From: an uncultured bacterium
GTDB taxonomy: Bacteria; Verrucomicrobiota; Kiritimatiellia; PWTM01
Reading direction: 5' to 3'
NCBI GenBank assembly: GCA_938010045.1
Contig: CALLFZ010000026.1
Location: forward strand, 1 to 64,000
Length of the DNA: 64,000 nucleotides
The notes under the pieces were generated by a model. That model searched no databases, had not been told where the DNA came from, and was given only the letters and a program-made list of their open reading frames with translations. A program made the translations under genes and the position numbers. Below, one piece after another: positions 1 through 64,000 of this stretch. Numbering within the stretch: the first letter of the stretch is position 1; each line of letters starts with the position of its first letter.

Positions 1-67
1 GAGCACGGCGGGGGAGATGAACCACTACATTGAGGTGGAGGTGTACGGCCGCAAGCCGAAGAACTGA
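1..67 (+). CDS. C-terminal end of an unidentified protein (partial)
   Basis: The window opens inside a reading frame that ends at TGA 65-67. The last 21 residues include GEMNHYIEVEVYGRKPKN. The mix of acidic, aromatic and basic residues looks like real coding sequence, but it is too short to assign. No hairpin with a T-tract follows the stop directly, and the 214 bases up to the next promoter show no gene I can support. Confidence 0.5.
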   Translation, partial: STAGEMNHYIEVEVYGRKPKN

Positions 68-281
68 CCGGCCTGCGCCGGCAAGAGGCAAGGCGGTGGG
101 GGCGTCCCCGGCCCGCGGCCCGCGGGGTGAGGGAGCGACAATACCGCGCTCCAGCGGCCGGAGTCGTGACGCCCGGCTTCAATGTGCCGGCCGCGACGAG
201 TGTGCGTCGGACGAGACGGTGCGCCTCTCGTGAACCAGCGCCGTCGACCGGGACCGCTCGAGGTCGCCGCATGAGCCCGCG

Positions 282-310
282 TTGCGCGGGTTGGACATTT
301 CGCGTAGATT
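282..310 (+). promoter_or_regulatory. Promoter of the hom-lysC-cimA leader
   Basis: A -35 element TTGCGC (282-287) and a -10 element TAGATT (305-310) are separated by exactly 17 bases. This predicts transcription from about base 317, giving a leader of roughly 130 bases before hom. TTGCGG -35 elements at the same spacing or one base longer are seen at tpiA and the FkbM gene in this window, which supports the call. Confidence 0.5.
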
Positions 311-329
311 TTCCCGTGACCGCGGATGA

Positions 330-389
330 ATGAGCCGCGGACGATTCGCGATGGGCCGGATGATTACGATTTGGCGCGACGGGGCGTGA
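330..389 (+). CDS. Candidate leader peptide of the hom operon
   Basis: A 19-codon ORF encodes MSRGRFAMGRMITIWRDGA and ends with TGA 387-389. It lies between the predicted start of transcription (about 317) and a terminator hairpin at 410-432. Codons 11-14 are ATG ATT ACG ATT (Met-Ile-Thr-Ile). These are end products of the pathway that hom, lysC and cimA feed, as expected for ribosome-mediated attenuation of the thrL kind. No strong Shine-Dalgarno is visible; an in-frame ATG at 351 could be the real start. A second overlapping ORF (ATG 326, stop 407-409) has no amino-acid bias and is less likely. Function is inferred from position and codon content. Confidence 0.45.
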   Translation: MSRGRFAMGRMITIWRDGA

Positions 390-432
390 CGGAACGGTTT
401 GTCCGGTAGCCCCGCGGCGGCGGGGTTTTTTT
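380..432 (+). terminator. Attenuator: terminator hairpin with competing upstream segment
   Basis: CCCCGC (410-415), loop GGCG and GCGGGG (420-425) form a perfect stem followed by seven T (426-432), a textbook intrinsic terminator. It sits 17 bases before the GTG start of hom, so it must act on a transcript heading into hom. Upstream, CGGGGC (380-385), at the end of the leader ORF, can pair with GCCCCG (409-414) and would break the terminator stem. The alternative pairing is read from complementarity and has not been folded computationally. Confidence 0.6.
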
Positions 433-448
433 GTATCGGGTGGCGTTC

Positions 449-1762
449 GTGACAACGGCGATTGAAACGGGCGTAGCGATCCTCGGCTTCGGCACGGTGG
501 GCGGCGGTGTCGCGGATTTGCTGGTCCGCCACGGCGACCTGATTGCTGAGCGTTCGGGCGTGCGACTGGCGCTGCGCGCGATTGCCGACCTCGACCTCGA
601 GCGGTCGCGCGGTGTGCGGGTGGACCGCTCGTTGCTCACGCGCGATGCGGCGGCGGCGATCCACCGGGACGACGTGCAGGTCGTGGTGGAGACGATCGGC
701 GGGACGGGAGCGGCCCGCGAGCTGATCCTCTCGGCGCTGGAGGCCGGTAAGACGGTGGTCACGGCCAATAAGGCGCTGCTGGCCGAGCACGGCGTGGAGC
801 TCTTCGCCGCGGCGCGGCACAGTGGCGCGGGTCTGTACTTTGAGGCGTCGGTGGCCGGCGGCGTGCCGATCATCCGCGCGCTGCGTCAGGGGCTGGTCGC
901 GTCGCGGATCCCGGCGATCTTCGGAATTCTGAACGGCACCTGCAACTACATCCTCACGCGCATGGAAGAGGAGCGAGCGCCATTCGACGTGGTGCTGCGC
1001 GAGGCGCAGGCGGCAGGCTACGCCGAGGCGGATCCCTCGCTGGACGTGGACGGTGTGGACACGGCCCACAAGGCCGCGATCCTCGCGACGCTGGCCTGCG
1101 GCCGTCCGGTGCCGCTGCCGGCGGTCGGCACCGAGGGTATCCGGAGCGTGTCCAATCTCGACCTCGATTATGCTCGGGGGTTGGGATATGCGATCAAGCT
1201 ACTCGCGGTGATCCGCAACGAGTCGGGGGGGGTGAGCGTGCACGTCGGGCCGTGCCTCGTGCCGCGCTCCCACCTGCTCGGGCAGGTGCGGGACGTCTTC
1301 AACGCGGTGCTCGTGAAGGGCGACGCGTCGGGCGATACGATCTATTGCGGGCCGGGCGCGGGCCGGTTCCCGACGGCCGGCGCAATCGTGAGCGATCTCG
1401 TCGAAGCGGCCCGGCGCTGCGCGGCCGGCGCCGCGCATGACGACGCCTACGCGGGCGACCCGCCTCGCCTCCGCGCCGACACCTCCGACCGAGCGCGCTG
1501 GTACCTGCGTGTGATGCTGCGCGACCAGCCTGGAATGCTCGCGCGCGCGGCCGAGGTGCTCGGCCACCACGAGATCAGTATCGCGTCGGTCGTGCAGCGC
1601 GAGGCGCGCAGCGAGCCGCACGTGCCGGTGCTGTTCCTCACGCACCGCGCCGCGTTCGGCGCGGTTCGTCGTGCCCTCCGCGAGCTGGCGCGCATGGACG
1701 GCACCGGCGGGCCACCTGTGTGTTTTCGAATCGAAGACCTGGACGGAGAACCGAGCCGCTGA
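449..1762 (+). CDS. hom: Homoserine dehydrogenase
   Basis: Reduces aspartate semialdehyde to homoserine in threonine, methionine and isoleucine synthesis. The nucleotide-binding motif GFGTVGGG lies near the N-terminus. The catalytic/substrate domain contains EASVAGGVPIIRAL and NGTCNYILTRM, and a C-terminal ACT domain starts near WYLRVMLRDQPGMLARA. The length of about 437 residues is usual for ACT-containing bacterial enzymes. The GTG at 449 is chosen because an in-frame TTG at 431 lies in the T-tract of the attenuator. It is followed by lysC after 21 bases and is the first gene of a three-gene operon. The ACT domain suggests threonine feedback on top of the proposed attenuation. Confidence 0.95.
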   Translation: MTTAIETGVAILGFGTVGGGVADLLVRHGDLIAERSGVRLALRAIADLDLERSRGVRVDRSLLTRDAAAAIHRDDVQVVVETIGGTGAARELILSALEAGKTVVTANKALLAEHGVELFAAARHSGAGLYFEASVAGGVPIIRALRQGLVASRIPAIFGILNGTCNYILTRMEEERAPFDVVLREAQAAGYAEADPSLDVDGVDTAHKAAILATLACGRPVPLPAVGTEGIRSVSNLDLDYARGLGYAIKLLAVIRNESGGVSVHVGPCLVPRSHLLGQVRDVFNAVLVKGDASGDTIYCGPGAGRFPTAGAIVSDLVEAARRCAAGAAHDDAYAGDPPRLRADTSDRARWYLRVMLRDQPGMLARAAEVLGHHEISIASVVQREARSEPHVPVLFLTHRAAFGAVRRALRELARMDGTGGPPVCFRIEDLDGEPSR

Positions 1763-1783
1763 AGTGGCCTGAGGAGAGCGACG

Positions 1784-3070
1784 ATGGCGCTGGTGGTGCA
1801 GAAGTATGGCGGGAGTTCGGTTGCGGACGCGGCCTGCATGATCAACGTCGCCGAGCGGATTCGGCGGACGCGCGAGCGCGGCGACCAGGTGGTGGTCGTC
1901 GTCAGCGCGATGGGCGATGCGACCGACGACTTGATCGAGCTCGCGAAGCAGGTGAATCCCGATCCCGACCCGCGCGAAATGGACATGCTGCTGGCGACCG
2001 GCGAGCAGGTCTCGATCGCGATCCTCACGATGGCGCTGCACCGGCTCGGCGTGCCCGCGATTTCGCTCACCGGTCCGCAGGCCGGCATCTTCGCCGAGGG
2101 CATCCACCTGAAGGGTCGCATCCGCGACGTCCGTCCCGAACGCATTTGGCGCGCGCTGCGCGAGAACAAGGTCGTGATCGTCGCGGGCTTCCAGGGGCTC
2201 GACTCGAGCGACGACATCGTGACGTTGGGCCGCGGCGGCTCGGACATGACCGCCGTCGCGCTCGCTTGGGCGCTGAAGGCCGATTGCTGCCAGTTCTACA
2301 AGGATGTGCCGGGCGTGTTCACGGCCGATCCGCGCATCGTGCCCGAGGCGCGTAAGCTCGACTCGATCTCGTACGACGAGATGCTCGAGCTGGCGAGCAT
2401 GGGCGCCGCGGTGCTGCAGTCGCGCGCGGTCGAGTTCGCGTCGGCCTATCGCGTGCCGCTGGAGGTGCTCTCGAGTTTCGAGGACCGGCCGGGCACGCGG
2501 GTGTGTGAGGAGACCCCCGACATGGAAAAAATCATCGTGCGCGGTGTCGCGGCCGACACCCAGCAGGCGAAGATCACGCTGATGGAGGTCCCTGACCGCC
2601 CGGGCATCGCCGCCGCGATCTTCACCGCGATGGCGAACGCGGGCATCAACGTGGACATGATTGTGCTGAACGTGCGCGCCCAGGGTCAACGGGCGGACCT
2701 CTCGTTCACGGTTCCGGTCACCGATCTCAAGACCGCGCTGAAGGTGGTTGGCGAGGTGGTGCCGGAGGTCGCCTCGACCGGCGTGACGCACGACGCCGAC
2801 ATCGCGCTGGTCAGTATCGTCGGCGTTGGCATGCGGAGCCACTCCGGCGTCGCCGCCCGTATGTTCTCGGCGCTCGCCCGACACGGCATCGATATCCAGA
2901 TGATCTCGACCTCCGAGATCAAGATCTCGGTCGTGATCGCGAAGTCGCAGGCGGCCGAGGCCGTGCGGGTGCTCCACCGCGAGTTCGAGCTCGACCGCGA
3001 GTCGGCGACGCCCCGCGCGCGCCGGCGCGCCGCCTCACCTGCGCGTTCGCGCGCACGGCGCACGCGATGA
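1784..3070 (+). CDS. lysC: Aspartate kinase
   Basis: Phosphorylates aspartate, the first step of the aspartate family. The kinase domain starts with VVQKYGGSSV and contains GRGGSDMTAVALAWAL. Two ACT domains follow from about residue 250. At 428 residues it is a stand-alone monofunctional enzyme. A Shine-Dalgarno GAGGAGAG precedes the ATG. The stop overlaps the cimA start by four bases (ATGA). The last ~24 residues form an Arg/Ala/Ser-rich basic tail beyond the usual end of the family. An internal in-frame ATG with its own Shine-Dalgarno suggests a separate beta subunit as well. Confidence 0.95.
   Translation: MALVVQKYGGSSVADAACMINVAERIRRTRERGDQVVVVVSAMGDATDDLIELAKQVNPDPDPREMDMLLATGEQVSIAILTMALHRLGVPAISLTGPQAGIFAEGIHLKGRIRDVRPERIWRALRENKVVIVAGFQGLDSSDDIVTLGRGGSDMTAVALAWALKADCCQFYKDVPGVFTADPRIVPEARKLDSISYDEMLELASMGAAVLQSRAVEFASAYRVPLEVLSSFEDRPGTRVCEETPDMEKIIVRGVAADTQQAKITLMEVPDRPGIAAAIFTAMANAGINVDMIVLNVRAQGQRADLSFTVPVTDLKTALKVVGEVVPEVASTGVTHDADIALVSIVGVGMRSHSGVAARMFSALARHGIDIQMISTSEIKISVVIAKSQAAEAVRVLHREFELDRESATPRARRRAASPARSRARRTR
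2507..2524 (+). promoter_or_regulatory. Internal ribosome-binding site and start for a possible aspartokinase beta subunit
   Basis: Inside lysC, GAGGAG (2507-2512) stands nine bases before an in-frame ATG (2522-2524). Translation from here would give a ~182-residue protein made of the two ACT domains only (starting MEKIIVRGVAAD). Bacillus and Corynebacterium lysC genes are known to produce such a regulatory beta subunit from an internal start. Use of this start here is inferred. Confidence 0.45.
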
Positions 3071-4677
3071 GCCCCACGGTCGAGCTCTACGACACCACGC
3101 TGCGCGACGGCGCGCAGGCGGAGGGCGTCTCGTTCACGCTCGTGGGCAAGTTGCGCGTTGCGCAGCGGCTGGACGCGTTCGGCGTGGACTACATCGAAGG
3201 CGGCTACGCGGGCTCGAATCCGAAGGACATGGAGTTCTTCGCCCAGGCGCGTCAGCTGAACCTGCGCCACGCGCGGATTGTCGCGTTCGGCAGCACCCGC
3301 CGCGCCAAGCGCAGCGCCGACGAGGACGAGGGACTCGCCGCGCTGCTCAAGGCCGAGACCCCGGCGGTCGCAATCTTCGGCAAGTCGTGGCGACTCCACG
3401 TCCACGAGGTGCTGCGCACGAGCGAAGAAGAAAACCTGCGCATGATCGCCGACACCATCCGCCGGCTGAAGGGCGCTGGCCGCGAGGTGATCTACGACGC
3501 GGAACACTTCTTCGACGGCTGGCGCGACTCGCCCGAGTACGCGGCGCGTACGCTCGCAAGCGCACGCGAGGCGGGCGCGGACGTGCTCGTGCTGTGCGAT
3601 ACGAACGGCGGTACGATGCCGCACGAAGTCGAGGCCATCACCGCCGAGGTGGTCCGGCGGTTCGGCGGCCGCATCGGCATCCATGCGCATAACGACAGCG
3701 AGGTGGCCGTCGCGAACTCGCTGGCGGCGGTTCGCGCGGGCGCCCAACACGTGCAGGGTACGATCAACGGCTTCGGCGAGCGCTGCGGCAACGCGAACCT
3801 CATCTCGCTCGTGCCCAACCTCGTGGTGAGGCTCGGGTGCACGTGTCTGCGGCCCGACGCGCTGCGCGAGCTGAAGGCGGTCTCCGAATTCGTGTACGAG
3901 ATGGCCGACATCCGCCCATACCCGAGGCAGCCGTTCGTCGGCGACAGCGCATTCGCACACAAGGCCGGCGTCCACGCGGACGCTGTCCGAAAATGCCCCC
4001 GCGCCTACGAGCACATTGATCCGGCGCTCGTCGGCAATGAGCGGCGCATTCTCGTCTCCGAGCTTTCCGGCGCCAGCAACGTGTTTTTAAAAGCTGTCGA
4101 AATGGGCCTGGCGATGGACCGCGACTCGCCCGAGGTGCGCACGGTGCTGCGAGAGCTCGAACGGCTCGAACGCAGCGGCTACCAATTCGAAGCCGCCGAA
4201 GCCTCGTTCCGGCTGCTCGTGGAAAAGGTGCTGAAGCGGCATCGGTCATTCTTCAGCCTCGACGCGTTCCGCGTGATCGTGGAAAAACGACGCGCGGGCG
4301 AACCCTGCATCTCTGAGGCAACTGTGAAGCTGCACGTGGACGGACAGCCTGTCCACACCGTCGGCGAGGGGGATGGACCGGTGGATGCGCTGAACCAGGC
4401 CCTGCGCAAGGCGCTCGAGCCCTTCTATCCGGTCGTGCGGGATGTGAAACTCGTGGACTACAGCGTCCGCATCCTCGACCCGCAGGCCGCGACGGCGGCC
4501 AAGACCCGCGTACTGATCGAATCGTCCGCGGGCGGCCGCTCGTGGAGCACGATCGGCGTCTCGGACAACATCATCGAGGCCTCCTGGGAGGCGCTCGTGG
4601 ACGGCATCGAGTACAAGCTGTTTCTCGATGAGCAGTCCCGCGTCTCGTCCGCACCAACCGATCCGCCGGGTCCCTGA
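3067..4677 (+). CDS. cimA: (R)-citramalate synthase
   Basis: Condenses pyruvate with acetyl-CoA to (R)-citramalate, opening a threonine-independent route to isoleucine. It belongs to the DRE-TIM metallolyase family. YDTTLRDGAQAEGVSFT near the N-terminus carries the R-D metal/substrate residues, HAHNDSEVAVANSLAAV is the second metal site, and a C-terminal LeuA-type allosteric domain follows (KLVDYSVRI). The length of 536 residues and the VSFT context match the long citramalate-synthase group better than 2-isopropylmalate or homocitrate synthases. The ATG overlaps the lysC stop (ATGA), so translation is probably coupled. Confidence 0.92.
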   Translation: MSPTVELYDTTLRDGAQAEGVSFTLVGKLRVAQRLDAFGVDYIEGGYAGSNPKDMEFFAQARQLNLRHARIVAFGSTRRAKRSADEDEGLAALLKAETPAVAIFGKSWRLHVHEVLRTSEEENLRMIADTIRRLKGAGREVIYDAEHFFDGWRDSPEYAARTLASAREAGADVLVLCDTNGGTMPHEVEAITAEVVRRFGGRIGIHAHNDSEVAVANSLAAVRAGAQHVQGTINGFGERCGNANLISLVPNLVVRLGCTCLRPDALRELKAVSEFVYEMADIRPYPRQPFVGDSAFAHKAGVHADAVRKCPRAYEHIDPALVGNERRILVSELSGASNVFLKAVEMGLAMDRDSPEVRTVLRELERLERSGYQFEAAEASFRLLVEKVLKRHRSFFSLDAFRVIVEKRRAGEPCISEATVKLHVDGQPVHTVGEGDGPVDALNQALRKALEPFYPVVRDVKLVDYSVRILDPQAATAAKTRVLIESSAGGRSWSTIGVSDNIIEASWEALVDGIEYKLFLDEQSRVSSAPTDPPGP

Positions 4678-5349
4678 AGCCGCCGCCCGGCGGGGCCCGC
4701 GGACCGGTTCGACGAGCGGCGGACCTCCACGCTGAAGGCGCGCGGATGCCGGCGATCCCAGCGCTGTTTTGAGGGGTCTGGACGGACGTGGCCGTGAGGG
4801 CACGACGATCAATCTGCGGCCGTGGTGCGTCCGACACTGCTTCGCCGGCCCTCCGTTGGATAGCCACGGCCATCACGCTCGGAGTGGCAATGAATTGAAT
4901 GGGACCTCGGCGTACGCGATCGCTGCGAGATCCCAGGGGCGGCCGTGACCTCGGATCGCCTGCTGATCCGCGGCGACAGGTTTTTCTTTTGCTGACCACC
5001 TCGGGGCCGTGATCCGGATTGAGGGTGAAGGCGGAGCAAGTGGAATGGGTCGGGGTCGGACACTTGCCCCTGGACCTTCTCGCGGGGCTCCAATTCGTTC
5101 GCCGAGGCGCTGTGCGGAAACACATCCGCCGCCCATTCGCCCGTCCCTTTCGCGGTGAGCTCACCGATCAAGTCCGATTCCCAACCGCGGCGGGTCTCAT
5201 GGGCGTCCTCTTCGGCTCGATCGTTCTCCACAGAACGGGTTCCGTCGCCCGCAGTTCGAACAGCGCGTCGTCGCCGAGGCTGGTGGGAGCTCGGTTGCAC
5301 GTTGGCCAATGGCCATCATGCTCGACACGGTTTCAGTGATCTGGTCGGC
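4678..5349 (+). other. Intergenic stretch without a recognisable gene
   Basis: About 670 bases between cimA and the next promoter. Open frames on the minus strand here (for example 4809-5309) have no recognisable motifs and Arg/Ser/Pro-biased composition. I see no tRNA or T-tailed hairpin. A GGGGTCGGACAC motif near 5050 resembles short dispersed intergenic repeats of other GC-rich bacteria, but I found no second copy in this window. Confidence 0.4.
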
Positions 5350-5378
5350 TTGTGATTGGTGACGGTCGCGAAAATACT
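5350..5378 (+). promoter_or_regulatory. Promoter of the ArnT-like glycosyltransferase gene
   Basis: TTGTGA (5350-5355), 17 bases, AATACT (5373-5378). Transcription should start near 5385, only about seven bases before the ATG at 5392. The promoter overlaps the upstream in-frame TTG at 5356, which argues that the TTG is not the start codon. Confidence 0.45.
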
Positions 5379-5391
5379 TCGCTTTTGGCCG

Positions 5392-7155
5392 ATGCATTCA
5401 CCCCGTCCACGTACGCTCGAGGCTCTCGGCGCCATTGCGCTGGCGCTGCTGGCCCTGATCTTGTTGCTGCCGGGTAGCGCAACACTGCCGCTGCTCGACC
5501 GCGACGAACCCCGGTTTTCGCGCGCGACGATCGAGATGATCGAGCGGGGCGACTGGGTCGTGCCGTGGTTCAACGGCGACTATCGCTTCGACAAGCCGGT
5601 GCTAACCTACTGGTTGATGCGCGGGGGCTATGCGCTGGCCGGCCGCACCGAGCTTGGCGCGCGGCTTCACTCGATTGTCGCGGCGGCGCTGATGGCCGTG
5701 CTGCTTCATGCGATGGCGACGCGGTGGTGGAGTTCGGCGGCCGGCATGGCGGCGGGGCTAACCTGGCTGTTTTCGCTGCAGGTCTTCATTCACGGTCGCG
5801 CTGCGGTGGCGGACATGCCGATGGTGCTGGCCGTCACGGCGGCACAGTATGCGCTATGGAATCTCGTCGGCGCCGACGGTGCGGGCCCCCGTCGAGGTTG
5901 GTGGTGGCTGCTATGGCTTTGCCTCGGCCTCGGTTTTCTCGCGAAGGGACCGGTGGCGGTTCTGGTCCCGCTGGTCACGCTTCTGCTGTGGCGTTGGGTG
6001 TTCGAACGGCGGCCGCTGCCGTGGCGTCAGCTCGATGCGTTGCGCGGCCTCGCCTTGATGCTTGCCGTGATCGCGCCGTGGGGGCTGCTGGCGCTCAGGC
6101 GCACTGGCGGCGCGTTCTGGCGCGTCGGCATCGGCCACCACGTGGTGCGGCGTGGCCTCGAAGCTTTCGACGGCCGGCCGTTCATCCCCTTCTACTATGT
6201 GCCGACGGCCCTGTTCAGCTATTTTCCATGGATGGCTTGGCTCGGCGCAGTCCTGCTGGTGGCGCGGCGCGAGCGGTCGCCCCGAACGCGGTTTCTGCTT
6301 TCATGGTGGCTTTCGCCCTACCTGATCTTTTTCGCCTACACGACCCAGCTACCGCACTACATCCTGCCGGGTATGCCAGCGTTTTTTCTGCTGCTCGGCC
6401 GCGCGACGGATCCCTCGGCCGGCGCGATCGCGCGCCGCGCGGCGGACCTGCCGCGGTGGTCGCGGCGCTGGCGGGCCGGCGTGATCGCGCTGGGCGGAAC
6501 GCTGATCGTGCTGGCGGCCGCAGCGGCATGGGCCGCCCGGGGCGACCCGGTGTTCGGGCCGCTCGCACCGCTCCTGGGGGGGCTGTCGGTGCTTCTGGCC
6601 GGGCTTCTCACGGCCCAGTGGCTGTATCCTCGGCCGTCCTCTCCTGTGATGGTGGCCGCCGTGCTGATGCTCACGATTGGGGGCGAGGTGTTCGCCCGCT
6701 CGTTGCGCGAACTGTCCGCTGGGCCCGCCTTGCAGGCCGCCCTCGGGCCGCTGCCGCCCGATGTCGAGTGCATCTGGCATCGCTATCAGGAGCCCTCCAC
6801 TGTGTTTTACACGGGGTGCCGCTGGCGAGCGCTGGGCGGCGTCGAGGAGATCCGCGACCGCATGCGCACCCCCGGCCCGCGGGTAGTTCTGGCCGCCGCC
6901 GAGCGACTCGACGTGGACGACCTGCTGCGCACCCGGCTGGCGGAACGCGTCTGGGGCCGCCCGAAACGCGCACGGACCGACTGGAGCGATGAGATCGCCC
7001 GCCTCGAGGTGACGGGCTACCGCCGCCGTGATCTGCGCGTTTTTGTGATCGGTACGGGGTCATGGTATACCTTGGTCGTGTTCGACAATCTCGAGGGGCT
7101 CTCCGGCCGCGAGCCGGTTGCCTCGTTGCCCGTAACCAGCGGAGGTGCGCGATGA
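5392..7155 (+). CDS. ArnT/PMT-like membrane glycosyltransferase
   Basis: An integral membrane protein of 587 residues with about ten or more hydrophobic segments. The N-terminal loop carries LLDRDEPRFSRATIEMIERG and then DKPVLTYWL. This acidic DRDE-R pattern is typical of the first periplasmic loop of lipid-linked sugar transferases of the PMT/ArnT group (GT-C fold). Such enzymes move a sugar from a polyprenyl-phosphate carrier to a lipid or protein outside the cytoplasmic membrane; the acceptor cannot be read from the sequence. Start ATG 5392 is preferred over TTG 5356, which lies in the promoter. The stop overlaps the next gene's start (ATGATGA), so the two are probably co-translated. Confidence 0.8.
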   Translation: MHSPRPRTLEALGAIALALLALILLLPGSATLPLLDRDEPRFSRATIEMIERGDWVVPWFNGDYRFDKPVLTYWLMRGGYALAGRTELGARLHSIVAAALMAVLLHAMATRWWSSAAGMAAGLTWLFSLQVFIHGRAAVADMPMVLAVTAAQYALWNLVGADGAGPRRGWWWLLWLCLGLGFLAKGPVAVLVPLVTLLLWRWVFERRPLPWRQLDALRGLALMLAVIAPWGLLALRRTGGAFWRVGIGHHVVRRGLEAFDGRPFIPFYYVPTALFSYFPWMAWLGAVLLVARRERSPRTRFLLSWWLSPYLIFFAYTTQLPHYILPGMPAFFLLLGRATDPSAGAIARRAADLPRWSRRWRAGVIALGGTLIVLAAAAAWAARGDPVFGPLAPLLGGLSVLLAGLLTAQWLYPRPSSPVMVAAVLMLTIGGEVFARSLRELSAGPALQAALGPLPPDVECIWHRYQEPSTVFYTGCRWRALGGVEEIRDRMRTPGPRVVLAAAERLDVDDLLRTRLAERVWGRPKRARTDWSDEIARLEVTGYRRRDLRVFVIGTGSWYTLVVFDNLEGLSGREPVASLPVTSGGAR

Positions 7156-8435
7156 TGAATCGTCGAACATTCTTGGAAACAGCGGCCGCAGGGCTCGCGG
7201 CCGGAGCGGCGGCGCGCGTCGCCGGCCAAGGGCCCGCCGCAGAGCCGGTGCGCATCGGTCTGATCGGCTGCGGCTGGTACGGCGGCGTGCTGCTCGACGC
7301 AGCCCACCGCGTCGGCGGTGTCGAGATCGTCGCCCTTTGCGACGTGGATCGTCGTCACCTCGAAGAGACCGCCGCGAAGATCGCCGAGCGCCAGAACGGG
7401 CGCCGCCCGCGCACGTACAAACTGTATGAGGAGATGCTGGCCGCCGGCGGACTCGACGCGGTGTTCATCGCCACCCCACCGCACTGGCATGCGCTCCAGT
7501 TCCTCGCCGCGCTCGAAGCGGGGCTGCACATCTATTGCGAAAAACCACTCGCCTACGACATCCGCGAGTGCCAAGCGATGGTTCGCGCGGCCGAGGCGCG
7601 ACCGAAGCAAGTCGTTCAGGTCGGCTTCCAGCGACGCCAGAGCCCCGCGTGGCAGCAGGTTCGCGAGTTCATTCGCCAAGGCGGCCTCGGCGCTATGCGC
7701 CAGCTCGAAGCGCAGATCCACTACACCGCGGGTCTACTCGACTCCACCCCGCAGGACCCGCCGGCCGAGCTCGATTGGGATCTTTGGTGCGGGCCCGGCC
7801 CGAAACTGCCCTACTCCCCACAGGTTGGCCACAAGGCATGGCGGCTGGAGCGCGAGGTCGGCCACGGCCATCTCGTCGACTGGGGGATCCACCTGATCGA
7901 CGCTGCCCGCGGACTGCTCGGCGCCGATGTCCCCCGGCGTGTAAGTGCCAGCGGCGCACTGGTGAAGTACGGCGGCCGAATCACCACGCCTGACACGATG
8001 AGCGCGTGGTTCGAGTTCGGCGACGTGCCGCTCCTGTGGCGACATCGCCTGTGGGGAGCGCAGGAACACGATCCCGAGACCCAAAACGGGATCTTCATAT
8101 ACGGCGATGACGGCACGATCTTCGTCGCCGATCAACGCTGGGTGTTCACGCCGCGCGGCAACCCATCGGCACGCAAGGTCACCGAGGCAAAAAGCGATCT
8201 CGCGCGCGAACACATGGCCCAGTTTTTGACCGCCATCCGCGAACGACGGCCTGCGGGCTGCTCGCCGCGAGATGGCGCCGCCTCGACCCTCGCGGTCAAG
8301 CTGGCCATGATCTCGATGGACCTCGGCCGCACCGTGGAGTGGGACGCCGCCCGCGAACAGATCGTCGGCGAGGATGCCGTGGCCCGGATGAAGCGCGACT
8401 ACCGGGCGCCGTGGCGACATCCGTGGTCCGGATAA
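7152..8435 (+). CDS. Gfo/Idh/MocA-family oxidoreductase with Tat signal
   Basis: NAD(P)-dependent sugar or inositol dehydrogenase family. It begins with a twin-arginine signal (MMNRRTFLETAAAG followed by an Ala-rich h-region), so it is probably exported folded with its cofactor. The Rossmann domain has IGLIGCGWYGG near residue 37 and the family signature EKPLAYD near residue 135. The C-terminal alpha/beta domain contains VGHGHLVDWGIHLID. At ~427 residues it fits the family. A GGAGG Shine-Dalgarno lies just before the ATG. Tat-exported Gfo/Idh proteins are abundant in PVC bacteria; the substrate is unknown. Confidence 0.9.
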   Translation: MMNRRTFLETAAAGLAAGAAARVAGQGPAAEPVRIGLIGCGWYGGVLLDAAHRVGGVEIVALCDVDRRHLEETAAKIAERQNGRRPRTYKLYEEMLAAGGLDAVFIATPPHWHALQFLAALEAGLHIYCEKPLAYDIRECQAMVRAAEARPKQVVQVGFQRRQSPAWQQVREFIRQGGLGAMRQLEAQIHYTAGLLDSTPQDPPAELDWDLWCGPGPKLPYSPQVGHKAWRLEREVGHGHLVDWGIHLIDAARGLLGADVPRRVSASGALVKYGGRITTPDTMSAWFEFGDVPLLWRHRLWGAQEHDPETQNGIFIYGDDGTIFVADQRWVFTPRGNPSARKVTEAKSDLAREHMAQFLTAIRERRPAGCSPRDGAASTLAVKLAMISMDLGRTVEWDAAREQIVGEDAVARMKRDYRAPWRHPWSG

Positions 8436-8932
8436 GCTCGGCCGGCACGTTTGGCGGACGTTCTTCTCCTGGGCCATGGGACGGTTGGCTCTTTGATAGC
8501 TGCGGTTTTCGATCTCTGGGCTCGCCGTTTTTGCAATTTCGCTATGAGCGGCGAGAACAAACCGCGCCTCGATTCTCCACGCTTGCGGCGGGACACGCCA
8601 CCGCCGGTAGGCCGGAATCTCCGGATCCGGTCTTCGCGGATCATGCAGCTCATTTGACAAATCCGCAGGTTCAGATCCATGCGCGTTGCGCGGCGGCGCC
8701 GCCATGGCGAACCATGAACGCCACAGGACGGTTCATGACCCGCGCCCTGGCCGACAAGACGGTCAGGCCATCTCTCTGCCTTTGGCACGCGACCTGCTCG
8801 AATGCTCCAGTGTGCGTTGCGTTGTTTGAGTGGCACATGAGCACGGTTCTCGTTATCATGAACGAAGCGAACTGGGATTTCGATGGAGTGCCAAATGAGG
8901 GCCAAGAGCGGCGCGCGGGTGGAGCGGGCAAC
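8436..8932 (+). other. Intergenic stretch without a recognisable gene
   Basis: About 500 bases between the oxidoreductase and the next small gene. The open frame that runs through it in phase with the next gene has no family-like content before base 8933. No tRNA or terminator was recognised. Confidence 0.4.
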
Positions 8933-9325
8933 GTGAAAGGCCGCCGCCCGGAGCTTGACCTCGATCTGGTCGACGGTGGGGAATCGCTCGATTCGCTGGT
9001 CCGCATGTTTTGGACGATCGAAGAGGCGCTGGGGGATGGACAGAATGTGGTCCGGCTGCCCGCCCGCCTGTTTCTCGAAAACCTGCCGGAGGAGCTGAGA
9101 GGGCCGCGCTGGCGCCCGGACCTCTTTCCGGCTGTGGTGGTCGAAGTGGATTCATGGGACCTTCTTTGCAAAATCAAAATGGGTCGGGTGAGTTATCCGC
9201 TGGCGCGGATCATCCACGATTTGCCGGCCGGCTGGGTGGTGGGTGCGCCGGACGCCGAGCTGGTGCTGGATGTGCCGCAAGTAATCCGAGTGCTGCCCGA
9301 CGATCTACGCGAGAAACTCGATTGA
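8933..9325 (+). CDS. Small protein of unknown function
   Basis: A ~130-residue acidic, probably cytosolic protein with no signal peptide or membrane segment. Visible features are an N-terminal LDLDLVDGGESLDSLVRMF, a central LPARLFLENLPEEL, and a C-terminal VGAPDAELVLDVPQVIRVLP. I do not recognise the family. GTG 8933 is chosen for its GGTGGAG Shine-Dalgarno eight bases upstream; in-frame ATGs at 8837 and 8858 are possible. The stop overlaps the TTG start of the SGNH hydrolase gene (TTGA), suggesting co-translation. Confidence 0.6.
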   Translation: MKGRRPELDLDLVDGGESLDSLVRMFWTIEEALGDGQNVVRLPARLFLENLPEELRGPRWRPDLFPAVVVEVDSWDLLCKIKMGRVSYPLARIIHDLPAGWVVGAPDAELVLDVPQVIRVLPDDLREKLD

Positions 9326-10050
9326 ATCCGGCGGGTTCGGTGTGCGCACGGCTTTGCCTCGCAGTCGCGATCGCGGCGCTGCGCAGCGGGGCGGTCGCGC
9401 GGGGGGCTCCGGTGCCGACCGCGGGGGCGGGGCGTTTTGCCGATCAGATCGCCGCGTTTGACCGCGAGGATTCCGCCCGGCCACCGCCGGCCGATGCGAT
9501 CGTGTTCAGTGGCAGCTCGAGCATCCGGCGATGGACCAGCTTGACAAATGATTTTGCCGGATGGCCGGTGTTGAACCGCGGCTTTGGCGGCTCGACAATG
9601 AGCGATCTGCTCGAACGGTTTGACCGCGTGATCGGCGTGTACCGACCCCGCGCGGTCGTTCTCTACTGCGGCGAGAACGACATCGCGCTGGGGCGTGACG
9701 CAACTGAGACCGCGAACGATTATGTCGAGCTGCTCCGTCGCTGCCGGCAGGTGCGGCCGGATATGAAGATCCTTGTGGTGTTGATGAAGCCCTCGCCCAA
9801 ACGGTGGCATCTCTGGCCCCAGATGGCCATTGCGAACCAAAGGATCGAACAAATTTGCGCTGGGGCGGGCGTGGCCACCCTTGACGTGGCGCCGGCGATG
9901 CTCGGACCGAACGGTGAACCTCGACCAGAGTTGTATGTGGAGGACCGGCTGCACATGTCCGCGGCTGGTTATCGGATCTGGTCGGAACGGATTCGAGACT
10001 GGTTGACTCGCGAGGGGATCGCCCCGGCCGGCGCGGGTTCAGCTCCATGA
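9322..10050 (+). CDS. Secreted SGNH/GDSL hydrolase
   Basis: A predicted esterase or lipase of the SGNH fold, about 242 residues. An N-terminal signal peptide (Ala/Leu-rich, ending near GAVARGAP) is followed by block I VFSGSSSI with the nucleophile Ser, block II Gly in RGFGGSTM, block III YCGENDI with the Asn, and block V DRLHMSAAGY with the Asp-His pair. Such enzymes deacylate carbohydrates or lipids; the substrate is unknown. Start is TTG 9322 (overlapping the preceding stop) or GTG 9340; both keep the signal peptide. Confidence 0.85.
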   Translation: MNPAGSVCARLCLAVAIAALRSGAVARGAPVPTAGAGRFADQIAAFDREDSARPPPADAIVFSGSSSIRRWTSLTNDFAGWPVLNRGFGGSTMSDLLERFDRVIGVYRPRAVVLYCGENDIALGRDATETANDYVELLRRCRQVRPDMKILVVLMKPSPKRWHLWPQMAIANQRIEQICAGAGVATLDVAPAMLGPNGEPRPELYVEDRLHMSAAGYRIWSERIRDWLTREGIAPAGAGSAP

Positions 10051-10075
10051 GGCGGCCGATCCGGCTTCGCCGGAC

Positions 10076-10801
10076 ATGAGCATCGGTGCGTGGGCGGCGG
10101 CCGCGGTCGCCGCGCTGCTCATTGGCATGGCCAAATGCGGCGTACCGGGCCTCGGCATGCTGTCCGTGCCCCTGATGGCCATGGCACTTCCAGCGCGGCA
10201 ATCGGTCGGTGCGCTTCTGCCCATTCTACTGGTGGGCGACGTGCTGGGCATTGTGTTCTTCCGCCGTCATGCCCGATGGGATTGGATCCTGCGGCTCGCG
10301 CCTTGGGTGGCGGCCGGCCTTGCGCTCGGTACGGTGTGGCTCTCCCACCTCGACAACACAGGACTCCGGCGCGTGCTCGGGATTCTTGTGCTGATGATGG
10401 TCGGCCTCGACATGGTCCGCCGCCGTCTGCGCTGGGACTCGCTCGCCCACCATCCCGCGGCGACCGCGACGGTGGGCGTGCTGGCCGGCACCGCGACCAC
10501 CCTCGGTAACGCGGCCGGTCCTGTGATGAACCTCTACCTACTGGCGCGCGGTCTGCCGCGGCAGGAATTTGTCGGCACCGCGGCGTGGTTTTTCTTCCTC
10601 GTCAACATCACCAAAGTGCCCGTCTTCGTCAGCCAGCGGATGCTCACGCCCGAACTCGCGCGGCTGACCATGCTCATGGCGCCAATCGTCCTGTTCGGCG
10701 CGTTGCTCGGCCGAGTCCTCGTTCGCCGCATCTCGGAGCAAGTGTTTCAACAGATCGTGCTCGGCCTCTCCGCGCTGGCGGGGCTGCGCCTCCTCGGGTG
10801 A
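10076..10801 (+). CDS. TSUP-family (TauE/SafE) membrane transporter
   Basis: 241 residues with about seven to eight hydrophobic helices. The opening GMAKCGVPGLGMLSVPLMA and the second-half GTATTLGNAAGPVMNLYL are the two repeats typical of the TauE/SafE (TSUP) family, which exports or imports sulfonates, sulfite or other small anions. It starts 25 bases after the SGNH gene and may be in the same operon. Substrate not predictable. Confidence 0.88.
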   Translation: MSIGAWAAAAVAALLIGMAKCGVPGLGMLSVPLMAMALPARQSVGALLPILLVGDVLGIVFFRRHARWDWILRLAPWVAAGLALGTVWLSHLDNTGLRRVLGILVLMMVGLDMVRRRLRWDSLAHHPAATATVGVLAGTATTLGNAAGPVMNLYLLARGLPRQEFVGTAAWFFFLVNITKVPVFVSQRMLTPELARLTMLMAPIVLFGALLGRVLVRRISEQVFQQIVLGLSALAGLRLLG

Positions 10802-10824
10802 GCCAGCGAAGGCCGAGCGCTGGC
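10802..10824 (+). terminator. Hairpin directly after the TSUP gene
   Basis: GCCAGCG (10802-10808) and CGCTGGC (10818-10824) form a 7-bp perfect stem immediately after the stop codon. There is no T-tract, so it may be a weak or factor-assisted terminator or an RNA-stabilising hairpin. Confidence 0.3.
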
Positions 10825-10960
10825 GTGGCCGAATCCGCCGCCCACCAGATGCGCTCCTGCGGGATGCGGGCGAAACCCAGCCGACGTTCCCCGGGCCGCT
10901 TGCGCTGCGGATTCTTTTGAGCGGTGTGCGAGGGGTCTGGATGCGCTTGTGCCTGCGCTT

Positions 10961-11319
10961 GTGCCTGTCCCCAACGCCCTGTAACCAAGTGGATGCGCTT
11001 GTGCCTGTCCCCAATCCAAGACGGCGACCGAACACTGGGAGCACTGGGGACAGGCACCTGCGCGCTGGCGCGGCGCTCTGCTGTAGCTCCGGCGCTCTGC
11101 CGCCGGAGGATTCTTTCCCAGATCTTCCGCCGGGGGACCGGCGGGACCGGCGGAACTACAAAATCTTCCGCCGGAGGACCGGCGGAACTACAGCGGCCGT
11201 TGGATCCCGCGCGTGCCTGTCCCCATCCTCGCACAGTTGCCAGGTGCCTGTCCCCATGGAGCCTCTGGGGCCATGCCCGTCCCCCGCCCGCGGCCCCGCC
11301 CTCTATTGGGGACAGGCAC
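10961..11319 (+). repeat. Repeat cluster 1: GGGGACAGGCAC motifs and GC palindromes
   Basis: Six exact copies of a 12-mer in both orientations: GTGCCTGTCCCC at 10961, 11001, 11213 and 11244; GGGGACAGGCAC at 11046 and 11308. Between them lies palindrome B, CTCCGGCG-N6-CGCCGGAG (11087-11108), preceded by CTGTAG, and palindrome C, TTCCGCCGG-AGGA-CCGGCGGAA (11166-11187), followed by CTACAG. The same three elements recur near 38.6, 54.5-55.3 and 56.4-56.6 kb. Open frames through here are artefacts of the repeats. Such REP-like elements are often spread by RAYT transposases; none is encoded in the window. Confidence 0.85.
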
Positions 11320-11384
11320 AAACGTAAAATTCGGCGAAGGTGTACGCGGGCAACTAGCTCGAAGGACACGGTCAAACGCAGAGT

Positions 11385-11465
11385 CCAGCCGCCGTCATGA
11401 TGATGTTCAGCTCCTGCCGATTTTGAATTCGCTGAACAACCCACTCCCAATGCGAGCTGTACGGT
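11385..11465 (+). repeat. Diverged copy of a segment also found at 38.9 kb
   Basis: CCAGCCGCC(GT)CATGATGATG-TCAGCTC and, downstream, CAATGCGAGCTGTACGG match a segment at 38899-39020 (CCAGCCGCCATGATGATGG-TCAGCTC and CAATGCGAACTGTAATGG), with indels between. Both lie just downstream of GGGGACAGGCAC clusters, so a longer dispersed unit is likely. Confidence 0.6.
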
Positions 11466-11577
11466 AAGGGGTTTTGCCTGAACCCACGGCGGACGGTCGA
11501 GAGGATCGGCGCGCCGACCTCCCCCGAGGAGCGCACAGCTTTTCCAACCACCGCTGGCAGCAACTTCGAATCGGGCC

Positions 11578-11814
11578 TTGCGCCTCTTCGATGCGGCGGC
11601 AATGGACCGGGCGGACAACGTGCGCGCCATATGGAAGGCCGGTGTGCCGTTCAGCGCCACATCTGCGAAGAGGTGCACGCGCCTGTCTCATGACGCCGAG
11701 TGCGGCTATCCGAAGCTCGTCCGCCCGCTTCTCGAGTCAGGGAGCCGTCTATTCGGGCTCGGCGAGGCGCGGATATTCGTGGCGATCGCCTGGTCGGCTT
11801 CGCGACAGATCTAA
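11578..11814 (+). pseudogene. Remnant of an ankyrin-repeat protein
   Basis: The frame translates to segments such as LFDAAAMDRADNVRAIWKAG and CGYPKLVRPLLESGS. These follow the ankyrin pattern (helix, turn, V..LL..GA), with several consensus positions decayed. It has no plausible start or Shine-Dalgarno and stops after about one and a half repeats. It sits at the edge of the repeat-rich region. Read as the fossil of a larger gene; chance similarity cannot be excluded. Confidence 0.4.
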
Positions 11815-12095
11815 CTCGAACAACCGGTGGGATTGTGTCCCATCGGACGCTGGCCGCCGCGGTGCGATCCGCCCCGCCGACGTGACCGCACGGGCGCCCG
11901 TATGTTTGCGCGCGTCTCTCGGGCGCATTCTCGCCAGCGTGGCCAGACCTGCGCACTCGCGTCCACATCTTGGAGCGCCGGCGGCGTCCGCTCGCGGCCG
12001 TGGTCGGCCGACGGCACGCGCACACGCCCTTCTCGCCGCCGACGGTCTCGAGCGGGGCGGCCGCATGGGACCGCTGTGACGTTTCCGACCGACGT

Positions 12096-13697
12096 CTACG
12101 GCTGAGCCTTGGATGGCACCGGCCGCAAGGTGCCGCGCGCGGACGGACCGGCGGCGGCCGGTGTGCTGCCGAGCTCGATCGGCCAGTCGTCGGTGCGGAA
12201 CGGCGAGGCCGGCAGCCCAGCGCCGTTGTAGAGATTGCACGGTGGATTGTCCGCCCATCCGTAGCGGACCGCGACGGGTTGGGGCACGGCGGGCGACGAG
12301 ACCACCAATTCGGTGCCTTCGATGCGCCCCTCGGCGGCGTGCCAAACTCGATCCGAGCCGGCGATCGCCAGCGCGCGCGGCGTGCCGTCGCGTGCATGGA
12401 GGCCGTCGGCGTGGTCGAAACGGATCCGAATTGCCCCACCCTTGACCAACATCTCCCGGTAGAGGGGGCCGCAGGGCGCGATCTCGGGGCGGCCGTACAC
12501 CTCGCGCAGCGCCCACGCGGCGAGGCGTTCGCCGACCTCGGTTTTGCGCTTCGGATGGATCTCGTCGGTCTCGCCGAGATCGATCGTCACGGCGAGCCCC
12601 GTGCGCGGCGTGCGGCGCGCCACGAGAAGCTGTTGCTCGCGAACCACAGCCCACGTGCTGTTGGTCTGGACGGGCACATCGGGCGGCGCGCGAAATCCCG
12701 GGAGCTGCACGATGCCGAACGGAAATTCGTCGTCCCAATCGCGGCGCCACTGCGCGATCATCGCGGCGAGCAGCTCGCCGTAGAGCAGCGAGCGCGGACC
12801 GTGGGAGTTCGCCTCGCCCTGATACCAAATCGCGCCGCGGATCGGGAAGCCGACGATCGGCGCGATCCGGCTGTTGTACTGGACCGAGGCCAGTCCGGGA
12901 TTTTTCTCGGGCGGAAACGGCTTACGGAGCTGGCGCAGTTCATTCGAGTGGCCCGCGGCCGCGAGGCGTGCACGGCGTTCCTCCCATTGCTGGAGCAGCT
13001 CCGGGTAGCGCGCGGGGTAGGCGTCGCTGTTGGTCAAGAATTCGGCCGCGGCCGGCAGGCGTTCGAGCAACGGCCGCGGCATCCAAGCTTCGATCGGCGT
13101 TCCACCCCAGGCCACCATGAGGAGCCCCACCGGAACGCCGAGTTCTCGGTGAAGGCGGCGGCCGAAATAAAACGCCGTCGCATACCAATTGCCCACCTCG
13201 GGCGAGTCCGCGCGCCACCACGCGCCGGGCATGTCGTTCGTCGGCTGCGGCAGCGGCATGGCCTCGGAGCGGAAGGCGCGCAGCATCGGGAACGCCGCCC
13301 GCGCCGCCTCCTCCGCGTCGGCGCTCGACCGAACCGGCATGGCCATATTCGACTGGCCGGAGCACACCCATACCTCGCCGACGACGACATCGCGGATCGT
13401 TTTGGCTTCGCCGCCCGACGTAACGCTGATCTCGTGGGGTCCGCCGGAGGGCATCGCCGGCAGCGTCGCGCGCCACGCACCGTCCGCCGCGGCCACAACC
13501 TGAGTTTCGACCGCGGCCAGGCGAATTGTGACCGTCGCACCCCCGCCGGCCCATCCCCAGATCACCACCGGCCGACCACGTTGCAACACCATGCCGTCGC
13601 CAAACAACGCTGGCAGGCGCAATGCTCCGCCCTGGGCGGTGCCCCCCACCAGCAGGGCGAGCACGATCCACCACCCGCCTGCACGCCATCGCTTCAT
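12096..13697 (-). CDS. Secreted sialate O-acetylesterase
   Basis: Removes O-acetyl groups from sialic acids or related sugars. 533 residues with a signal peptide (MKRWRAGGWWIVLALLVGG). The N-terminal beta domain (LRLPALFGDGMVLQRGRPV) is typical of the family. The SGNH-like catalytic part has GEVWVCSGQSNMAMPV with the nucleophile Ser, AIWYQGEAN, and TDEIHPKRK with the Asp-His pair. Start: two ATGs occur, at 13703 and 13697. AGGAGGT abuts the first and stands six bases before the second, so 13697 is chosen. Divergent from the GH127 gene; together they suggest a glycan-degradation locus. Confidence 0.93.
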   Translation of the reverse strand: MKRWRAGGWWIVLALLVGGTAQGGALRLPALFGDGMVLQRGRPVVIWGWAGGGATVTIRLAAVETQVVAAADGAWRATLPAMPSGGPHEISVTSGGEAKTIRDVVVGEVWVCSGQSNMAMPVRSSADAEEAARAAFPMLRAFRSEAMPLPQPTNDMPGAWWRADSPEVGNWYATAFYFGRRLHRELGVPVGLLMVAWGGTPIEAWMPRPLLERLPAAAEFLTNSDAYPARYPELLQQWEERRARLAAAGHSNELRQLRKPFPPEKNPGLASVQYNSRIAPIVGFPIRGAIWYQGEANSHGPRSLLYGELLAAMIAQWRRDWDDEFPFGIVQLPGFRAPPDVPVQTNSTWAVVREQQLLVARRTPRTGLAVTIDLGETDEIHPKRKTEVGERLAAWALREVYGRPEIAPCGPLYREMLVKGGAIRIRFDHADGLHARDGTPRALAIAGSDRVWHAAEGRIEGTELVVSSPAVPQPVAVRYGWADNPPCNLYNGAGLPASPFRTDDWPIELGSTPAAAGPSARGTLRPVPSKAQP

Positions 13698-13716
13698 GGG
13701 CATACCTCCTGCGCCA

Positions 13717-13744
13717 ATTATCCGGCCGCGTGCTCGCCGCACAA
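13717..13744 (-). promoter_or_regulatory. Promoter of the sialate O-acetylesterase gene
   Basis: On the minus strand TTGTGC (13744-13739), 16 bases, GATAAT (13722-13717). Transcription should start near 13710, just at the Shine-Dalgarno, giving a very short leader. Confidence 0.45.
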
Positions 13745-13933
13745 GCCGATCGGACCTCCGCTGCGGCCGCACGATCCGCCGGCCGAGGAAACCAGGCCAG
13801 CCGGCATCGCGGAACGCGCACAGCCACAGCGGCCCCAGTCGGCCAGGAAGGCCCGGCGAAACCGACGTTTGCACATCGCACCTGGCCACGATCGAGCCCG
13901 TGGCCACGGAGCGCGGCGCGGAGCACTCAACGG

Positions 13934-15951
13934 ATGAAGCGCATATCCCGTCTTCGCCACATCCACATGTACCGCGTGTTCGCGCTGTTCGTTCTCGTGT
14001 CCCGGACGGCGCTCACGGCGCCGCAGATGCGCGCCCCAGACCCCGGCGAGGCCCGCTGGACTGGTGGCTTCTGGGGCGATTGGTTCGCGCGTTGCCACAC
14101 GCGCACGCTGCCCGCGCTCGAGACGGCCATGCGACGATGCCCCACCAACGGCGCTCAGCTCCGCAACTTCGAACTCGTCGGCACGCCCGACGCCCGGCAC
14201 TCGGGCAACCACTGGAGCGACGGCGATGTCTACAAGTGGCTCGAGGCGATGGCGCGCGTGTACGCCGTAACCCGCGACCTTCCTCTGCTGGAACGGATGG
14301 ACGAATGGATCGCGAAGATCGCGCGCACGCAGGCCGAAGATGGCTATCTCAGCACCCAGACGCAGTTCAACCCCGCCCAACCCCGCTGGGGCGCCCGCCG
14401 GTACCACGAGCTGTACAATATGGGGCATCTGCTCACCGCCGCGGCGGTTCACCACCGGGCGACGGGCCGCACGAACTTTCTGGCGGTGGCGCTGCGCGTA
14501 GCGGAGTGTCTCGACCGCACCTTTCGGCCGCGCCCAAAGGCGCTCGCGCACTTCGGGTGGAACCCCTCCAACATCATGGGACTGATGGACCTCTACCGCG
14601 TGACGGGCAACCGCCGCCATCTCGAATTGGCCGCCATGTTCGTGGACATGCGCGGCTCGGAACCGTGGCCGTCGCCGGACGAATGGCGCGTGCCGCTGGG
14701 CGATCCGCATCCGGGCGATCAGACGCAAGACCGCGTCCCGTTGAGGCGCGAGCGGCAAGCAGTGGGCCACGCGGTGACCGGCGCGTATCTCTCAGCGGTG
14801 CGGCCGGAGTTGCCGGCGAGACCGGCGATGCGGCTCTCCTCGGCGCGCTCAAAGCGATCTGGGATCACATCACCGGCCGCAAGATGTACATCACCGGCGG
14901 AACGGGCGCGATGCGGCGCGGGCTCTCGATCCGCGATGACCGCGTGCACGAGGCCTACGGCGGCGCGTACGAGCTGCCGTTGCGCACCGCCTATAACGAG
15001 ACCTGCGCGAACATCGCCCACGCCATGTTCAGCCGCCAGCTGCTCGCACTCACCGACGAGGCCAAGTACGCGGACGTGATGGAACTGGTGCTGCACAACT
15101 CGATGCTCTCCGCGATCAGCCTCGACGGCGCGCGGTTGTTTTACACAAATCCGCTCGAACGTCGGCGCGATGCTCCGCTCGAGTCGCACGACGCGTGGGA
15201 GCGATGGACCTGCTGGAGGTGCTTCTGCTGCCCGCCGAGCGTGGCGCGCACGATCGCGGGGCTCGCGGATTGGGCCTGGAGTCTCTCGGACGACTCCTCG
15301 TGGGTTCACCTCTACGGCACGGGAGAGATCGCCGCGCAGCTGCCGGGGCGCGGTCGCATTCGTGTTGTGCAGCGCTCGAACTTTCCGTGGGAGGGGCGCG
15401 TCGAACTCGGCATCGTCGAAACGCCGACTGAGCCCTGGGCGCTCCGGCTGCGCGTGCCCGGCTGGACCGCGAGCGCAACGCTGACGCTGAACGGTGAACC
15501 GATGTCGGCGCCCGATGCTGGCACGTATCTCGTGCTCCAGCGGACGTGGCGCGCGGGCGACCGTATCGGACTCGAGATGTCGATGCCCGTTCGACGCGTG
15601 ATCGCGGACCCGCGCGTGGAGTCGTGCCGCGGTCGCGTCGCGGTCATGCGCGGTCCGGTGGTGTACTGCGTTGAGTCGGTGGACCTGCCGGAGGGAGTGG
15701 CGCTGGACCAGGTCCGGCTCCCGCTGACCGGCGAGCTTTGCGCTCGTTGGATGCCGGAGCCGCTGGGTGGCGTCGTGGCGATCGAAGTTGAAGGCCGGGC
15801 GGACGAACCCGCGGCGGCGGACGCCTCCGAGGCATTCTACCGGCCCGCACCGGCTGGCGCCCGGCGGATTCCACTGCGTCTGGTGCCCTATTTCGCGTGG
15901 TGCAATCGCCCCCCCCGCGAGATGGCGGTCTGGTTGCCGGCGACACACTGA
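13934..15951 (+). pseudogene. GH127 (DUF1680) glycosidase gene with a frameshift
   Basis: Beta-L-arabinofuranosidase family. The first frame (from ATG 13934, signal peptide MKRISRLRHIHMYRVFALFV) encodes the N-terminal (alpha/alpha)6 part: DVYKWLEAMARVYA, DGYLSTQTQ, ELYNMGHLLTAA, QAVGHAVTGAYL. The continuation (ALKAIWDHITGRKMYITGG, then CWRCFCCPPSVARTIAGL with the Cys cluster) is in the next frame. The switch falls at about 14796-14800, where one extra G would restore SAGAAGVAGETGD as in the family. So either a one-base deletion inactivated the gene or there is a sequencing/assembly error. Both halves are otherwise intact, which favours a recent event or an error. Confidence 0.8.
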
Positions 15952-16103
15952 GCCGTCCGCCGCGGAGATGCAGGCCGCAAGCGAAGCGGTGGTGCACGGG
16001 TGGTCGCGCTGGCCGGTGGCCGCGGGGATGATACACTGCGCGGCGGCCGCCCGAGCGGCGGCCGGCGGTCATCGAACACCCGCCTCAACAAAACGAGGTC
16101 CGA

Positions 16104-16772
16104 ATGAACACACATTCCGCCGCGGCCGCCGCGCCGGCCGCTGACGACTCCGCACCGGTCGCCGTCTCCGCACTGCTGGTCACGGCCGCGTACATCGCCG
16201 CGCAGATGCTCTCCGACATTGCGAGTCTCAAGATTGGTGTGGTGGCGGGCCTCGCGGTGGACATGGGGACCTTCATTTATCCGATCACGTTCACGCTGCG
16301 CGATCTGGTGCACCGCGAGGCGGGACGGCGCGGCGCGCGCGCGATCGTGCTGGCGGCGGGAGGGATCAACCTCGCCATGGCGGCCTACCTGCGCTGGGTG
16401 GCCTCGGTGCCCGCGGATGCCTCCTGGGGACTTGGGCGAGAGTTCGCGGCGATCCTAAGCCCTGTTGCGCGGATCGTGCTGGCCTCGATCGCTGCGGAGG
16501 TGCTCAGCGAACTGGCCGACACGGAGATGTACCACTGGTTCGTGACGCGCGTGACGCGACGGCACGTCTGGGCCCGCGTACTCGTGAGCAACGCCGTCTC
16601 GGTGCCGCTCGATAACCTTGTCTTTTGCGTGGGCGCGTTCGGGTGGACGCTGCCGTGGCAGACGGTGGGCGAGATTTTTCTGATCAACCTCATCGTGAAG
16701 GGTGCGGTGACCCTCGCGAGCATCCCGCTCATCTGGCTCGCCCGCGAGCGCGCGCTCCCGCCGGCCGGGTGA
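16104..16772 (+). CDS. YhhQ/VUT-family transporter (probable queuosine-precursor transporter)
   Basis: 222 residues with about six membrane helices. The pattern VDMGTFIYPITFTLRDLVHREAGRRGAR fits the COG1738 (YhhQ, VUT) family, whose characterised members import queuosine precursors (preQ0/preQ1). An Ala-rich hydrophilic N-terminus precedes the first helix. It stands alone between GH127 and an empty stretch. A TACACT at 16032-16037 could be a -10 element, but I see no good -35 element and no recognisable preQ1 riboswitch. Confidence 0.85.
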   Translation: MNTHSAAAAAPAADDSAPVAVSALLVTAAYIAAQMLSDIASLKIGVVAGLAVDMGTFIYPITFTLRDLVHREAGRRGARAIVLAAGGINLAMAAYLRWVASVPADASWGLGREFAAILSPVARIVLASIAAEVLSELADTEMYHWFVTRVTRRHVWARVLVSNAVSVPLDNLVFCVGAFGWTLPWQTVGEIFLINLIVKGAVTLASIPLIWLARERALPPAG

Positions 16773-17325
16773 AGACCACAAGCCGCCCACATTCGACGGC
16801 GCCAGAGAGCGACAACGAGCTGGGAGCCCCATCCTCCGCGGCCAGAGGGCCGGAGCCCGCGCCATTGTCTGGTGCGGCGTCGGATCTATCGCCACCGCGG
16901 CCTCTTCCTTCGGGCCGCGGACGGTCGGAACGTTAGCAGTGCGGTGCGGCCGGACGCGGGAACGCCCGGCGAAACGCGAAGCCGCTTTGACTACCGCGAA
17001 GCGGCAGCCAGCGAGAAACGACCTCGTCCCCCCGATGGGCGCCGTGCCTTGCCCTGGCCCTGAGAGGCGCGCGGGCGCGCATCCCGCGCCGCGTGGGGTT
17101 GGGAGCGCGGCGTTGGGAAGGTCCGTGTGCAGGCGGCAAGCGATTGGCCAGGTTCGGCGCCCCCGGCGAGCGCAAGCCGCCTCGCCGCAGCGGGTTCGCA
17201 CGGCGCCCCGCGAATCGTCAGCCTCCGCCCCTCGGATGGGGTTCTCTCCGCCTTGCGATCGCCGGCCCTTCGTCATGGCCATGCCCGCCTTGACGCTGAA
17301 GCGCAGCGGGTGTTAGGAAGGGGCC
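16773..17325 (+). other. Intergenic stretch without a recognisable gene
   Basis: About 550 bases. Open frames (e.g. 16939-17316) are Arg/Pro/Ala-rich with no motif. A TTGACG at 17290-17295 stands the right distance before the next gene for a -35 element, but the matching -10 (TTAGGA) is poor. Confidence 0.4.
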
Positions 17326-18135
17326 ATGCGGCGGAGCGGGTTGACCATTGTCCGAGATGCGGCTGCGGCGTTCAGCACGGCGGCGCTGGCCGTCGCGCTC
17401 ATGGCAGGGTGCGGACGCGGGTACGACGGAACCTCGGAAAGCCGCGAGGAGCAGCACCCTCTGATGCGCCGCGCCCAGGCGCTGGAACGGGCTGGCGATC
17501 TCGACGGAGCCATCGCGACGTACGAGAAAGTGCTTGAGCGGTATCCCCGGATGGCGCGCCCGCATTTGCATCTCGGGCGCCTCTTCGACAGCGATGCGAA
17601 GGAAAACTACGCGCGCGCGATCTACCACTACGAACGCTACATGGCGCTCTCCCGCGACGAAAAGACCCGCCGCACTGTCGGCGAACTGCTGATGCGGGCG
17701 CGGTGGTCTCTCGGCGCCTCGCTGGCCGAGCGGCCCGCGGACGGCGCAAGGATCATCGCGGACCTGAAACGCGAAAACGCGGCGCTGAAGGAGGAGATCG
17801 TCGCGTTGCAGCGTCAATTGTCCACGTCGGCCGTGCCCGTCGCGGCCGCGGTGCCTCCGCCTGCGCGTTCTGCGGCATCCGACCCGAGTTCTCGGACGTC
17901 CGCTCCGCCCGCCACCGCCAAATCCGGCGCCGGCGGGCTTCCGCCGCCCGCGCCCGCCCCTGCGGTCGCCGAGGTGCGAACGTACACCGTTCAGAGCGGA
18001 GACACGCTAGCCTCGATCGCGGTCAAAATGTACGGCGACGCGAATCAGTGGCGCCGAATCTACGAGGCCAATCGATCACAATTGTCCGGGCCCGGCATCG
18101 TCCGGCCCGGTCAGGTGCTCGTCATTCCCCGGTGA
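17326..18135 (+). CDS. LysM-domain lipoprotein with TPR-like region
   Basis: 269 residues. The signal peptide ends in the lipobox LMAGC, so the mature protein is lipid-anchored. A TPR-like segment (AQALERAGDLDGAIATYEKV, LGRLFDSDAKENYARAIYHY) spans roughly residues 45-110. A short coiled coil (LKRENAALKEEIVALQRQL) and a Pro/Ala/Ser linker follow. A C-terminal LysM domain starts at about 222 (YTVQSGDTLASIAVKMYGDA) and binds peptidoglycan. It would tie the membrane to the cell wall. Twelve bases separate it from the next gene; with the two genes after it, it forms an apparent envelope operon. Confidence 0.85.
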   Translation: MRRSGLTIVRDAAAAFSTAALAVALMAGCGRGYDGTSESREEQHPLMRRAQALERAGDLDGAIATYEKVLERYPRMARPHLHLGRLFDSDAKENYARAIYHYERYMALSRDEKTRRTVGELLMRARWSLGASLAERPADGARIIADLKRENAALKEEIVALQRQLSTSAVPVAAAVPPPARSAASDPSSRTSAPPATAKSGAGGLPPPAPAPAVAEVRTYTVQSGDTLASIAVKMYGDANQWRRIYEANRSQLSGPGIVRPGQVLVIPR

Positions 18136-18147
18136 AGGAGGCGCAGT

Positions 18148-18897
18148 ATGCCCGGTCGTGATTTTTTCGATGGCGATCTCTATGCCCGTCGCGAGGAGCT
18201 GCCCCGCGTGAAAGTGGGTCCGGCCGACGAGCCTCCGCCGCCCGAGGGGGCGCCCGGCGCGGATGCGGCGCGCGGCGTCTCGGATCTCAATCTTCCGATT
18301 ATGGTTCGCCACAAGCAAGCGCTGGACGAGCAGGAGTCGCAGCGCGCGCAGGAGCTCGAACGGCTGCGCCGAATCGCGGCCGAGCTGGAGCGCGAAAAGC
18401 GGGAGCTCGAAGAGGCGCGCACCACCCAAGAATCCTTCCTGCGCGGACGGCAGGAGCTGCTGGACCGCCTCAGCCAGAGCCTCGTGACCATCGAGCACCG
18501 GGAGCTGCAAGCGGTACAAACCGCCGAACTGCTGCAGAACGCGCGGACGCGATTTCGGGCGATGCTCGATGAGATTCAATCGATTCGCGAGGAAGAGTGG
18601 ACGGAGGAAACCATCCGCGAAAAGATCCGCGAAGCGCTCGCCCGTGTGGACGACCTTCGGATGGAATACAACAAAACCATGGCCCGGCTCGAGGCGGCGC
18701 TGGGCGCCGCGGCCTCGGAGGGGAACGTGCCCGCTCCACCGTTGGTCGGGCCTCCACCGATCGTGTCTGCGCCGGTGGCCCGGCCGGAGCGGACGCTCCG
18801 GGAATGGTTTGTGATCGGGCTGATGGTGAGCCTGCCGGCGATCATCACGGCCATCGTGTTGGTGGCGGTGTTGATGGCTCGCAGCCTGATGTATTGA
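18148..18897 (+). CDS. C-tail-anchored coiled-coil protein, unknown function
   Basis: 249 residues. A Pro-rich hydrophilic N-terminus (DEPPPPEGAPGADA) is followed by a long heptad-rich coiled coil from about residue 55 to 190 (RRIAAELEREKRELEEAR, QELLDRLSQSLVTIEHREL). A Pro-rich linker and one C-terminal membrane segment (WFVIGLMVSLPAIITAIVLV) complete it. With no N-terminal signal, the coiled coil should be cytosolic. GGAGG precedes the ATG. Family not recognised; the pairing with the LysM lipoprotein suggests a structural envelope role. Confidence 0.75.
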   Translation: MPGRDFFDGDLYARREELPRVKVGPADEPPPPEGAPGADAARGVSDLNLPIMVRHKQALDEQESQRAQELERLRRIAAELEREKRELEEARTTQESFLRGRQELLDRLSQSLVTIEHRELQAVQTAELLQNARTRFRAMLDEIQSIREEEWTEETIREKIREALARVDDLRMEYNKTMARLEAALGAAASEGNVPAPPLVGPPPIVSAPVARPERTLREWFVIGLMVSLPAIITAIVLVAVLMARSLMY

Positions 18898-18904
18898 TCG
18901 GCCC

Positions 18905-19342
18905 ATGTCGCCGCCGGGCTTCCAGCCGCGACGCGATCTCGAAGCGCGAGCCGCCGAGCTGGAGCGCCGGCTGCGCGAGGTGCGTCGCGCGATTGCGGCG
19001 GCGGAACGCGGCCGGCCGGTCACCCTTCCCCGCGATCTTGAGTCAGCACGGGCGACGCCGCGCGCGCCCGAGCGTCTTGCCTCTCCGGCCGCGGCCGGCT
19101 CGGACCCGCGCCTCGCCAAACCGACCCCAACGGCCCCACTGCCGCGCGCGGAGCCGGCGGCCGCCGGCCGCCGAACGTCGCCGGTCGAGACTGACCGCGA
19201 ACGGTTCGCGCATTACTTCGGCAGCGCCTTTCTGGGTCGTCCCCCGCCCAGTGTCGAGCGGCGGCTGCAGCGGAACCGCGCCATTGTGATGCTGATCGTC
19301 GTGGCGATCCTCGCCTACATCGTCTATTCGCTGGCGCGCTGA
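18905..19342 (+). CDS. Small C-tail-anchored protein, unknown function
   Basis: 145 residues with the same layout as its upstream neighbour but shorter. It has a heptad-rich N-terminus (LEARAAELERRLREVRRAI), an Ala/Pro-rich middle, then RFAHYFGSAFLGRPPPSVER and one terminal membrane helix (AIVMLIVVAILAYIVYSLAR). It starts eight bases after the preceding gene. It could be a partner in a heteromeric tail-anchored complex. Not recognised. Confidence 0.7.
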   Translation: MSPPGFQPRRDLEARAAELERRLREVRRAIAAAERGRPVTLPRDLESARATPRAPERLASPAAAGSDPRLAKPTPTAPLPRAEPAAAGRRTSPVETDRERFAHYFGSAFLGRPPPSVERRLQRNRAIVMLIVVAILAYIVYSLAR

Positions 19343-19497
19343 CCCACGGACCGGACAGCGGAGGCAACCCCGGACCATGTTGTTCACTGTCTCTTGACCC
19401 GGCCCCGGAACAGTGGCATGGTATCTCGCATGGTGAATGCCGGATCTGAACGGCTCGCCGAGCCCGGGTCGAACAGAAAGAGGAAAGGAACGGCGTC

Positions 19498-20184
19498 ATG
19501 ACAAGGCTGCGCAACTGGATCCGTCGGGGGTTCACCCTCGTCGAGATGCTCGTGGTCATCACGATCATCGGAATTCTGATGGGGCTTCTTGTGCCGCAGA
19601 TCAGCAACGCGATCCTGCAGGCGCGGCTCACCGGACTGATGAATAACGGCAAGCGCATCATCGAGGCGGTGGTGCAGGTCGGCGGCGAATCGGTGTACAC
19701 GGCCCGCATCGTTGGCTTCCCGAAGTACAGCCCGACGACCGTGGTCACCAACAACGCGTTCAAGAACGTCGCGGACTATTTCCGCTACCTCGTGACGGGC
19801 GAGGTGATGGCCGTGAACTGGGCGTTTTTCACGGGTCCGGGCGTGCCGCCCGCGACGGGTGCCGATACGTTCACTGGCACGAACCATGCGTGGCGGATGG
19901 TCGCCGACGTGACCGAGAGCTATCCCGAGACAGCGCCGGTGCTCTGGACAAAGAACCTAAGCTTGACGACGGTGGGTGAGAACATCACGCCGCGCCCGAA
20001 CGGCCTTCCGCAGAAGCTCGAGGACATCCAGCCGTTCGCGACGAAGGGCCTTGTGATTGTCGCCAAAGGCGCGAGCGCACAGAAGCTCGTGAAGGACGAC
20101 CTGAAGATCATTGCCTTCACGAACATCTTCACGCGCGCGACGCTCGATGGCAGTGTCCTGACCAACCGCGTGTTGGAACCCTAA
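19498..20184 (+). CDS. Type IV pilin-like / pseudopilin protein
   Basis: 228 residues with a class III signal: RRG, then FTLVEMLVVITIIGILMGLL. This is the prepilin-peptidase site followed by Glu at +5 and the hydrophobic helix. The C-terminal domain (YFRYLVTGEVMAVNWAFFTG, DLKIIAFTNIF) has no recognised family. No assembly ATPase, peptidase or secretin is nearby. Such proteins with FTLVEMLVVI are multiplied in PVC bacteria. AGAGGAAAGGAA is a strong Shine-Dalgarno. A hairpin terminator follows. Confidence 0.85.
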   Translation: MTRLRNWIRRGFTLVEMLVVITIIGILMGLLVPQISNAILQARLTGLMNNGKRIIEAVVQVGGESVYTARIVGFPKYSPTTVVTNNAFKNVADYFRYLVTGEVMAVNWAFFTGPGVPPATGADTFTGTNHAWRMVADVTESYPETAPVLWTKNLSLTTVGENITPRPNGLPQKLEDIQPFATKGLVIVAKGASAQKLVKDDLKIIAFTNIFTRATLDGSVLTNRVLEP

Positions 20185-20208
20185 CGGCGCAGCCGCCATC
20201 ACCGCAGC

Positions 20209-20240
20209 GCCTCGGCCGCAGGGCCGAGGCGTTGCTGTTT
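20209..20240 (+). terminator. Terminator after the pilin-like gene
   Basis: GCCTCGGCC (20209-20217), loop GCAG, GGCCGAGGC (20222-20230), then GTTGCTGTTT. A 9-bp perfect stem with an imperfect T-rich tail, 25 bases after the stop codon. Confidence 0.6.
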
Positions 20241-20561
20241 CGCCCACCTGCATCCGCAGCGGGGCGGCGGAATCATCTCCTCGGGCAAAGAACGCCGGCG
20301 AGGTCTCCGTGCGCTGCCCGGTCGGCCACACCGACAGCGGTCGTCGAATGCGGTGCTCCGCACATCGCCGCGTTCGGCCCAGTCGGCCGCACCACGAGCC
20401 GCGTTCGAGGGCCGTGGCCGGCGCGCTTTGCCAGCGCCGCCCTCACCGCATGGCGTGGCGAACAACGCGCCGGCGGCGTCCCGGCAAGGTGCGGACGGCA
20501 GGCGGGGGGGGACGGAGTACGCCGACCGCGGAACCACGCGCTCGCCGCACTTCGTTCGCAC
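20241..20561 (+). other. Intergenic stretch without a recognisable gene
   Basis: About 320 bases between the terminator and the tRNA-Gly promoter. Arg-rich open frames on both strands have no motif. Nothing supportable was seen. Confidence 0.4.
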
Positions 20562-20590
20562 GTGACAAATGCGACGGACCGTGGTAGGCT
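20562..20590 (+). promoter_or_regulatory. Promoter of tRNA-Gly
   Basis: GTGACA (20562-20567), 17 bases, TAGGCT (20585-20590), placing the transcription start about ten bases before the tRNA. The same TAGGCT -10 element with a 17-base spacer recurs at 51214. Confidence 0.6.
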
Positions 20591-20608
20591 ATCGGTGACG
20601 TCCGCGGT

Positions 20609-20683
<75 letters not shown>

Positions 20684-20851
20684 CTCCATTCCGTAAGGAA
20701 ACTTTGTGTTCCCTTGGGAAAACCACAACGTTTCAGATTCGCGCCCATTCGTTGTGATTCTCCCCAACCGCTCGAACCGTCGCGCAACCGTGAACCCACT
20801 GTGCACCCACGGCCGCCGTGGGCGGCGGGCACGGCCGGACGCCGACCGCCG

Positions 20852-21136
20852 TCAGTGCTGGAACGTCATGCGCTGCACGTCCACGCCGGCGATCGCTCGC
20901 AGGTCCCGTTCGAGCGCCGCCACCGCGGAAGTCGGCCCGACGACGTGCAGCACGATGAGGCCGTTCGGCGAGCCATCGCGGCCGTGCACGTCGTGCAGCC
21001 CCAGCCGTGTCTGAATGATACGGCCGTGGCGGGTCAGAACCTGCTGCACCTCCGAGGCATGGCGAGTGCGCTCGGTGATGTGCAGTCCCAGGATTTCGTG
21101 GTGCGCCTGCCGTCGGCGCGAAGTGCGCGTACTCAT
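20852..21136 (-). CDS. TM1266-type iron-only hydrogenase system regulator-like protein
   Basis: A 94-residue ACT-like single-domain protein. The pattern EILGLHITERTRHASEVQQV, TRHGRIIQTRLGLHD, NGLIVLHVVG, AIAGVDVQRM follows the TM1266/iron-only hydrogenase system regulator family (betaalphabeta fold, helix after an ITxR-like turn). It begins 20 bases after the stop of the kinase-reductase fusion, with GGGAGA as Shine-Dalgarno. The two are therefore probably one operon, and this may be a ligand-sensing partner. No hydrogenase gene is in the window. Confidence 0.75.
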   Translation of the reverse strand: MSTRTSRRRQAHHEILGLHITERTRHASEVQQVLTRHGRIIQTRLGLHDVHGRDGSPNGLIVLHVVGPTSAVAALERDLRAIAGVDVQRMTFQH

Positions 21137-21155
21137 TGCGGAATCTCCCGTTGGC

Positions 21156-23591
21156 TCAGCTCCCGTACACCTTTTCGAAGGGCCACATCAGTACGCCGCC
21201 GTCGAGCACCCGCACATCGGGGAACCCGGCATGGCGCAGAATGATCGAGGCCTCATACGCGCGCAGCGAGTTCCGGCAGCAGAGCAGCAGCACCCCGCTC
21301 TGCGGCAGCTCGCGCATGCGGCCGCGCAGCGATCCGAGCGGGACCAGCCGGGCGCCGGGAATGCGCATCTCGTCGTACTCGCGCGGCGTGCTGACGTCCA
21401 CCAGCGTGACGTCGCGGCGCTCCTGCAGCAGGCGGCGCGCCTCCAGGGGGGGCACGCCGACGAAGAGACCGTCGAGCTTGTTCCGCGCAACGTTGCAGGC
21501 GGTGATCAGGTTGTCCAGCGCTGGCGAGAACGGCGGCGCGTAGCCGAGATCGAGGTGCACAATCTGGTCCACCGTCATGCCCGCGGTGATGGCGGTGGCG
21601 GCGACGTCAATTCGCTTGTCGCCCTCGCCGGGCCCCAGCACCTGCACCCCGAGCAGCCGCCGGGAGGGGCGTTCGACGACGAGCTTCAGCATCAGCAGGC
21701 GCGCCCCGGGCAGAAAATGCTCGCGGTCGGGCGCCGCGCAATGCACGGTCACGATGTCGCGACCGAGCTCCCGGGCCTCGCGCTCGTTGAGGCCCGTGCG
21801 GCCGACGCAGTAGTCGAACACCTGGCAGACCACCGTGCCGAGAATGCCCGGGAACCGATCACTGCCGCCACACAGGCGCACTGCCGCGACGCGGCCCTGC
21901 TTGTTCGCGGTGGAACCGAGCGGCACATAGGCGGGGCGGCCGGTGAGAAGATCGTGGTGCTCGACGCAGTCGCCAGCCGCGTAGATGTCGGGATCGCTTG
22001 TGCGCTGGTGCTCGTCCACGAGGATCCCGCCGGTCCCGCCGATCGCGAGCCCCGCCGCGCGCGCCAGCGACGTCTCCGGCCGCACACCCGCCGCCAGAAC
22101 GACCAAATCCGCCGGAATCTCGCCGCGGTCGGTGATCACCCCCCGCACCGCCTCGTCGCCGCGGAACCCCCGCACTTCGACGCTCGTCATGACTCGCACG
22201 CCGTTCGCCTCGAGGTGCTGCTGCAGCAGCCGGGAGATCTCCTCATCGAGCATGCCGAGAATCTGCGGCATGCGCTCGACGATCGTGAGCCGGCAGCCAC
22301 GCTGCACGAGGGCCTTCGTCATCTCGACCGCAATGAGCCCCCCGCCGACGAGCACGACGTCGAGCGCACGCCCGCTCGCGAGGGTGTGGCGGATGCCCTC
22401 CGCGTCATGTACGCCGTGCAGCGTGTAGATGTTGCGCAGGTTCCGTCCCGGCAGGTCGGGCACGACCGGCCGCGCGCCGGTCGCGAGCACGAGCCGGTCG
22501 TACGGAATCCATCGCTCGGCGCCGTCGGATAGGTCGCGGATGCGCACGCGCTTCCCGCGCCGGTCCACCTCGACCGCCTCCGTGCGGCTGAGCACGCTGA
22601 CGTTGCGCACGTTGTGAAAGAAGATCGGATCGCGCACCGCTCCGAGCGGCGTCGAAAGCAACGCGCGACGGTCGCGCACCGTGCCGGAGACGTAGTAGGG
22701 CAGCCCGCAGCCCGCATACGAGAGCAGCTCGCCGCGCTCGATGATGGTCACCTCGGCGTCCGGTCTCAGCCGCATCACCTTCGAGGCGACCTTCGGTCCG
22801 GCCGCAACGCCCCCGATGATCACCACGCGGAGCCGCTCTCCCTTGTCGGCCGGCGGTTCCTCAGCGGGCGCCTCAGCGGCCGGTAGATCCACCACAAACT
22901 CCGCCCCTCCCAGGTCGGAGCTTCCCGCCCGGACCGTTCCGCCGCACGACTCGACCAGCGCGCGCACGAGTGCCAACCCGAGCCCCGCGCCGGGCGTACG
23001 GCTCTCGCCGGGCACCATCATGCGGTAGAACGGCTCGAAAATACGGGTTCGTTCCGCCTCGGGCACGCCCGGGCCAGAATCGCCCACCGAGATGCGCACG
23101 CCGTCCGCCCCCTCACGCGCCACGAGGAGTCTCACCTGACCGTGCCGCGGCGTGTATTTGAGCGCGTTTTCGATCAATGCCCGCAGCACCTCCACCAACA
23201 GTTCCTCGCCGGCCTTCGCCACCGCCGGTTCGTCGCGAACATCCAGCGCGAGAGAAATGTCCCGCCGTTGCGCCTCCTCGAGCCACTGTTGGTGAACCCG
23301 ACGCGCGACAACCGCCGCATCGCACCACGCCGCCTCCCCCGCCGATGGCGGACGGCGGACGATCGTCAGCAGCCGACGGACGGTCTCGAGCGCCTCCGTG
23401 AGCCTCGCGTCCGCGCGCTGCAGCAGGTCCTTCTGACGGGGACTCAGCGGACCGGCCAGGTCGGCCATCAGCGTTTGCAGGACCGTTTCGGCGGCGCCGA
23501 TCGGCGACTTCAACTGGTGGGCCACCACCGCCGCAAAGCCCAACGGATCGCTGAACCTCGTCTCCCCGCTATGGTTGTGCTGATCCGGCAT
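21156..23591 (-). CDS. Histidine kinase / CoA-disulfide reductase / rhodanese fusion protein
   Basis: 811 residues in one frame. Residues 17-237 are a histidine kinase core: H-box AVVAHQLKSPIG (H25), N-box ALIENALKYT, G1 VGDSGPGVPE, F-box IFEPFYRM, G2 GAGLGLALV. Residues 253-700 are a FAD- and pyridine-nucleotide-dependent reductase of the CoA-disulfide reductase/NADH oxidase group: FAD motif VIIGGVAAG, redox Cys295 in SYAGCGLPYYVSG, NAD(P) motif VVLVGGGLIAVE, second FAD site YAAGDCVE. Residues 712-811 are a rhodanese domain with CCRNSLRAYEA (Cys771/772). No membrane segment or sensor domain is present, so the reductase is the likely input, reporting thiol/CoA or NAD(P)H state. No response regulator is adjacent. 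It forms an operon with the small gene downstream. Confidence 0.88.
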   Translation of the reverse strand: MPDQHNHSGETRFSDPLGFAAVVAHQLKSPIGAAETVLQTLMADLAGPLSPRQKDLLQRADARLTEALETVRRLLTIVRRPPSAGEAAWCDAAVVARRVHQQWLEEAQRRDISLALDVRDEPAVAKAGEELLVEVLRALIENALKYTPRHGQVRLLVAREGADGVRISVGDSGPGVPEAERTRIFEPFYRMMVPGESRTPGAGLGLALVRALVESCGGTVRAGSSDLGGAEFVVDLPAAEAPAEEPPADKGERLRVVIIGGVAAGPKVASKVMRLRPDAEVTIIERGELLSYAGCGLPYYVSGTVRDRRALLSTPLGAVRDPIFFHNVRNVSVLSRTEAVEVDRRGKRVRIRDLSDGAERWIPYDRLVLATGARPVVPDLPGRNLRNIYTLHGVHDAEGIRHTLASGRALDVVLVGGGLIAVEMTKALVQRGCRLTIVERMPQILGMLDEEISRLLQQHLEANGVRVMTSVEVRGFRGDEAVRGVITDRGEIPADLVVLAAGVRPETSLARAAGLAIGGTGGILVDEHQRTSDPDIYAAGDCVEHHDLLTGRPAYVPLGSTANKQGRVAAVRLCGGSDRFPGILGTVVCQVFDYCVGRTGLNEREARELGRDIVTVHCAAPDREHFLPGARLLMLKLVVERPSRRLLGVQVLGPGEGDKRIDVAATAITAGMTVDQIVHLDLGYAPPFSPALDNLITACNVARNKLDGLFVGVPPLEARRLLQERRDVTLVDVSTPREYDEMRIPGARLVPLGSLRGRMRELPQSGVLLLCCRNSLRAYEASIILRHAGFPDVRVLDGGVLMWPFEKVYGS

Positions 23592-23993
23592 CGCCGTGAT
23601 CCAACGCGGAATTCGACCGCTACGACTCTACCGGGTTCGGATCGGCACGGACAAGTCGAAGTCGCCGGCTCCGAGCCCTGCACTAAGACGTCTGCTGCGG
23701 CGGACCTCGGCGGGACGGTCATCCGTTCCCCGTTCCTTGCCAGAGCAGAGCGTACGGAAGGAAGGGCACCTCACCGCGGCCACTCTCCGTCCTCCTGCGA
23801 ACGTGGACCGGGCGATCGTCTCGGTTGGCGACCGGTGCTGAATCGCGGACGGACGGTCGATGCTGTTCAACAGGGGACGGTCGGAACCCCAGCGTCCACG
23901 ATCCTAGGCGTTGCGAGAGTTGCATCGTTGTGTTGAACCCGGTGCGTCCAACGCAAATTGAGCGATGTGTTGAGCAATGGGGCGCCGGAAAGG
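23592..23993 (+). other. Intergenic region between divergent genes
   Basis: About 400 bases holding the upstream regions of the kinase fusion (minus) and the fumarase gene (plus). Apart from the fumarase promoter just downstream, I see no convincing promoter, RNA or ORF. Confidence 0.35.
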
Positions 23994-24022
23994 TTGAACG
24001 CGCGCGGGGGCCGTGCGATTGT
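23994..24022 (+). promoter_or_regulatory. Promoter of the fumarase alpha gene
   Basis: TTGAAC (23994-23999), 17 bases, GATTGT (24017-24022). The predicted transcription start falls at or next to the ATG at 24030, so the mRNA would be leaderless; there is no Shine-Dalgarno. Confidence 0.4.
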
Positions 24023-24029
24023 CGGACCC

Positions 24030-24881
24030 ATGGGCCAACTCCGCGAAGTGAACGTGGCGGCGATCCGCGCGGCGGTGATTCGCTGCATCGAGCGCGCGAG
24101 CTTCGAGATGGATGCGGCGGAGCGCGAGGCGCTGCGCCGCCGACGCGAGCGCGAATCGAGTTGCGCGGGCTGCTTCGTACTCGACCAGCTCCTCGTCAAC
24201 GCCGACATCGCCCGCGAAGACCGCCGGCCGTTGTGCCAGGACACGGGGCTGGCGGTGATCCGCGTCACGATCGGGCAGGACGTGCACCTCGTCGGCGGTG
24301 CGCTCGACGAGGCGATCCACTCCGCGGTGGCGGAGGCGTGGGCGCGTTTCCGACTTCGGCCGAGCGTCGTACGACACCCGCTCGCGCGCCGCAACACCGG
24401 CGACAACACGCCGGCGGTGATCCACATCCGCCTCGTGCCGGGCGACCGCGTCGAGCTCGACGTGATGGAGAAGGGCGGCGGGTGCGAAAACATGTCGCGC
24501 CTCGCGATGCTGACGCCAGCCGACGGACGCGCGGGGGTTGTGGACTTCGTCGTTCGCGCGGTGGTCGAGTCGGGCGGGAACGCCTGTCCACCGCTTGTGG
24601 TCGGGGTGGGGATCGGCGGATCGTTCGAGCGAGCGGCAGAACTGGCCAAAGAGGCGCTGTGGCGACCGTTCGGCGAACCGGCGGACGATCCGCTTGACCG
24701 CGAGCTCGAACGTGAGCTTTTGGAGCGGCTCAACGCCACGGGGCTCGGACCGATGGGGCTGGGCGGCGACACGACGGCGCTGGCGGTGCACGTGCGGTCG
24801 CACCCGTGTCACATCGCCTCGCTGCCAGTGGCCGTGAACCTCGATTGTCACAGCCACCGGCATGCGCGCGAAGTGTTGTGA
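24030..24881 (+). CDS. Class I fumarate hydratase, alpha subunit-type protein
   Basis: An oxygen-sensitive [4Fe-4S] hydro-lyase of the fumarase/L-tartrate dehydratase alpha family (PF05681), 283 residues. Conserved Cys sites that would bind the cluster are RRPLCQDTGLAVI, NACPPLVVGVGIGG and NLDCHSHRH. HPLARRNTGDNTPAVIH and EKGGGCENMSRLAML are family patterns. The partner beta subunit, normally the next gene, is absent; a membrane protein follows instead, overlapping by GTGA. The start at ATG 24030 fits the family N-terminus (REVNVAAIRAAVIRCI). Fumarate or tartrate dehydration cannot be told apart from sequence. Confidence 0.85.
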   Translation: MGQLREVNVAAIRAAVIRCIERASFEMDAAEREALRRRRERESSCAGCFVLDQLLVNADIAREDRRPLCQDTGLAVIRVTIGQDVHLVGGALDEAIHSAVAEAWARFRLRPSVVRHPLARRNTGDNTPAVIHIRLVPGDRVELDVMEKGGGCENMSRLAMLTPADGRAGVVDFVVRAVVESGGNACPPLVVGVGIGGSFERAAELAKEALWRPFGEPADDPLDRELERELLERLNATGLGPMGLGGDTTALAVHVRSHPCHIASLPVAVNLDCHSHRHAREVL

Positions 24882-26584
24882 GCGCGGCGCTCGAGCGGCG
24901 TGAGGCGGGCGTGGCCGCGGGGATTGCGGCCGCTCTCGCGCTCGCGGCGGCCTACCTCGCCACTGCGCCGCTCAACCGAACCGAAGCCGAGGACGTGTGG
25001 GACTTCGCATGGCAGGTCGAGCGTGCGGCCGGCCCGCAGTTGGTGCATCCGCACCATCTCGTTCATCTGCCGCTCATGCGCGCGCTGTGGCGGACCGCGC
25101 GGTGGGTCGCCCCGGATGCGCGCGCGCACGGCGTGATGGCGGGCGTCGGCGCGCTGGCGGCCGGCGCGGCGGTCGTGTTGTTCGGCGCTCTTCTGCGGCG
25201 CGCCGGCGGTGTGAGCGCCCCGCGCGCCGCAGCGGCGGCCGCCGTGCTGGCGGTTTCGTACGGCATCTGGCGCTACGCGGCCGAGGCCGAGGCCTATGCG
25301 CCGGCGGCGGCGCTTGCGCTAGGCGCATGGTGGAGCGCGGCCGGTGCCCGCCGCATCGCACGGCGCATCGCGGCCGTCGGGCTCGGCGTTGGCGCGATCT
25401 GGATGCACATCTTCTCTGCGCTGCCGGTGCTCGGTGCGATTCCGTTGTGGCTGTGGCGCCGGCACGGTCTGCGTGCCGCGATCGCGCACGGCGCGGTCAC
25501 GGCGGCGGCGACGGCGCTGGGCTACGCGGCGGCCGGCCAGGTGCCGATCCACACGGTCGGAGGGTCCGATCCGCTGCGCGCGGAAGGGGGGCTTCGCCCT
25601 GAGAGCGTCGCGAAGGCCGCGCTCGCGTTCGGCTCGACCGTCGTGGCCGCCAATTTCGTTTTCGGAGAACCGGCATGGGTGGGGGCGATCGAACGGTGGT
25701 TTCCCGCCCGGATGATCGAGGAGGAGGCGTTTCTCGGCCGCGCAATTCCGCCCGCGCAGCGACGCGCCGCGTGGGGAACGCTCGCTCTAGTCGCGCTTGT
25801 GGCGGCGGCCGTCGGCGCGGCGCTGCGGTGCCGACCGACGACGACCGGGCTCCCCGCGTCGAGCAGCGCCGCCGTCGCCACGAGCCGCGCTCCCCCTCGG
25901 GCGAGGGATCTCCAAGGATTGGAGGCCAACGGCCGGGGTGCGTCCAAGGATTGGACGGCGCTGGCGCTGGCCGCAGCGGCATGGTTCGCGGCACACGCGA
26001 TCCTCCTGCTCGCGATGGAGCCGGGGAACCCGGAGCTGTGGGTGATGTCCCTGCCCCCCTTCTGGATGGCGGTCGGCGCCGCGGCCGAAGGGCGCGCGGT
26101 GCGGCCGGCGCTGCTCGCGACGCTCGCGGGCGCGCTGGGCGCACACAACTGGCTCGGCGGTCTTGAACCGCTGCGGCGTCCCGAGGGCGACGTGCATCGC
26201 GCGCGCGCGGCGTCGGTGTTGCGCGTGTGCACCGACCGCGACACCCTTCTCACCGCCGGGGGCACTGTGTGGGCGCGCTACCTGCGGTATCACGCACCCT
26301 CCGGCGCCGTGGTCGTGGACCTTTGGCGAGACGCTCCGCCCGACTCCCCCCGGCCCGGCGGACGGATGCTGGCGACGGGTGACCTCTTCGATCTTCCGCG
26401 CGCGTGGCGCACGCGATTTCCCGCCCGGGCGCGGCAGATCGAGGCGTGGGCGGACGGCTGGCGACCGCGCGCACGGCGGCTCATCCACGATCCTTGGGGC
26501 GGGGTGTGGGACCTCTCCGAACGCACCTCGCCACCCCGCGGCAAAAGCGGGGGGGCGAACCGGGCGGATCTCCGCGCCGAATAG
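24878..26584 (+). CDS. Polytopic membrane protein with an HPHH motif, possibly GT-C type
   Basis: 568 residues: about nine to ten hydrophobic helices in the first 430, then a ~140-residue soluble C-terminal domain (LRVCTDRDTLLTAGGTVWAR). Early in the protein, DVWDFAWQVERAAG and LVHPHHLVHLPLMRALW resemble the first extracytoplasmic loop of GT-C/DUF2723-like membrane glycosyltransferases. That assignment is only suggestive. GTG 24878 overlaps the fumarase stop. A hydrophilic linker (about residues 325-360) contains two in-frame copies of a palindromic DNA repeat (25911-25955), so part of the linker is repeat-derived. Confidence 0.7.
   Translation: MSAALERREAGVAAGIAAALALAAAYLATAPLNRTEAEDVWDFAWQVERAAGPQLVHPHHLVHLPLMRALWRTARWVAPDARAHGVMAGVGALAAGAAVVLFGALLRRAGGVSAPRAAAAAAVLAVSYGIWRYAAEAEAYAPAAALALGAWWSAAGARRIARRIAAVGLGVGAIWMHIFSALPVLGAIPLWLWRRHGLRAAIAHGAVTAAATALGYAAAGQVPIHTVGGSDPLRAEGGLRPESVAKAALAFGSTVVAANFVFGEPAWVGAIERWFPARMIEEEAFLGRAIPPAQRRAAWGTLALVALVAAAVGAALRCRPTTTGLPASSSAAVATSRAPPRARDLQGLEANGRGASKDWTALALAAAAWFAAHAILLLAMEPGNPELWVMSLPPFWMAVGAAAEGRAVRPALLATLAGALGAHNWLGGLEPLRRPEGDVHRARAASVLRVCTDRDTLLTAGGTVWARYLRYHAPSGAVVVDLWRDAPPDSPRPGGRMLATGDLFDLPRAWRTRFPARARQIEAWADGWRPRARRLIHDPWGGVWDLSERTSPPRGKSGGANRADLRAE
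25911..25955 (+). repeat. Paired 13-bp palindromes inside a coding region
   Basis: TCCAAGGATTGGA at 25911-25923 and again at 25943-25955, separated by 19 bases. A second element of the same layout (TCCAA-N3-TTGGA, 19 bases, TCCAA-N3-TTGGA) lies in the intergenic space at 52804-52848. Here it is read in frame within the membrane protein gene. Confidence 0.7.
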
Positions 26585-29185
<2,601 letters not shown>

Positions 29186-29204
29186 GGCGCCGACGCGCGG
29201 GAGC

Positions 29205-31676
<2,472 letters not shown>

Positions 31677-31707
31677 GCGGCCGCACGGGACCCCGGCACG
31701 GTGGGCC

Positions 31708-32757
31708 ATGACCGGCGAATCGCCCAGCCTGTCGCGGCCGCCACGTCCGCTCGCTTCGCCATTCATCCTCGCGCCGATGGCGGGCTATACGGATCTCCCC
31801 TTCCGCCGGATCTGCCGCCGGTTCGGGGCGGGCGCGGTCTATACGGAACTCGTGAGCGTGGACGGCCTGGTGCGCCGCTCGCCCGCCACCTGGCAGCTGC
31901 TGGCAACCCTGCCCGATGAGCGGCCGGTCTACGCCCACCTCTACGGCGCCGATCCCGACGTCTTCAGCGCGGCAGCCACCATGATCGCGCCGCTCGGTCG
32001 GTTCGACGGCATTGACGTCAACGCCGGCTGCCCGATGCCCAAGGTCGTGCGGCGCGGCGCCGGCGCGGGTCTCATGCTGGATCCCGCGCGACTGGCCATG
32101 ATCGTGCGCGCGATCCGCGCGGCTGCGCCGCTGCCGGTCAGCGTGAAAACGCGCATCGGGCCCTGCGCGGATCGCGTGCTGATCTTCGAGATCGCAGCGG
32201 CGATCGAGGAGTCCGGCGCCGACGCGCTCGCGATCCACGCGCGGACCACGGATGTGCGCCACCGTGGGCCCGCCGCCTGGGAGCTGATCGCGGAGGTGAA
32301 ACGGCGGCACCCGCGTCTCACCGTGATCGGGAACGGCGGCATCGGCAACGGCGCGCAGGCCGTCGAGCGGCTCCGGAGTAGCGGCGTGGACGCGGTGATG
32401 ATCGGACGGGGCGCGATTGGGCGGCCCTGGGTGTTTCGCGACGCCGCCGCCGCGCTCGCCGGCGCGCCGACTCCACCGCCCCCGGAGCCCGAGGAGCTCC
32501 GCGCCCTCATCCGCGAACATTTCGCCGGTCTGCTCGAGCTCGAACGCGCACATCCGCTGGCCCGGCGTCGCCGTCATCCCCCCGAGCACATCGCCGCGTG
32601 CCGGTTTCGCGCCCACTTGCTGCGCTACGCGAGCGGACGGCCCGGCGCCGCCGACCTCCGCCGCCGCCTGAACGCGATGCGCAGTCCCGAGGCAGTCGAA
32701 GAGGGGCTCGCGCTGCTCTTCGGTCCGTCCGGTTGCGATTCCAGTGGGCGGCTGTAG
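31708..32757 (+). CDS. dus: tRNA-dihydrouridine synthase
   Basis: An FMN enzyme that reduces uridine in tRNA D-loops. 349 residues. SPFILAPMAGYTDLPFRRIC at the N-terminus is the Dus opening; IDVNAGCPMPKVVRRGAG carries the catalytic Cys; ALAIHARTTDVRHRGPA and VIGNGGIG, MIGRGAIGRPW bind FMN phosphate. The C-terminal helical domain is rich in Arg. DusB-like subtype is likely but not certain. It starts 31 bases after gyrA and may share its transcript. Confidence 0.93.
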   Translation: MTGESPSLSRPPRPLASPFILAPMAGYTDLPFRRICRRFGAGAVYTELVSVDGLVRRSPATWQLLATLPDERPVYAHLYGADPDVFSAAATMIAPLGRFDGIDVNAGCPMPKVVRRGAGAGLMLDPARLAMIVRAIRAAAPLPVSVKTRIGPCADRVLIFEIAAAIEESGADALAIHARTTDVRHRGPAAWELIAEVKRRHPRLTVIGNGGIGNGAQAVERLRSSGVDAVMIGRGAIGRPWVFRDAAAALAGAPTPPPPEPEELRALIREHFAGLLELERAHPLARRRRHPPEHIAACRFRAHLLRYASGRPGAADLRRRLNAMRSPEAVEEGLALLFGPSGCDSSGRL

Positions 32758-33131
32758 GTCCGGCCGTCCGCGGCCGGACAACCTGCGCTTTGGCCAAGCG
32801 CATCCGACTCGACGAACGTGTCGGTGGCGGACCTTCCCGGCAACCAACGCCCGAAACCACAGCGCCCCTGACGACCCGCGCCGCGGGCAGCCCCAGCGGT
32901 ACGCGCTTCGCCGGGCACCGCATGTTCAAAGCTGCCCTCACCGCGCGCGAATTGTCGCCGCGGTCGTTGACCATGGCCTTCCGCGACCCCGGGTCGCGGC
33001 AACCGCGCCACCGGCACCGTGCGAAGCGATCGAGCTCGTACTCACCAGACCCGGTGCCCGTGCGACCGATTGACCGCGCCGCAGATACATGAGAATGTGC
33101 GCGACGTCACCCGAACTGCGGAGATCTGAGG
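32758..33131 (+). other. Intergenic stretch without a recognisable gene
   Basis: About 370 bases. TTGACC at 33070-33075 could be a -35 element for the following gene, but the base run 17 positions later (GAATGT) is a poor -10. No RNA gene or terminator was recognised. Confidence 0.35.
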
Positions 33132-35363
33132 ATGGACTGCGCACGTCGGCCTGCTGCGGTGCTGCCTCTCGTGGCGACGGCTCTGCTCGTTGTCCTGCCC
33201 GGCCACACGGCGCCGATTCGCGTGATGACGTTCAACATCCGATACGGCACCGCGCCGGACGGCGAGAACGCCTGGACCTACCGGCGCGACGCTCTGGTGG
33301 ACACCATTCGCACCGCCGATCCGGATCTGCTCGGCACCCAGGAAACCCTCGATGTCCAGCGCGATGTTCTCGCCGCGGCCCTCCCGGACCATGAGGCGTT
33401 CGGCGCGGGCCGCGACGACGGCGGCGATCGCGGCGAGATGTGCGCGGTGTTCGTGCGGCGCTCCCGCTTCGAGCGACTCGCAGGCGGACATGTCTGGCTC
33501 AGCGAGACGCCGGAGGTCCCGGGTAGCCGAAGCTGGGACAGCGCCCTTCCGCGCATGGTCACCTGGGTGAAGCTGCGCGACCGGCGCGCGCCCGACGCGC
33601 CACCCCTGCTGTTCTGCAACACCCACTTCGATCATCGCGGTGCGCAGGCGCGGCTCGAATCGGCGCGCCGCCTGCGGGAATTCGTCGAGCGCGAGGGACG
33701 AGGCCTGCGGGTGGTCGTCACGGGCGACTTCAATGCTGGCGAGGACGACCCGCCATACACGGCGTTGTTCAGCGGGACCGCCGCGGCGCCATCGCCGCTG
33801 CAGGACGCGTATCGGCTCGCGCATCCGGTCCGCGAGGCAAATGAGGGCACGTTCAACGGTTTCCGGCCAGACGCGATCGCCGGACCCCGCATCGACTGGA
33901 TCGGCGTCTCGCGCGGCGCGCGCGTGCTGGAGGCGGCGATCGTGCGCACATCGCGCGGCGGGCGGGTGCCGTCGGATCACTTTCCGGTGACCGCCGTCGT
34001 GGAGTTCGATGCTCCCGCGACGGCCACCACCCCCGGGGAGACGACCGAACAGCGCGACGCGCGCATGCGTTGGTGGCGCGAGGCAAGGTTCGGCCTCTTC
34101 GTGCACTGGGGTCTGTACTCCGGTCTGGCCGGCACGTGGGAGGGACGGCCAGTCGGCACGCGCGGTGGCATGGAGTGGATTCAGCAGCGAGTGAAGGCCG
34201 ACACCGAGACCTACGCGCGCGCCGCGATCCCGAAATTTCGGCCCGCGCCCGGGTTCGCGCGCGAGTGGGCGCGGCTCGCGCGCGAGGCCGGCTGCCGTTA
34301 TGTCGTCTTCACCACAAAACACCACGACGGTTTTGCGCTGCACGACTCGGCGGTCTCGGACTTCGACGCGGGCAGCGTGCTCGGCCGGGACCTTGTGCGC
34401 GAGATTGTCGAGGCGCTACGCGCCGAGGGCCTGCGCGTGGGGTTCTACCACTCGGTGATCGACTGGCACCACGATCAGTACGAGTATGCCCGCTCCGCCC
34501 AACTGCCCCACCCGCTCAAGGGCCGTCCCTACCCGAATGGCGCGCGCGACCACCAGCGCTACATCGAGTACCTCCATGCGCAGGTGCGAGAGCTCGTCTC
34601 GAACTATGGGCCGGTGGACATCCTCTGGTGGGATTTCAGCGCGCAGGACTTCCAGGGTGACGAAGCTTGGCGCGCCACCGAGCTCATCGCGATGGTGCGT
34701 TCGCGTCAGCCCGCGATCATCATGAACAATCGGCTCTACCGCCACACCGAGGCCGGCTGGACCGGGATGGGCACCGCCTCTGTCGCGCCCCGCCTGGATC
34801 CGCGATTCGGCGACTTCCTCACCCCCGAGCAACACATCCCGCCCGGCGGCCTCCCCGGCGTGGACTGGGAAACGTGCATGACGATGAACACCACATGGGG
34901 CTACAACGAACACGACCACGCGTGGAAGCCAGCCGATGAGCTGATCCGCCATCTCGTGGACATCGCGAGCAAGGGCGGCAACTACCTTCTGAACATCGGT
35001 CCGCGCGGCGACGGCAGTGTGCCGGAGGGCAGCGTCACGGCGTTGCGCGCGATCGGCGCCTGGCTGCGCGTCCACGGCGAAGCGATGTATGCGACGGGGC
35101 CGGCTCCGTGGGCGCCGCCCTCATGGGGGCGGATCACACGACGCGACGATGCGCTGTACCTCCATGTGTTCCAACGGCCCCCCGATGGACGGCTCGCGCT
35201 GCCGGTGCCGATCACATTCGATTGTGCGGTGCTGCTCGGCGATCCGCCCCACATCCTTGCGGAGGGCGGGACGACGCCCGTGGAGGCCATCGCGCTGCCG
35301 GCGGCCCCTGCCCCTGCTCCTCCGCCGGTCGCAGTGATCCGGCTCGATCACGCCCGATGGTGA
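33132..35363 (+). CDS. Secreted endonuclease/exonuclease/phosphatase - alpha-L-fucosidase (GH29) fusion
   Basis: 743 residues in one uninterrupted frame with a signal peptide (cut near GHTAP). Residues 28-292 form an EEP-fold domain: VMTFNIRYG, LGTQETL, NTHFDH, VTGDFNAG, DWIGVS, PSDHFPV, covering the metal and catalytic Asp-His sites. Residues 310-640 form a GH29 fucosidase: ARFGLFVHWGLYS, FTTKHHDGFALHD, GFYHSVIDWHH, VDILWWDFS with the expected nucleophile Asp501, and MNTTWGYNEHDHAWK. A ~100-residue C-terminal beta tail follows. GGAG stands eight bases before the ATG. The EEP domain could be a phosphodiesterase or sphingomyelinase-like enzyme acting on the same glycan or lipid; this is inference. 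Confidence 0.9.
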   Translation: MDCARRPAAVLPLVATALLVVLPGHTAPIRVMTFNIRYGTAPDGENAWTYRRDALVDTIRTADPDLLGTQETLDVQRDVLAAALPDHEAFGAGRDDGGDRGEMCAVFVRRSRFERLAGGHVWLSETPEVPGSRSWDSALPRMVTWVKLRDRRAPDAPPLLFCNTHFDHRGAQARLESARRLREFVEREGRGLRVVVTGDFNAGEDDPPYTALFSGTAAAPSPLQDAYRLAHPVREANEGTFNGFRPDAIAGPRIDWIGVSRGARVLEAAIVRTSRGGRVPSDHFPVTAVVEFDAPATATTPGETTEQRDARMRWWREARFGLFVHWGLYSGLAGTWEGRPVGTRGGMEWIQQRVKADTETYARAAIPKFRPAPGFAREWARLAREAGCRYVVFTTKHHDGFALHDSAVSDFDAGSVLGRDLVREIVEALRAEGLRVGFYHSVIDWHHDQYEYARSAQLPHPLKGRPYPNGARDHQRYIEYLHAQVRELVSNYGPVDILWWDFSAQDFQGDEAWRATELIAMVRSRQPAIIMNNRLYRHTEAGWTGMGTASVAPRLDPRFGDFLTPEQHIPPGGLPGVDWETCMTMNTTWGYNEHDHAWKPADELIRHLVDIASKGGNYLLNIGPRGDGSVPEGSVTALRAIGAWLRVHGEAMYATGPAPWAPPSWGRITRRDDALYLHVFQRPPDGRLALPVPITFDCAVLLGDPPHILAEGGTTPVEAIALPAAPAPAPPPVAVIRLDHARW

Positions 35364-35838
35364 ACCGCGCGCCCCAGCCTCCCCACGAACCAGCGGTCCC
35401 CCTCCGCAACGCCCGCTCGACCTCGAGCACTCGGTAGCCGACAGGCTCGGACCCAACCGTTTGCCCGAGTCGGTGGACCGACGACCTCCACGTGGCCCCA
35501 CCGCTCCGTTCGGGCCAGCGACTGCCGTGCCGACAGCGGGCACACGCTGTCGCCGGGCGCGGCACACGCGGTGGTGGGAGCGTAGTGCCCAGCGTGGCAC
35601 CTCGTCGCTGCCGCTTGCCGCGGAGCGGTGGACATGTTCAACGGCGCTCTAGCGCTGAGACGCGGCAACCGGAGGATGGAGGATTGGGGCCAACCCGTTG
35701 GGTGTCGCCCCGGTCGGCCAAGTCGCACGTCGTCGTTGCCCGCGTCGGTCGGCAGAGGAGTGCCCGAACGACAGGGGGCACACCGTCGTGGTGGCTTCGT
35801 TCCAACCAGCGGGCGACCTCGGCGGCGGCGGCCAAATC
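35364..35838 (+). other. Intergenic stretch without a recognisable gene
   Basis: About 475 bases between convergent genes (fucosidase fusion, yjbQ). Open frames on both strands are low-complexity in composition. No hairpin with a T-tract was found. Confidence 0.4.
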
Positions 35839-36255
35839 TCACTCGCCAATGATCTTAATCAAAACCCGCTTTGGGCGCCGGCCGTCGAATTCGCCGTAGA
35901 AGATCTGCTCCCACGGTCCGAAGTCGAGCCGTCCGTTCGTGATCGCCACGACGACTTCGCGCCCCATGATCTGACGCTTCAGGTGGGCATCGGCGTTATC
36001 CTCGGCACCGTTGTGCGCGTACTGGTCGTATGGCTGTTCCGGCGCCAGCCTCTCTAGCCATCGCTCGAAGTCCTGGTGCAGGCCGCGCTCGTCGTCGTTG
36101 ATAAAGACGCTCGCGGTGATATGCATGGCGTTGACGAGGCACAGCCCCTCGCGCACACCGCTGGCCCGGACGGCCTCCTCGACCTGAGGGGTAATGTTGA
36201 GGAACGCACGACGCGTCGGGGTGCGGAAGGTCAGTTCCTGGCGGTAGCTTTTCAT
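35839..36255 (-). CDS. yjbQ: YjbQ/UPF0047 family protein
   Basis: 138 residues, the usual size. Family patterns are [52 protein letters not shown] and [19 protein letters not shown], including the conserved His residues that form the putative metal site. Some members complement thiamine-phosphate synthesis weakly; the real role is unresolved. It follows pdxH after 30 bases and is probably co-transcribed with it. Confidence 0.93.
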
Positions 36256-36285
36256 GATCGGTCCGGTTCTCCGTTTCAGATGGGC

Positions 36286-36930
36286 CTATGGATACAGTCG
36301 CTGGAGGGTCCAGGTGCCGTCGTGGACACGCGTGTAGCGGAACCGGTCATGCAGGCGGTTCGGCCGGCCCTGCCAAAACTCGATGGTGGCGGGCACGACT
36401 CGATAGCCGCCCCAGTGCGGCGGCAACGGCACCTCACGGCCCCGGAAGCGCTCCTCGAATTCGCGGCAGCGATTCATGAATTCGCGGCGCGAAGCGAGCG
36501 GCTGACTCTGGCGCGAGGCCCAGGCGCCGATCTGGCTCATCCGGGGACGGGTCGCGAAGTAGGCCTCGGCCTCGTCACGCGGAATCGGCTCCACGCGGCC
36601 CTCGACGCGCACCTGCCGGATGAGCTCGTTCCAGTGAAAGGTCATCGCCGCGTACGGCACCTGCCGCATCTCGTCCGCCTTGCGGCCGACCACGTGGGTG
36701 TAGAACGCAAATCCGCGCTCATCGACGCCTTTCAGCAACATCATGCGGCCAGCCGGACGGCCGTCGCCGCCGACTGTGGAAAGGCAGAACGACGTCGGCC
36801 AAAAACATCCGGCGCGGCGCGCAAAGGCGAGCCACCGGCGGAACTGCCGGATGGGGTCCGGATCGAGCTGCCGCTCATGCAGTCCCAGCAGAACGCCCGG
36901 CAAACCCGCAAGGCGTGCGATCACTGACAT
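36286..36930 (-). CDS. pdxH: Pyridoxamine 5'-phosphate oxidase
   Basis: FMN-dependent oxidase that makes pyridoxal 5'-phosphate (vitamin B6). 214 residues. Conserved runs are STVGGDGRPAGRMMLLKGVD, FAFYTHVVGRKADEM, MTFHWNELIRQVRVEGRVE, SQIGAWASRQSQPL and FWQGRPNRLHDRFRY, which carry the FMN and PLP contacts. The start at 36930 has no Shine-Dalgarno; an extended -10 element stands six bases upstream. Confidence 0.95.
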   Translation of the reverse strand: MSVIARLAGLPGVLLGLHERQLDPDPIRQFRRWLAFARRAGCFWPTSFCLSTVGGDGRPAGRMMLLKGVDERGFAFYTHVVGRKADEMRQVPYAAMTFHWNELIRQVRVEGRVEPIPRDEAEAYFATRPRMSQIGAWASRQSQPLASRREFMNRCREFEERFRGREVPLPPHWGGYRVVPATIEFWQGRPNRLHDRFRYTRVHDGTWTLQRLYP

Positions 36931-36936
36931 GATCGC

Positions 36937-36945
36937 ATCATAGCA
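36937..36945 (-). promoter_or_regulatory. Extended -10 promoter of pdxH
   Basis: Minus strand reads TGCTATGAT, a TGn-extended -10 element, ending six bases before the pdxH ATG. No good -35 element is seen. The transcript would begin at the start codon (leaderless). Confidence 0.45.
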
Positions 36946-36990
36946 CAGCCCCGGATCCCGAACGGCGCGGGCCCTCGTCCGCCGCCCGCG

Positions 36991-37542
36991 TTATTGTGCG
37001 GGCGCTGCCGGCGGCGGAGAGGCCGGGGCGGGCGGAGCACCGTTTGGAGGAGTCGGCACCGTCACCGGTACGGTGATGGGCGCACCGGCGGGCGAGGAGG
37101 GCAGAGCGGTGTCGGACGCCGCCGGCGCGGCGGAGCCGGGTGCCGGCACGTCCACCGGCACTGTGATCGGCGTCGAAGCCGGAGGGGGCGTCGCCGAAGG
37201 CGCAACAGCGGCGGGCGAACCCGGGCCGGAGGGCGTCGGAGCCGGCGCGGCGGGCTGCTCGGTCGCTGCGCGCGCGCCGTCCGCCTGTTCCATCAAGCTC
37301 GGCTGACGGCCGCTGAAAAGAATCGCGAGTGCGACCGTGTTGATCATGAACAACGACGCCAACCAGATGGTCGCCGTCGTGAGCACATTGCCCGCGCGGG
37401 AACCGAAGATCGTCTCGCCGATGTTCGCCCCGAACGCGAGCCCAAGCCCTTGCTCGCGCGACTTCTGCAGCAGAATGACGCCGATGACCATCAGGCTCAG
37501 CAGCGCCTCGATCACCACTAGCAAGCCTCTCAGAATCTCCAT
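36991..37542 (-). CDS. secG: Preprotein translocase subunit SecG
   Basis: Small SecYEG subunit. Two membrane helices lie in the first ~80 residues (LLVVIEALLSLMVIGVILLQ and TIWLASLFMINTVALAIL), with the family run QKSREQGLGLAFGANIGETIFGS split between them. Total 183 residues, about twice the usual length. The excess is a Pro/Ala-rich tail with the repeated phrases TPITVPVDVP and APITVPVTVP. The start is ATG 37542 with GGGAGA upstream. It follows tpiA by 28 bases, a common bacterial gene pair. Confidence 0.92.
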   Translation of the reverse strand: MEILRGLLVVIEALLSLMVIGVILLQKSREQGLGLAFGANIGETIFGSRAGNVLTTATIWLASLFMINTVALAILFSGRQPSLMEQADGARAATEQPAAPAPTPSGPGSPAAVAPSATPPPASTPITVPVDVPAPGSAAPAASDTALPSSPAGAPITVPVTVPTPPNGAPPAPASPPPAAPAQ

Positions 37543-37570
37543 GGCAACAGTCTCCCGAGGACACCGGCGG

Positions 37571-38326
37571 TCAAACGGCCGCCGCACGCACGATCGCGAC
37601 AAACGAAGCGGCCTGGAGAGAGGCGCCGCCGATCAGCCCGCCGTCCACATCCGGCTGCCCGAACAGCTCGGCCGCATTCTCCGGCTTCACACTGCCTCCG
37701 TACTGAATGCGGATCCGTTCCGCCGCATCGCCAGCCAAATCGCGAAGTTGGCGACGGATCAGCGCGTGCACCTCTTGCGCCTGGGCCGCCGTCGCGGTGC
37801 GGCCGGTGCCGATGGCCCAGACCGGCTCGTAGGCGATGACCAGCCGCTCCCAATCCGCGCCGACCAACCCCGCGAGGCCTGCGCGCACCTGGCGCTCGAT
37901 CACCTCGAAGGTCCGCCCCGCCTCGCGTTCGGCCAGCGTCTCGCCGACGCAGACGATCGGACTCAGCCCAGCGGCCAGCGCGGCGCGCGCGCGACGGTTC
38001 ACGGTCTCATCGGTCTCGCCGAAATACTGCCGCCGTTCGCTGTGGCCGACGATGACATATTTGCAACCTTCTTCGAGCAGCATCGCGGCGGAAATCTCGC
38101 CCGTGTAGGCGCCGGACGTCTCCCAATGCACATTCTGCGCGCCAAGCTGGATGACGCTCTCCGCGACCACCTCGCGCACGGCCCGCAGGCTGGTGAAGGG
38201 CGGGCACAGCACGCATTCGACCGCCGAGAACCCGCCCAGCGCGCTGCGGATTTCCGCGGCCAGGGCGGCGGCCTCGCGCGCGGTCTTATTCATCTTCCAG
38301 TTTCCGGCAACGATTGGAGTACGCAT
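37571..38326 (-). CDS. tpiA: Triosephosphate isomerase
   Basis: Glycolytic/gluconeogenic TIM-barrel isomerase, 251 residues. Catalytic Lys is in AGNWKMNK, His in [11 protein letters not shown] and Glu in [11 protein letters not shown]; the phosphate loops are IGTGRTAT and [10 protein letters not shown], then [17 protein letters not shown] Shine-Dalgarno before ATG 38326. First gene of tpiA-secG, with a good promoter upstream. Confidence 0.97.
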
Positions 38327-38353
38327 TCGTTCACCTTTCTACGGAAGGCACGT

Positions 38354-38382
38354 ATGTTAGCCGGCTGCCCCCTCGTCCGCAA
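38354..38382 (-). promoter_or_regulatory. Promoter of tpiA-secG
   Basis: Minus strand TTGCGG (38382-38377), 17 bases, TAACAT (38359-38354). The leader is about 20 bases and contains the Shine-Dalgarno. Confidence 0.55.
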
Positions 38383-38584
38383 TCCCGCGAACCGCACGCC
38401 GTGCCGAGTGCGCTGCGGAGAATGTGCGGCCAATACAGGCGTCGGCGAAGGGAACGAACATCTACCCCAACGCCCCCATACCCTTCGCCGGTGTTTCTCG
38501 TCGCTGCTCCAAAACACGAATGCCTCCTTGACGACAGGTAGCTGAGATGGCCGTTGCGTGTAGGCATCTCTCTAGGCGTAGGTT

Positions 38585-38729
38585 GGGGACAGGCACCTGG
38601 ATTGGCCGCTGTGGGTGGGGTCAGGGGGACGGGCACAAGCACAGACAAACGCAATCGTCTCGCTTTCCATCTACTGTGACTCTTGTTGGATGCCTGTCCC
38701 CCGGCAGGACTCGTCATGGGGACAGGCAC
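38585..38729 (+). repeat. Repeat cluster 2: GGGGACAGGCAC motifs
   Basis: GGGGACAGGCAC at 38585 and 38718, and an inverted copy ATGCCTGTCCCC at 38691. The bases between (CAAACGCAATCGTCTCGC, then TTTCCATCTACTGTGACTC) are a diverged copy of a 56-base unit duplicated in cluster 3 (54893 and 55156). Downstream GAACCGAGCGTGGCGGTTG, near 38800, matches GAGCCGAGCGTGGCGGTCA near 55300. Confidence 0.75.
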
Positions 38730-38898
38730 TTCTTTGGACGCACCTCCCATTCTCGTGGCCTTTTTCGCTTCGCGAAACAACGCGGCTTCGTAGCGTTGAA
38801 CCGAGCGTGGCGGTTGGGGTCTGCGTTCGGGCCAGAGGCGCAAACTCGGCGAGGGCCAACCTGATCACCGACACGTAGGGCCCGGTATGGCACCGAGG

Positions 38899-39020
38899 CC
38901 AGCCGCCATGATGATGGTCAGCTCATACCGGCATTCAATCCGGGTTCACCCTCCCTCGCCTGAAAACTCAAATTTTCGTTCCGCGGGTCAGCCTATTCAC
39001 AATGCGAACTGTAATGGTGA
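38899..39020 (+). repeat. Diverged copy of the segment at 11385-11465
   Basis: Shares CCAGCCGCC, ATGATGATG, TCAGCTC and CAATGCGA-CTGTA in the same order with the 11.4-kb copy, with extra bases in the middle. Both copies follow GGGGACAGGCAC clusters by roughly 70-180 bases. Confidence 0.55.
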
Positions 39021-39621
39021 TGAAGCCATCGGGATCGATCTGGGATTGGGCCGCACATGGCGTCCTTGCGGGCATCACGAATTTAGAGAGCTATGCGACA
39101 TGATAGTTTTTTGAGCGGAATCAAATTTTCGATGCGACCCTGGTGCGCCGCGACCCCGAACCACCGGCCCCGGAAAGCCCTGGTGGGTTCAACACGGTTT
39201 TGATGAACATGGAAGACCAAATGGATGAGCGGATGCCGCGTACGGCCCTCGCGCACCCATCGGGCCAGCGGTCTGGCGACGGGTGTCTCGGCCCCAGGCG
39301 CGGCCTGATGTTGGACCACCCGAGAGAGCAGAACATGCGCACACAGTGCCTTGTCGTTCTCCTTCTGAGACGGACGAATGAGAAAGATCCTTGCGTCACG
39401 AGCGAGCTTGAGCCACTTCGTCAGCTCGGGCGCACCATCCGGATCGTACGAGTCTGTACCCTCGCTCCGTAGCCGAGCAGGCGCGCCTTCGCGAGCGACG
39501 CTCCACGGGCCCTCATTCGCGAACTCTGCTCCATCTCCACTCGTCGCCGCCTCGTTCTCTCGACTCGACGGACATGCCCCCGGCGGTCACGGCGCCGAAC
39601 CCTACCTCGTGCCCCATGGGA

Positions 39622-40824
39622 TCAGGGGGACCGGCTGAGACGGTGGGCGGGTTGGTCGGCGAAGCGGCGGTGGGCGTCGCGGAGAACTTCGAGGATGCAG
39701 TCGGCGAACGGACTGCGAGCGAGCGCAGACCGCATGGCGCGTTCGTCGAAGTCGCCGGCGTTCCGCCCTGGGAACCAGTGTTCGGCCTGGCCGAGCAGGT
39801 TGTAGCGCATCTTCGCGTAGGCGGTCATGTCGAGCGCGGTCGCGTAGTTCCACAACCGGACGATCTCGAATACGTTCACCTCGCCGGGGCACTCGGACCA
39901 CGGCGGAATCCCGTCGGCCCAGCGCTCGACCCAGTCGGCGCCGAGCACGCGGCGCAGTTCCGACTCGAGCCGAGCCGCGATGGCGCGGGCGAGCGATTCT
40001 CGATCGTTCCAGCGGGCGAGCGCACCGAGATGCTCGTCCCAGTCAGCGGGCCGCGCGACGCCGATGCTGATCGTGTGCACCTCGGGCCGCGCGAGACAGT
40101 AGAGGTCGTTGAACTGCATCGGCGTGAGCGGAGCACAGAGCCGGCGCAGTTTCTCCGGCGCCTCGTAGAGTTTTCCGCCCTTGTCGTTCGGGCTGATGAT
40201 GAACACTCCGAGGTCGTGGCGCGCGGCGGCTTCGACAGCGGGCCACGTATGGGGGTGCACGAAGTACCAATGCAGGTTCACGTAGTCGAATTCGCCGGTC
40301 TCGATCAAACGCACGATCAGGTCGGTTGGCCCGTGGGTGGAAAATCCGACGAACCGGCAAAGCCCCTCGCGCTGAAAGCGGCGGGCGCCATCGAGCGCGC
40401 CGCCGCGGCGCAGCGTTTCGCGCAGCAAGTCCTCGTTGTTGATCCCATGGACCGCCAACAGGTCCACGTGGTCGAGCCGCAGCAGCTCGAGGGAGCGGCG
40501 CGCGGTGGCCAGGAACTCGTCGGCCGGTTTCGGGCCGACCTTGGTCTGCACGATGATCTCGTGGCGCGGTAGATGAGGCAGCACGCGACCGAGTTGCAGC
40601 TCGCTGGTGCCGTAGCCGCGGGCAGTTTCGAAATGCCGCGCGCCGATCTCGAACGCGCGCCGCACGCAGGCCTCGAGGTTGGCTTGCCCCTCGGGCGTGA
40701 TGCCGTCGGCCTCGTCATCCTTCCACGAGTGCTGGAAGCGCATCCCGCCGCAGGTCAGTACGGGCATGGAGAGGCCCGTACGACCGAAGCGGCGGGTGGG
40801 CACGCGCGGCGGCGTGTCGCTCAT
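39622..40824 (-). CDS. Aldo/keto reductase
   Basis: 400 residues, longer than the ~320-residue core. The N-terminal beta strand is RRFGRTGLSMPVLTCGGMRF. The catalytic pattern is HFETARGYGTSE (Tyr; Glu where Asp is usual), IIVQTKVG (Lys) and LLAVHGIN (His). A C-terminal extension (FEIVRLWNYATALDMTAYAK) has about 90 residues. NADPH-dependent carbonyl reductase family; substrate unknown. The start at 40824 lies 25 bases after the stop of the V-ATPase K gene, so it is probably the last gene of that operon. Confidence 0.88.
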   Translation of the reverse strand: MSDTPPRVPTRRFGRTGLSMPVLTCGGMRFQHSWKDDEADGITPEGQANLEACVRRAFEIGARHFETARGYGTSELQLGRVLPHLPRHEIIVQTKVGPKPADEFLATARRSLELLRLDHVDLLAVHGINNEDLLRETLRRGGALDGARRFQREGLCRFVGFSTHGPTDLIVRLIETGEFDYVNLHWYFVHPHTWPAVEAAARHDLGVFIISPNDKGGKLYEAPEKLRRLCAPLTPMQFNDLYCLARPEVHTISIGVARPADWDEHLGALARWNDRESLARAIAARLESELRRVLGADWVERWADGIPPWSECPGEVNVFEIVRLWNYATALDMTAYAKMRYNLLGQAEHWFPGRNAGDFDERAMRSALARSPFADCILEVLRDAHRRFADQPAHRLSRSP

Positions 40825-40849
40825 GGGCGGGTGCGCCCGCCGGTTCCGA

Positions 40850-41317
40850 TCAAGCGCCGGTCTTGAACACCGCGCCGACGAACACCAGCACAAAGAGCGC
40901 GATCGTCTCGATGATGCCCAGCACCATCAGGTAGTTGCCGAAGCCCTTGCCGGTCTCAGCCAGCGCGTCCGACGCCGCGGCGCCGGCCTTGCCCTGCCAC
41001 CAAGCGGAGGCGCCGATGGCCAGGCCGCCGAAGAGCCCCGCGCCGAGCATCGCACCCCAGTTTGCGAACCCGGCCGCGTTGCAGAGCTCGGTCATCTGAT
41101 TCATCAGGATCATGCCGTAGATCGTCTGCGACATGGGCGCGCCAGCGAACACGGTCAGGATGAAGGGAGCCGCCTTGTTCTGCGCGAAGCACTTCTTCCA
41201 AGCCCCGATCGCGGCGGGGCCGGCCGCGCCGGTGCCGAGCGCGGACCCCAGCGCCGAGAGTCCGAAGGCGGCGGCCGCGCCGAGTCGGCCGAGGGTGGCG
41301 ACGGTGTCTGCATCCAT
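40850..41317 (-). CDS. ntpK: V-type ATPase subunit K (c-ring proteolipid)
   Basis: 155 residues with four membrane helices in two hairpins. The second hairpin carries the ion-binding Glu137 (GIIETIALFVLVF). Ser63-Gln64 (GAPMSQTIYG) and Gln108 (AWWQGKAG) sit where the sodium-binding NtpK of Enterococcus hirae has Thr64-Gln65 and Gln110. This suggests Na+ coupling, although it does not prove it. Strong AAAGGAGAT Shine-Dalgarno. It is the downstream-most structural subunit of the operon. Confidence 0.93.
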   Translation of the reverse strand: MDADTVATLGRLGAAAAFGLSALGSALGTGAAGPAAIGAWKKCFAQNKAAPFILTVFAGAPMSQTIYGMILMNQMTELCNAAGFANWGAMLGAGLFGGLAIGASAWWQGKAGAAASDALAETGKGFGNYLMVLGIIETIALFVLVFVGAVFKTGA

Positions 41318-41352
41318 GGTTCGATCTCCTTTCCGATCCGATTCCGCTACGT

Positions 41353-43113
41353 TCAGGTGTCCTGCGCCTCCGCCTCGTCCCGCACCCGGCAGAACGGACG
41401 GTACGGCAGTCCGGTCCATTGCAGGCCAATGTGGCCCGAGAATTCGAGCGTGTTGAGTCGCACGCCGTGAACCATCACGCCCATGAGCGCCAGCGCGATG
41501 TTCAGCGCGTGCGCGAGCACGAGAAACAGCGCCCCGATCAGCACCGTGCGCCAGCTTCCGAGCATCGGGGTGAGCATCCGGTTCAGATTGTCGGCGACCG
41601 CGTACGATGCGGTGCCGACCGCGTAGAGCCGGATGTAGGATACGACGTCCACGAAGTTCGAGACGACGTTGAGCGGCAGCATCACGTGGTTGAACCATTC
41701 GCTCTTGAGCTGGCGCACCGGGGTCATGAAGAGCACGACCAGCGCGAGGGAAACCGCGAAGACGGGCATCATCGCGCGCGGGAAGGGGGCGCCGAGCACC
41801 ATCGTGTTCGCGAAAAAGAACATGGTCCAGGTGATTCCAAGCCAGCCGAGTTGCGCGAGCGACTGGGCGCTGCGGCCGAGGCGGATGATGTTCCAGACGT
41901 GCGCCAGCGACAGGTGAACCAGCGCGATCCCAAAACAGAGACGCTTGACGTTTTCGCCGTCGGCCAGCCAAGCGACGCGCGGCACGCCAGCCGGCTGAGT
42001 GCCGAACCACGTGCCGGTGAGCGCGCCCCAGACGATCGTGGCGCCGCTCATCGCAAAGAGCAAGTGCAGGAGCGGCCGGGGAGGGGCCGGACGCCGCGCG
42101 CGCGCGCCAAGCGCCGCACCAAGGAAGAGCAGTCCGTAGCCCGCGTCGCCGACGAGCATCGCGAAGAAGAGACCGAAGAAAATCAGGAACGCGCCGCTAA
42201 TGTCGGTCTCGTGATATCCCGGCAGGATGCCGATGAACCGCATCAACGGCTCGATCGGCCGCGCCCAGCGGGGCAACCGCAGCAGCGTCGGCACGCGGTC
42301 GTCGCGCGAGGGCTCCTCGATCACCAGTCCCCAGCCATGCCGCGCGGCGGCCGCGCGCAGATCGTTGAGCCGCTCGGCGGGGCAGAAGCCGCGCAGGTAA
42401 ACGATCGAGTGTCCGACCGCGCCCATGCCCGCGCGGGCCTCGACGAGGCGCCGGCGATCCTCAGCCTCGGCCGCGTGCGCCTCGACGGCGGGTCGGTCGG
42501 CCGCGTGCTGTTCGAGATGCGCGAGCAGCCCGGCGTCCTCCGCCTCAAGGTCGCGGATGCGCCGCTCGATCTCATCGAGGGACTGCTCTGGCAACCGAAC
42601 CTCTCGGGCGGAGATCGCGGGCGGCTCGCCGCGGGCGATCACGGCGATGTAGACGGCGGCGCCCTCGCGCCCGATCTCCACGGCAACTCCGCCCTCGGGC
42701 ACCTCGACGGTGTCGTTGGCGCCGATCTGGTACAGCCGAATGTGCACGCCGCGCGCGGCAAGCTCGCGGATGGCGGCGGGGTCGAACCGTCCGAGCGGGC
42801 GGATGCGTTCGTGCTCGTGGCGCAGCGCGTCGAGCTCGTCGGCGATCTCCTTGCGCCGGTGCAGAATGCGCCACACGTCGCGCACGATCTCCGCGGCGGG
42901 CTGGCCCGAGGGCGCGCCACGCGCCGTCCGCGGCAGCAGGTCCAGCGCGGTGCGGATGTACTCGACCTCTTTGCGGGCGGCCTCGACATCCTCCGATTCG
43001 ATCGGCCGCACGGCCTCGAGGTGCACGACGCCGAGGTCGCGGAGCCCCTCGAGTGCGCGGTCGCGGTCGCGGTCGATCGCGAGGACCGTTACCCTCGACA
43101 TCGGCACGATCAT
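41353..43113 (-). CDS. ntpI: V-type ATPase subunit I (a-subunit, stator/ion channel)
   Basis: 586 residues. The N-terminal half is a soluble coiled-coil stalk (SRVTVLAIDRDRDRALEGL at the start). The C-terminal half has about seven to eight membrane helices, with FFGLFFAMLVGDAGYGLLF and VSNFVDVVSYIRLYAVGTAS. The Arg in SYIRLYAVG is the essential channel arginine facing the K ring. GGAGGA precedes ATG 43113. It ends with a short hydrophilic tail. Confidence 0.93.
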   Translation of the reverse strand: MIVPMSRVTVLAIDRDRDRALEGLRDLGVVHLEAVRPIESEDVEAARKEVEYIRTALDLLPRTARGAPSGQPAAEIVRDVWRILHRRKEIADELDALRHEHERIRPLGRFDPAAIRELAARGVHIRLYQIGANDTVEVPEGGVAVEIGREGAAVYIAVIARGEPPAISAREVRLPEQSLDEIERRIRDLEAEDAGLLAHLEQHAADRPAVEAHAAEAEDRRRLVEARAGMGAVGHSIVYLRGFCPAERLNDLRAAAARHGWGLVIEEPSRDDRVPTLLRLPRWARPIEPLMRFIGILPGYHETDISGAFLIFFGLFFAMLVGDAGYGLLFLGAALGARARRPAPPRPLLHLLFAMSGATIVWGALTGTWFGTQPAGVPRVAWLADGENVKRLCFGIALVHLSLAHVWNIIRLGRSAQSLAQLGWLGITWTMFFFANTMVLGAPFPRAMMPVFAVSLALVVLFMTPVRQLKSEWFNHVMLPLNVVSNFVDVVSYIRLYAVGTASYAVADNLNRMLTPMLGSWRTVLIGALFLVLAHALNIALALMGVMVHGVRLNTLEFSGHIGLQWTGLPYRPFCRVRDEAEAQDT

Positions 43114-43162
43114 CGGCGCGTCCTCCGGACGGGTGCCGGCGCGCGGCCATGGCGGGGGGCGT

Positions 43163-43771
43163 TCATCCGGCGGCGGTGGTCTTTTCGCTCGACTTGCCCT
43201 TCGCGATCTTCGCGCGGGAGACGGCGGCCGTCATCTGGTCACCGAGGAAGATACGGATCACGCGGATGTGTTCCTTCGTCTCGGGAATCTTCACCTTCTC
43301 AAAGAGGTTGACGCGCTGGGTGGTGGTGCGCAGCTCGTCGCGGAGCGCGCGGAGCTGCTCTTCGAGCACCCGGCGCTCAATGCGGAGCCGGATCATCTCC
43401 TCGAGGACCGCGCGGCCGTCGTCCACCCAGGGCGGCGTCTCGAAGAGATCGGGCAGCGAGCGATCGAACTCGACGGCCTCGAGCAGGGGGATGGCGACGC
43501 CCGCGATGTTGCCGATGGAGGTACGGACCTCGCGCAGGCGCACAAGAGCGGCGACGTCGTACGGCTCGGAGAAGAGCCGCACCCAGGGCGCGAGCCGGTC
43601 GGCCAGCGCGGTCTCGCGCTGCCGGTGCTCTTCGATTCGCGCCTCGACGCCGCGCACCTCCATCTGGAGCTGCTGCTTCTTGAGCATCAGCGTGGGCAGG
43701 TAGCGCTGGTAGCGCTTCAGCGCGTCTCGCTGCGCCTTCAGCTCGTTTTTCGTGTGTTTGATCTTTGCCAT
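43163..43771 (-). CDS. ntpD: V-type ATPase subunit D (central stalk)
   Basis: 202 residues, mostly two long helices. The N-terminus KIKHTKNELKAQRDALKRYQ and the C-terminal RVNLFEKVKIPETKEHIRVI are the family signatures. It forms the rotor axle in the A3B3 head. 28 bases separate it from the upstream B gene. Confidence 0.95.
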   Translation of the reverse strand: MAKIKHTKNELKAQRDALKRYQRYLPTLMLKKQQLQMEVRGVEARIEEHRQRETALADRLAPWVRLFSEPYDVAALVRLREVRTSIGNIAGVAIPLLEAVEFDRSLPDLFETPPWVDDGRAVLEEMIRLRIERRVLEEQLRALRDELRTTTQRVNLFEKVKIPETKEHIRVIRIFLGDQMTAAVSRAKIAKGKSSEKTTAAG

Positions 43772-43799
43772 GGCGCGAACCGCCTGGTCCCCGCGCCGT

Positions 43800-45113
43800 T
43801 CAGCCGGCCGCGGTGACCGCCGTCTTCGGCCAGAACTTTTCGATCAGCTTCGTCGGGATCGCAGTCTCCTCGGGATCGAAGCACTCGGCGAGAATGCGCC
43901 AGCCGAGGTCGAGTGCCGGCTCGAGCGGGATGTTCACGCGCAGGTCCATCATCTTTTCCTCGAACAGCCGCCCGTACTTCAGCAGCTTGCGGTCCCAGTC
44001 GCTCATCCGGAAGCCCATCGCCTGTTTCTCGAGCGTTTCCTTGTAACCCGCGTAGAGCTGGATCATCGTGTTCATGATCGTGCGGTGGTCCTCGCGGGTG
44101 CGCGCGTTGACGAGCTGCTTCAGGCGCGAGAGGGAGCCGAATGGCTCGATGCGGCCGTTGCGGAGGTAGAACTGGCCCTCAGTGATGTAGCCCGTGTTGT
44201 CGGGCACGGGGTGGGTCACGTCGTCGCCGGGCATCGTGGTGACCGCCAGGATTGTGATCGAACCCGCGGTGTCGAAGTCCACGGCCTTCTCGTAGCGAGC
44301 CGCGAGCTGGCTGTAGAGGTCCCCGGGATAGCCGCGGTTCGATGGGATCTGCTCCATCGTGATCGCGATCTCCTTGAGCGCGTCCGAGAAGTTCGTCATG
44401 TCGGTGAGCAGCACGAGCACGCGTTGGTTCTGCAGCGCGAACTGCTCGGCCACCGCCAGGCATACGTCGGGCACAAGCAGACACTCGACCACGGGGTCCG
44501 CGGCGGTGTGGATGAACAGGATCGAGCGCGACAGCGCGCCCTCGCGCTCCAGCGTGTCGCGGAAGAAGAGGTAGTCGTCGTGCTTGAGGCCCATGCCGCC
44601 CAGGATGATCAGGTCCACCTCGGCCTGCAGCGCGATGCGCGCGAGCAGCGGGTTGTACGGCTCGCCCGCGACGGAGAAGATCGGCAGTTTCTGCGACTCC
44701 ACGAGCGTGTTGAACACGTCGATCATTGGGATACCCGTGCGGACCATGTGGCGCGGGATGATGCGCTTCGCGGGGTTGACCGACGGGCCGCCGATCTCGA
44801 TCGGGTTTTCGTGGATCGCAGGACCACCATCGCGCGGCAGGCCGCTGCCGGTGAACACGCGCCCGAGTAGCGACTGCGAGAACGGCACGCGCATCGTGTG
44901 GCCGAGGAAGCGCACCTGGGAGTCGGTCGCGACGCCGCGGCTGCCCGCGAACACCTGCAGGTCCACGCGCCCGCCCTCGATGCGGATCACCTGCGCCAGC
45001 GACGTGCCGCGGCGCGAGGTGACCTGCGCGAGCTCTCGGTACCCGACGCCGGTCGCCTGGACCGTGATCACGTTGCCCGCGATGCGTTCGATCCGGTGAT
45101 AGACCCTATACAT
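43800..45113 (-). CDS. ntpB: V-type ATPase subunit B (non-catalytic)
   Basis: 437 residues. Family runs are [59 protein letters not shown] and [20 protein letters not shown]. There is no Walker A Lys at the P-loop position, as expected for the regulatory B subunit. Its start overlaps the end of the A gene by eight bases. Confidence 0.96.
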
Positions 45114-46839
45114 ACTCCGTGACCTCCGAGACCATCGCCTCGATCCGACGCTCGATCTCGGCGAACTCCGGCGCCGACCGCTCGATGCGGTTCCAGTCCT
45201 TCACAAGCTGCGTGAGCCGCTGGAAGAACCGGCGAGCCGCGTCCTTCGTCTCGAACTTCATCGCGGTGCGCAGAATGCGCGCGAGCCGCTCAAACACGTA
45301 GCGCTGGCGGTCGGGCGGCGTCGCGGCATCCACCGGGTGGTAGGCGTCCTGCTGCAGATACACCGCGTCGAAAAACTCCGCTTTCAAGTACAGAATGAAG
45401 TCCTCGATCGAGGTGCCCTCCTCGCCGACGACCTTCATCATCTGATTGACGTCGTTGCCGCGCTGCAGGATGTCTCGCGCGACCGCGACCTGCTCCGCCG
45501 GCACGACGCCCTCGTACTTGCTCCACGACTCGAGCGGATGGATCGCCGGGTAGCGTCGCTGGTCGGATCGCTCGCGCGAAAGGCCGTGGAACGCGCCGAC
45601 CACCTTCAGCGTGCTCTGCGTGACCGGCTCCTCGAAATTGCCGCCCGCGGGGCTCACCGTGCCGCCGATCGTGACCGAGCCGACGCCGCCGTCGCGCAGG
45701 CGCACGAGGCCCGCCCGCTCGTAGAACGCCGCAATCACGCTCTCGAGGTAGGCGGGAAAGGCTTCCTCCCCCGGGATCTCCTCGAGACGGCCGGACATCT
45801 CGCGCAACGCCTGCGCCCAGCGCGAGGTGGAGTCCGCCAGCAGTAGCACGTTGAGGGCCATCTGCCGGTAGTATTCGGCAATCGTGATCGCCGTATACAC
45901 CGAGGCCTCGCGCGCCGCGACCGGCATCGAACTCGTGTTGCAGATGATCAGCGTACGCTCCATCAGGCTGCGGCCCGTGCGCGGGTCAATCAGTTCCGGA
46001 AACTCGCGCAACGTCTCGACGACCTCGCCCGCGCGCTCGCCGCACGCTGCGACGATCACGATGTCCACATCCGCGTAGCGGCTCGTGAGCTGCTGCAGCA
46101 CCGTCTTGCCCGCGCCGAACGGGCCGGGGATGCAGTAGGTGCCGCCCCGCGCCACCGGAAATAGCGTGTCAATGATCCGGATCTGCGTCGTCAGCGGATC
46201 GGTCGGCCGCAACCGCTCGGCGTAGGCGCGGATCGGAATCTTCACAGGCCAGCGCTGGACCATCGTCACCGTCTGCGTGGCGCCGTCGGCCCCGCGCAGC
46301 CGCGCAACGGGGTGCTCGATCGGATACTCGCCGGCCGGCGCAATCTCCTCGACCGCCCATTCGCCCGCGAGCGCGAACGGCACCATGATCCGATGGCGGA
46401 AGATGCCCTCGGGCACCGTGCCGAGTGTGTCGCCGGCCTCGACCGTCTGCCCCGGCTTCGCAACGGGCGTGAACGCCCAGGCGCGGTCGCGCGGCAGCGG
46501 ATCGAGGTACGTGCCACGCTGCAGGAAGAAGCCGCACTTCTCGGCGAGCTTCGGCAGCGGATTTTGCAGTCCGTCAAAGACCTGCGTCAGCAGTCCCGGT
46601 CCCAGCTCCGCCGAAAGCAGCTCGCCGGTGAACTCGACCCGATCCCCTTCCCGCAGGCCGGTGGTGTCCTCGAACACCTGCAGCTCAGCGTAGTGCCCAC
46701 GGACGCGGATCACCTCCGACTTCAGCCGCACGTCGCCGAGCACCGCGTAGGCGACCTCATTCTGCACCACGGGCTTCTCAAACTCGACGATCAGCAGGTT
46801 GCCGCTGACGCCGACGACCTTTCCGACATTGTTGCTCAT
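45106..46839 (-). CDS. ntpA: V-type ATPase subunit A (catalytic)
   Basis: 577 residues. Walker A is [13 protein letters not shown]; catalytic-site runs are [16 protein letters not shown] and [20 protein letters not shown]. The long non-homologous insert typical of A subunits is present before the P-loop ([16 protein letters not shown]). It hydrolyses or synthesises ATP with subunit B. It starts 10 bases after the DUF2764 gene and overlaps the B gene. Confidence 0.97.
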
Positions 46840-46849
46840 CGTGTCCGCC

Positions 46850-47386
46850 TCACCGATCGGCCTTCACGCCCGCGATCGCCGCTTCGACCCAGTGCTCGAG
46901 CCGCCGCCGCCCCGCGTCGGCGTCCATCCGGCTCCACCGTTCCAGGATGCGCAGCTTGAGCGCATAGGCCAGCACGCCCTCGAGATCGAACGGCCGGAAA
47001 CGCGCCAGGTCGTCCGCCACATGCCAACGGCAGCGATCGAGCTCAAGCTCCCGCTCGAGCGGCGTCGGGCGGCCCATCGCGTCCATCGCGGCGCGCTCGA
47101 GCGCGACGTCCCATCCGGTGTGCTCGCGCAGGTACGGGCGGGCCTCGACGTTCGCGGCCGCGGCACGCGCGCGCGCGATCGCGTTGCGAAGCTGCGTCTC
47201 CCGCGCGCGCCACTCCAGCACGAACGCCTCGTCCGACGCACCACCGTCGAGCAGCGCATCGAGCGTCGCGAGATCGCGCGGCGTCAACTGGCGGGCCGCC
47301 GCGCTGCGGAACTGCTCCAGCGACATGGGCGGCGGCGAGTTGAAGACCAGCGCCGGCAGGCTCGCCGCGAAATACGCGTATTTCAC
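46850..47386 (-). CDS. V-ATPase-associated DUF2764 protein (subunit C-like)
   Basis: 178 residues. The N-terminus KYAYFAASLPALVFNSPPPM, LEWRARETQLRNAIARARA and a helical C-terminus match the DUF2764 proteins found between E and A in V-ATPase operons of spirochaetes, Bacteroidota and chlamydiae, where they take the place of subunit C. The start overlaps the E-gene stop by four bases. Confidence 0.85.
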   Translation of the reverse strand: MKYAYFAASLPALVFNSPPPMSLEQFRSAAARQLTPRDLATLDALLDGGASDEAFVLEWRARETQLRNAIARARAAAANVEARPYLREHTGWDVALERAAMDAMGRPTPLERELELDRCRWHVADDLARFRPFDLEGVLAYALKLRILERWSRMDADAGRRRLEHWVEAAIAGVKADR

Positions 47387-48045
47387 GTCCTCACGCTCCC
47401 GTCGCGTGGACCGCCCGCGCTCTCGCCGGCCTCCTCGGCGGCGCGATGGACGATCTCCGCCAGATGCGGCCGCAGGAACCGGCTGAGCGCTTCGGCAATC
47501 GCGGGCTTCGTGAAATCGTGATAGACGTGGCCGTCCTTCAGCGCAACGCGGAACCCGCCCTTCAGACCGCTCTCGGCGCGGATCGCGATCCCCTGAACGA
47601 GTTTCTGACGGTACTGGTCGGCAAAGAACGAGATGATCTGCTGCTGATCCGACTCGTTGATCAGGAATTCCACCCGGCTTTCCTCGCCGTGGCGCGCGCA
47701 GTAGGCCTGCGCAATCTTCAGCATCATCTGCTGGAGGGTCGAGATGTCGAGCGCGCGGTCCACCGCATCGCTGACGATGTCCTGCAGAATGTTTTCGATG
47801 CCCTGGCCGACGGCGATGAGCAGGTCGCGCGCGGCCTGTTCCAGCGTGCGCTGTGCACGCTCCGCAAAGACGGCCGCATCGCGTTCGGCCTTCTCGATGA
47901 TTTCGCGCGCGCGCCGTTCCGCCTCGCGCACCTCCGCGGCGGCCTTCTCGCGCGCCTGCGCAACGATCCGGGCGGCTTCCGCTTCGGCGCGTTCGATCGC
48001 CTCAGCGCGGATCCGATCGATCAGATGTTGAAGTTCTTCGGCCAT
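47383..48045 (-). CDS. ntpE: V-type ATPase subunit E (peripheral stalk)
   Basis: 220 residues. The N-terminal half is a long Ala/Glu/Arg helix (LIDRIRAEAIERAEAEAARI) with the right-handed coiled-coil look of peripheral stalks. The C-terminal globular part includes LKDGHVYHDFTKPAIAEALS. First gene of the operon E-DUF2764-A-B-D-I-K; no F or G subunit gene is present. GAAAGGAGC Shine-Dalgarno. Confidence 0.88.
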   Translation of the reverse strand: MAEELQHLIDRIRAEAIERAEAEAARIVAQAREKAAAEVREAERRAREIIEKAERDAAVFAERAQRTLEQAARDLLIAVGQGIENILQDIVSDAVDRALDISTLQQMMLKIAQAYCARHGEESRVEFLINESDQQQIISFFADQYRQKLVQGIAIRAESGLKGGFRVALKDGHVYHDFTKPAIAEALSRFLRPHLAEIVHRAAEEAGESAGGPRDGSVRT

Positions 48046-48091
48046 GAGCGGGCTCCTTTCGCCGGCGGTCGCCCACCGAAAAGGTGGATCA

Positions 48092-48120
48092 GTCTATGCG
48101 GAGGCTCCGCGGCTGACAAG
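48092..48120 (-). promoter_or_regulatory. Promoter of the V-ATPase operon
   Basis: Minus strand TTGTCA (48120-48115), 17 bases, TAGACT (48097-48092), close to consensus. The leader is about 40 bases and ends with a strong Shine-Dalgarno for ntpE. Confidence 0.65.
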
Positions 48121-48593
48121 TGCCCCGAGGCGACGTCGGGGGCGAGGCCGCCGCCCTTCCCTAAATGCCCGCACATCGGGCGCGGCGTCAAGACAGTCGT
48201 CCTCGCCGCGGGCGACTCGCCCTGCGGAGTGCCGTGCCGGCGGGACAGACGAGGGTGACCGCATCCCCGTGATCTCGCACCACTGGCCGGATCACTACGC
48301 GCGGCGACCGCACGCGTTACTGTCGTTCCGCTCTTCTCGTGCCAGATGAATCCGTTAAGACCGTAATGGAAGAGGAGGCGTTGGTGCGGGATTTCCGACA
48401 GCAGAGCGCCAGGGCTGTCGCGGCGGTCGGCTGAGCACACTGGGGGTCGGGCATGGTTTCGCCCCGCCCAACCACGCGGCCTCCCCACAACCCCCGGCCA
48501 CGCAGCCGGCGGCCTCGAAACCGCGTCCAACGGCCCCAGGCCGCCCGGCATGATTCGCCGACTGTCCTGTGGGCCTCAGGTGTATGGTATGTT
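48121..48593 (+). other. Intergenic stretch between divergent genes
   Basis: About 470 bases between the V-ATPase promoter and the next plus-strand promoter. Arg/Pro-rich open frames without motifs. Nothing supportable was seen. Confidence 0.4.
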
Positions 48594-48620
48594 TTGAAAT
48601 CTGAACAGGTATGGTATCTC
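48594..48620 (+). promoter_or_regulatory. Possible promoter of the outer-membrane-like gene
   Basis: TTGAAA (48594-48599), 15 bases, TATCTC (48615-48620), in an AT-rich stretch with repeated TATGGTAT. Spacing is short. The ATG lies nine bases after the -10, again with no Shine-Dalgarno. Confidence 0.3.
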
Positions 48621-48628
48621 TTGCTCCT

Positions 48629-49405
48629 ATGAAACTCAAAAAATGTTGTCTGATGGTCGTGGCTGGTGTGTGTCTGACCGGCATTGGGATGACGGCCGAT
48701 CCGGCGCCCCTGCCGGACGCGGTGCTGTCGACGCCGAACGAGCCAGCGGAACGGCCGCCGACGGAGTCACCACCGGCCGCCGAACTCGCGGCACAACCGG
48801 TTCCCGAGCCAGCGTTGGCCCGCGAGACGCGCCGCGAGGAGCAAGTTGTCGGACTGCTGCGGTTTGTGGTGCCCCGACATGCGGACTATCAGTACGGGCT
48901 GGGGCTGGAACTGCAGTGGGTGCTGTGGTTCGGGCCGTCGTTCGGCGTTGCGGTCTGCGGTGGCATTGACCGGTGGGCGATCGAAGCGCGCGAATATTTC
49001 GAGGATTCCGAAGTGGTGCTGCGGCCCCAGGTGGACGGATCCGCGCTCGCGCTGCCGTTCGGCGGTTCGCTCCTCTATCGCAGCGAGAATCTCGGTTCTA
49101 AACTTCGGGTGACCGCCGAACTCGGCCTGCGGTTCGCCTACATCATTTCCGACGTGACGATGACCTACGATTTCATCGACCACTACGGCCAGCCTACGCG
49201 GGTTCAGGACACGGTGGATCTCGACCCGCGACTGCTGGCCGTCGGGCGGCTCGAACTCACCGGGCCGATCGAGACCGCGTGGGACTGGTTCATCGGCGGC
49301 GGTTACCAGAAGGACTTTGCCCAGGGCGAGAACTGGCTCTACGAAGAAGTCGCGAACGACCTTTCCGGCATCGTGATCTCGCTCGGTGTCCGTCGCCGGC
49401 TCTGA
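48629..49405 (+). CDS. Exported protein, probably an outer-membrane beta-barrel
   Basis: 258 residues. Signal peptide MKLKKCCLMVVAGVCLTG, then a Pro/Glu-rich linker to about residue 65. Alternating amphipathic strands follow (YGLGLELQWVLWFGPSFGVA, LRVTAELGLRFAYIISDVTM, RLLAVGRLELTGPIETAWDW, GIVISLGVRRRL). The pattern fits a small barrel, but the family is not recognised and the last residue is Leu, not Phe. thpR begins 15 bases downstream. Confidence 0.65.
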   Translation: MKLKKCCLMVVAGVCLTGIGMTADPAPLPDAVLSTPNEPAERPPTESPPAAELAAQPVPEPALARETRREEQVVGLLRFVVPRHADYQYGLGLELQWVLWFGPSFGVAVCGGIDRWAIEAREYFEDSEVVLRPQVDGSALALPFGGSLLYRSENLGSKLRVTAELGLRFAYIISDVTMTYDFIDHYGQPTRVQDTVDLDPRLLAVGRLELTGPIETAWDWFIGGGYQKDFAQGENWLYEEVANDLSGIVISLGVRRRL

Positions 49406-49420
49406 ACCCCACGCGCCGCG

Positions 49421-50113
49421 ATGAGGTCGGACCCGCCGCCGCCCTCCGACGGGACCACGGTGCGCTCGCACGCCCGAGACGAAGTACATGCACGCGGCTC
49501 CGACGAGGCCCCGTTCTGGCGTTTGTTCATTGCACTGGATCTCGACGATGCCACGCGGCGCGCGCTGACCGCGCTCCAGACACGGTGGCGTTCAGCCGGT
49601 GCGGACGTCGGCTGGGTTCGCCCCGAGGGCTTGCATGTGACACTGGTGTTTCTCGGCGAGACGCCCGCAGATCGAGTGCCGGAGATCGCTTCCCGGCTCG
49701 ACGCTGGCGCGGCCGCCGTGCCGCCGTTCGAGTTTCGCGTAGTGGGCTGGGGTGTCTTCGGACGGTCCGATCGCCCGCGCGTGCTCTGGGCGGGTGTGGA
49801 GGCGCCGCCGCCCCTGGGCGACCTTCAGCGCGTGCTGTCCGACTCGTTGCGCGCGGCTGGGTTCCGGCTCGAATCGCGCCCGTTTGTTCCCCACGTGACG
49901 CTCGGCCGGGTGAGGTCCTCGCGCGGTCTTGCGGCGTTGACTTCGATCCTTCGCTCCACTATGAACGGCGAAGTGTGGGGGCGCGTGGCGGCCGGGCATG
50001 TGACGCTCATACGCAGCCGGCTCGAGGCACGCGGCCCGCTCTATTCGGTGGTGCATCAATCGGCGCTGAAAGGACACATCGGCCATGGCGAAGGCAGCGA
50101 AACCCCCGAGTGA
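49421..50113 (+). CDS. thpR: RNA 2',3'-cyclic phosphodiesterase (2H family)
   Basis: The 2H phosphoesterase core starts at [18 protein letters not shown]. It has the two catalytic tetrapeptides HVTL ([10 protein letters not shown] and [11 protein letters not shown]). 230 residues including a ~32-residue hydrophilic N-terminal extension; a later start is possible but no better candidate is visible. The last 29 bases overlap the start of recA, suggesting translational coupling. Confidence 0.9.
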
Positions 50114-51149
50114 CGCCGGCAACAAACCGGCCGGTCGCGATCTGCCGCCCGCACTCGCCAGCGTGTTGGCGCAGATTCAAAAAGAATACGGCGACGGCTC
50201 GATCATGCGGCTCGGCACCGAGGAGGCGCTTGTTCGCGTACCAAGCATCTCCACCGGCGCACTCACGCTCGACCTGGCGCTCGGCGTCGGCGGTGTGCCG
50301 CGCGGCCGCATCATCGAGGTGTTCGGCCCCGAGTCCTCTGGCAAGACGACGCTCGTGCTCCACGTGATCGCGAACGCGCAAAAGGGCGGCGGTCTGGCCG
50401 CGTTCATCGACACCGAGCACGCGCTCGACCCGCACTACGCGAAGCGCATCGGCGTGAACCTCGACGCGCTGCTCGTCTCCCAGCCGGACTCCGGCGAGGA
50501 GGCGCTGAACATCGCCGACCAGCTCGTGCGCAGCAACGCGCTTGACGTGGTCGTGGTGGATTCTGTCGCCGCGCTCGCTCCGAAGGCCGAGCTCGAAGGC
50601 CAGATGGGCGACAGCTTCGTGGGTCTCCAGGCGCGGCTGATGTCGCAGGCGATGCGCAAGCTCACCGGTGCGATCAGCCGCTCGAAGACCTGCTGCATTT
50701 TCACCAACCAGATCCGCGAAAAAATCGGCGTGATGTTCGGTAATCCTGAGACCACCCCTGGCGGCCGAGCGCTAAAGTTTTACGCGTCGGTGCGGCTCGA
50801 CATCCGCCGCATCGGCACGATCAAGGACGGCTCGGGTGCCGCGATCGGCAGCCGGGCCAAGGTCAAGGTGGTGAAGAACAAGCTCGCGCCGCCGTTCGCG
50901 GAAGCGGAGTTCGACATTCTCTATAACGAGGGCATTTCGTGGGAGGGGTCGATCATGGACGCCGCGATCGCGGCGGGGCTGATCGAGAAGCGCGGCGCGT
51001 GGCTCTCGTTCGAGGGTCAGCAGATCGGCCAGGGCCGCGATGCGGCGGTCGCGGAGCTGAAACGCCAGCCCGAGCTGGCCGCCCGGCTGATCGAGCGCAT
51101 CCGCGCGAAGGCCACGCCATCACCCGCCGCGCCGCCCGCCACGGAGTGA
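50085..51149 (+). CDS. recA: Recombinase RecA
   Basis: 354 residues. Walker [31 protein letters not shown] (Walker B and loop L1), [20 protein letters not shown] and [19 protein letters not shown] are diagnostic. AAAGGA Shine-Dalgarno lies inside the overlapping end of thpR. No LexA-like box is visible directly upstream, and recA lies within thpR's transcript. Confidence 0.98.
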
Positions 51150-51190
51150 TCCGGCGGGCTGCGGCCGCCTCCGGGGCCGGGCCGACGCAT

Positions 51191-51219
51191 TTGAATGCGC
51201 CGTCGCACAGCGGTAGGCT
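51191..51219 (+). promoter_or_regulatory. Promoter of the small membrane-protein gene
   Basis: TTGAAT (51191-51196), 17 bases, TAGGCT (51214-51219). The ATG at 51229 is nine bases after the -10 element, so transcription starts within about three bases of translation. No Shine-Dalgarno is present. Confidence 0.6.
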
Positions 51220-51228
51220 GCCAAGTTC

Positions 51229-51768
51229 ATGAGCGAACTGGCCATCATGTCGTTCGCGCTCGGCGCCGCCGCGCTGCTTCTGGCCGCGGTCTCCTTCGCG
51301 CGGCCCGGGGCCGTGCGCCGGGCGCTGCAGAGGTTCCCGAGGCACCGCGGCTGGGCGTGGGTGCTGAGCGCGGCGGCGTTGTTCTGGGCCGCCTGGATCG
51401 TCGGGCACGCCCGGCTCGGACGGTTTGAACACTGGAAAACCTGGCTATGGCCCGGCTACGCGATTTCGGTGGCCGCGGTCGGTTTTCTAATGGACGAACT
51501 GCTCGCAGTGCGCGCGCTGGGCGGCCTGGTGCTACTGGCCGCGAATCCGCTGCTGCGCGCGGCGCGTCTGCATCCCTCCCCGTGGAGCCCGGCGATCTCG
51601 CTCTTCGCCTACGCGGCGGTGGTCGCTGGCATCGCCTGGATGCTGGGCCCGTACCGGTTCCGCCGTTGGACCGATTGGCTCTGGGACGAGCCGCGCGTGC
51701 GCCTCACCTCCTCCGCCATCGCGGCGCTCGGTGCGGTGTTCATCGCGCTGGCAGTCGCGGCCTATTAA
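51229..51768 (+). CDS. Membrane protein of unknown function
   Basis: 179 residues with five predicted helices (e.g. IMSFALGAAALLLAAVSF, WAWVLSAAALFWAAWIVGHA, GYAISVAAVGFLMDELLAV) and Trp/Arg-rich loops (RFEHWKTWLWPGY, RFRRWTDWLWDEPRVRLTSS). Family not recognised. The GT9 gene follows after 15 bases, so a role in envelope polysaccharide or LPS assembly is possible by context only. Confidence 0.75.
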   Translation: MSELAIMSFALGAAALLLAAVSFARPGAVRRALQRFPRHRGWAWVLSAAALFWAAWIVGHARLGRFEHWKTWLWPGYAISVAAVGFLMDELLAVRALGGLVLLAANPLLRAARLHPSPWSPAISLFAYAAVVAGIAWMLGPYRFRRWTDWLWDEPRVRLTSSAIAALGAVFIALAVAAY

Positions 51769-51783
51769 CGTGGCGATTCACCG

Positions 51784-52737
51784 GTGATCCGTCCTCCCCG
51801 CTTTCTTGTGCTGCGCGGCGGTGCGATCGGCGACTTCATCTTCACGCTGCCCGTGCTTCAAGCACTCCGCCGCCAGTGGCCCGAGGCCTACATCGAGCTG
51901 ATCGGCTACCCGCACATCGCGCGCCTCGCCGTGGCGGCCGGCCTCACCGACCGCCTCCGCGGCCTCGACACCGCCGGCATGGCTCGTTTCTTCGGCCTGC
52001 ACCCGCAGATCGACGACGAAACGCGCCGCCACCTGGCCTCGTTTGACTTCGTGATCAGCTTCCTGCACGACCCCGACGGCATCGTGCGGGACAATCTGCT
52101 GGCCAACGGAGTACGCCGGTTGCTGTATCGTTCGCCCATCGGGCCGGCCGGCCACATCGTGGACCACCTCGTGCAACCCCTCGAGTCCCTCGCGATCTAC
52201 GAAGCGGGCGCCGCGCCCACCCTGACGCTGAAACCCGAGCTTGTGGACGCGGGTCGCGCCCGCCTCGACGCGCTCGGTGTGCAGGGTCGCCCCGTCGCGA
52301 TCCATTGCGGTAGCGGCAGCGCACGCAAGAACTGGCCGCTCGACCGATTCGCCCGCGTCGCGGAAGTGCTAGCCGCGACGCACCCGCTCGTCTTCGTGCT
52401 CGGCGAGGCCGACCATCCGATCGCCGACGCCATTCACTCCCTCGCGCGCACCACGGGGGGCGCGCGGCTGGAAGGGCTCGACCTCGTCGAGCTGGCCGGT
52501 GCGCTCGCGAACTGCGCCGCCTTCCTCGGCAACGATTCCGGCATCACTCACATCGCCGCGGCGCTCGGCCTGCCCACTGTTGCGCTCTTCGGGCCCACCG
52601 ACCCCGCCGTCTGGGGGCCACGTGGTCGCCGCGTCCGCATCCTCCGCTCCACCAGCGACCGCATGGAAAACCTCGACCTGGACTCGGTGCTGGCGGCGAT
52701 GCGCGAACTGCTGGAGACGACGGCCTCGGACGGCTGA
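51784..52737 (+). CDS. Glycosyltransferase family 9 (heptosyltransferase-like)
   Basis: 317 residues, GT-B fold. The N-terminus FLVLRGGAIGDFIFTLPVLQ is the GT9 opening. The C-terminal donor domain has HCGSGSARKNWPLDRFARVA and NCAAFLGNDSGITHIAAALG, then ALFGPTDPAVWGPRG. Typical members add heptose to LPS core. Start GTG 51784; no strong Shine-Dalgarno. Confidence 0.9.
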   Translation: MIRPPRFLVLRGGAIGDFIFTLPVLQALRRQWPEAYIELIGYPHIARLAVAAGLTDRLRGLDTAGMARFFGLHPQIDDETRRHLASFDFVISFLHDPDGIVRDNLLANGVRRLLYRSPIGPAGHIVDHLVQPLESLAIYEAGAAPTLTLKPELVDAGRARLDALGVQGRPVAIHCGSGSARKNWPLDRFARVAEVLAATHPLVFVLGEADHPIADAIHSLARTTGGARLEGLDLVELAGALANCAAFLGNDSGITHIAAALGLPTVALFGPTDPAVWGPRGRRVRILRSTSDRMENLDLDSVLAAMRELLETTASDG

Positions 52738-52803
52738 CCGCCGCCGCGCGGCCCGCGCCCGCCGGAGGCGGCAACCGGGCCATGCCCCCCCCGTCGCGAA
52801 AGT

Positions 52804-52848
52804 TCCAAGCATTGGACAATCGCCGGCCCGCTCCGTCCAATCATTGGA
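52804..52848 (+). repeat. Paired 13-bp palindromes, intergenic copy
   Basis: TCCAAGCATTGGA (52804-52816), 19 bases, TCCAATCATTGGA (52836-52848). Same arms and same 19-base spacer as the copy inside the gene at 25911-25955; spacer sequences differ but both hold CGGCC or GCCGG runs. Confidence 0.7.
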
Positions 52849-52912
52849 TAAACACATCTCGTGTTTGACCCACGTAGCCCGTACCAGCGTGACCACAGGT
52901 TCGCTTGAGGGG

Positions 52913-52987
52913 TGGTGGGCGCTACAGGATTTGAACCTGTGACCTCTTGCGTGTGAAGCAAGCGCTCTCCCACTAAGCTAAGCGCCC
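52913..52987 (-). tRNA. tRNA-Val (CAC)
   Basis: On the minus strand the acceptor GGGCGCT (from 52987) pairs with AGCGCCC (to 52917), followed by discriminator A and encoded CCA. The anticodon arm is CTTGC-TTCACAC-GCAAG with anticodon CAC, and the T-arm is CACAGGTTCAAATCCTGT. All arms fold. It reads GTG. Confidence 0.95.
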
Positions 52988-53003
52988 GAGAGCCATACCG
53001 CAC

Positions 53004-53032
53004 TTGATACCCGGGCGCGGCAGGCCGGTCAA
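53004..53032 (-). promoter_or_regulatory. Promoter of tRNA-Val
   Basis: Minus strand TTGACC (53032-53027), 17 bases, TATCAA (53009-53004), about 16 bases before the tRNA 5' end. Confidence 0.6.
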
Positions 53033-53089
53033 GTCCACCGACCGCAATTTGCGGGACCCTGCCGCCGCCGCTATCGTGAGGGGAGTGCC

Positions 53090-54190
53090 ATGACGACCGC
53101 CGCAGAAAACCAGAAGTTTGCGCGGCCGCGTCGCGCCATCACGCGCGTCGGGGACGTCGGCGAGCGGGGTCTGATCCGCATTCTCGCGCGGCTGGTCGAT
53201 CGTGGCCGGAACGTGACGCGTGGCATCGGCGACGACTCCGCCGTGGTCCGCATCCCCGGAGCGCGCGACGACTGGCTGCTCACGACCGATCCGGTGATCG
53301 AAGGCGTGCACTTTCTGCCGGACACGCCCGGCCGCCTGGTGGGCCGCAAAATCGCTGGCCGCGTCATCAGCGATATCGCGGCCATGGGCGGAGAGCCCCT
53401 CTATCTCCTCTTCAACCTCGTGGCGCCGCCCGACGCGCCGCTGCGCCGCATCGAGGACCTCTACCGCGGCGCCACCGCTCTGTGCCGCCGCTGGGGCGCG
53501 GCGGTGATCGGCGGCGACGTCGCGAAGGGTGCCCGCCTCGAAGTGCACGCGTTCGCGGTCGGTCGCGTCCCGCGCGGAGGCGCGGTGCTGCGCAGCGGCG
53601 CGCGCTCCGGCGACCACATCTTCGTGACCGGCGAACTCGGCGGCAGCCTGCTGGGGCGGCACCTGACCTTTGAGCCGCGCGTGGACGAGGGTATCTGGCT
53701 GGCGCGCAAACGGTGGGTCTCCGCGATGATGGATCTCAGCGACGGTCTGGCCGCGGATCTGCGGCGCATCGCGGAGGAAAGCCGGGTCGGTGCGGTGCTA
53801 GCGGCGCAGGCGATCCCCATTTCGCGCGACGCTCACCGCCTGCGCGATGGCCGGCCGCCGCTCGAGCACGCGCTGTGCGACGGCGAGGACTTCGAACTGC
53901 TGTTCACGGTCCGTCCGTCCCACGTCTCCGCGCTCAAGGCGGTGTGGGCGCGCCGATTTCCAAGGCTTCGTCTCTCCGAGATCGGCCGCATCACCTCGGA
54001 AGCGGGCGACCTCCGGCTCGAGGCGGCCGGCCGCACTGTGCCGATCGTGCAGGGAGGGTACGAGCATTTTGTGAGCGGCGAGACGCCGAAACGGCGTTCG
54101 CGGGGCAGATCAGCCTCGACGGCGGCGCCCGACGCGCCGCGACATCGTTCAGTCTGCCCTCGTTCAGACGCTGGTTCGGGTCCGGCGTAA
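53090..54190 (+). CDS. thiL: Thiamine-monophosphate kinase
   Basis: Phosphorylates thiamine monophosphate to the diphosphate. 366 residues. TRVGDVGERGLIRILARL, TRGIGDDSAVVRI, TTDPVIEGVHFLPD, AGRVISDIAAMGGEPLYLLF, MDLSDGLAADLRRIAEES and LCDGEDFELLFTV are the PurM-like family runs that bind Mg-ATP and substrate. GAGGGGAG before the ATG. After the usual end near GGYEHF, the frame continues ~36 residues of Arg/Ser/Ala-rich sequence into the neighbouring decayed region. Confidence 0.95.
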   Translation: MTTAAENQKFARPRRAITRVGDVGERGLIRILARLVDRGRNVTRGIGDDSAVVRIPGARDDWLLTTDPVIEGVHFLPDTPGRLVGRKIAGRVISDIAAMGGEPLYLLFNLVAPPDAPLRRIEDLYRGATALCRRWGAAVIGGDVAKGARLEVHAFAVGRVPRGGAVLRSGARSGDHIFVTGELGGSLLGRHLTFEPRVDEGIWLARKRWVSAMMDLSDGLAADLRRIAEESRVGAVLAAQAIPISRDAHRLRDGRPPLEHALCDGEDFELLFTVRPSHVSALKAVWARRFPRLRLSEIGRITSEAGDLRLEAAGRTVPIVQGGYEHFVSGETPKRRSRGRSASTAAPDAPRHRSVCPRSDAGSGPA

Positions 54191-54364
54191 TCCTGAAGAA
54201 TTTCACGCCGAAATCCGTGGAGGGGACCACCACCGCGCCGCCGTGCGGGTCGAGGGCGCGACGCACAACCTCGGCCTTGCCGGCGAGCATCGTGGGATCT
54301 CCGGCGCCCACGGTTCGCACCGCGTCATGTCCAGCGGCACCACAAAGACCACGGCGCGATGCCC
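54165..54364 (-). pseudogene. Frameshifted C-terminal remnant of a secreted-type protein
   Basis: On the minus strand one frame reads GHRAVVFVVPLDMTR (54364-54320). The next frame continues TVGAGDPTMLAGKAEVVRRA and AVVVPSTDFGVKFFRITPDP to about 54165. The final FFRI-P phrase resembles the C-terminal ends of secreted PVC proteins. No start, signal or full domain is present. Best read as the fossil end of a gene; low certainty. Confidence 0.25.
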
Positions 54365-54480
54365 ACGATGGGACCGCCCGCGCGCGCAAGTTCTTGGTGC
54401 CCGCCCGACGCCGATGATCGTTGGCGCCGCCTCCATCAGCCCTGCCATCCGTATGAGTTTTAGATTTGTCGGCTTGTCCC

Positions 54481-55277
54481 GTGCCTGTCCCCATTTGGAG
54501 AGGCCGGCGATGTCGGGCGCGTCCGAGCCGAAGCCCGCGAGCGGCGCAGCCGCCTTTTGTAGTGCGCAGTTCTAACCAGACGGTTCCCCCGCCGCTGTAG
54601 CTCCGGCGCTCCGCCGCCGGAGCGAAGCCGTTGGGGCCGTTGGGGACAGGCACATGCGACGGCAACCGTGGACTCGCCGATAGTTGCCTCCCGTCAGCCG
54701 CCCGAGGTCGTCATGGCGTCTTGGGGACAGGCATCCGCCGCCGCTGTAGCTCCGGCGCTCCGCCGCCGGAGCGAAGCCCTTGGGGACAGGCACATGTGCA
54801 ATTGGGGACAGGCACATGTGCAATTGGGGACAGGCACATGTGCAATTGGGGACAGGCGCATGTGCAATTGGTGTAATTGGGGACAGGCGCATGCGCAGAC
54901 GACGCAACAATCTCCCTTTCAGTCTATTGCGACTTCTTGTCCCGTGCCTGTCCCCATTTGGAGCTTGTCCCGTGTCTGTCCCCATTTGGAGCGGCCGGCG
55001 ATGGCGTCATGGGGACAGGCATCCGCCGCCGCTGTAGCTCCGGCGCTCCGCCGCCGGAGCGAAGCCGTTGGGGACAGGCACATGCGACGGCGACCGTGGA
55101 CTCGCCGATAGTCGCAATTGGGGACAGGCACATGTGCAATTGGGGACAGGCACATGCGCAGACGACGCAAAAATCTCCCTTTCAGTCTATTGCGACTTCT
55201 TGTCCCGTGCCTTATCCCGTGCCTCTCCCCATTTGCCTGAATGAATGAATGAAGGGAATTGCCATGTGCCTGTCCCC
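54481..55277 (+). repeat. Repeat cluster 3: the largest GGGGACAGGCAC field
   Basis: About fourteen copies of the 12-mer or one-base variants in both orientations between 54481 and 55277. Three perfect copies of palindrome B (54601-54622, 54750-54771, 55038-55059) are each preceded by CTGTAG. A 56-base unit occurs twice with one mismatch (54893-54948, 55156-55211), and a ~45-base unit is duplicated near 54641 and 55069. These nested duplications show repeated local copying. Open frames here are not genes. Confidence 0.9.
54780..54890 (+). repeat. 22-bp tandem repeat within cluster 3
   Basis: Copies of a 22-base unit (TTGGGGACAGGCACATG plus TGCAA) start at 54780, 54802, 54824 and 54846, with a fifth imperfect copy reaching 54890. 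The later copies have GCGC in place of GCAC. The array has no unique spacers and is not a CRISPR. Confidence 0.85.
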
Positions 55278-55679
55278 ATTTGGAGCGGCCGGCAGGCGTC
55301 GAGCCGAGCGTGGCGGTCAGGGTGCTTTCGGCTAGTTCCTGTTCCCGGTTTTCGATTTTGGGCAGGCACAAGTGCCTTCAATCACCGCTCAACCCAATCC
55401 TCATCCTAATCGGCCCTCCCCCCTCCGCCCGACGCCCGACGAAGACATCCAAAGCCGAGCTGAAGGCCATCCGCGACAGGCACGACCAGTCTTCCCACCC
55501 ATACACCACTAGCTGGTCGCCAGCAGGATCGCGTTACAATGCAATGCTGGATCCGTTCAGCCCCGACCGCACGCACGGCGGCGAACACCTGGATGGAGGG
55601 GAACGACGAAGAACTCAAAGGCATCGAGGAGCACGATCGCGCGCCGGTCCGGCGGCCGCGCAGCGCCGCGACCGGTCCA
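55278..55679 (+). other. Intergenic stretch after repeat cluster 3
   Basis: About 400 bases. It begins with GAGCCGAGCGTGGCGGTCA, a match to the 38.8-kb region. The rest has no recognisable gene or RNA. Confidence 0.4.
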
Positions 55680-56135
55680 CTAGAGCCGGTACCATTCCTG
55701 CACTTTGCCCACGTACCTCGGGCCCTCAGTGACCACCAGCGTCATGTGATCGCGGTTGCGGATCACACCCTCCTTCCTCGCGACAAAGTTGTCCTCCGGG
55801 TGGGTGTCGAAGGTCACCGCCACGTACAGCGCGACCTCGTCGCCATGCACGACCCCAGCGATGTCGCCATGCACGGTGGGATCGGACGGATCGTAGAACC
55901 GCCCCTGCAAAGAGCGACCGCGTTGCCGAAGGGAGTACGTCGCCTGGCTGTTTTTCATCCGCCAAAGGCCCGTCAGATCGTAGGACTTCTCCTCGTCATC
56001 CGGCGGTGGTTGTTCATCGGCCGGAGGGGGGTGGCCACCGTCGCCGTCATCGCACCCGCCCCACCAAACTGCGGCGGTTGCGGCGATGACCAGCGCCGCC
56101 CACCACCGCACACACGATTTGAACCAAGCCTTCAC
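55680..56135 (-). CDS. Small lipoprotein of unknown function
   Basis: 151 residues from GTG 56135: a basic N-region (KAWFKSCVRWW), hydrophobic stretch, lipobox WWGGC, and an Asp/Pro/Glu-rich linker. A ~100-residue beta-rich domain follows (YDLTGLWRMKNSQATYSLRQ, GDIAGVVHGDEVALYVAVTF, DHMTLVVTEGPRYVGKVQEW). The layout suggests a lipocalin-like barrel in the envelope, but I do not recognise a family. The frame is open upstream to ATG 56204, but those residues do not look like a signal. Confidence 0.65.
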   Translation of the reverse strand: MKAWFKSCVRWWAALVIAATAAVWWGGCDDGDGGHPPPADEQPPPDDEEKSYDLTGLWRMKNSQATYSLRQRGRSLQGRFYDPSDPTVHGDIAGVVHGDEVALYVAVTFDTHPEDNFVARKEGVIRNRDHMTLVVTEGPRYVGKVQEWYRL

Positions 56136-57238
56136 GAATCCACGCACACACCGTCCACATCCACCCAATTTTTGCAGATTATGTCTTTGCCAACCATATG
56201 TCAATCAATTCTCCGAGCCGATTGCGCTGTGGATGGTTTTGATGGGTAAGACGAGAAGGCTGAATGCACGTAGGGCGAACATCTTCATGATCGAACCGAA
56301 CAACCTCGGCTTCCGCGTCCTCAACCGTCGCTTCCGCCTTCGGAGAGCCACTTCGAGATCGGCCTCCTCCCACATGGCTCGTGTGCTCCGAGTTCCGGCC
56401 TGCGCGATAGTGGAAGCCGCCCTCCAACGGGTGCTGTAGTTCCGCCGGTCCTCCGGCGGAAGATATGGGGGAGAAAGCTCCGGCGGCAGAGCGCCGGAGC
56501 TACAGAGGAGCGCCGGAGCTACAGCAAAGTGCCGGGCCTGTTGCAACGCGGGGGAGGATGGGGACAGGCACATGCGCACAGGCACACGCGCGAGGTTGGG
56601 AGCGGAATCTGGGGACAGAGGATGGGAAGCCCACTCTTTGACGGCACTTTGATGTACCGTTCGTCCCCGACAGCGCAATCGGCTCCAATTCTCCACGCAT
56701 GCCGGGGAGCCCAATCGCCCAGCGGGGACTCTCGGTGCCTCACACCTCAATTTCTCGCCCCCGCGCCTCGCGGCAGCGAATACGGGACAACCACGAGCAT
56801 GGCGACCAGGCTGCCCGCCCCCGTCACAGGCCGTGCCTTTTCCCGCTCTCCTGTGCTGCCGAACGGAAACGCGAGCCCCGCGCTTCGTGTGGCATCGCAT
56901 CCCCAACACCGGGCTGGCCGCGCCCCAATTTGAACAGCTGCGCGCAACGCACGCGGCGCTGGCACGATCGCGCGAACCGCGGGCGGCGACCACGGCGAAA
57001 TGACGTTGCGCGAATCGCGGGGCTCGCTGCACCCAACCACGGCAGCGGTTGCCCAGGCATGCCGGCCATCAGCTTTACCTTGCCTGGCTTCGCACCCGCC
57101 GATCTGCAGATCTGTACCCATGGGGCGGACCTTGTTGACAACCGGCGACCTGACTGGCTCGCCGCGTCGCTCGCCGCCGGCTCTGGCGAACCGCGACCAA
57201 CCGGCGCGCCATCTGGCCTCTGGCCGGCCGAACCGGCC
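56136..57238 (+). other. Long gene-free region with repeat cluster 4
   Basis: About 1.1 kb. It contains repeat elements at 56440-56571. Open frames such as 56205-57032 (-) and 56699-57709 (+) have no family features, shift composition along their length and lack Shine-Dalgarno sites. Part of the 56180-56430 stretch is Arg/Glu-rich on the minus strand (WEEADLEVALRRRKRRLRTR) and could be a gene remnant. Confidence 0.4.
56440..56571 (+). repeat. Repeat cluster 4: palindromes B and C with one GGGGACAGGCAC
   Basis: Palindrome C (56440-56461, TTCCGCCGG-TCCT-CCGGCGGAA, preceded by CTGTAG), palindrome B (56478-56499, followed by CTACAG), a half copy of B (56508-56524) and GGGGACAGGCAC (56560-56571). 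The head-to-head order of C and B matches cluster 1. Confidence 0.8.
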
Positions 57239-57658
57239 TCATCGGGCAGGCGTCGCGATGCGAGAACGCTCGATCACGGCGACGTGGCGCTCGCGCCGGA
57301 TGTAGAGCCCGGCCGTCGTCGCGAGAAGATCGAGCGCGCGCCGAACGGTCGGACGAGTCAGGCGCAACGTCAGCGGCGTCGCTGCGAGCGTCCCACGCGC
57401 ATCGTCCTTCAGGATCAGGCTCACCCCGACGCCCGCCGGATCCGCGTCGCGGCTGCGATCACGAATCCAGTCAAGGATCTCCGAAAGGGGCGCTTGTCGG
57501 AAGTTCATGTCCGGCAGTTCGAGGTCGAAGGGGTCTGCCACGGGCCGGACCGCACGATGCGCCGGCGGGTTCGTCCCGGCCTTCTCGGAGGGGCCGTCCG
57601 CGGCGCCACCGAGCAGAGCCGCCAGCCCGATGGCCACGATGGTCCAGGCTCGAACCAC
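57239..57658 (-). CDS. Stand-alone secretin/TonB N-terminal (STN)-like domain protein
   Basis: 139 residues with a signal peptide (VRAWTIVAIGLAALLGGAAD). The mature part, LELPDMNFRQAPLSEILDWI to VRRALDLLATTAGLYIRRER and HVAVIERS, follows the STN pattern (beta-alpha-beta with a variable middle) seen at the N-terminus of secretins and TonB receptors. There is no secretin or plug domain. PVC genomes carry many such free STN proteins, role unknown. GTG 57658 with GAGG eight bases upstream. Divergent from hppA. Confidence 0.65.
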   Translation of the reverse strand: MVRAWTIVAIGLAALLGGAADGPSEKAGTNPPAHRAVRPVADPFDLELPDMNFRQAPLSEILDWIRDRSRDADPAGVGVSLILKDDARGTLAATPLTLRLTRPTVRRALDLLATTAGLYIRRERHVAVIERSRIATPAR

Positions 57659-57705
57659 GGTGCGTGCCTCGAATCAACACCTGTTCGCGGCGAAACGCAA
57701 GCGGC

Positions 57706-57734
57706 TTGACCCGGAGTCGTGATTTTTCTAAGCT
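57706..57734 (+). promoter_or_regulatory. Promoter of hppA
   Basis: TTGACC (57706-57711), 17 bases, TAAGCT (57729-57734). Transcription near 57741 gives a ~62-base leader before the GTG start. Confidence 0.65.
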
Positions 57735-57802
57735 CGAGTGATTCTTTTTCGGCCGTCGCGGGTGGATGGCGGCCGACGCAACCGAAGGGAAAGGCAGCGA
57801 AC

Positions 57803-59887
<2,085 letters not shown>

Positions 59888-60040
59888 CCGAACGCGAGTC
59901 GGTACACTTCGATTCGGACGGGCGCCCGCGGACCTCCGCGCGGCGCCCGCACCGTTCGGATAGCTCAAGCCGCCGGCGCGCGGTGGCCGTGTCCGCCACC
60001 GCGGTACGCCGTGGCTCGACCGACCGCAGGCGGTTTGTGC

Positions 60041-60046
60041 CATACT
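60041..60046 (+). promoter_or_regulatory. Possible -10 element of the GH42-like gene
   Basis: CATACT ends six bases before the ATG at 60053. A TCGACC 19 bases upstream is a weak -35 candidate. No Shine-Dalgarno is present; placement again implies a leaderless transcript. Confidence 0.3.
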
Positions 60047-60052
60047 CGCCGC

Positions 60053-62815
60053 ATGAACCGCGTCACCCTTCGTTGGGCGCAGAGTTGCGTCGCGCTGGTA
60101 GTGGCCATCGCGCACGCCGCCGAGCCGCGCCCCCGGCTCCGTATCGAGTTCACGGCCACCGGCGCGGCTGTGGGCGAGGGGTTGGACGCGCCGTCCGGAG
60201 GCGATGGCACCCATGCGCCGGCCGTGATCGACGGAATCCCCGCGCGCCGCCTCGTGGGCGAAGGCTCACGCTATTTCTATGTGCGCGTCGTTCATCCGGC
60301 CTGGACGAGCGGCCCGGTGCATGCATGGGCGGTGTTTGAGGTGTATGACGACCGCGTCGGCAGCGTCGACCTACAGTACGAGCGTGCGGGCAGCACGAAT
60401 GAGCCGGCCACCTCCTACGCGCACGCGGAACGCCGCTGGCTCGTTGGCTCGCGGCAGTGGCGCCGGCTGGTGTTCGAGCTGCCCAGCCTCGTCGCCGGAG
60501 GGCGGCAGAACCACCGCGCCTCCTTGCGGCTCGCCGCGCGCGACATCGCCGTGCGGGCCGTGGAGCTCCTCCCGGCCGCCCCGCCCGACGCCTCCGTCAC
60601 GCCCGTGCCGCCGTTTCGCGTGCGCCGTCCGCCGGGCATGGAGCTCACCTTCGGCAACGACGCCAGCCGGGACGACGCCGTTATGTATCGCGCGCTCTCC
60701 GTCTCGAGCGTGGAAAGCTACGTGGATTGGGCCGGTGTCGAGCCGGTGTCGAACCAATGGGACTGGTCCCGCTGGGACGCCCAGATCAAGGTGCTCGAGT
60801 CGGCGGGACTGCGCTGGGTGCCGTTCATCATCGCCGGCCCGGCCTACGCGACGCCCCTGTGGTACCAGCAGTCCGCGGCCTCGCGATACTACAAATGCCT
60901 CGACCACGAACAGGAGAGCCGCGTCCAAAGCCTGTTCCATCCGCGATGGGCCGGCATGGTGGACCGATTTGTGGCGGCGTTCGCGGCGCAATATCGCGGC
61001 CGCGCCCCGATCGAGTCGCTGCTGCTGGGCATCACCGGCATCTACGGGGAAAGCATCTATCCGGCAGGTCCCGAAGGCGGTTGGACCACCCGACTCGTCG
61101 GCCCCTACCACAATCACCACGGCTGGTGGGCGGCCGACGAGGACGCGGTCGCCGCATTTCGTGCCGCGATGACAACCCGCTACCGCGACATCGCCGCGCT
61201 CAATCGCGCGTGGGGAACCTCGCATGTCTCTTTTGATGCGGTGCGCACCTTCTTGCCCGACCGCGCGCCATCCGATCGTGCCCGCGCGGATTTCGTCGAG
61301 TGGTACCAGCAGGCGATGACGGACTGGTGCGTTGTTTGGGCGCGGATCGTGCGGCGGCATTTCCCCGACACGCCGGTGTACCTGTGCACGGGCGGCGACG
61401 GCAACCCTGCCCTCGGCGCCGATTTCACCGCGCAGGCGAAAGCGATGGCGCCCTTTGGCATCGGCATCCGGATCACGAATGAGGACAGCGATTACGCGCG
61501 CAATTTCACAGTGACGCGCGAGGTCGCCACCGCAACGCGCCTCTACGGCACGTTCTGCGGATTCGAGCCGGCGGGGCGCGTCTCTCCGGCCGGCAATGTG
61601 GGACGAATCTACAACGCGATCGCCTCCGGTGCGCGCCAGCTCCATGCGTATGCCGGCAACGTGGCCAGCGACCCGCGCGCGCTGGAACTCTTTGTCGAAT
61701 GGGCGCCGTGGCTCGCACCGCGGTCGCCGCGCACTGAGCTGGCGCTCTACGCGCCGCGAGAGACGTGGGCGCTCGAGCCCGCCGCCAACGGCCGTCTGCG
61801 CGCGATCTCCCGGGAACTGCGCGACGTCGCCGACCACGATGTTCTCACGCGGCAAAGCGTCGCTGACGGTCATCTGCGCGGCTATCGCGTGCTGGTGCTC
61901 GCCGAGGCGGAGGTGCTCGAACCCGCGGCGGCCGAGGCGATGGAACGCTGGGTGCGCGAGGGCGGCCTCCTCATCACCGCCACGCAGCCCGGCCGGTCGA
62001 TCGGCATGCGGCTGTACGATCTCACCGCGTGGCGCGACCGTATGCTCGCCCCCGCGTCCGATTCGGAGCCGTCCTATCTGGCCCCTCGTCTCGATGGACC
62101 GGTGCCGACGAGCTGGGAGCTCGACATTGGTTCGCCGGACGATGAGCCGTGGCTGGCCGGCGACTGGCACGGGCCGGAGTCGCGCGGCACCGCGCGCTGC
62201 CGGTGGACCGGCGCGCGGGCCCTCGTCTACGTGCCGGCCGAACCGCACGTGCCCGCTCGCCTCGCCCTCGAGCTCCTCGTGCCACCCGCCGCCGTCCGCA
62301 GCGGGCCGGTGCGGGTGACCGTCGACGGACATCGGGTCGGAACGATCGAAACGCCGGGCGGCCGCACCTTCGAATTTGAGGTACCCTCTCCGGTCGCGAC
62401 GGGGCGGTTGGCGCGCATCGGCATCGAGTGCACGCCGTGGAAACCCTCTAGGAGCTCCAGCTCCAGCGATACGCGCTCCCTCGGCGTCGAGGTGCGCCGC
62501 CTGGTGTGGCATCGCGCCGATGTCCCGGCGGAGACCCCGCCGGTAAGTGGGGTGCGCATCGCACTGGAGGTGGATCCAGAGGCGTTGGCCCGCGCGACGC
62601 GCCGGCTCGGCCTCGGCCGAACGGTCCATCTCGCCGGTTTCGCGGCGCGTCCGAAGGACCTTGCGCGGGTGATCGCACACCTGCTGCCCGATCTGCCCGA
62701 TGGCCGTCTCGACGGCCGCTACGCGACGCGCACCGCCGAGGGCGTGCTCTGGCTCGACCCATCGGCACCCCGCATCTGGCTCGAAACCGCGGCGTCCGCG
62801 GCCTCGAATCGGTGA
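60053..62815 (+). CDS. Secreted glycoside hydrolase, GH42-like TIM barrel
   Basis: 920 residues with a signal peptide (RWAQSCVALVVAIAHAAEP). An N-terminal beta domain of ~190 residues is followed by a barrel: SVESYVDWAGVEPVSNQWDW, PFIIAGPAYATPLWYQQS, LLLGITGIYGESIYPAGPEG (Glu333 a likely catalytic acid), and FEPAGRVSPAGNVGRIYNAI. A trimer-forming/amidotransferase-like region (YRVLVLAEAEVLEPAAAEAM, WVREGGLLITATQPG) and C-terminal beta domains complete it. The architecture matches GH42-type beta-galactosidases, but the family assignment is by pattern only. Confidence 0.75.
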   Translation: MNRVTLRWAQSCVALVVAIAHAAEPRPRLRIEFTATGAAVGEGLDAPSGGDGTHAPAVIDGIPARRLVGEGSRYFYVRVVHPAWTSGPVHAWAVFEVYDDRVGSVDLQYERAGSTNEPATSYAHAERRWLVGSRQWRRLVFELPSLVAGGRQNHRASLRLAARDIAVRAVELLPAAPPDASVTPVPPFRVRRPPGMELTFGNDASRDDAVMYRALSVSSVESYVDWAGVEPVSNQWDWSRWDAQIKVLESAGLRWVPFIIAGPAYATPLWYQQSAASRYYKCLDHEQESRVQSLFHPRWAGMVDRFVAAFAAQYRGRAPIESLLLGITGIYGESIYPAGPEGGWTTRLVGPYHNHHGWWAADEDAVAAFRAAMTTRYRDIAALNRAWGTSHVSFDAVRTFLPDRAPSDRARADFVEWYQQAMTDWCVVWARIVRRHFPDTPVYLCTGGDGNPALGADFTAQAKAMAPFGIGIRITNEDSDYARNFTVTREVATATRLYGTFCGFEPAGRVSPAGNVGRIYNAIASGARQLHAYAGNVASDPRALELFVEWAPWLAPRSPRTELALYAPRETWALEPAANGRLRAISRELRDVADHDVLTRQSVADGHLRGYRVLVLAEAEVLEPAAAEAMERWVREGGLLITATQPGRSIGMRLYDLTAWRDRMLAPASDSEPSYLAPRLDGPVPTSWELDIGSPDDEPWLAGDWHGPESRGTARCRWTGARALVYVPAEPHVPARLALELLVPPAAVRSGPVRVTVDGHRVGTIETPGGRTFEFEVPSPVATGRLARIGIECTPWKPSRSSSSSDTRSLGVEVRRLVWHRADVPAETPPVSGVRIALEVDPEALARATRRLGLGRTVHLAGFAARPKDLARVIAHLLPDLPDGRLDGRYATRTAEGVLWLDPSAPRIWLETAASAASNR

Positions 62816-62838
62816 GCATACCGCCCGCGGCGGGCACC

Positions 62839-62868
62839 TTGCGGCCGCGATTGTCCACCGCCTACACT
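62839..62868 (+). promoter_or_regulatory. Promoter of the FkbM methyltransferase gene
   Basis: TTGCGG (62839-62844), 18 bases, TACACT (62863-62868). The ATG at 62878 is nine bases after the -10 element and lacks a Shine-Dalgarno. Confidence 0.5.
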
Positions 62869-62877
62869 GGGCAGCGA

Positions 62878-63672
62878 ATGAGCTGGAAACGCTTCGCCCG
62901 CGCCGTTCACGCGCGGTTGCCGGAAGGGCCGATGCGCGCCCGTCTCTCCGCGGCCGTGTATCGATGGATATATCGGGGCCGGCTCGCGGATTGCGCGTGG
63001 CGCAACGGCCGATTTGCGGTTCGCACGCCCGACGGGACCGAGGTCGTCAGCCTCCGCGAGTTCGATCCGGCGCCGCTCGCGGACGATTTTGACGACGCGG
63101 CGCCGGTGCCCGGCGCGGTCGCGCTGGACGTCGGTGCGAACATCGGCGCCGTGGCCTGCTGGCTTGCGCGGCGCGCGGGGCCGGAGGGCCGGGTCGTCGT
63201 GTTCGAGCCGGATCCGGCCAACCTCACGGTCCTGCGTCGGAACGTCGAACTCAACTTGCTCGACAACGTGGTCATCGTCGAGCGCGGCGCATGGAATCAA
63301 GAGGGCGAACTTGAGTTTCTCGCCGGCGGCGGCTACACGTCGAGTTTTTGCCGTACGAACTACGTCGCCGAGCATCCCGAACGCTACCGTCGCGTTCGCG
63401 TGCCCGTCACGACGATCGATACGGAGGTCGAACGGCTTGGCCTGCCGCGCGTGGACCTGATCAAGATGGATATCGAGGGCGGCGAGGGGCCGGCGTTGCT
63501 CGGCGCGCGGCGAACGCTCGAGTGGTTCCGGCCGACCGTGGTCGTCGAGTCGCACATCGTAGAGGGCCGCTCGACGCTGCCCGACATCCGCGAGGCGCTC
63601 GAGGCGGCGGGGTATCGTGAGATCGGGGTCCGACCGGATCCGGAGACGTCGGTCGTGATCGCGCGGGCATGA
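62878..63672 (+). CDS. FkbM-family methyltransferase
   Basis: 264 residues, SAM-dependent. GAVALDVGANIGAVACWLAR is the SAM-binding motif I; VVVFEPDPANLTVLRRNVEL is motif II; VDLIKMDIEGGEGPALLGA is the FkbM hallmark. Family members O-methylate sugars of glycolipids, polysaccharides or antibiotics; the substrate is unknown. Its stop overlaps the next start (ATGA). Confidence 0.9.
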   Translation: MSWKRFARAVHARLPEGPMRARLSAAVYRWIYRGRLADCAWRNGRFAVRTPDGTEVVSLREFDPAPLADDFDDAAPVPGAVALDVGANIGAVACWLARRAGPEGRVVVFEPDPANLTVLRRNVELNLLDNVVIVERGAWNQEGELEFLAGGGYTSSFCRTNYVAEHPERYRRVRVPVTTIDTEVERLGLPRVDLIKMDIEGGEGPALLGARRTLEWFRPTVVVESHIVEGRSTLPDIREALEAAGYREIGVRPDPETSVVIARA

Positions 63673-64000
63673 TCGGCGCGCCCCAGCCGCACCGCCGCCG
63701 AGTGCGCGTGCCGTTTCGGTGGCCCGATCCGCCGTTGCAGGTGGTGCTCGTACACCCCGAGATTCCGCCGAACACCGGCGCGATTGCGCGGCTTTGCGCG
63801 GCCACCGGCACGCCGCTGCACCTGGTCGAGCCGCTCGGGTTCCGGCTCACCGACCGAGCGTTGCGGCGCGCGGGGCTCGACTACTGGGACGCGGTCGAGC
63901 TGCACCGACACCGCTCCGCCGAGGCGTGGCTTGCGGCGGCGCCGGCGCGCTTTCATTTGTTCAGCACCGCGGGCGCGCGCGTGTACTTCGAGGCAGAGTT
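63669..64000 (+). CDS. trmL: tRNA (cytidine/uridine-2'-O-)-methyltransferase TrmL (partial)
   Basis: SPOUT-family enzyme that methylates the wobble position of some tRNAs. The opening LQVVLVHPEIPPNTGAIARL, CAATGTPLHLVEPLGFRLTD and RALRRAGLDYWDAVELH are diagnostic of TrmL (YibK). About 22 extra residues, Arg/Pro-rich, precede the core. ATG 63669 overlaps the FkbM stop. The gene runs off the window after ~110 residues; the knotted C-terminal SAM site is not included. Confidence 0.9.
   Translation, partial: MIGAPQPHRRRVRVPFRWPDPPLQVVLVHPEIPPNTGAIARLCAATGTPLHLVEPLGFRLTDRALRRAGLDYWDAVELHRHRSAEAWLAAAPARFHLFSTAGARVYFEAE

Follow-up and report, generated by a model that had tools for sequence, protein, structure and literature searches.

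A single unbroken reading frame in the genome of an uncultured member of the Kiritimatiellia joins a histidine kinase core to an NADH-dependent persulfide reductase with a C-terminal rhodanese domain, giving a protein of 811 amino acids that is conserved in 17 genomes. The window analysed is the whole 64,000-nucleotide stretch of contig CALLFZ010000026.1 (positions 1 to 64,000, assembly GCA_938010045.1). The architecture is apparently new and undescribed: a literature search found no description of a kinase-reductase fusion, an absence that is in itself weak evidence. To our knowledge, few histidine kinases have a whole metabolic enzyme as a built-in sensor. We see an even chance that the protein is a soluble redox-sensor histidine kinase with the complete persulfide (CoA-persulfide) reductase and rhodanese as its C-terminal input, tied to H2 metabolism.

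Domain organization of the fused protein

The features of the gene and its downstream neighbor are collected in Table 1. Five Pfam domains follow one another along the chain, with the HisKA match at residues 19-79 (27.8 bits against a cut-off of 26.9), Pyr_redox_2 at 255-550 (3.9e-66) and Pyr_redox_dim at 590-693, and the catalytic motifs are present, in agreement with an earlier note made from the DNA letters, which had read a complete kinase core and the two cysteines in one frame. The kinase half has the make-up of a HisKA-type enzyme, with a DHp domain carrying a phospho-acceptor histidine and a HATPase_c domain with N (NALKYTP), G1 (DSGPGV), F (FEPF) and G2 (GAGLGL) boxes, all in common with the PnpS/PhoR/SasA/KdpD-like cores. 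It differs from these kinases in being without an N-terminal sensor or membrane part, in carrying an entire flavoenzyme as an extra C-terminal module, and in having a glutamine directly after the phospho-acceptor histidine.

Table 1. Positions of the fused gene, its parts and the adjoining downstream gene in the window.
Feature	Position	Strand	Basis
Fused gene (ATG at 23591, stop at 21156), HisKA-HATPase_c-persulfide reductase (FAD/NADH)-rhodanese, 811 aa	21156..23591	-	ORF and Pfam; homologues in 16 other genomes
DHp/HisKA dimerization and phospho-acceptor domain, residues 16-79	23355..23546	-	Pfam HisKA barely above cut-off; two-helix hairpin in AF2 model (low overall confidence)
Phospho-acceptor His25 codon, motif AHQLKSP	23517..23519	-	His invariant in 14/14 fused homologues
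HATPase_c ATP-binding domain, residues 129-239, with N, G1, F and G2 boxes	22875..23207	-	Pfam 1.5e-23; boxes conserved
Short variable linker, residues 240-254	22830..22874	-	12-18 aa in 14 homologues; dN/dS 0.45-0.66
NADH-dependent persulfide reductase/CoADR core with FAD, NAD and dimerization domains, residues 255-706	21474..22829	-	Pfam; phmmer to 6pfz 6.4e-145; Foldseek top match 6pfz
Redox-active Cys295 codon, motif SYAGCGLPYY	22707..22709	-	Invariant in fused and unfused homologues
Rhodanese domain, residues 719-803	21183..21437	-	Pfam 3e-12
Rhodanese catalytic Cys772 codon, motif CRNSLR	21276..21278	-	Invariant in fused and unfused homologues
CPF_0552-family protein (TM1266-like, relative of a hydrogenase-system regulator), 94 aa	20852..21136	-	NF052672 87.5 bits, cut-off 85

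Because the frame can be extended upstream by no more than 12 codons (an open frame of 823 amino acids), the DHp helix begins at about residue 16, and hydrophobic segments are absent from the kinase half (19-residue Kyte-Doolittle maximum of 1.29), neither an N-terminal sensor nor a membrane anchor is possible, which agrees with the statement of the earlier note that there is no other sensor domain. The sequence thus supports a membrane-free kinase for which the complete reductase is the only possible built-in input, as also proposed there. Only 8-26 residues stand ahead of the kinase core in 12 of 14 homologues; the other two, G002 and G006, have 53-61 residues at the earliest start used by the gene caller. 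A 1636-amino-acid open frame in G007 was considered as an N-terminal extension and rejected, since the added stretch does not resemble a sensor and the opposite strand has an equally long frame, and the region is read as non-coding.

An AF2 model built from a six-sequence alignment (pLDDT 62.5, pTM 0.33) gives the DHp hairpin and the CA fold at the local level. It was set aside as too weak a guide to domain arrangement and is used for local secondary structure only; a Foldseek search with it simply returns Npsr.

Identity of the reductase and rhodanese

Judged by its sequence, the part made up of reductase and rhodanese is most aptly named an NADH-dependent persulfide reductase of the Npsr/CoAPR type. 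Its top match among solved structures is the NAD-dependent persulfide reductase of Archaeoglobus fulgidus (6pfz, approximately 43% identity; the match, at 6.4e-145, spans residues 255-803). Next come a Desulfovibrio reductase and the persulfide/CoADR-RHD enzymes of Shewanella, Bacillus and Enterococcus. The CoA-disulfide-reductase equivalog TIGR03385 (NCBIfam) is matched with 396.7 bits, below its cut-off of 578.8, and the name CoA-disulfide reductase first given to this part should therefore be replaced by persulfide (CoA-persulfide) reductase. With the characterized Npsr/CoADR-RHD/CoAPR enzymes (A. fulgidus 6pfz, Shewanella loihica 3ntd, Bacillus anthracis 3icr and Enterococcus faecalis 8a56) the protein shares the order of FAD, NAD, dimerization and C-terminal rhodanese domains, the redox cysteine near the flavin and the rhodanese cysteine, both of which had been noted earlier and are kept in 14/14 fused homologues as Cys295 and Cys772. 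These known members begin at the FAD domain, without a histidine kinase, and are enzymes, not known sensors. Since the combination of reductase and rhodanese is already a known architecture, the kinase fusion is the sole unusual part of the protein.

The A. fulgidus enzyme uses NADH to reduce persulfides and polysulfide and is inactive on CoA disulfide; in its relay the rhodanese cysteine takes the sulfur first and bound CoA ferries it to the active-site cysteine (PMC7969121). This Npsr chemistry, with its NADH dependence and rhodanese/CoA relay (PMC7969121, PMC9405070), can by analogy be inferred for the window protein, in which FAD, Cys295, CoA and Cys772 would take part in the same scheme. 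A second CoADR-rhodanese paralogue, of 832 amino acids and without a kinase, is encoded elsewhere in the window genome (G000:C7:58115-59824, L077); read by eye, its C-terminal part resembles TusA and DsrE-like sulfur-carrier domains.

Distribution and conservation

Full-length fused homologues, sharing 49-90% identity with the window protein, were found in 17 genomes from seven families in two classes of one phylum, the window genome included: eight copies in the window's own family (f1), two each in f25, f90 and f60, and one each in f8, f93 and f94. The sampling of homologues covers one phylum. Beyond it the analysis extended no further than a scan of GTDB contigs with a peptide pattern, which returned five fused loci, all in this group or in unnamed MAGs, so that the fusion may occur more widely. 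Among the 14 fused proteins aligned, the H-box follows the consensus AHQ[LM][KRQ][SA]P with an invariant histidine, and the N, G1, F and G2 motifs and both cysteines are kept. The loss of the histidine or of the ATP-site residues among homologues, or confinement of the fusion to one assembly, had been named beforehand as refuting the reading; neither was found, the histidine being kept in all 14 fused homologues examined, the catalytic residues across the seven families, and the fusion in 17 genomes. The fused gene of G555 has an in-frame TAG between reductase and rhodanese.

A tree built from the reductase-rhodanese part places the 14 fused proteins in a single clade (100/98) among 20 unfused relatives, and a single fusion change is recovered in 100% of bootstrap trees, so that the 14 copies tested have a single old fusion origin. 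Pairwise distances of the kinase and reductase halves are strongly correlated among the fused copies (Mantel r 0.886, 0/2000 permutations). Most of the genomes that have a named record are metagenome-assembled, and an assembly or annotation artefact joining two genes might be suspected on that ground; the presence of an identical junction in 17 genomes of seven families and two classes, with halves that co-diverge, refutes this and leaves the probability of such an accident negligible.

Both halves are under purifying selection, with dN/dS values between G000, the window genome, and G001 of 0.058 for the kinase, 0.061 for the reductase and 0.078 for the rhodanese. A ratio of approximately 0.06 implies that the kinase is maintained. 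The linker gives 0.45 in the same comparison and 0.45-0.66 overall, which is relaxed constraint; it is often rich in proline, alanine and glutamate in the 14 homologues and looks like a flexible tether.

The residue that follows His25 is glutamine, not the usual glutamate or aspartate, in 14/14 fused copies. An acidic residue at this position usually, though not universally, aids phosphotransfer in HisKA kinases, and the invariant glutamine may make autophosphorylation slower. Related genomes contain kinases with the motif HQLRTP beside OmpR-type regulators, and the glutamine therefore does not exclude membership of the HisKA class. Together with the narrow HisKA score, it would suit a degenerate kinase half that acts as a mere dimerization or nucleotide-binding (ATP/energy-sensing) module for the reductase, but we hold this to be very improbable given that the histidine and all four boxes are conserved family-wide at the low dN/dS described earlier. 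The closest non-fused kinases are only 29-36% identical to the kinase half, and for this reason no origin is claimed for it.

Genomic neighborhood and hydrogenases

A link with hydrogenase genes in other families and a TM1266-like gene immediately downstream of the fused gene had both escaped the earlier note. The CPF_0552-family gene of the window starts 19 nt past the stop of the fused gene on the same strand and is its probable operon partner. Its 94-amino-acid product passes the CPF_0552 cut-off and falls below that of the TM1266 equivalog TIGR03959 (27.1 against 60.8 bits). A gene of this kind follows the fused gene in five genomes, all of family f1: in G001, G002 and G003 as in G000, and in G006 beyond an intervening CBS-domain gene. 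In this family it is the only such adjacent gene, with no hydrogenase gene alongside. Where CPF_0552 genes occur elsewhere than beside the fused gene their neighbors are mixed. One adjoins a putative hydrogenase maturation protease gene, identified by reading (G056:C10, near 6043-7075 on the minus strand, L174), and another a thioredoxin-reductase-like gene (G008, L172). The window genome has a separate, weaker-matching TM1266-type paralogue beside a hydG-like gene.

Five fused copies from three families adjoin hydrogenase genes (hyp, hoxEFUYH or hydEFG). The fused gene lies between hypA and hypB in G101 (hypD-hypE-hypA-fused gene-hypB-CBS) and G109 (hypE-hypA-fused gene-hypB-CBS), and follows hypE-hypA-hypB in G540. 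The order in G325 is NiCoT, Rex, the fused gene, hydF, hydE, hydG, a REC-kinase and a kinase with an [FeFe]-hydrogenase-like domain, while in G555 a hoxEFUYH-like operon with a REC gene as its last member is divergent from the fused gene. A NuoE/HoxE-like gene is likewise divergent from the fused gene in G015; this locus is not counted, since the contig ends before any hydrogenase subunit is visible.

Discounting one weak radical-SAM match (u243), the 21 unfused relatives have neither hydrogenase genes nor a CPF_0552 gene nearby. Hydrogenase genes alone thus mark 5/17 fused against 0/21 unfused loci (p=0.012), and hydrogenase or TM1266-like genes 10/17 against 0/21 (p=4e-5), figures that are indications only, because the tests are post hoc and compare loci of unequal length from related genomes. 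Co-occurrence of the fusion with HypD (9/11 fused against 99/277 other genomes in the class, p=0.003) is suggestive, with one family driving the signal; G015 has the fusion, and HypD was not found there. FeFe hydrogenase was considered as a discriminator and dropped, as it is present in 17/17 genomes checked, fused or not. Read by eye, the loci of unfused relatives (L124-L136, L155, L158, L159 and L170) appear to hold clusters of Mrp/NifX-type iron-sulfur, OsmC, thioredoxin and ArsR-type genes. The fused genes have other neighbors.

The neighbors of the fused gene bear on the possibility that the fusion works as a tether and does no sensing, with a partner such as the CPF_0552/TM1266-like or a CBS-domain protein signaling to the kinase and the reductase held near it as output or bystander. 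A short, variable linker under relaxed constraint would allow this, and small partners of ligand-binding type do recur downstream (CPF_0552 in five genomes, CBS in G006, G101 and G109). The reductase, however, is part of the chain in every case, which is not true of adjacency of the partners, and one ancient fusion has been retained in seven families with its halves co-diverging; we consider a tether unlikely.

The fused protein also invites comparison with sensory [FeFe]-hydrogenase-type kinases, which likewise have an enzyme-derived redox domain as kinase input, as proposed here, and genes in hydrogenase loci. G325 has one near its fused gene, and the window genome has one on contig C32. HoxBC/HoxJ is an H2-sensing system in which a [NiFe] hydrogenase is the kinase input. 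Neither type of input, whether [FeFe]-hydrogenase-like domain or [NiFe] hydrogenase, has the fold of a pyridine nucleotide-disulfide reductase, which would be the input of the fused protein. At G000:C32:8375-11544 (L084/L102) a ferredoxin/[FeFe]-hydrogenase-like domain is fused to a histidine kinase and followed by a REC-histidine kinase, and versions of these kinases approximately 50% identical lie within the hydEFG locus of G325. The REC-kinase beside the sensory [FeFe]-type kinase is the closest kinase in the window genome to the kinase half of the fused protein.

Candidate response regulators

A co-occurring orphan response regulator had been suggested as a check on the kinase. None adjoins the fused gene within the window, and candidates occur at other loci. 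Directly downstream of the fused gene in G005 and G008 come a gene for a PAS histidine kinase and one for a protein carrying two receiver domains, between which lies a region that looks like a degenerate ATPase. This pair adjoins the fused gene in these two genomes only (G005:C105, L045; G008:C193, L044) and is kept elsewhere in the family, including the window genome (C7:41869-44582, L076), where the REC-REC orthologue occupies C7:41869-43422. The REC-REC protein of G005 and G008 and the REC protein ending the hoxEFUYH-like operon of G555 are the candidate partners.

The receiver proteins also bear on whether the kinase core might mainly control the attached reductase, making the protein chiefly a phosphorylation-regulated detoxification or persulfide-reducing enzyme. 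Every catalytic residue of reductase and rhodanese is kept, so that a working enzyme is to be expected, and the unfused relatives are ordinary Npsr-type enzymes. But HisKA kinases normally phosphorylate receiver domains, not enzymes, receiver proteins stand beside some fused copies, and the neighborhood of the fused gene is unlike that of the unfused enzymes, which together make regulation of the reductase by the kinase improbable.

A possible mechanism

If the reductase is the sensory input of the kinase, the dimeric enzyme (FAD, Cys295, bound CoA and rhodanese Cys772) would take in sulfane sulfur and NADH, and its redox, persulfide or NADH state, or the open or closed position of the rhodanese, would alter how the dimeric DHp-CA core is arranged and with it autophosphorylation. 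The phosphate would pass to a stand-alone receiver, for which the proteins of G555 and of G005/G008 are candidates, and the output could tune hydrogenase or other reductant-disposal functions, so that H2 metabolism would track cellular NADH and sulfur-redox state. The linker is short and fast-evolving, and it is therefore by inference that we speak of allosteric coupling instead of simple tethering. Against a sensor stand this flexible linker, which appears to offer no obvious rigid signal route, the glutamine after the histidine in all copies and the lack of an adjacent response regulator in the window genome.

We would go further only tentatively, and with somewhat more doubt than belief, in proposing an undescribed class of cytosolic histidine kinase that senses through a catalytically active NADH:CoA-persulfide reductase. 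The turnover state of the enzyme (NADH, CoA-SSH and persulfidated rhodanese) would gate the kinase and determine the levels of hydrogenases, NAD-linked ones among them, and in Lentisphaerae/Kiritimatiellae-like anaerobes sulfane-sulfur redox would in this way be coupled to H2 metabolism. Were the reductase to gate the kinase, a signal would be read directly from the turnover of an enzyme, and in a phylum of mostly uncultured anaerobes the control of hydrogenases would be linked to persulfide/NADH state. The conserved family offers ready natural variants for structural and assay work.

Other features of the window

A fumarase gene lies upstream of the fused gene on the other strand. Shortly beyond the end of the CPF_0552 gene comes a tRNA-Gly (ccc) gene of opposite orientation (20609-20683, plus strand). 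Further away, a GH127 beta-L-arabinofuranosidase gene (13900-15951, plus strand) is split across two frames, one match to the catalytic domain ending near 15078 and another resuming in a different frame from 14884; the frameshift lies either in the genome itself or in its assembly.
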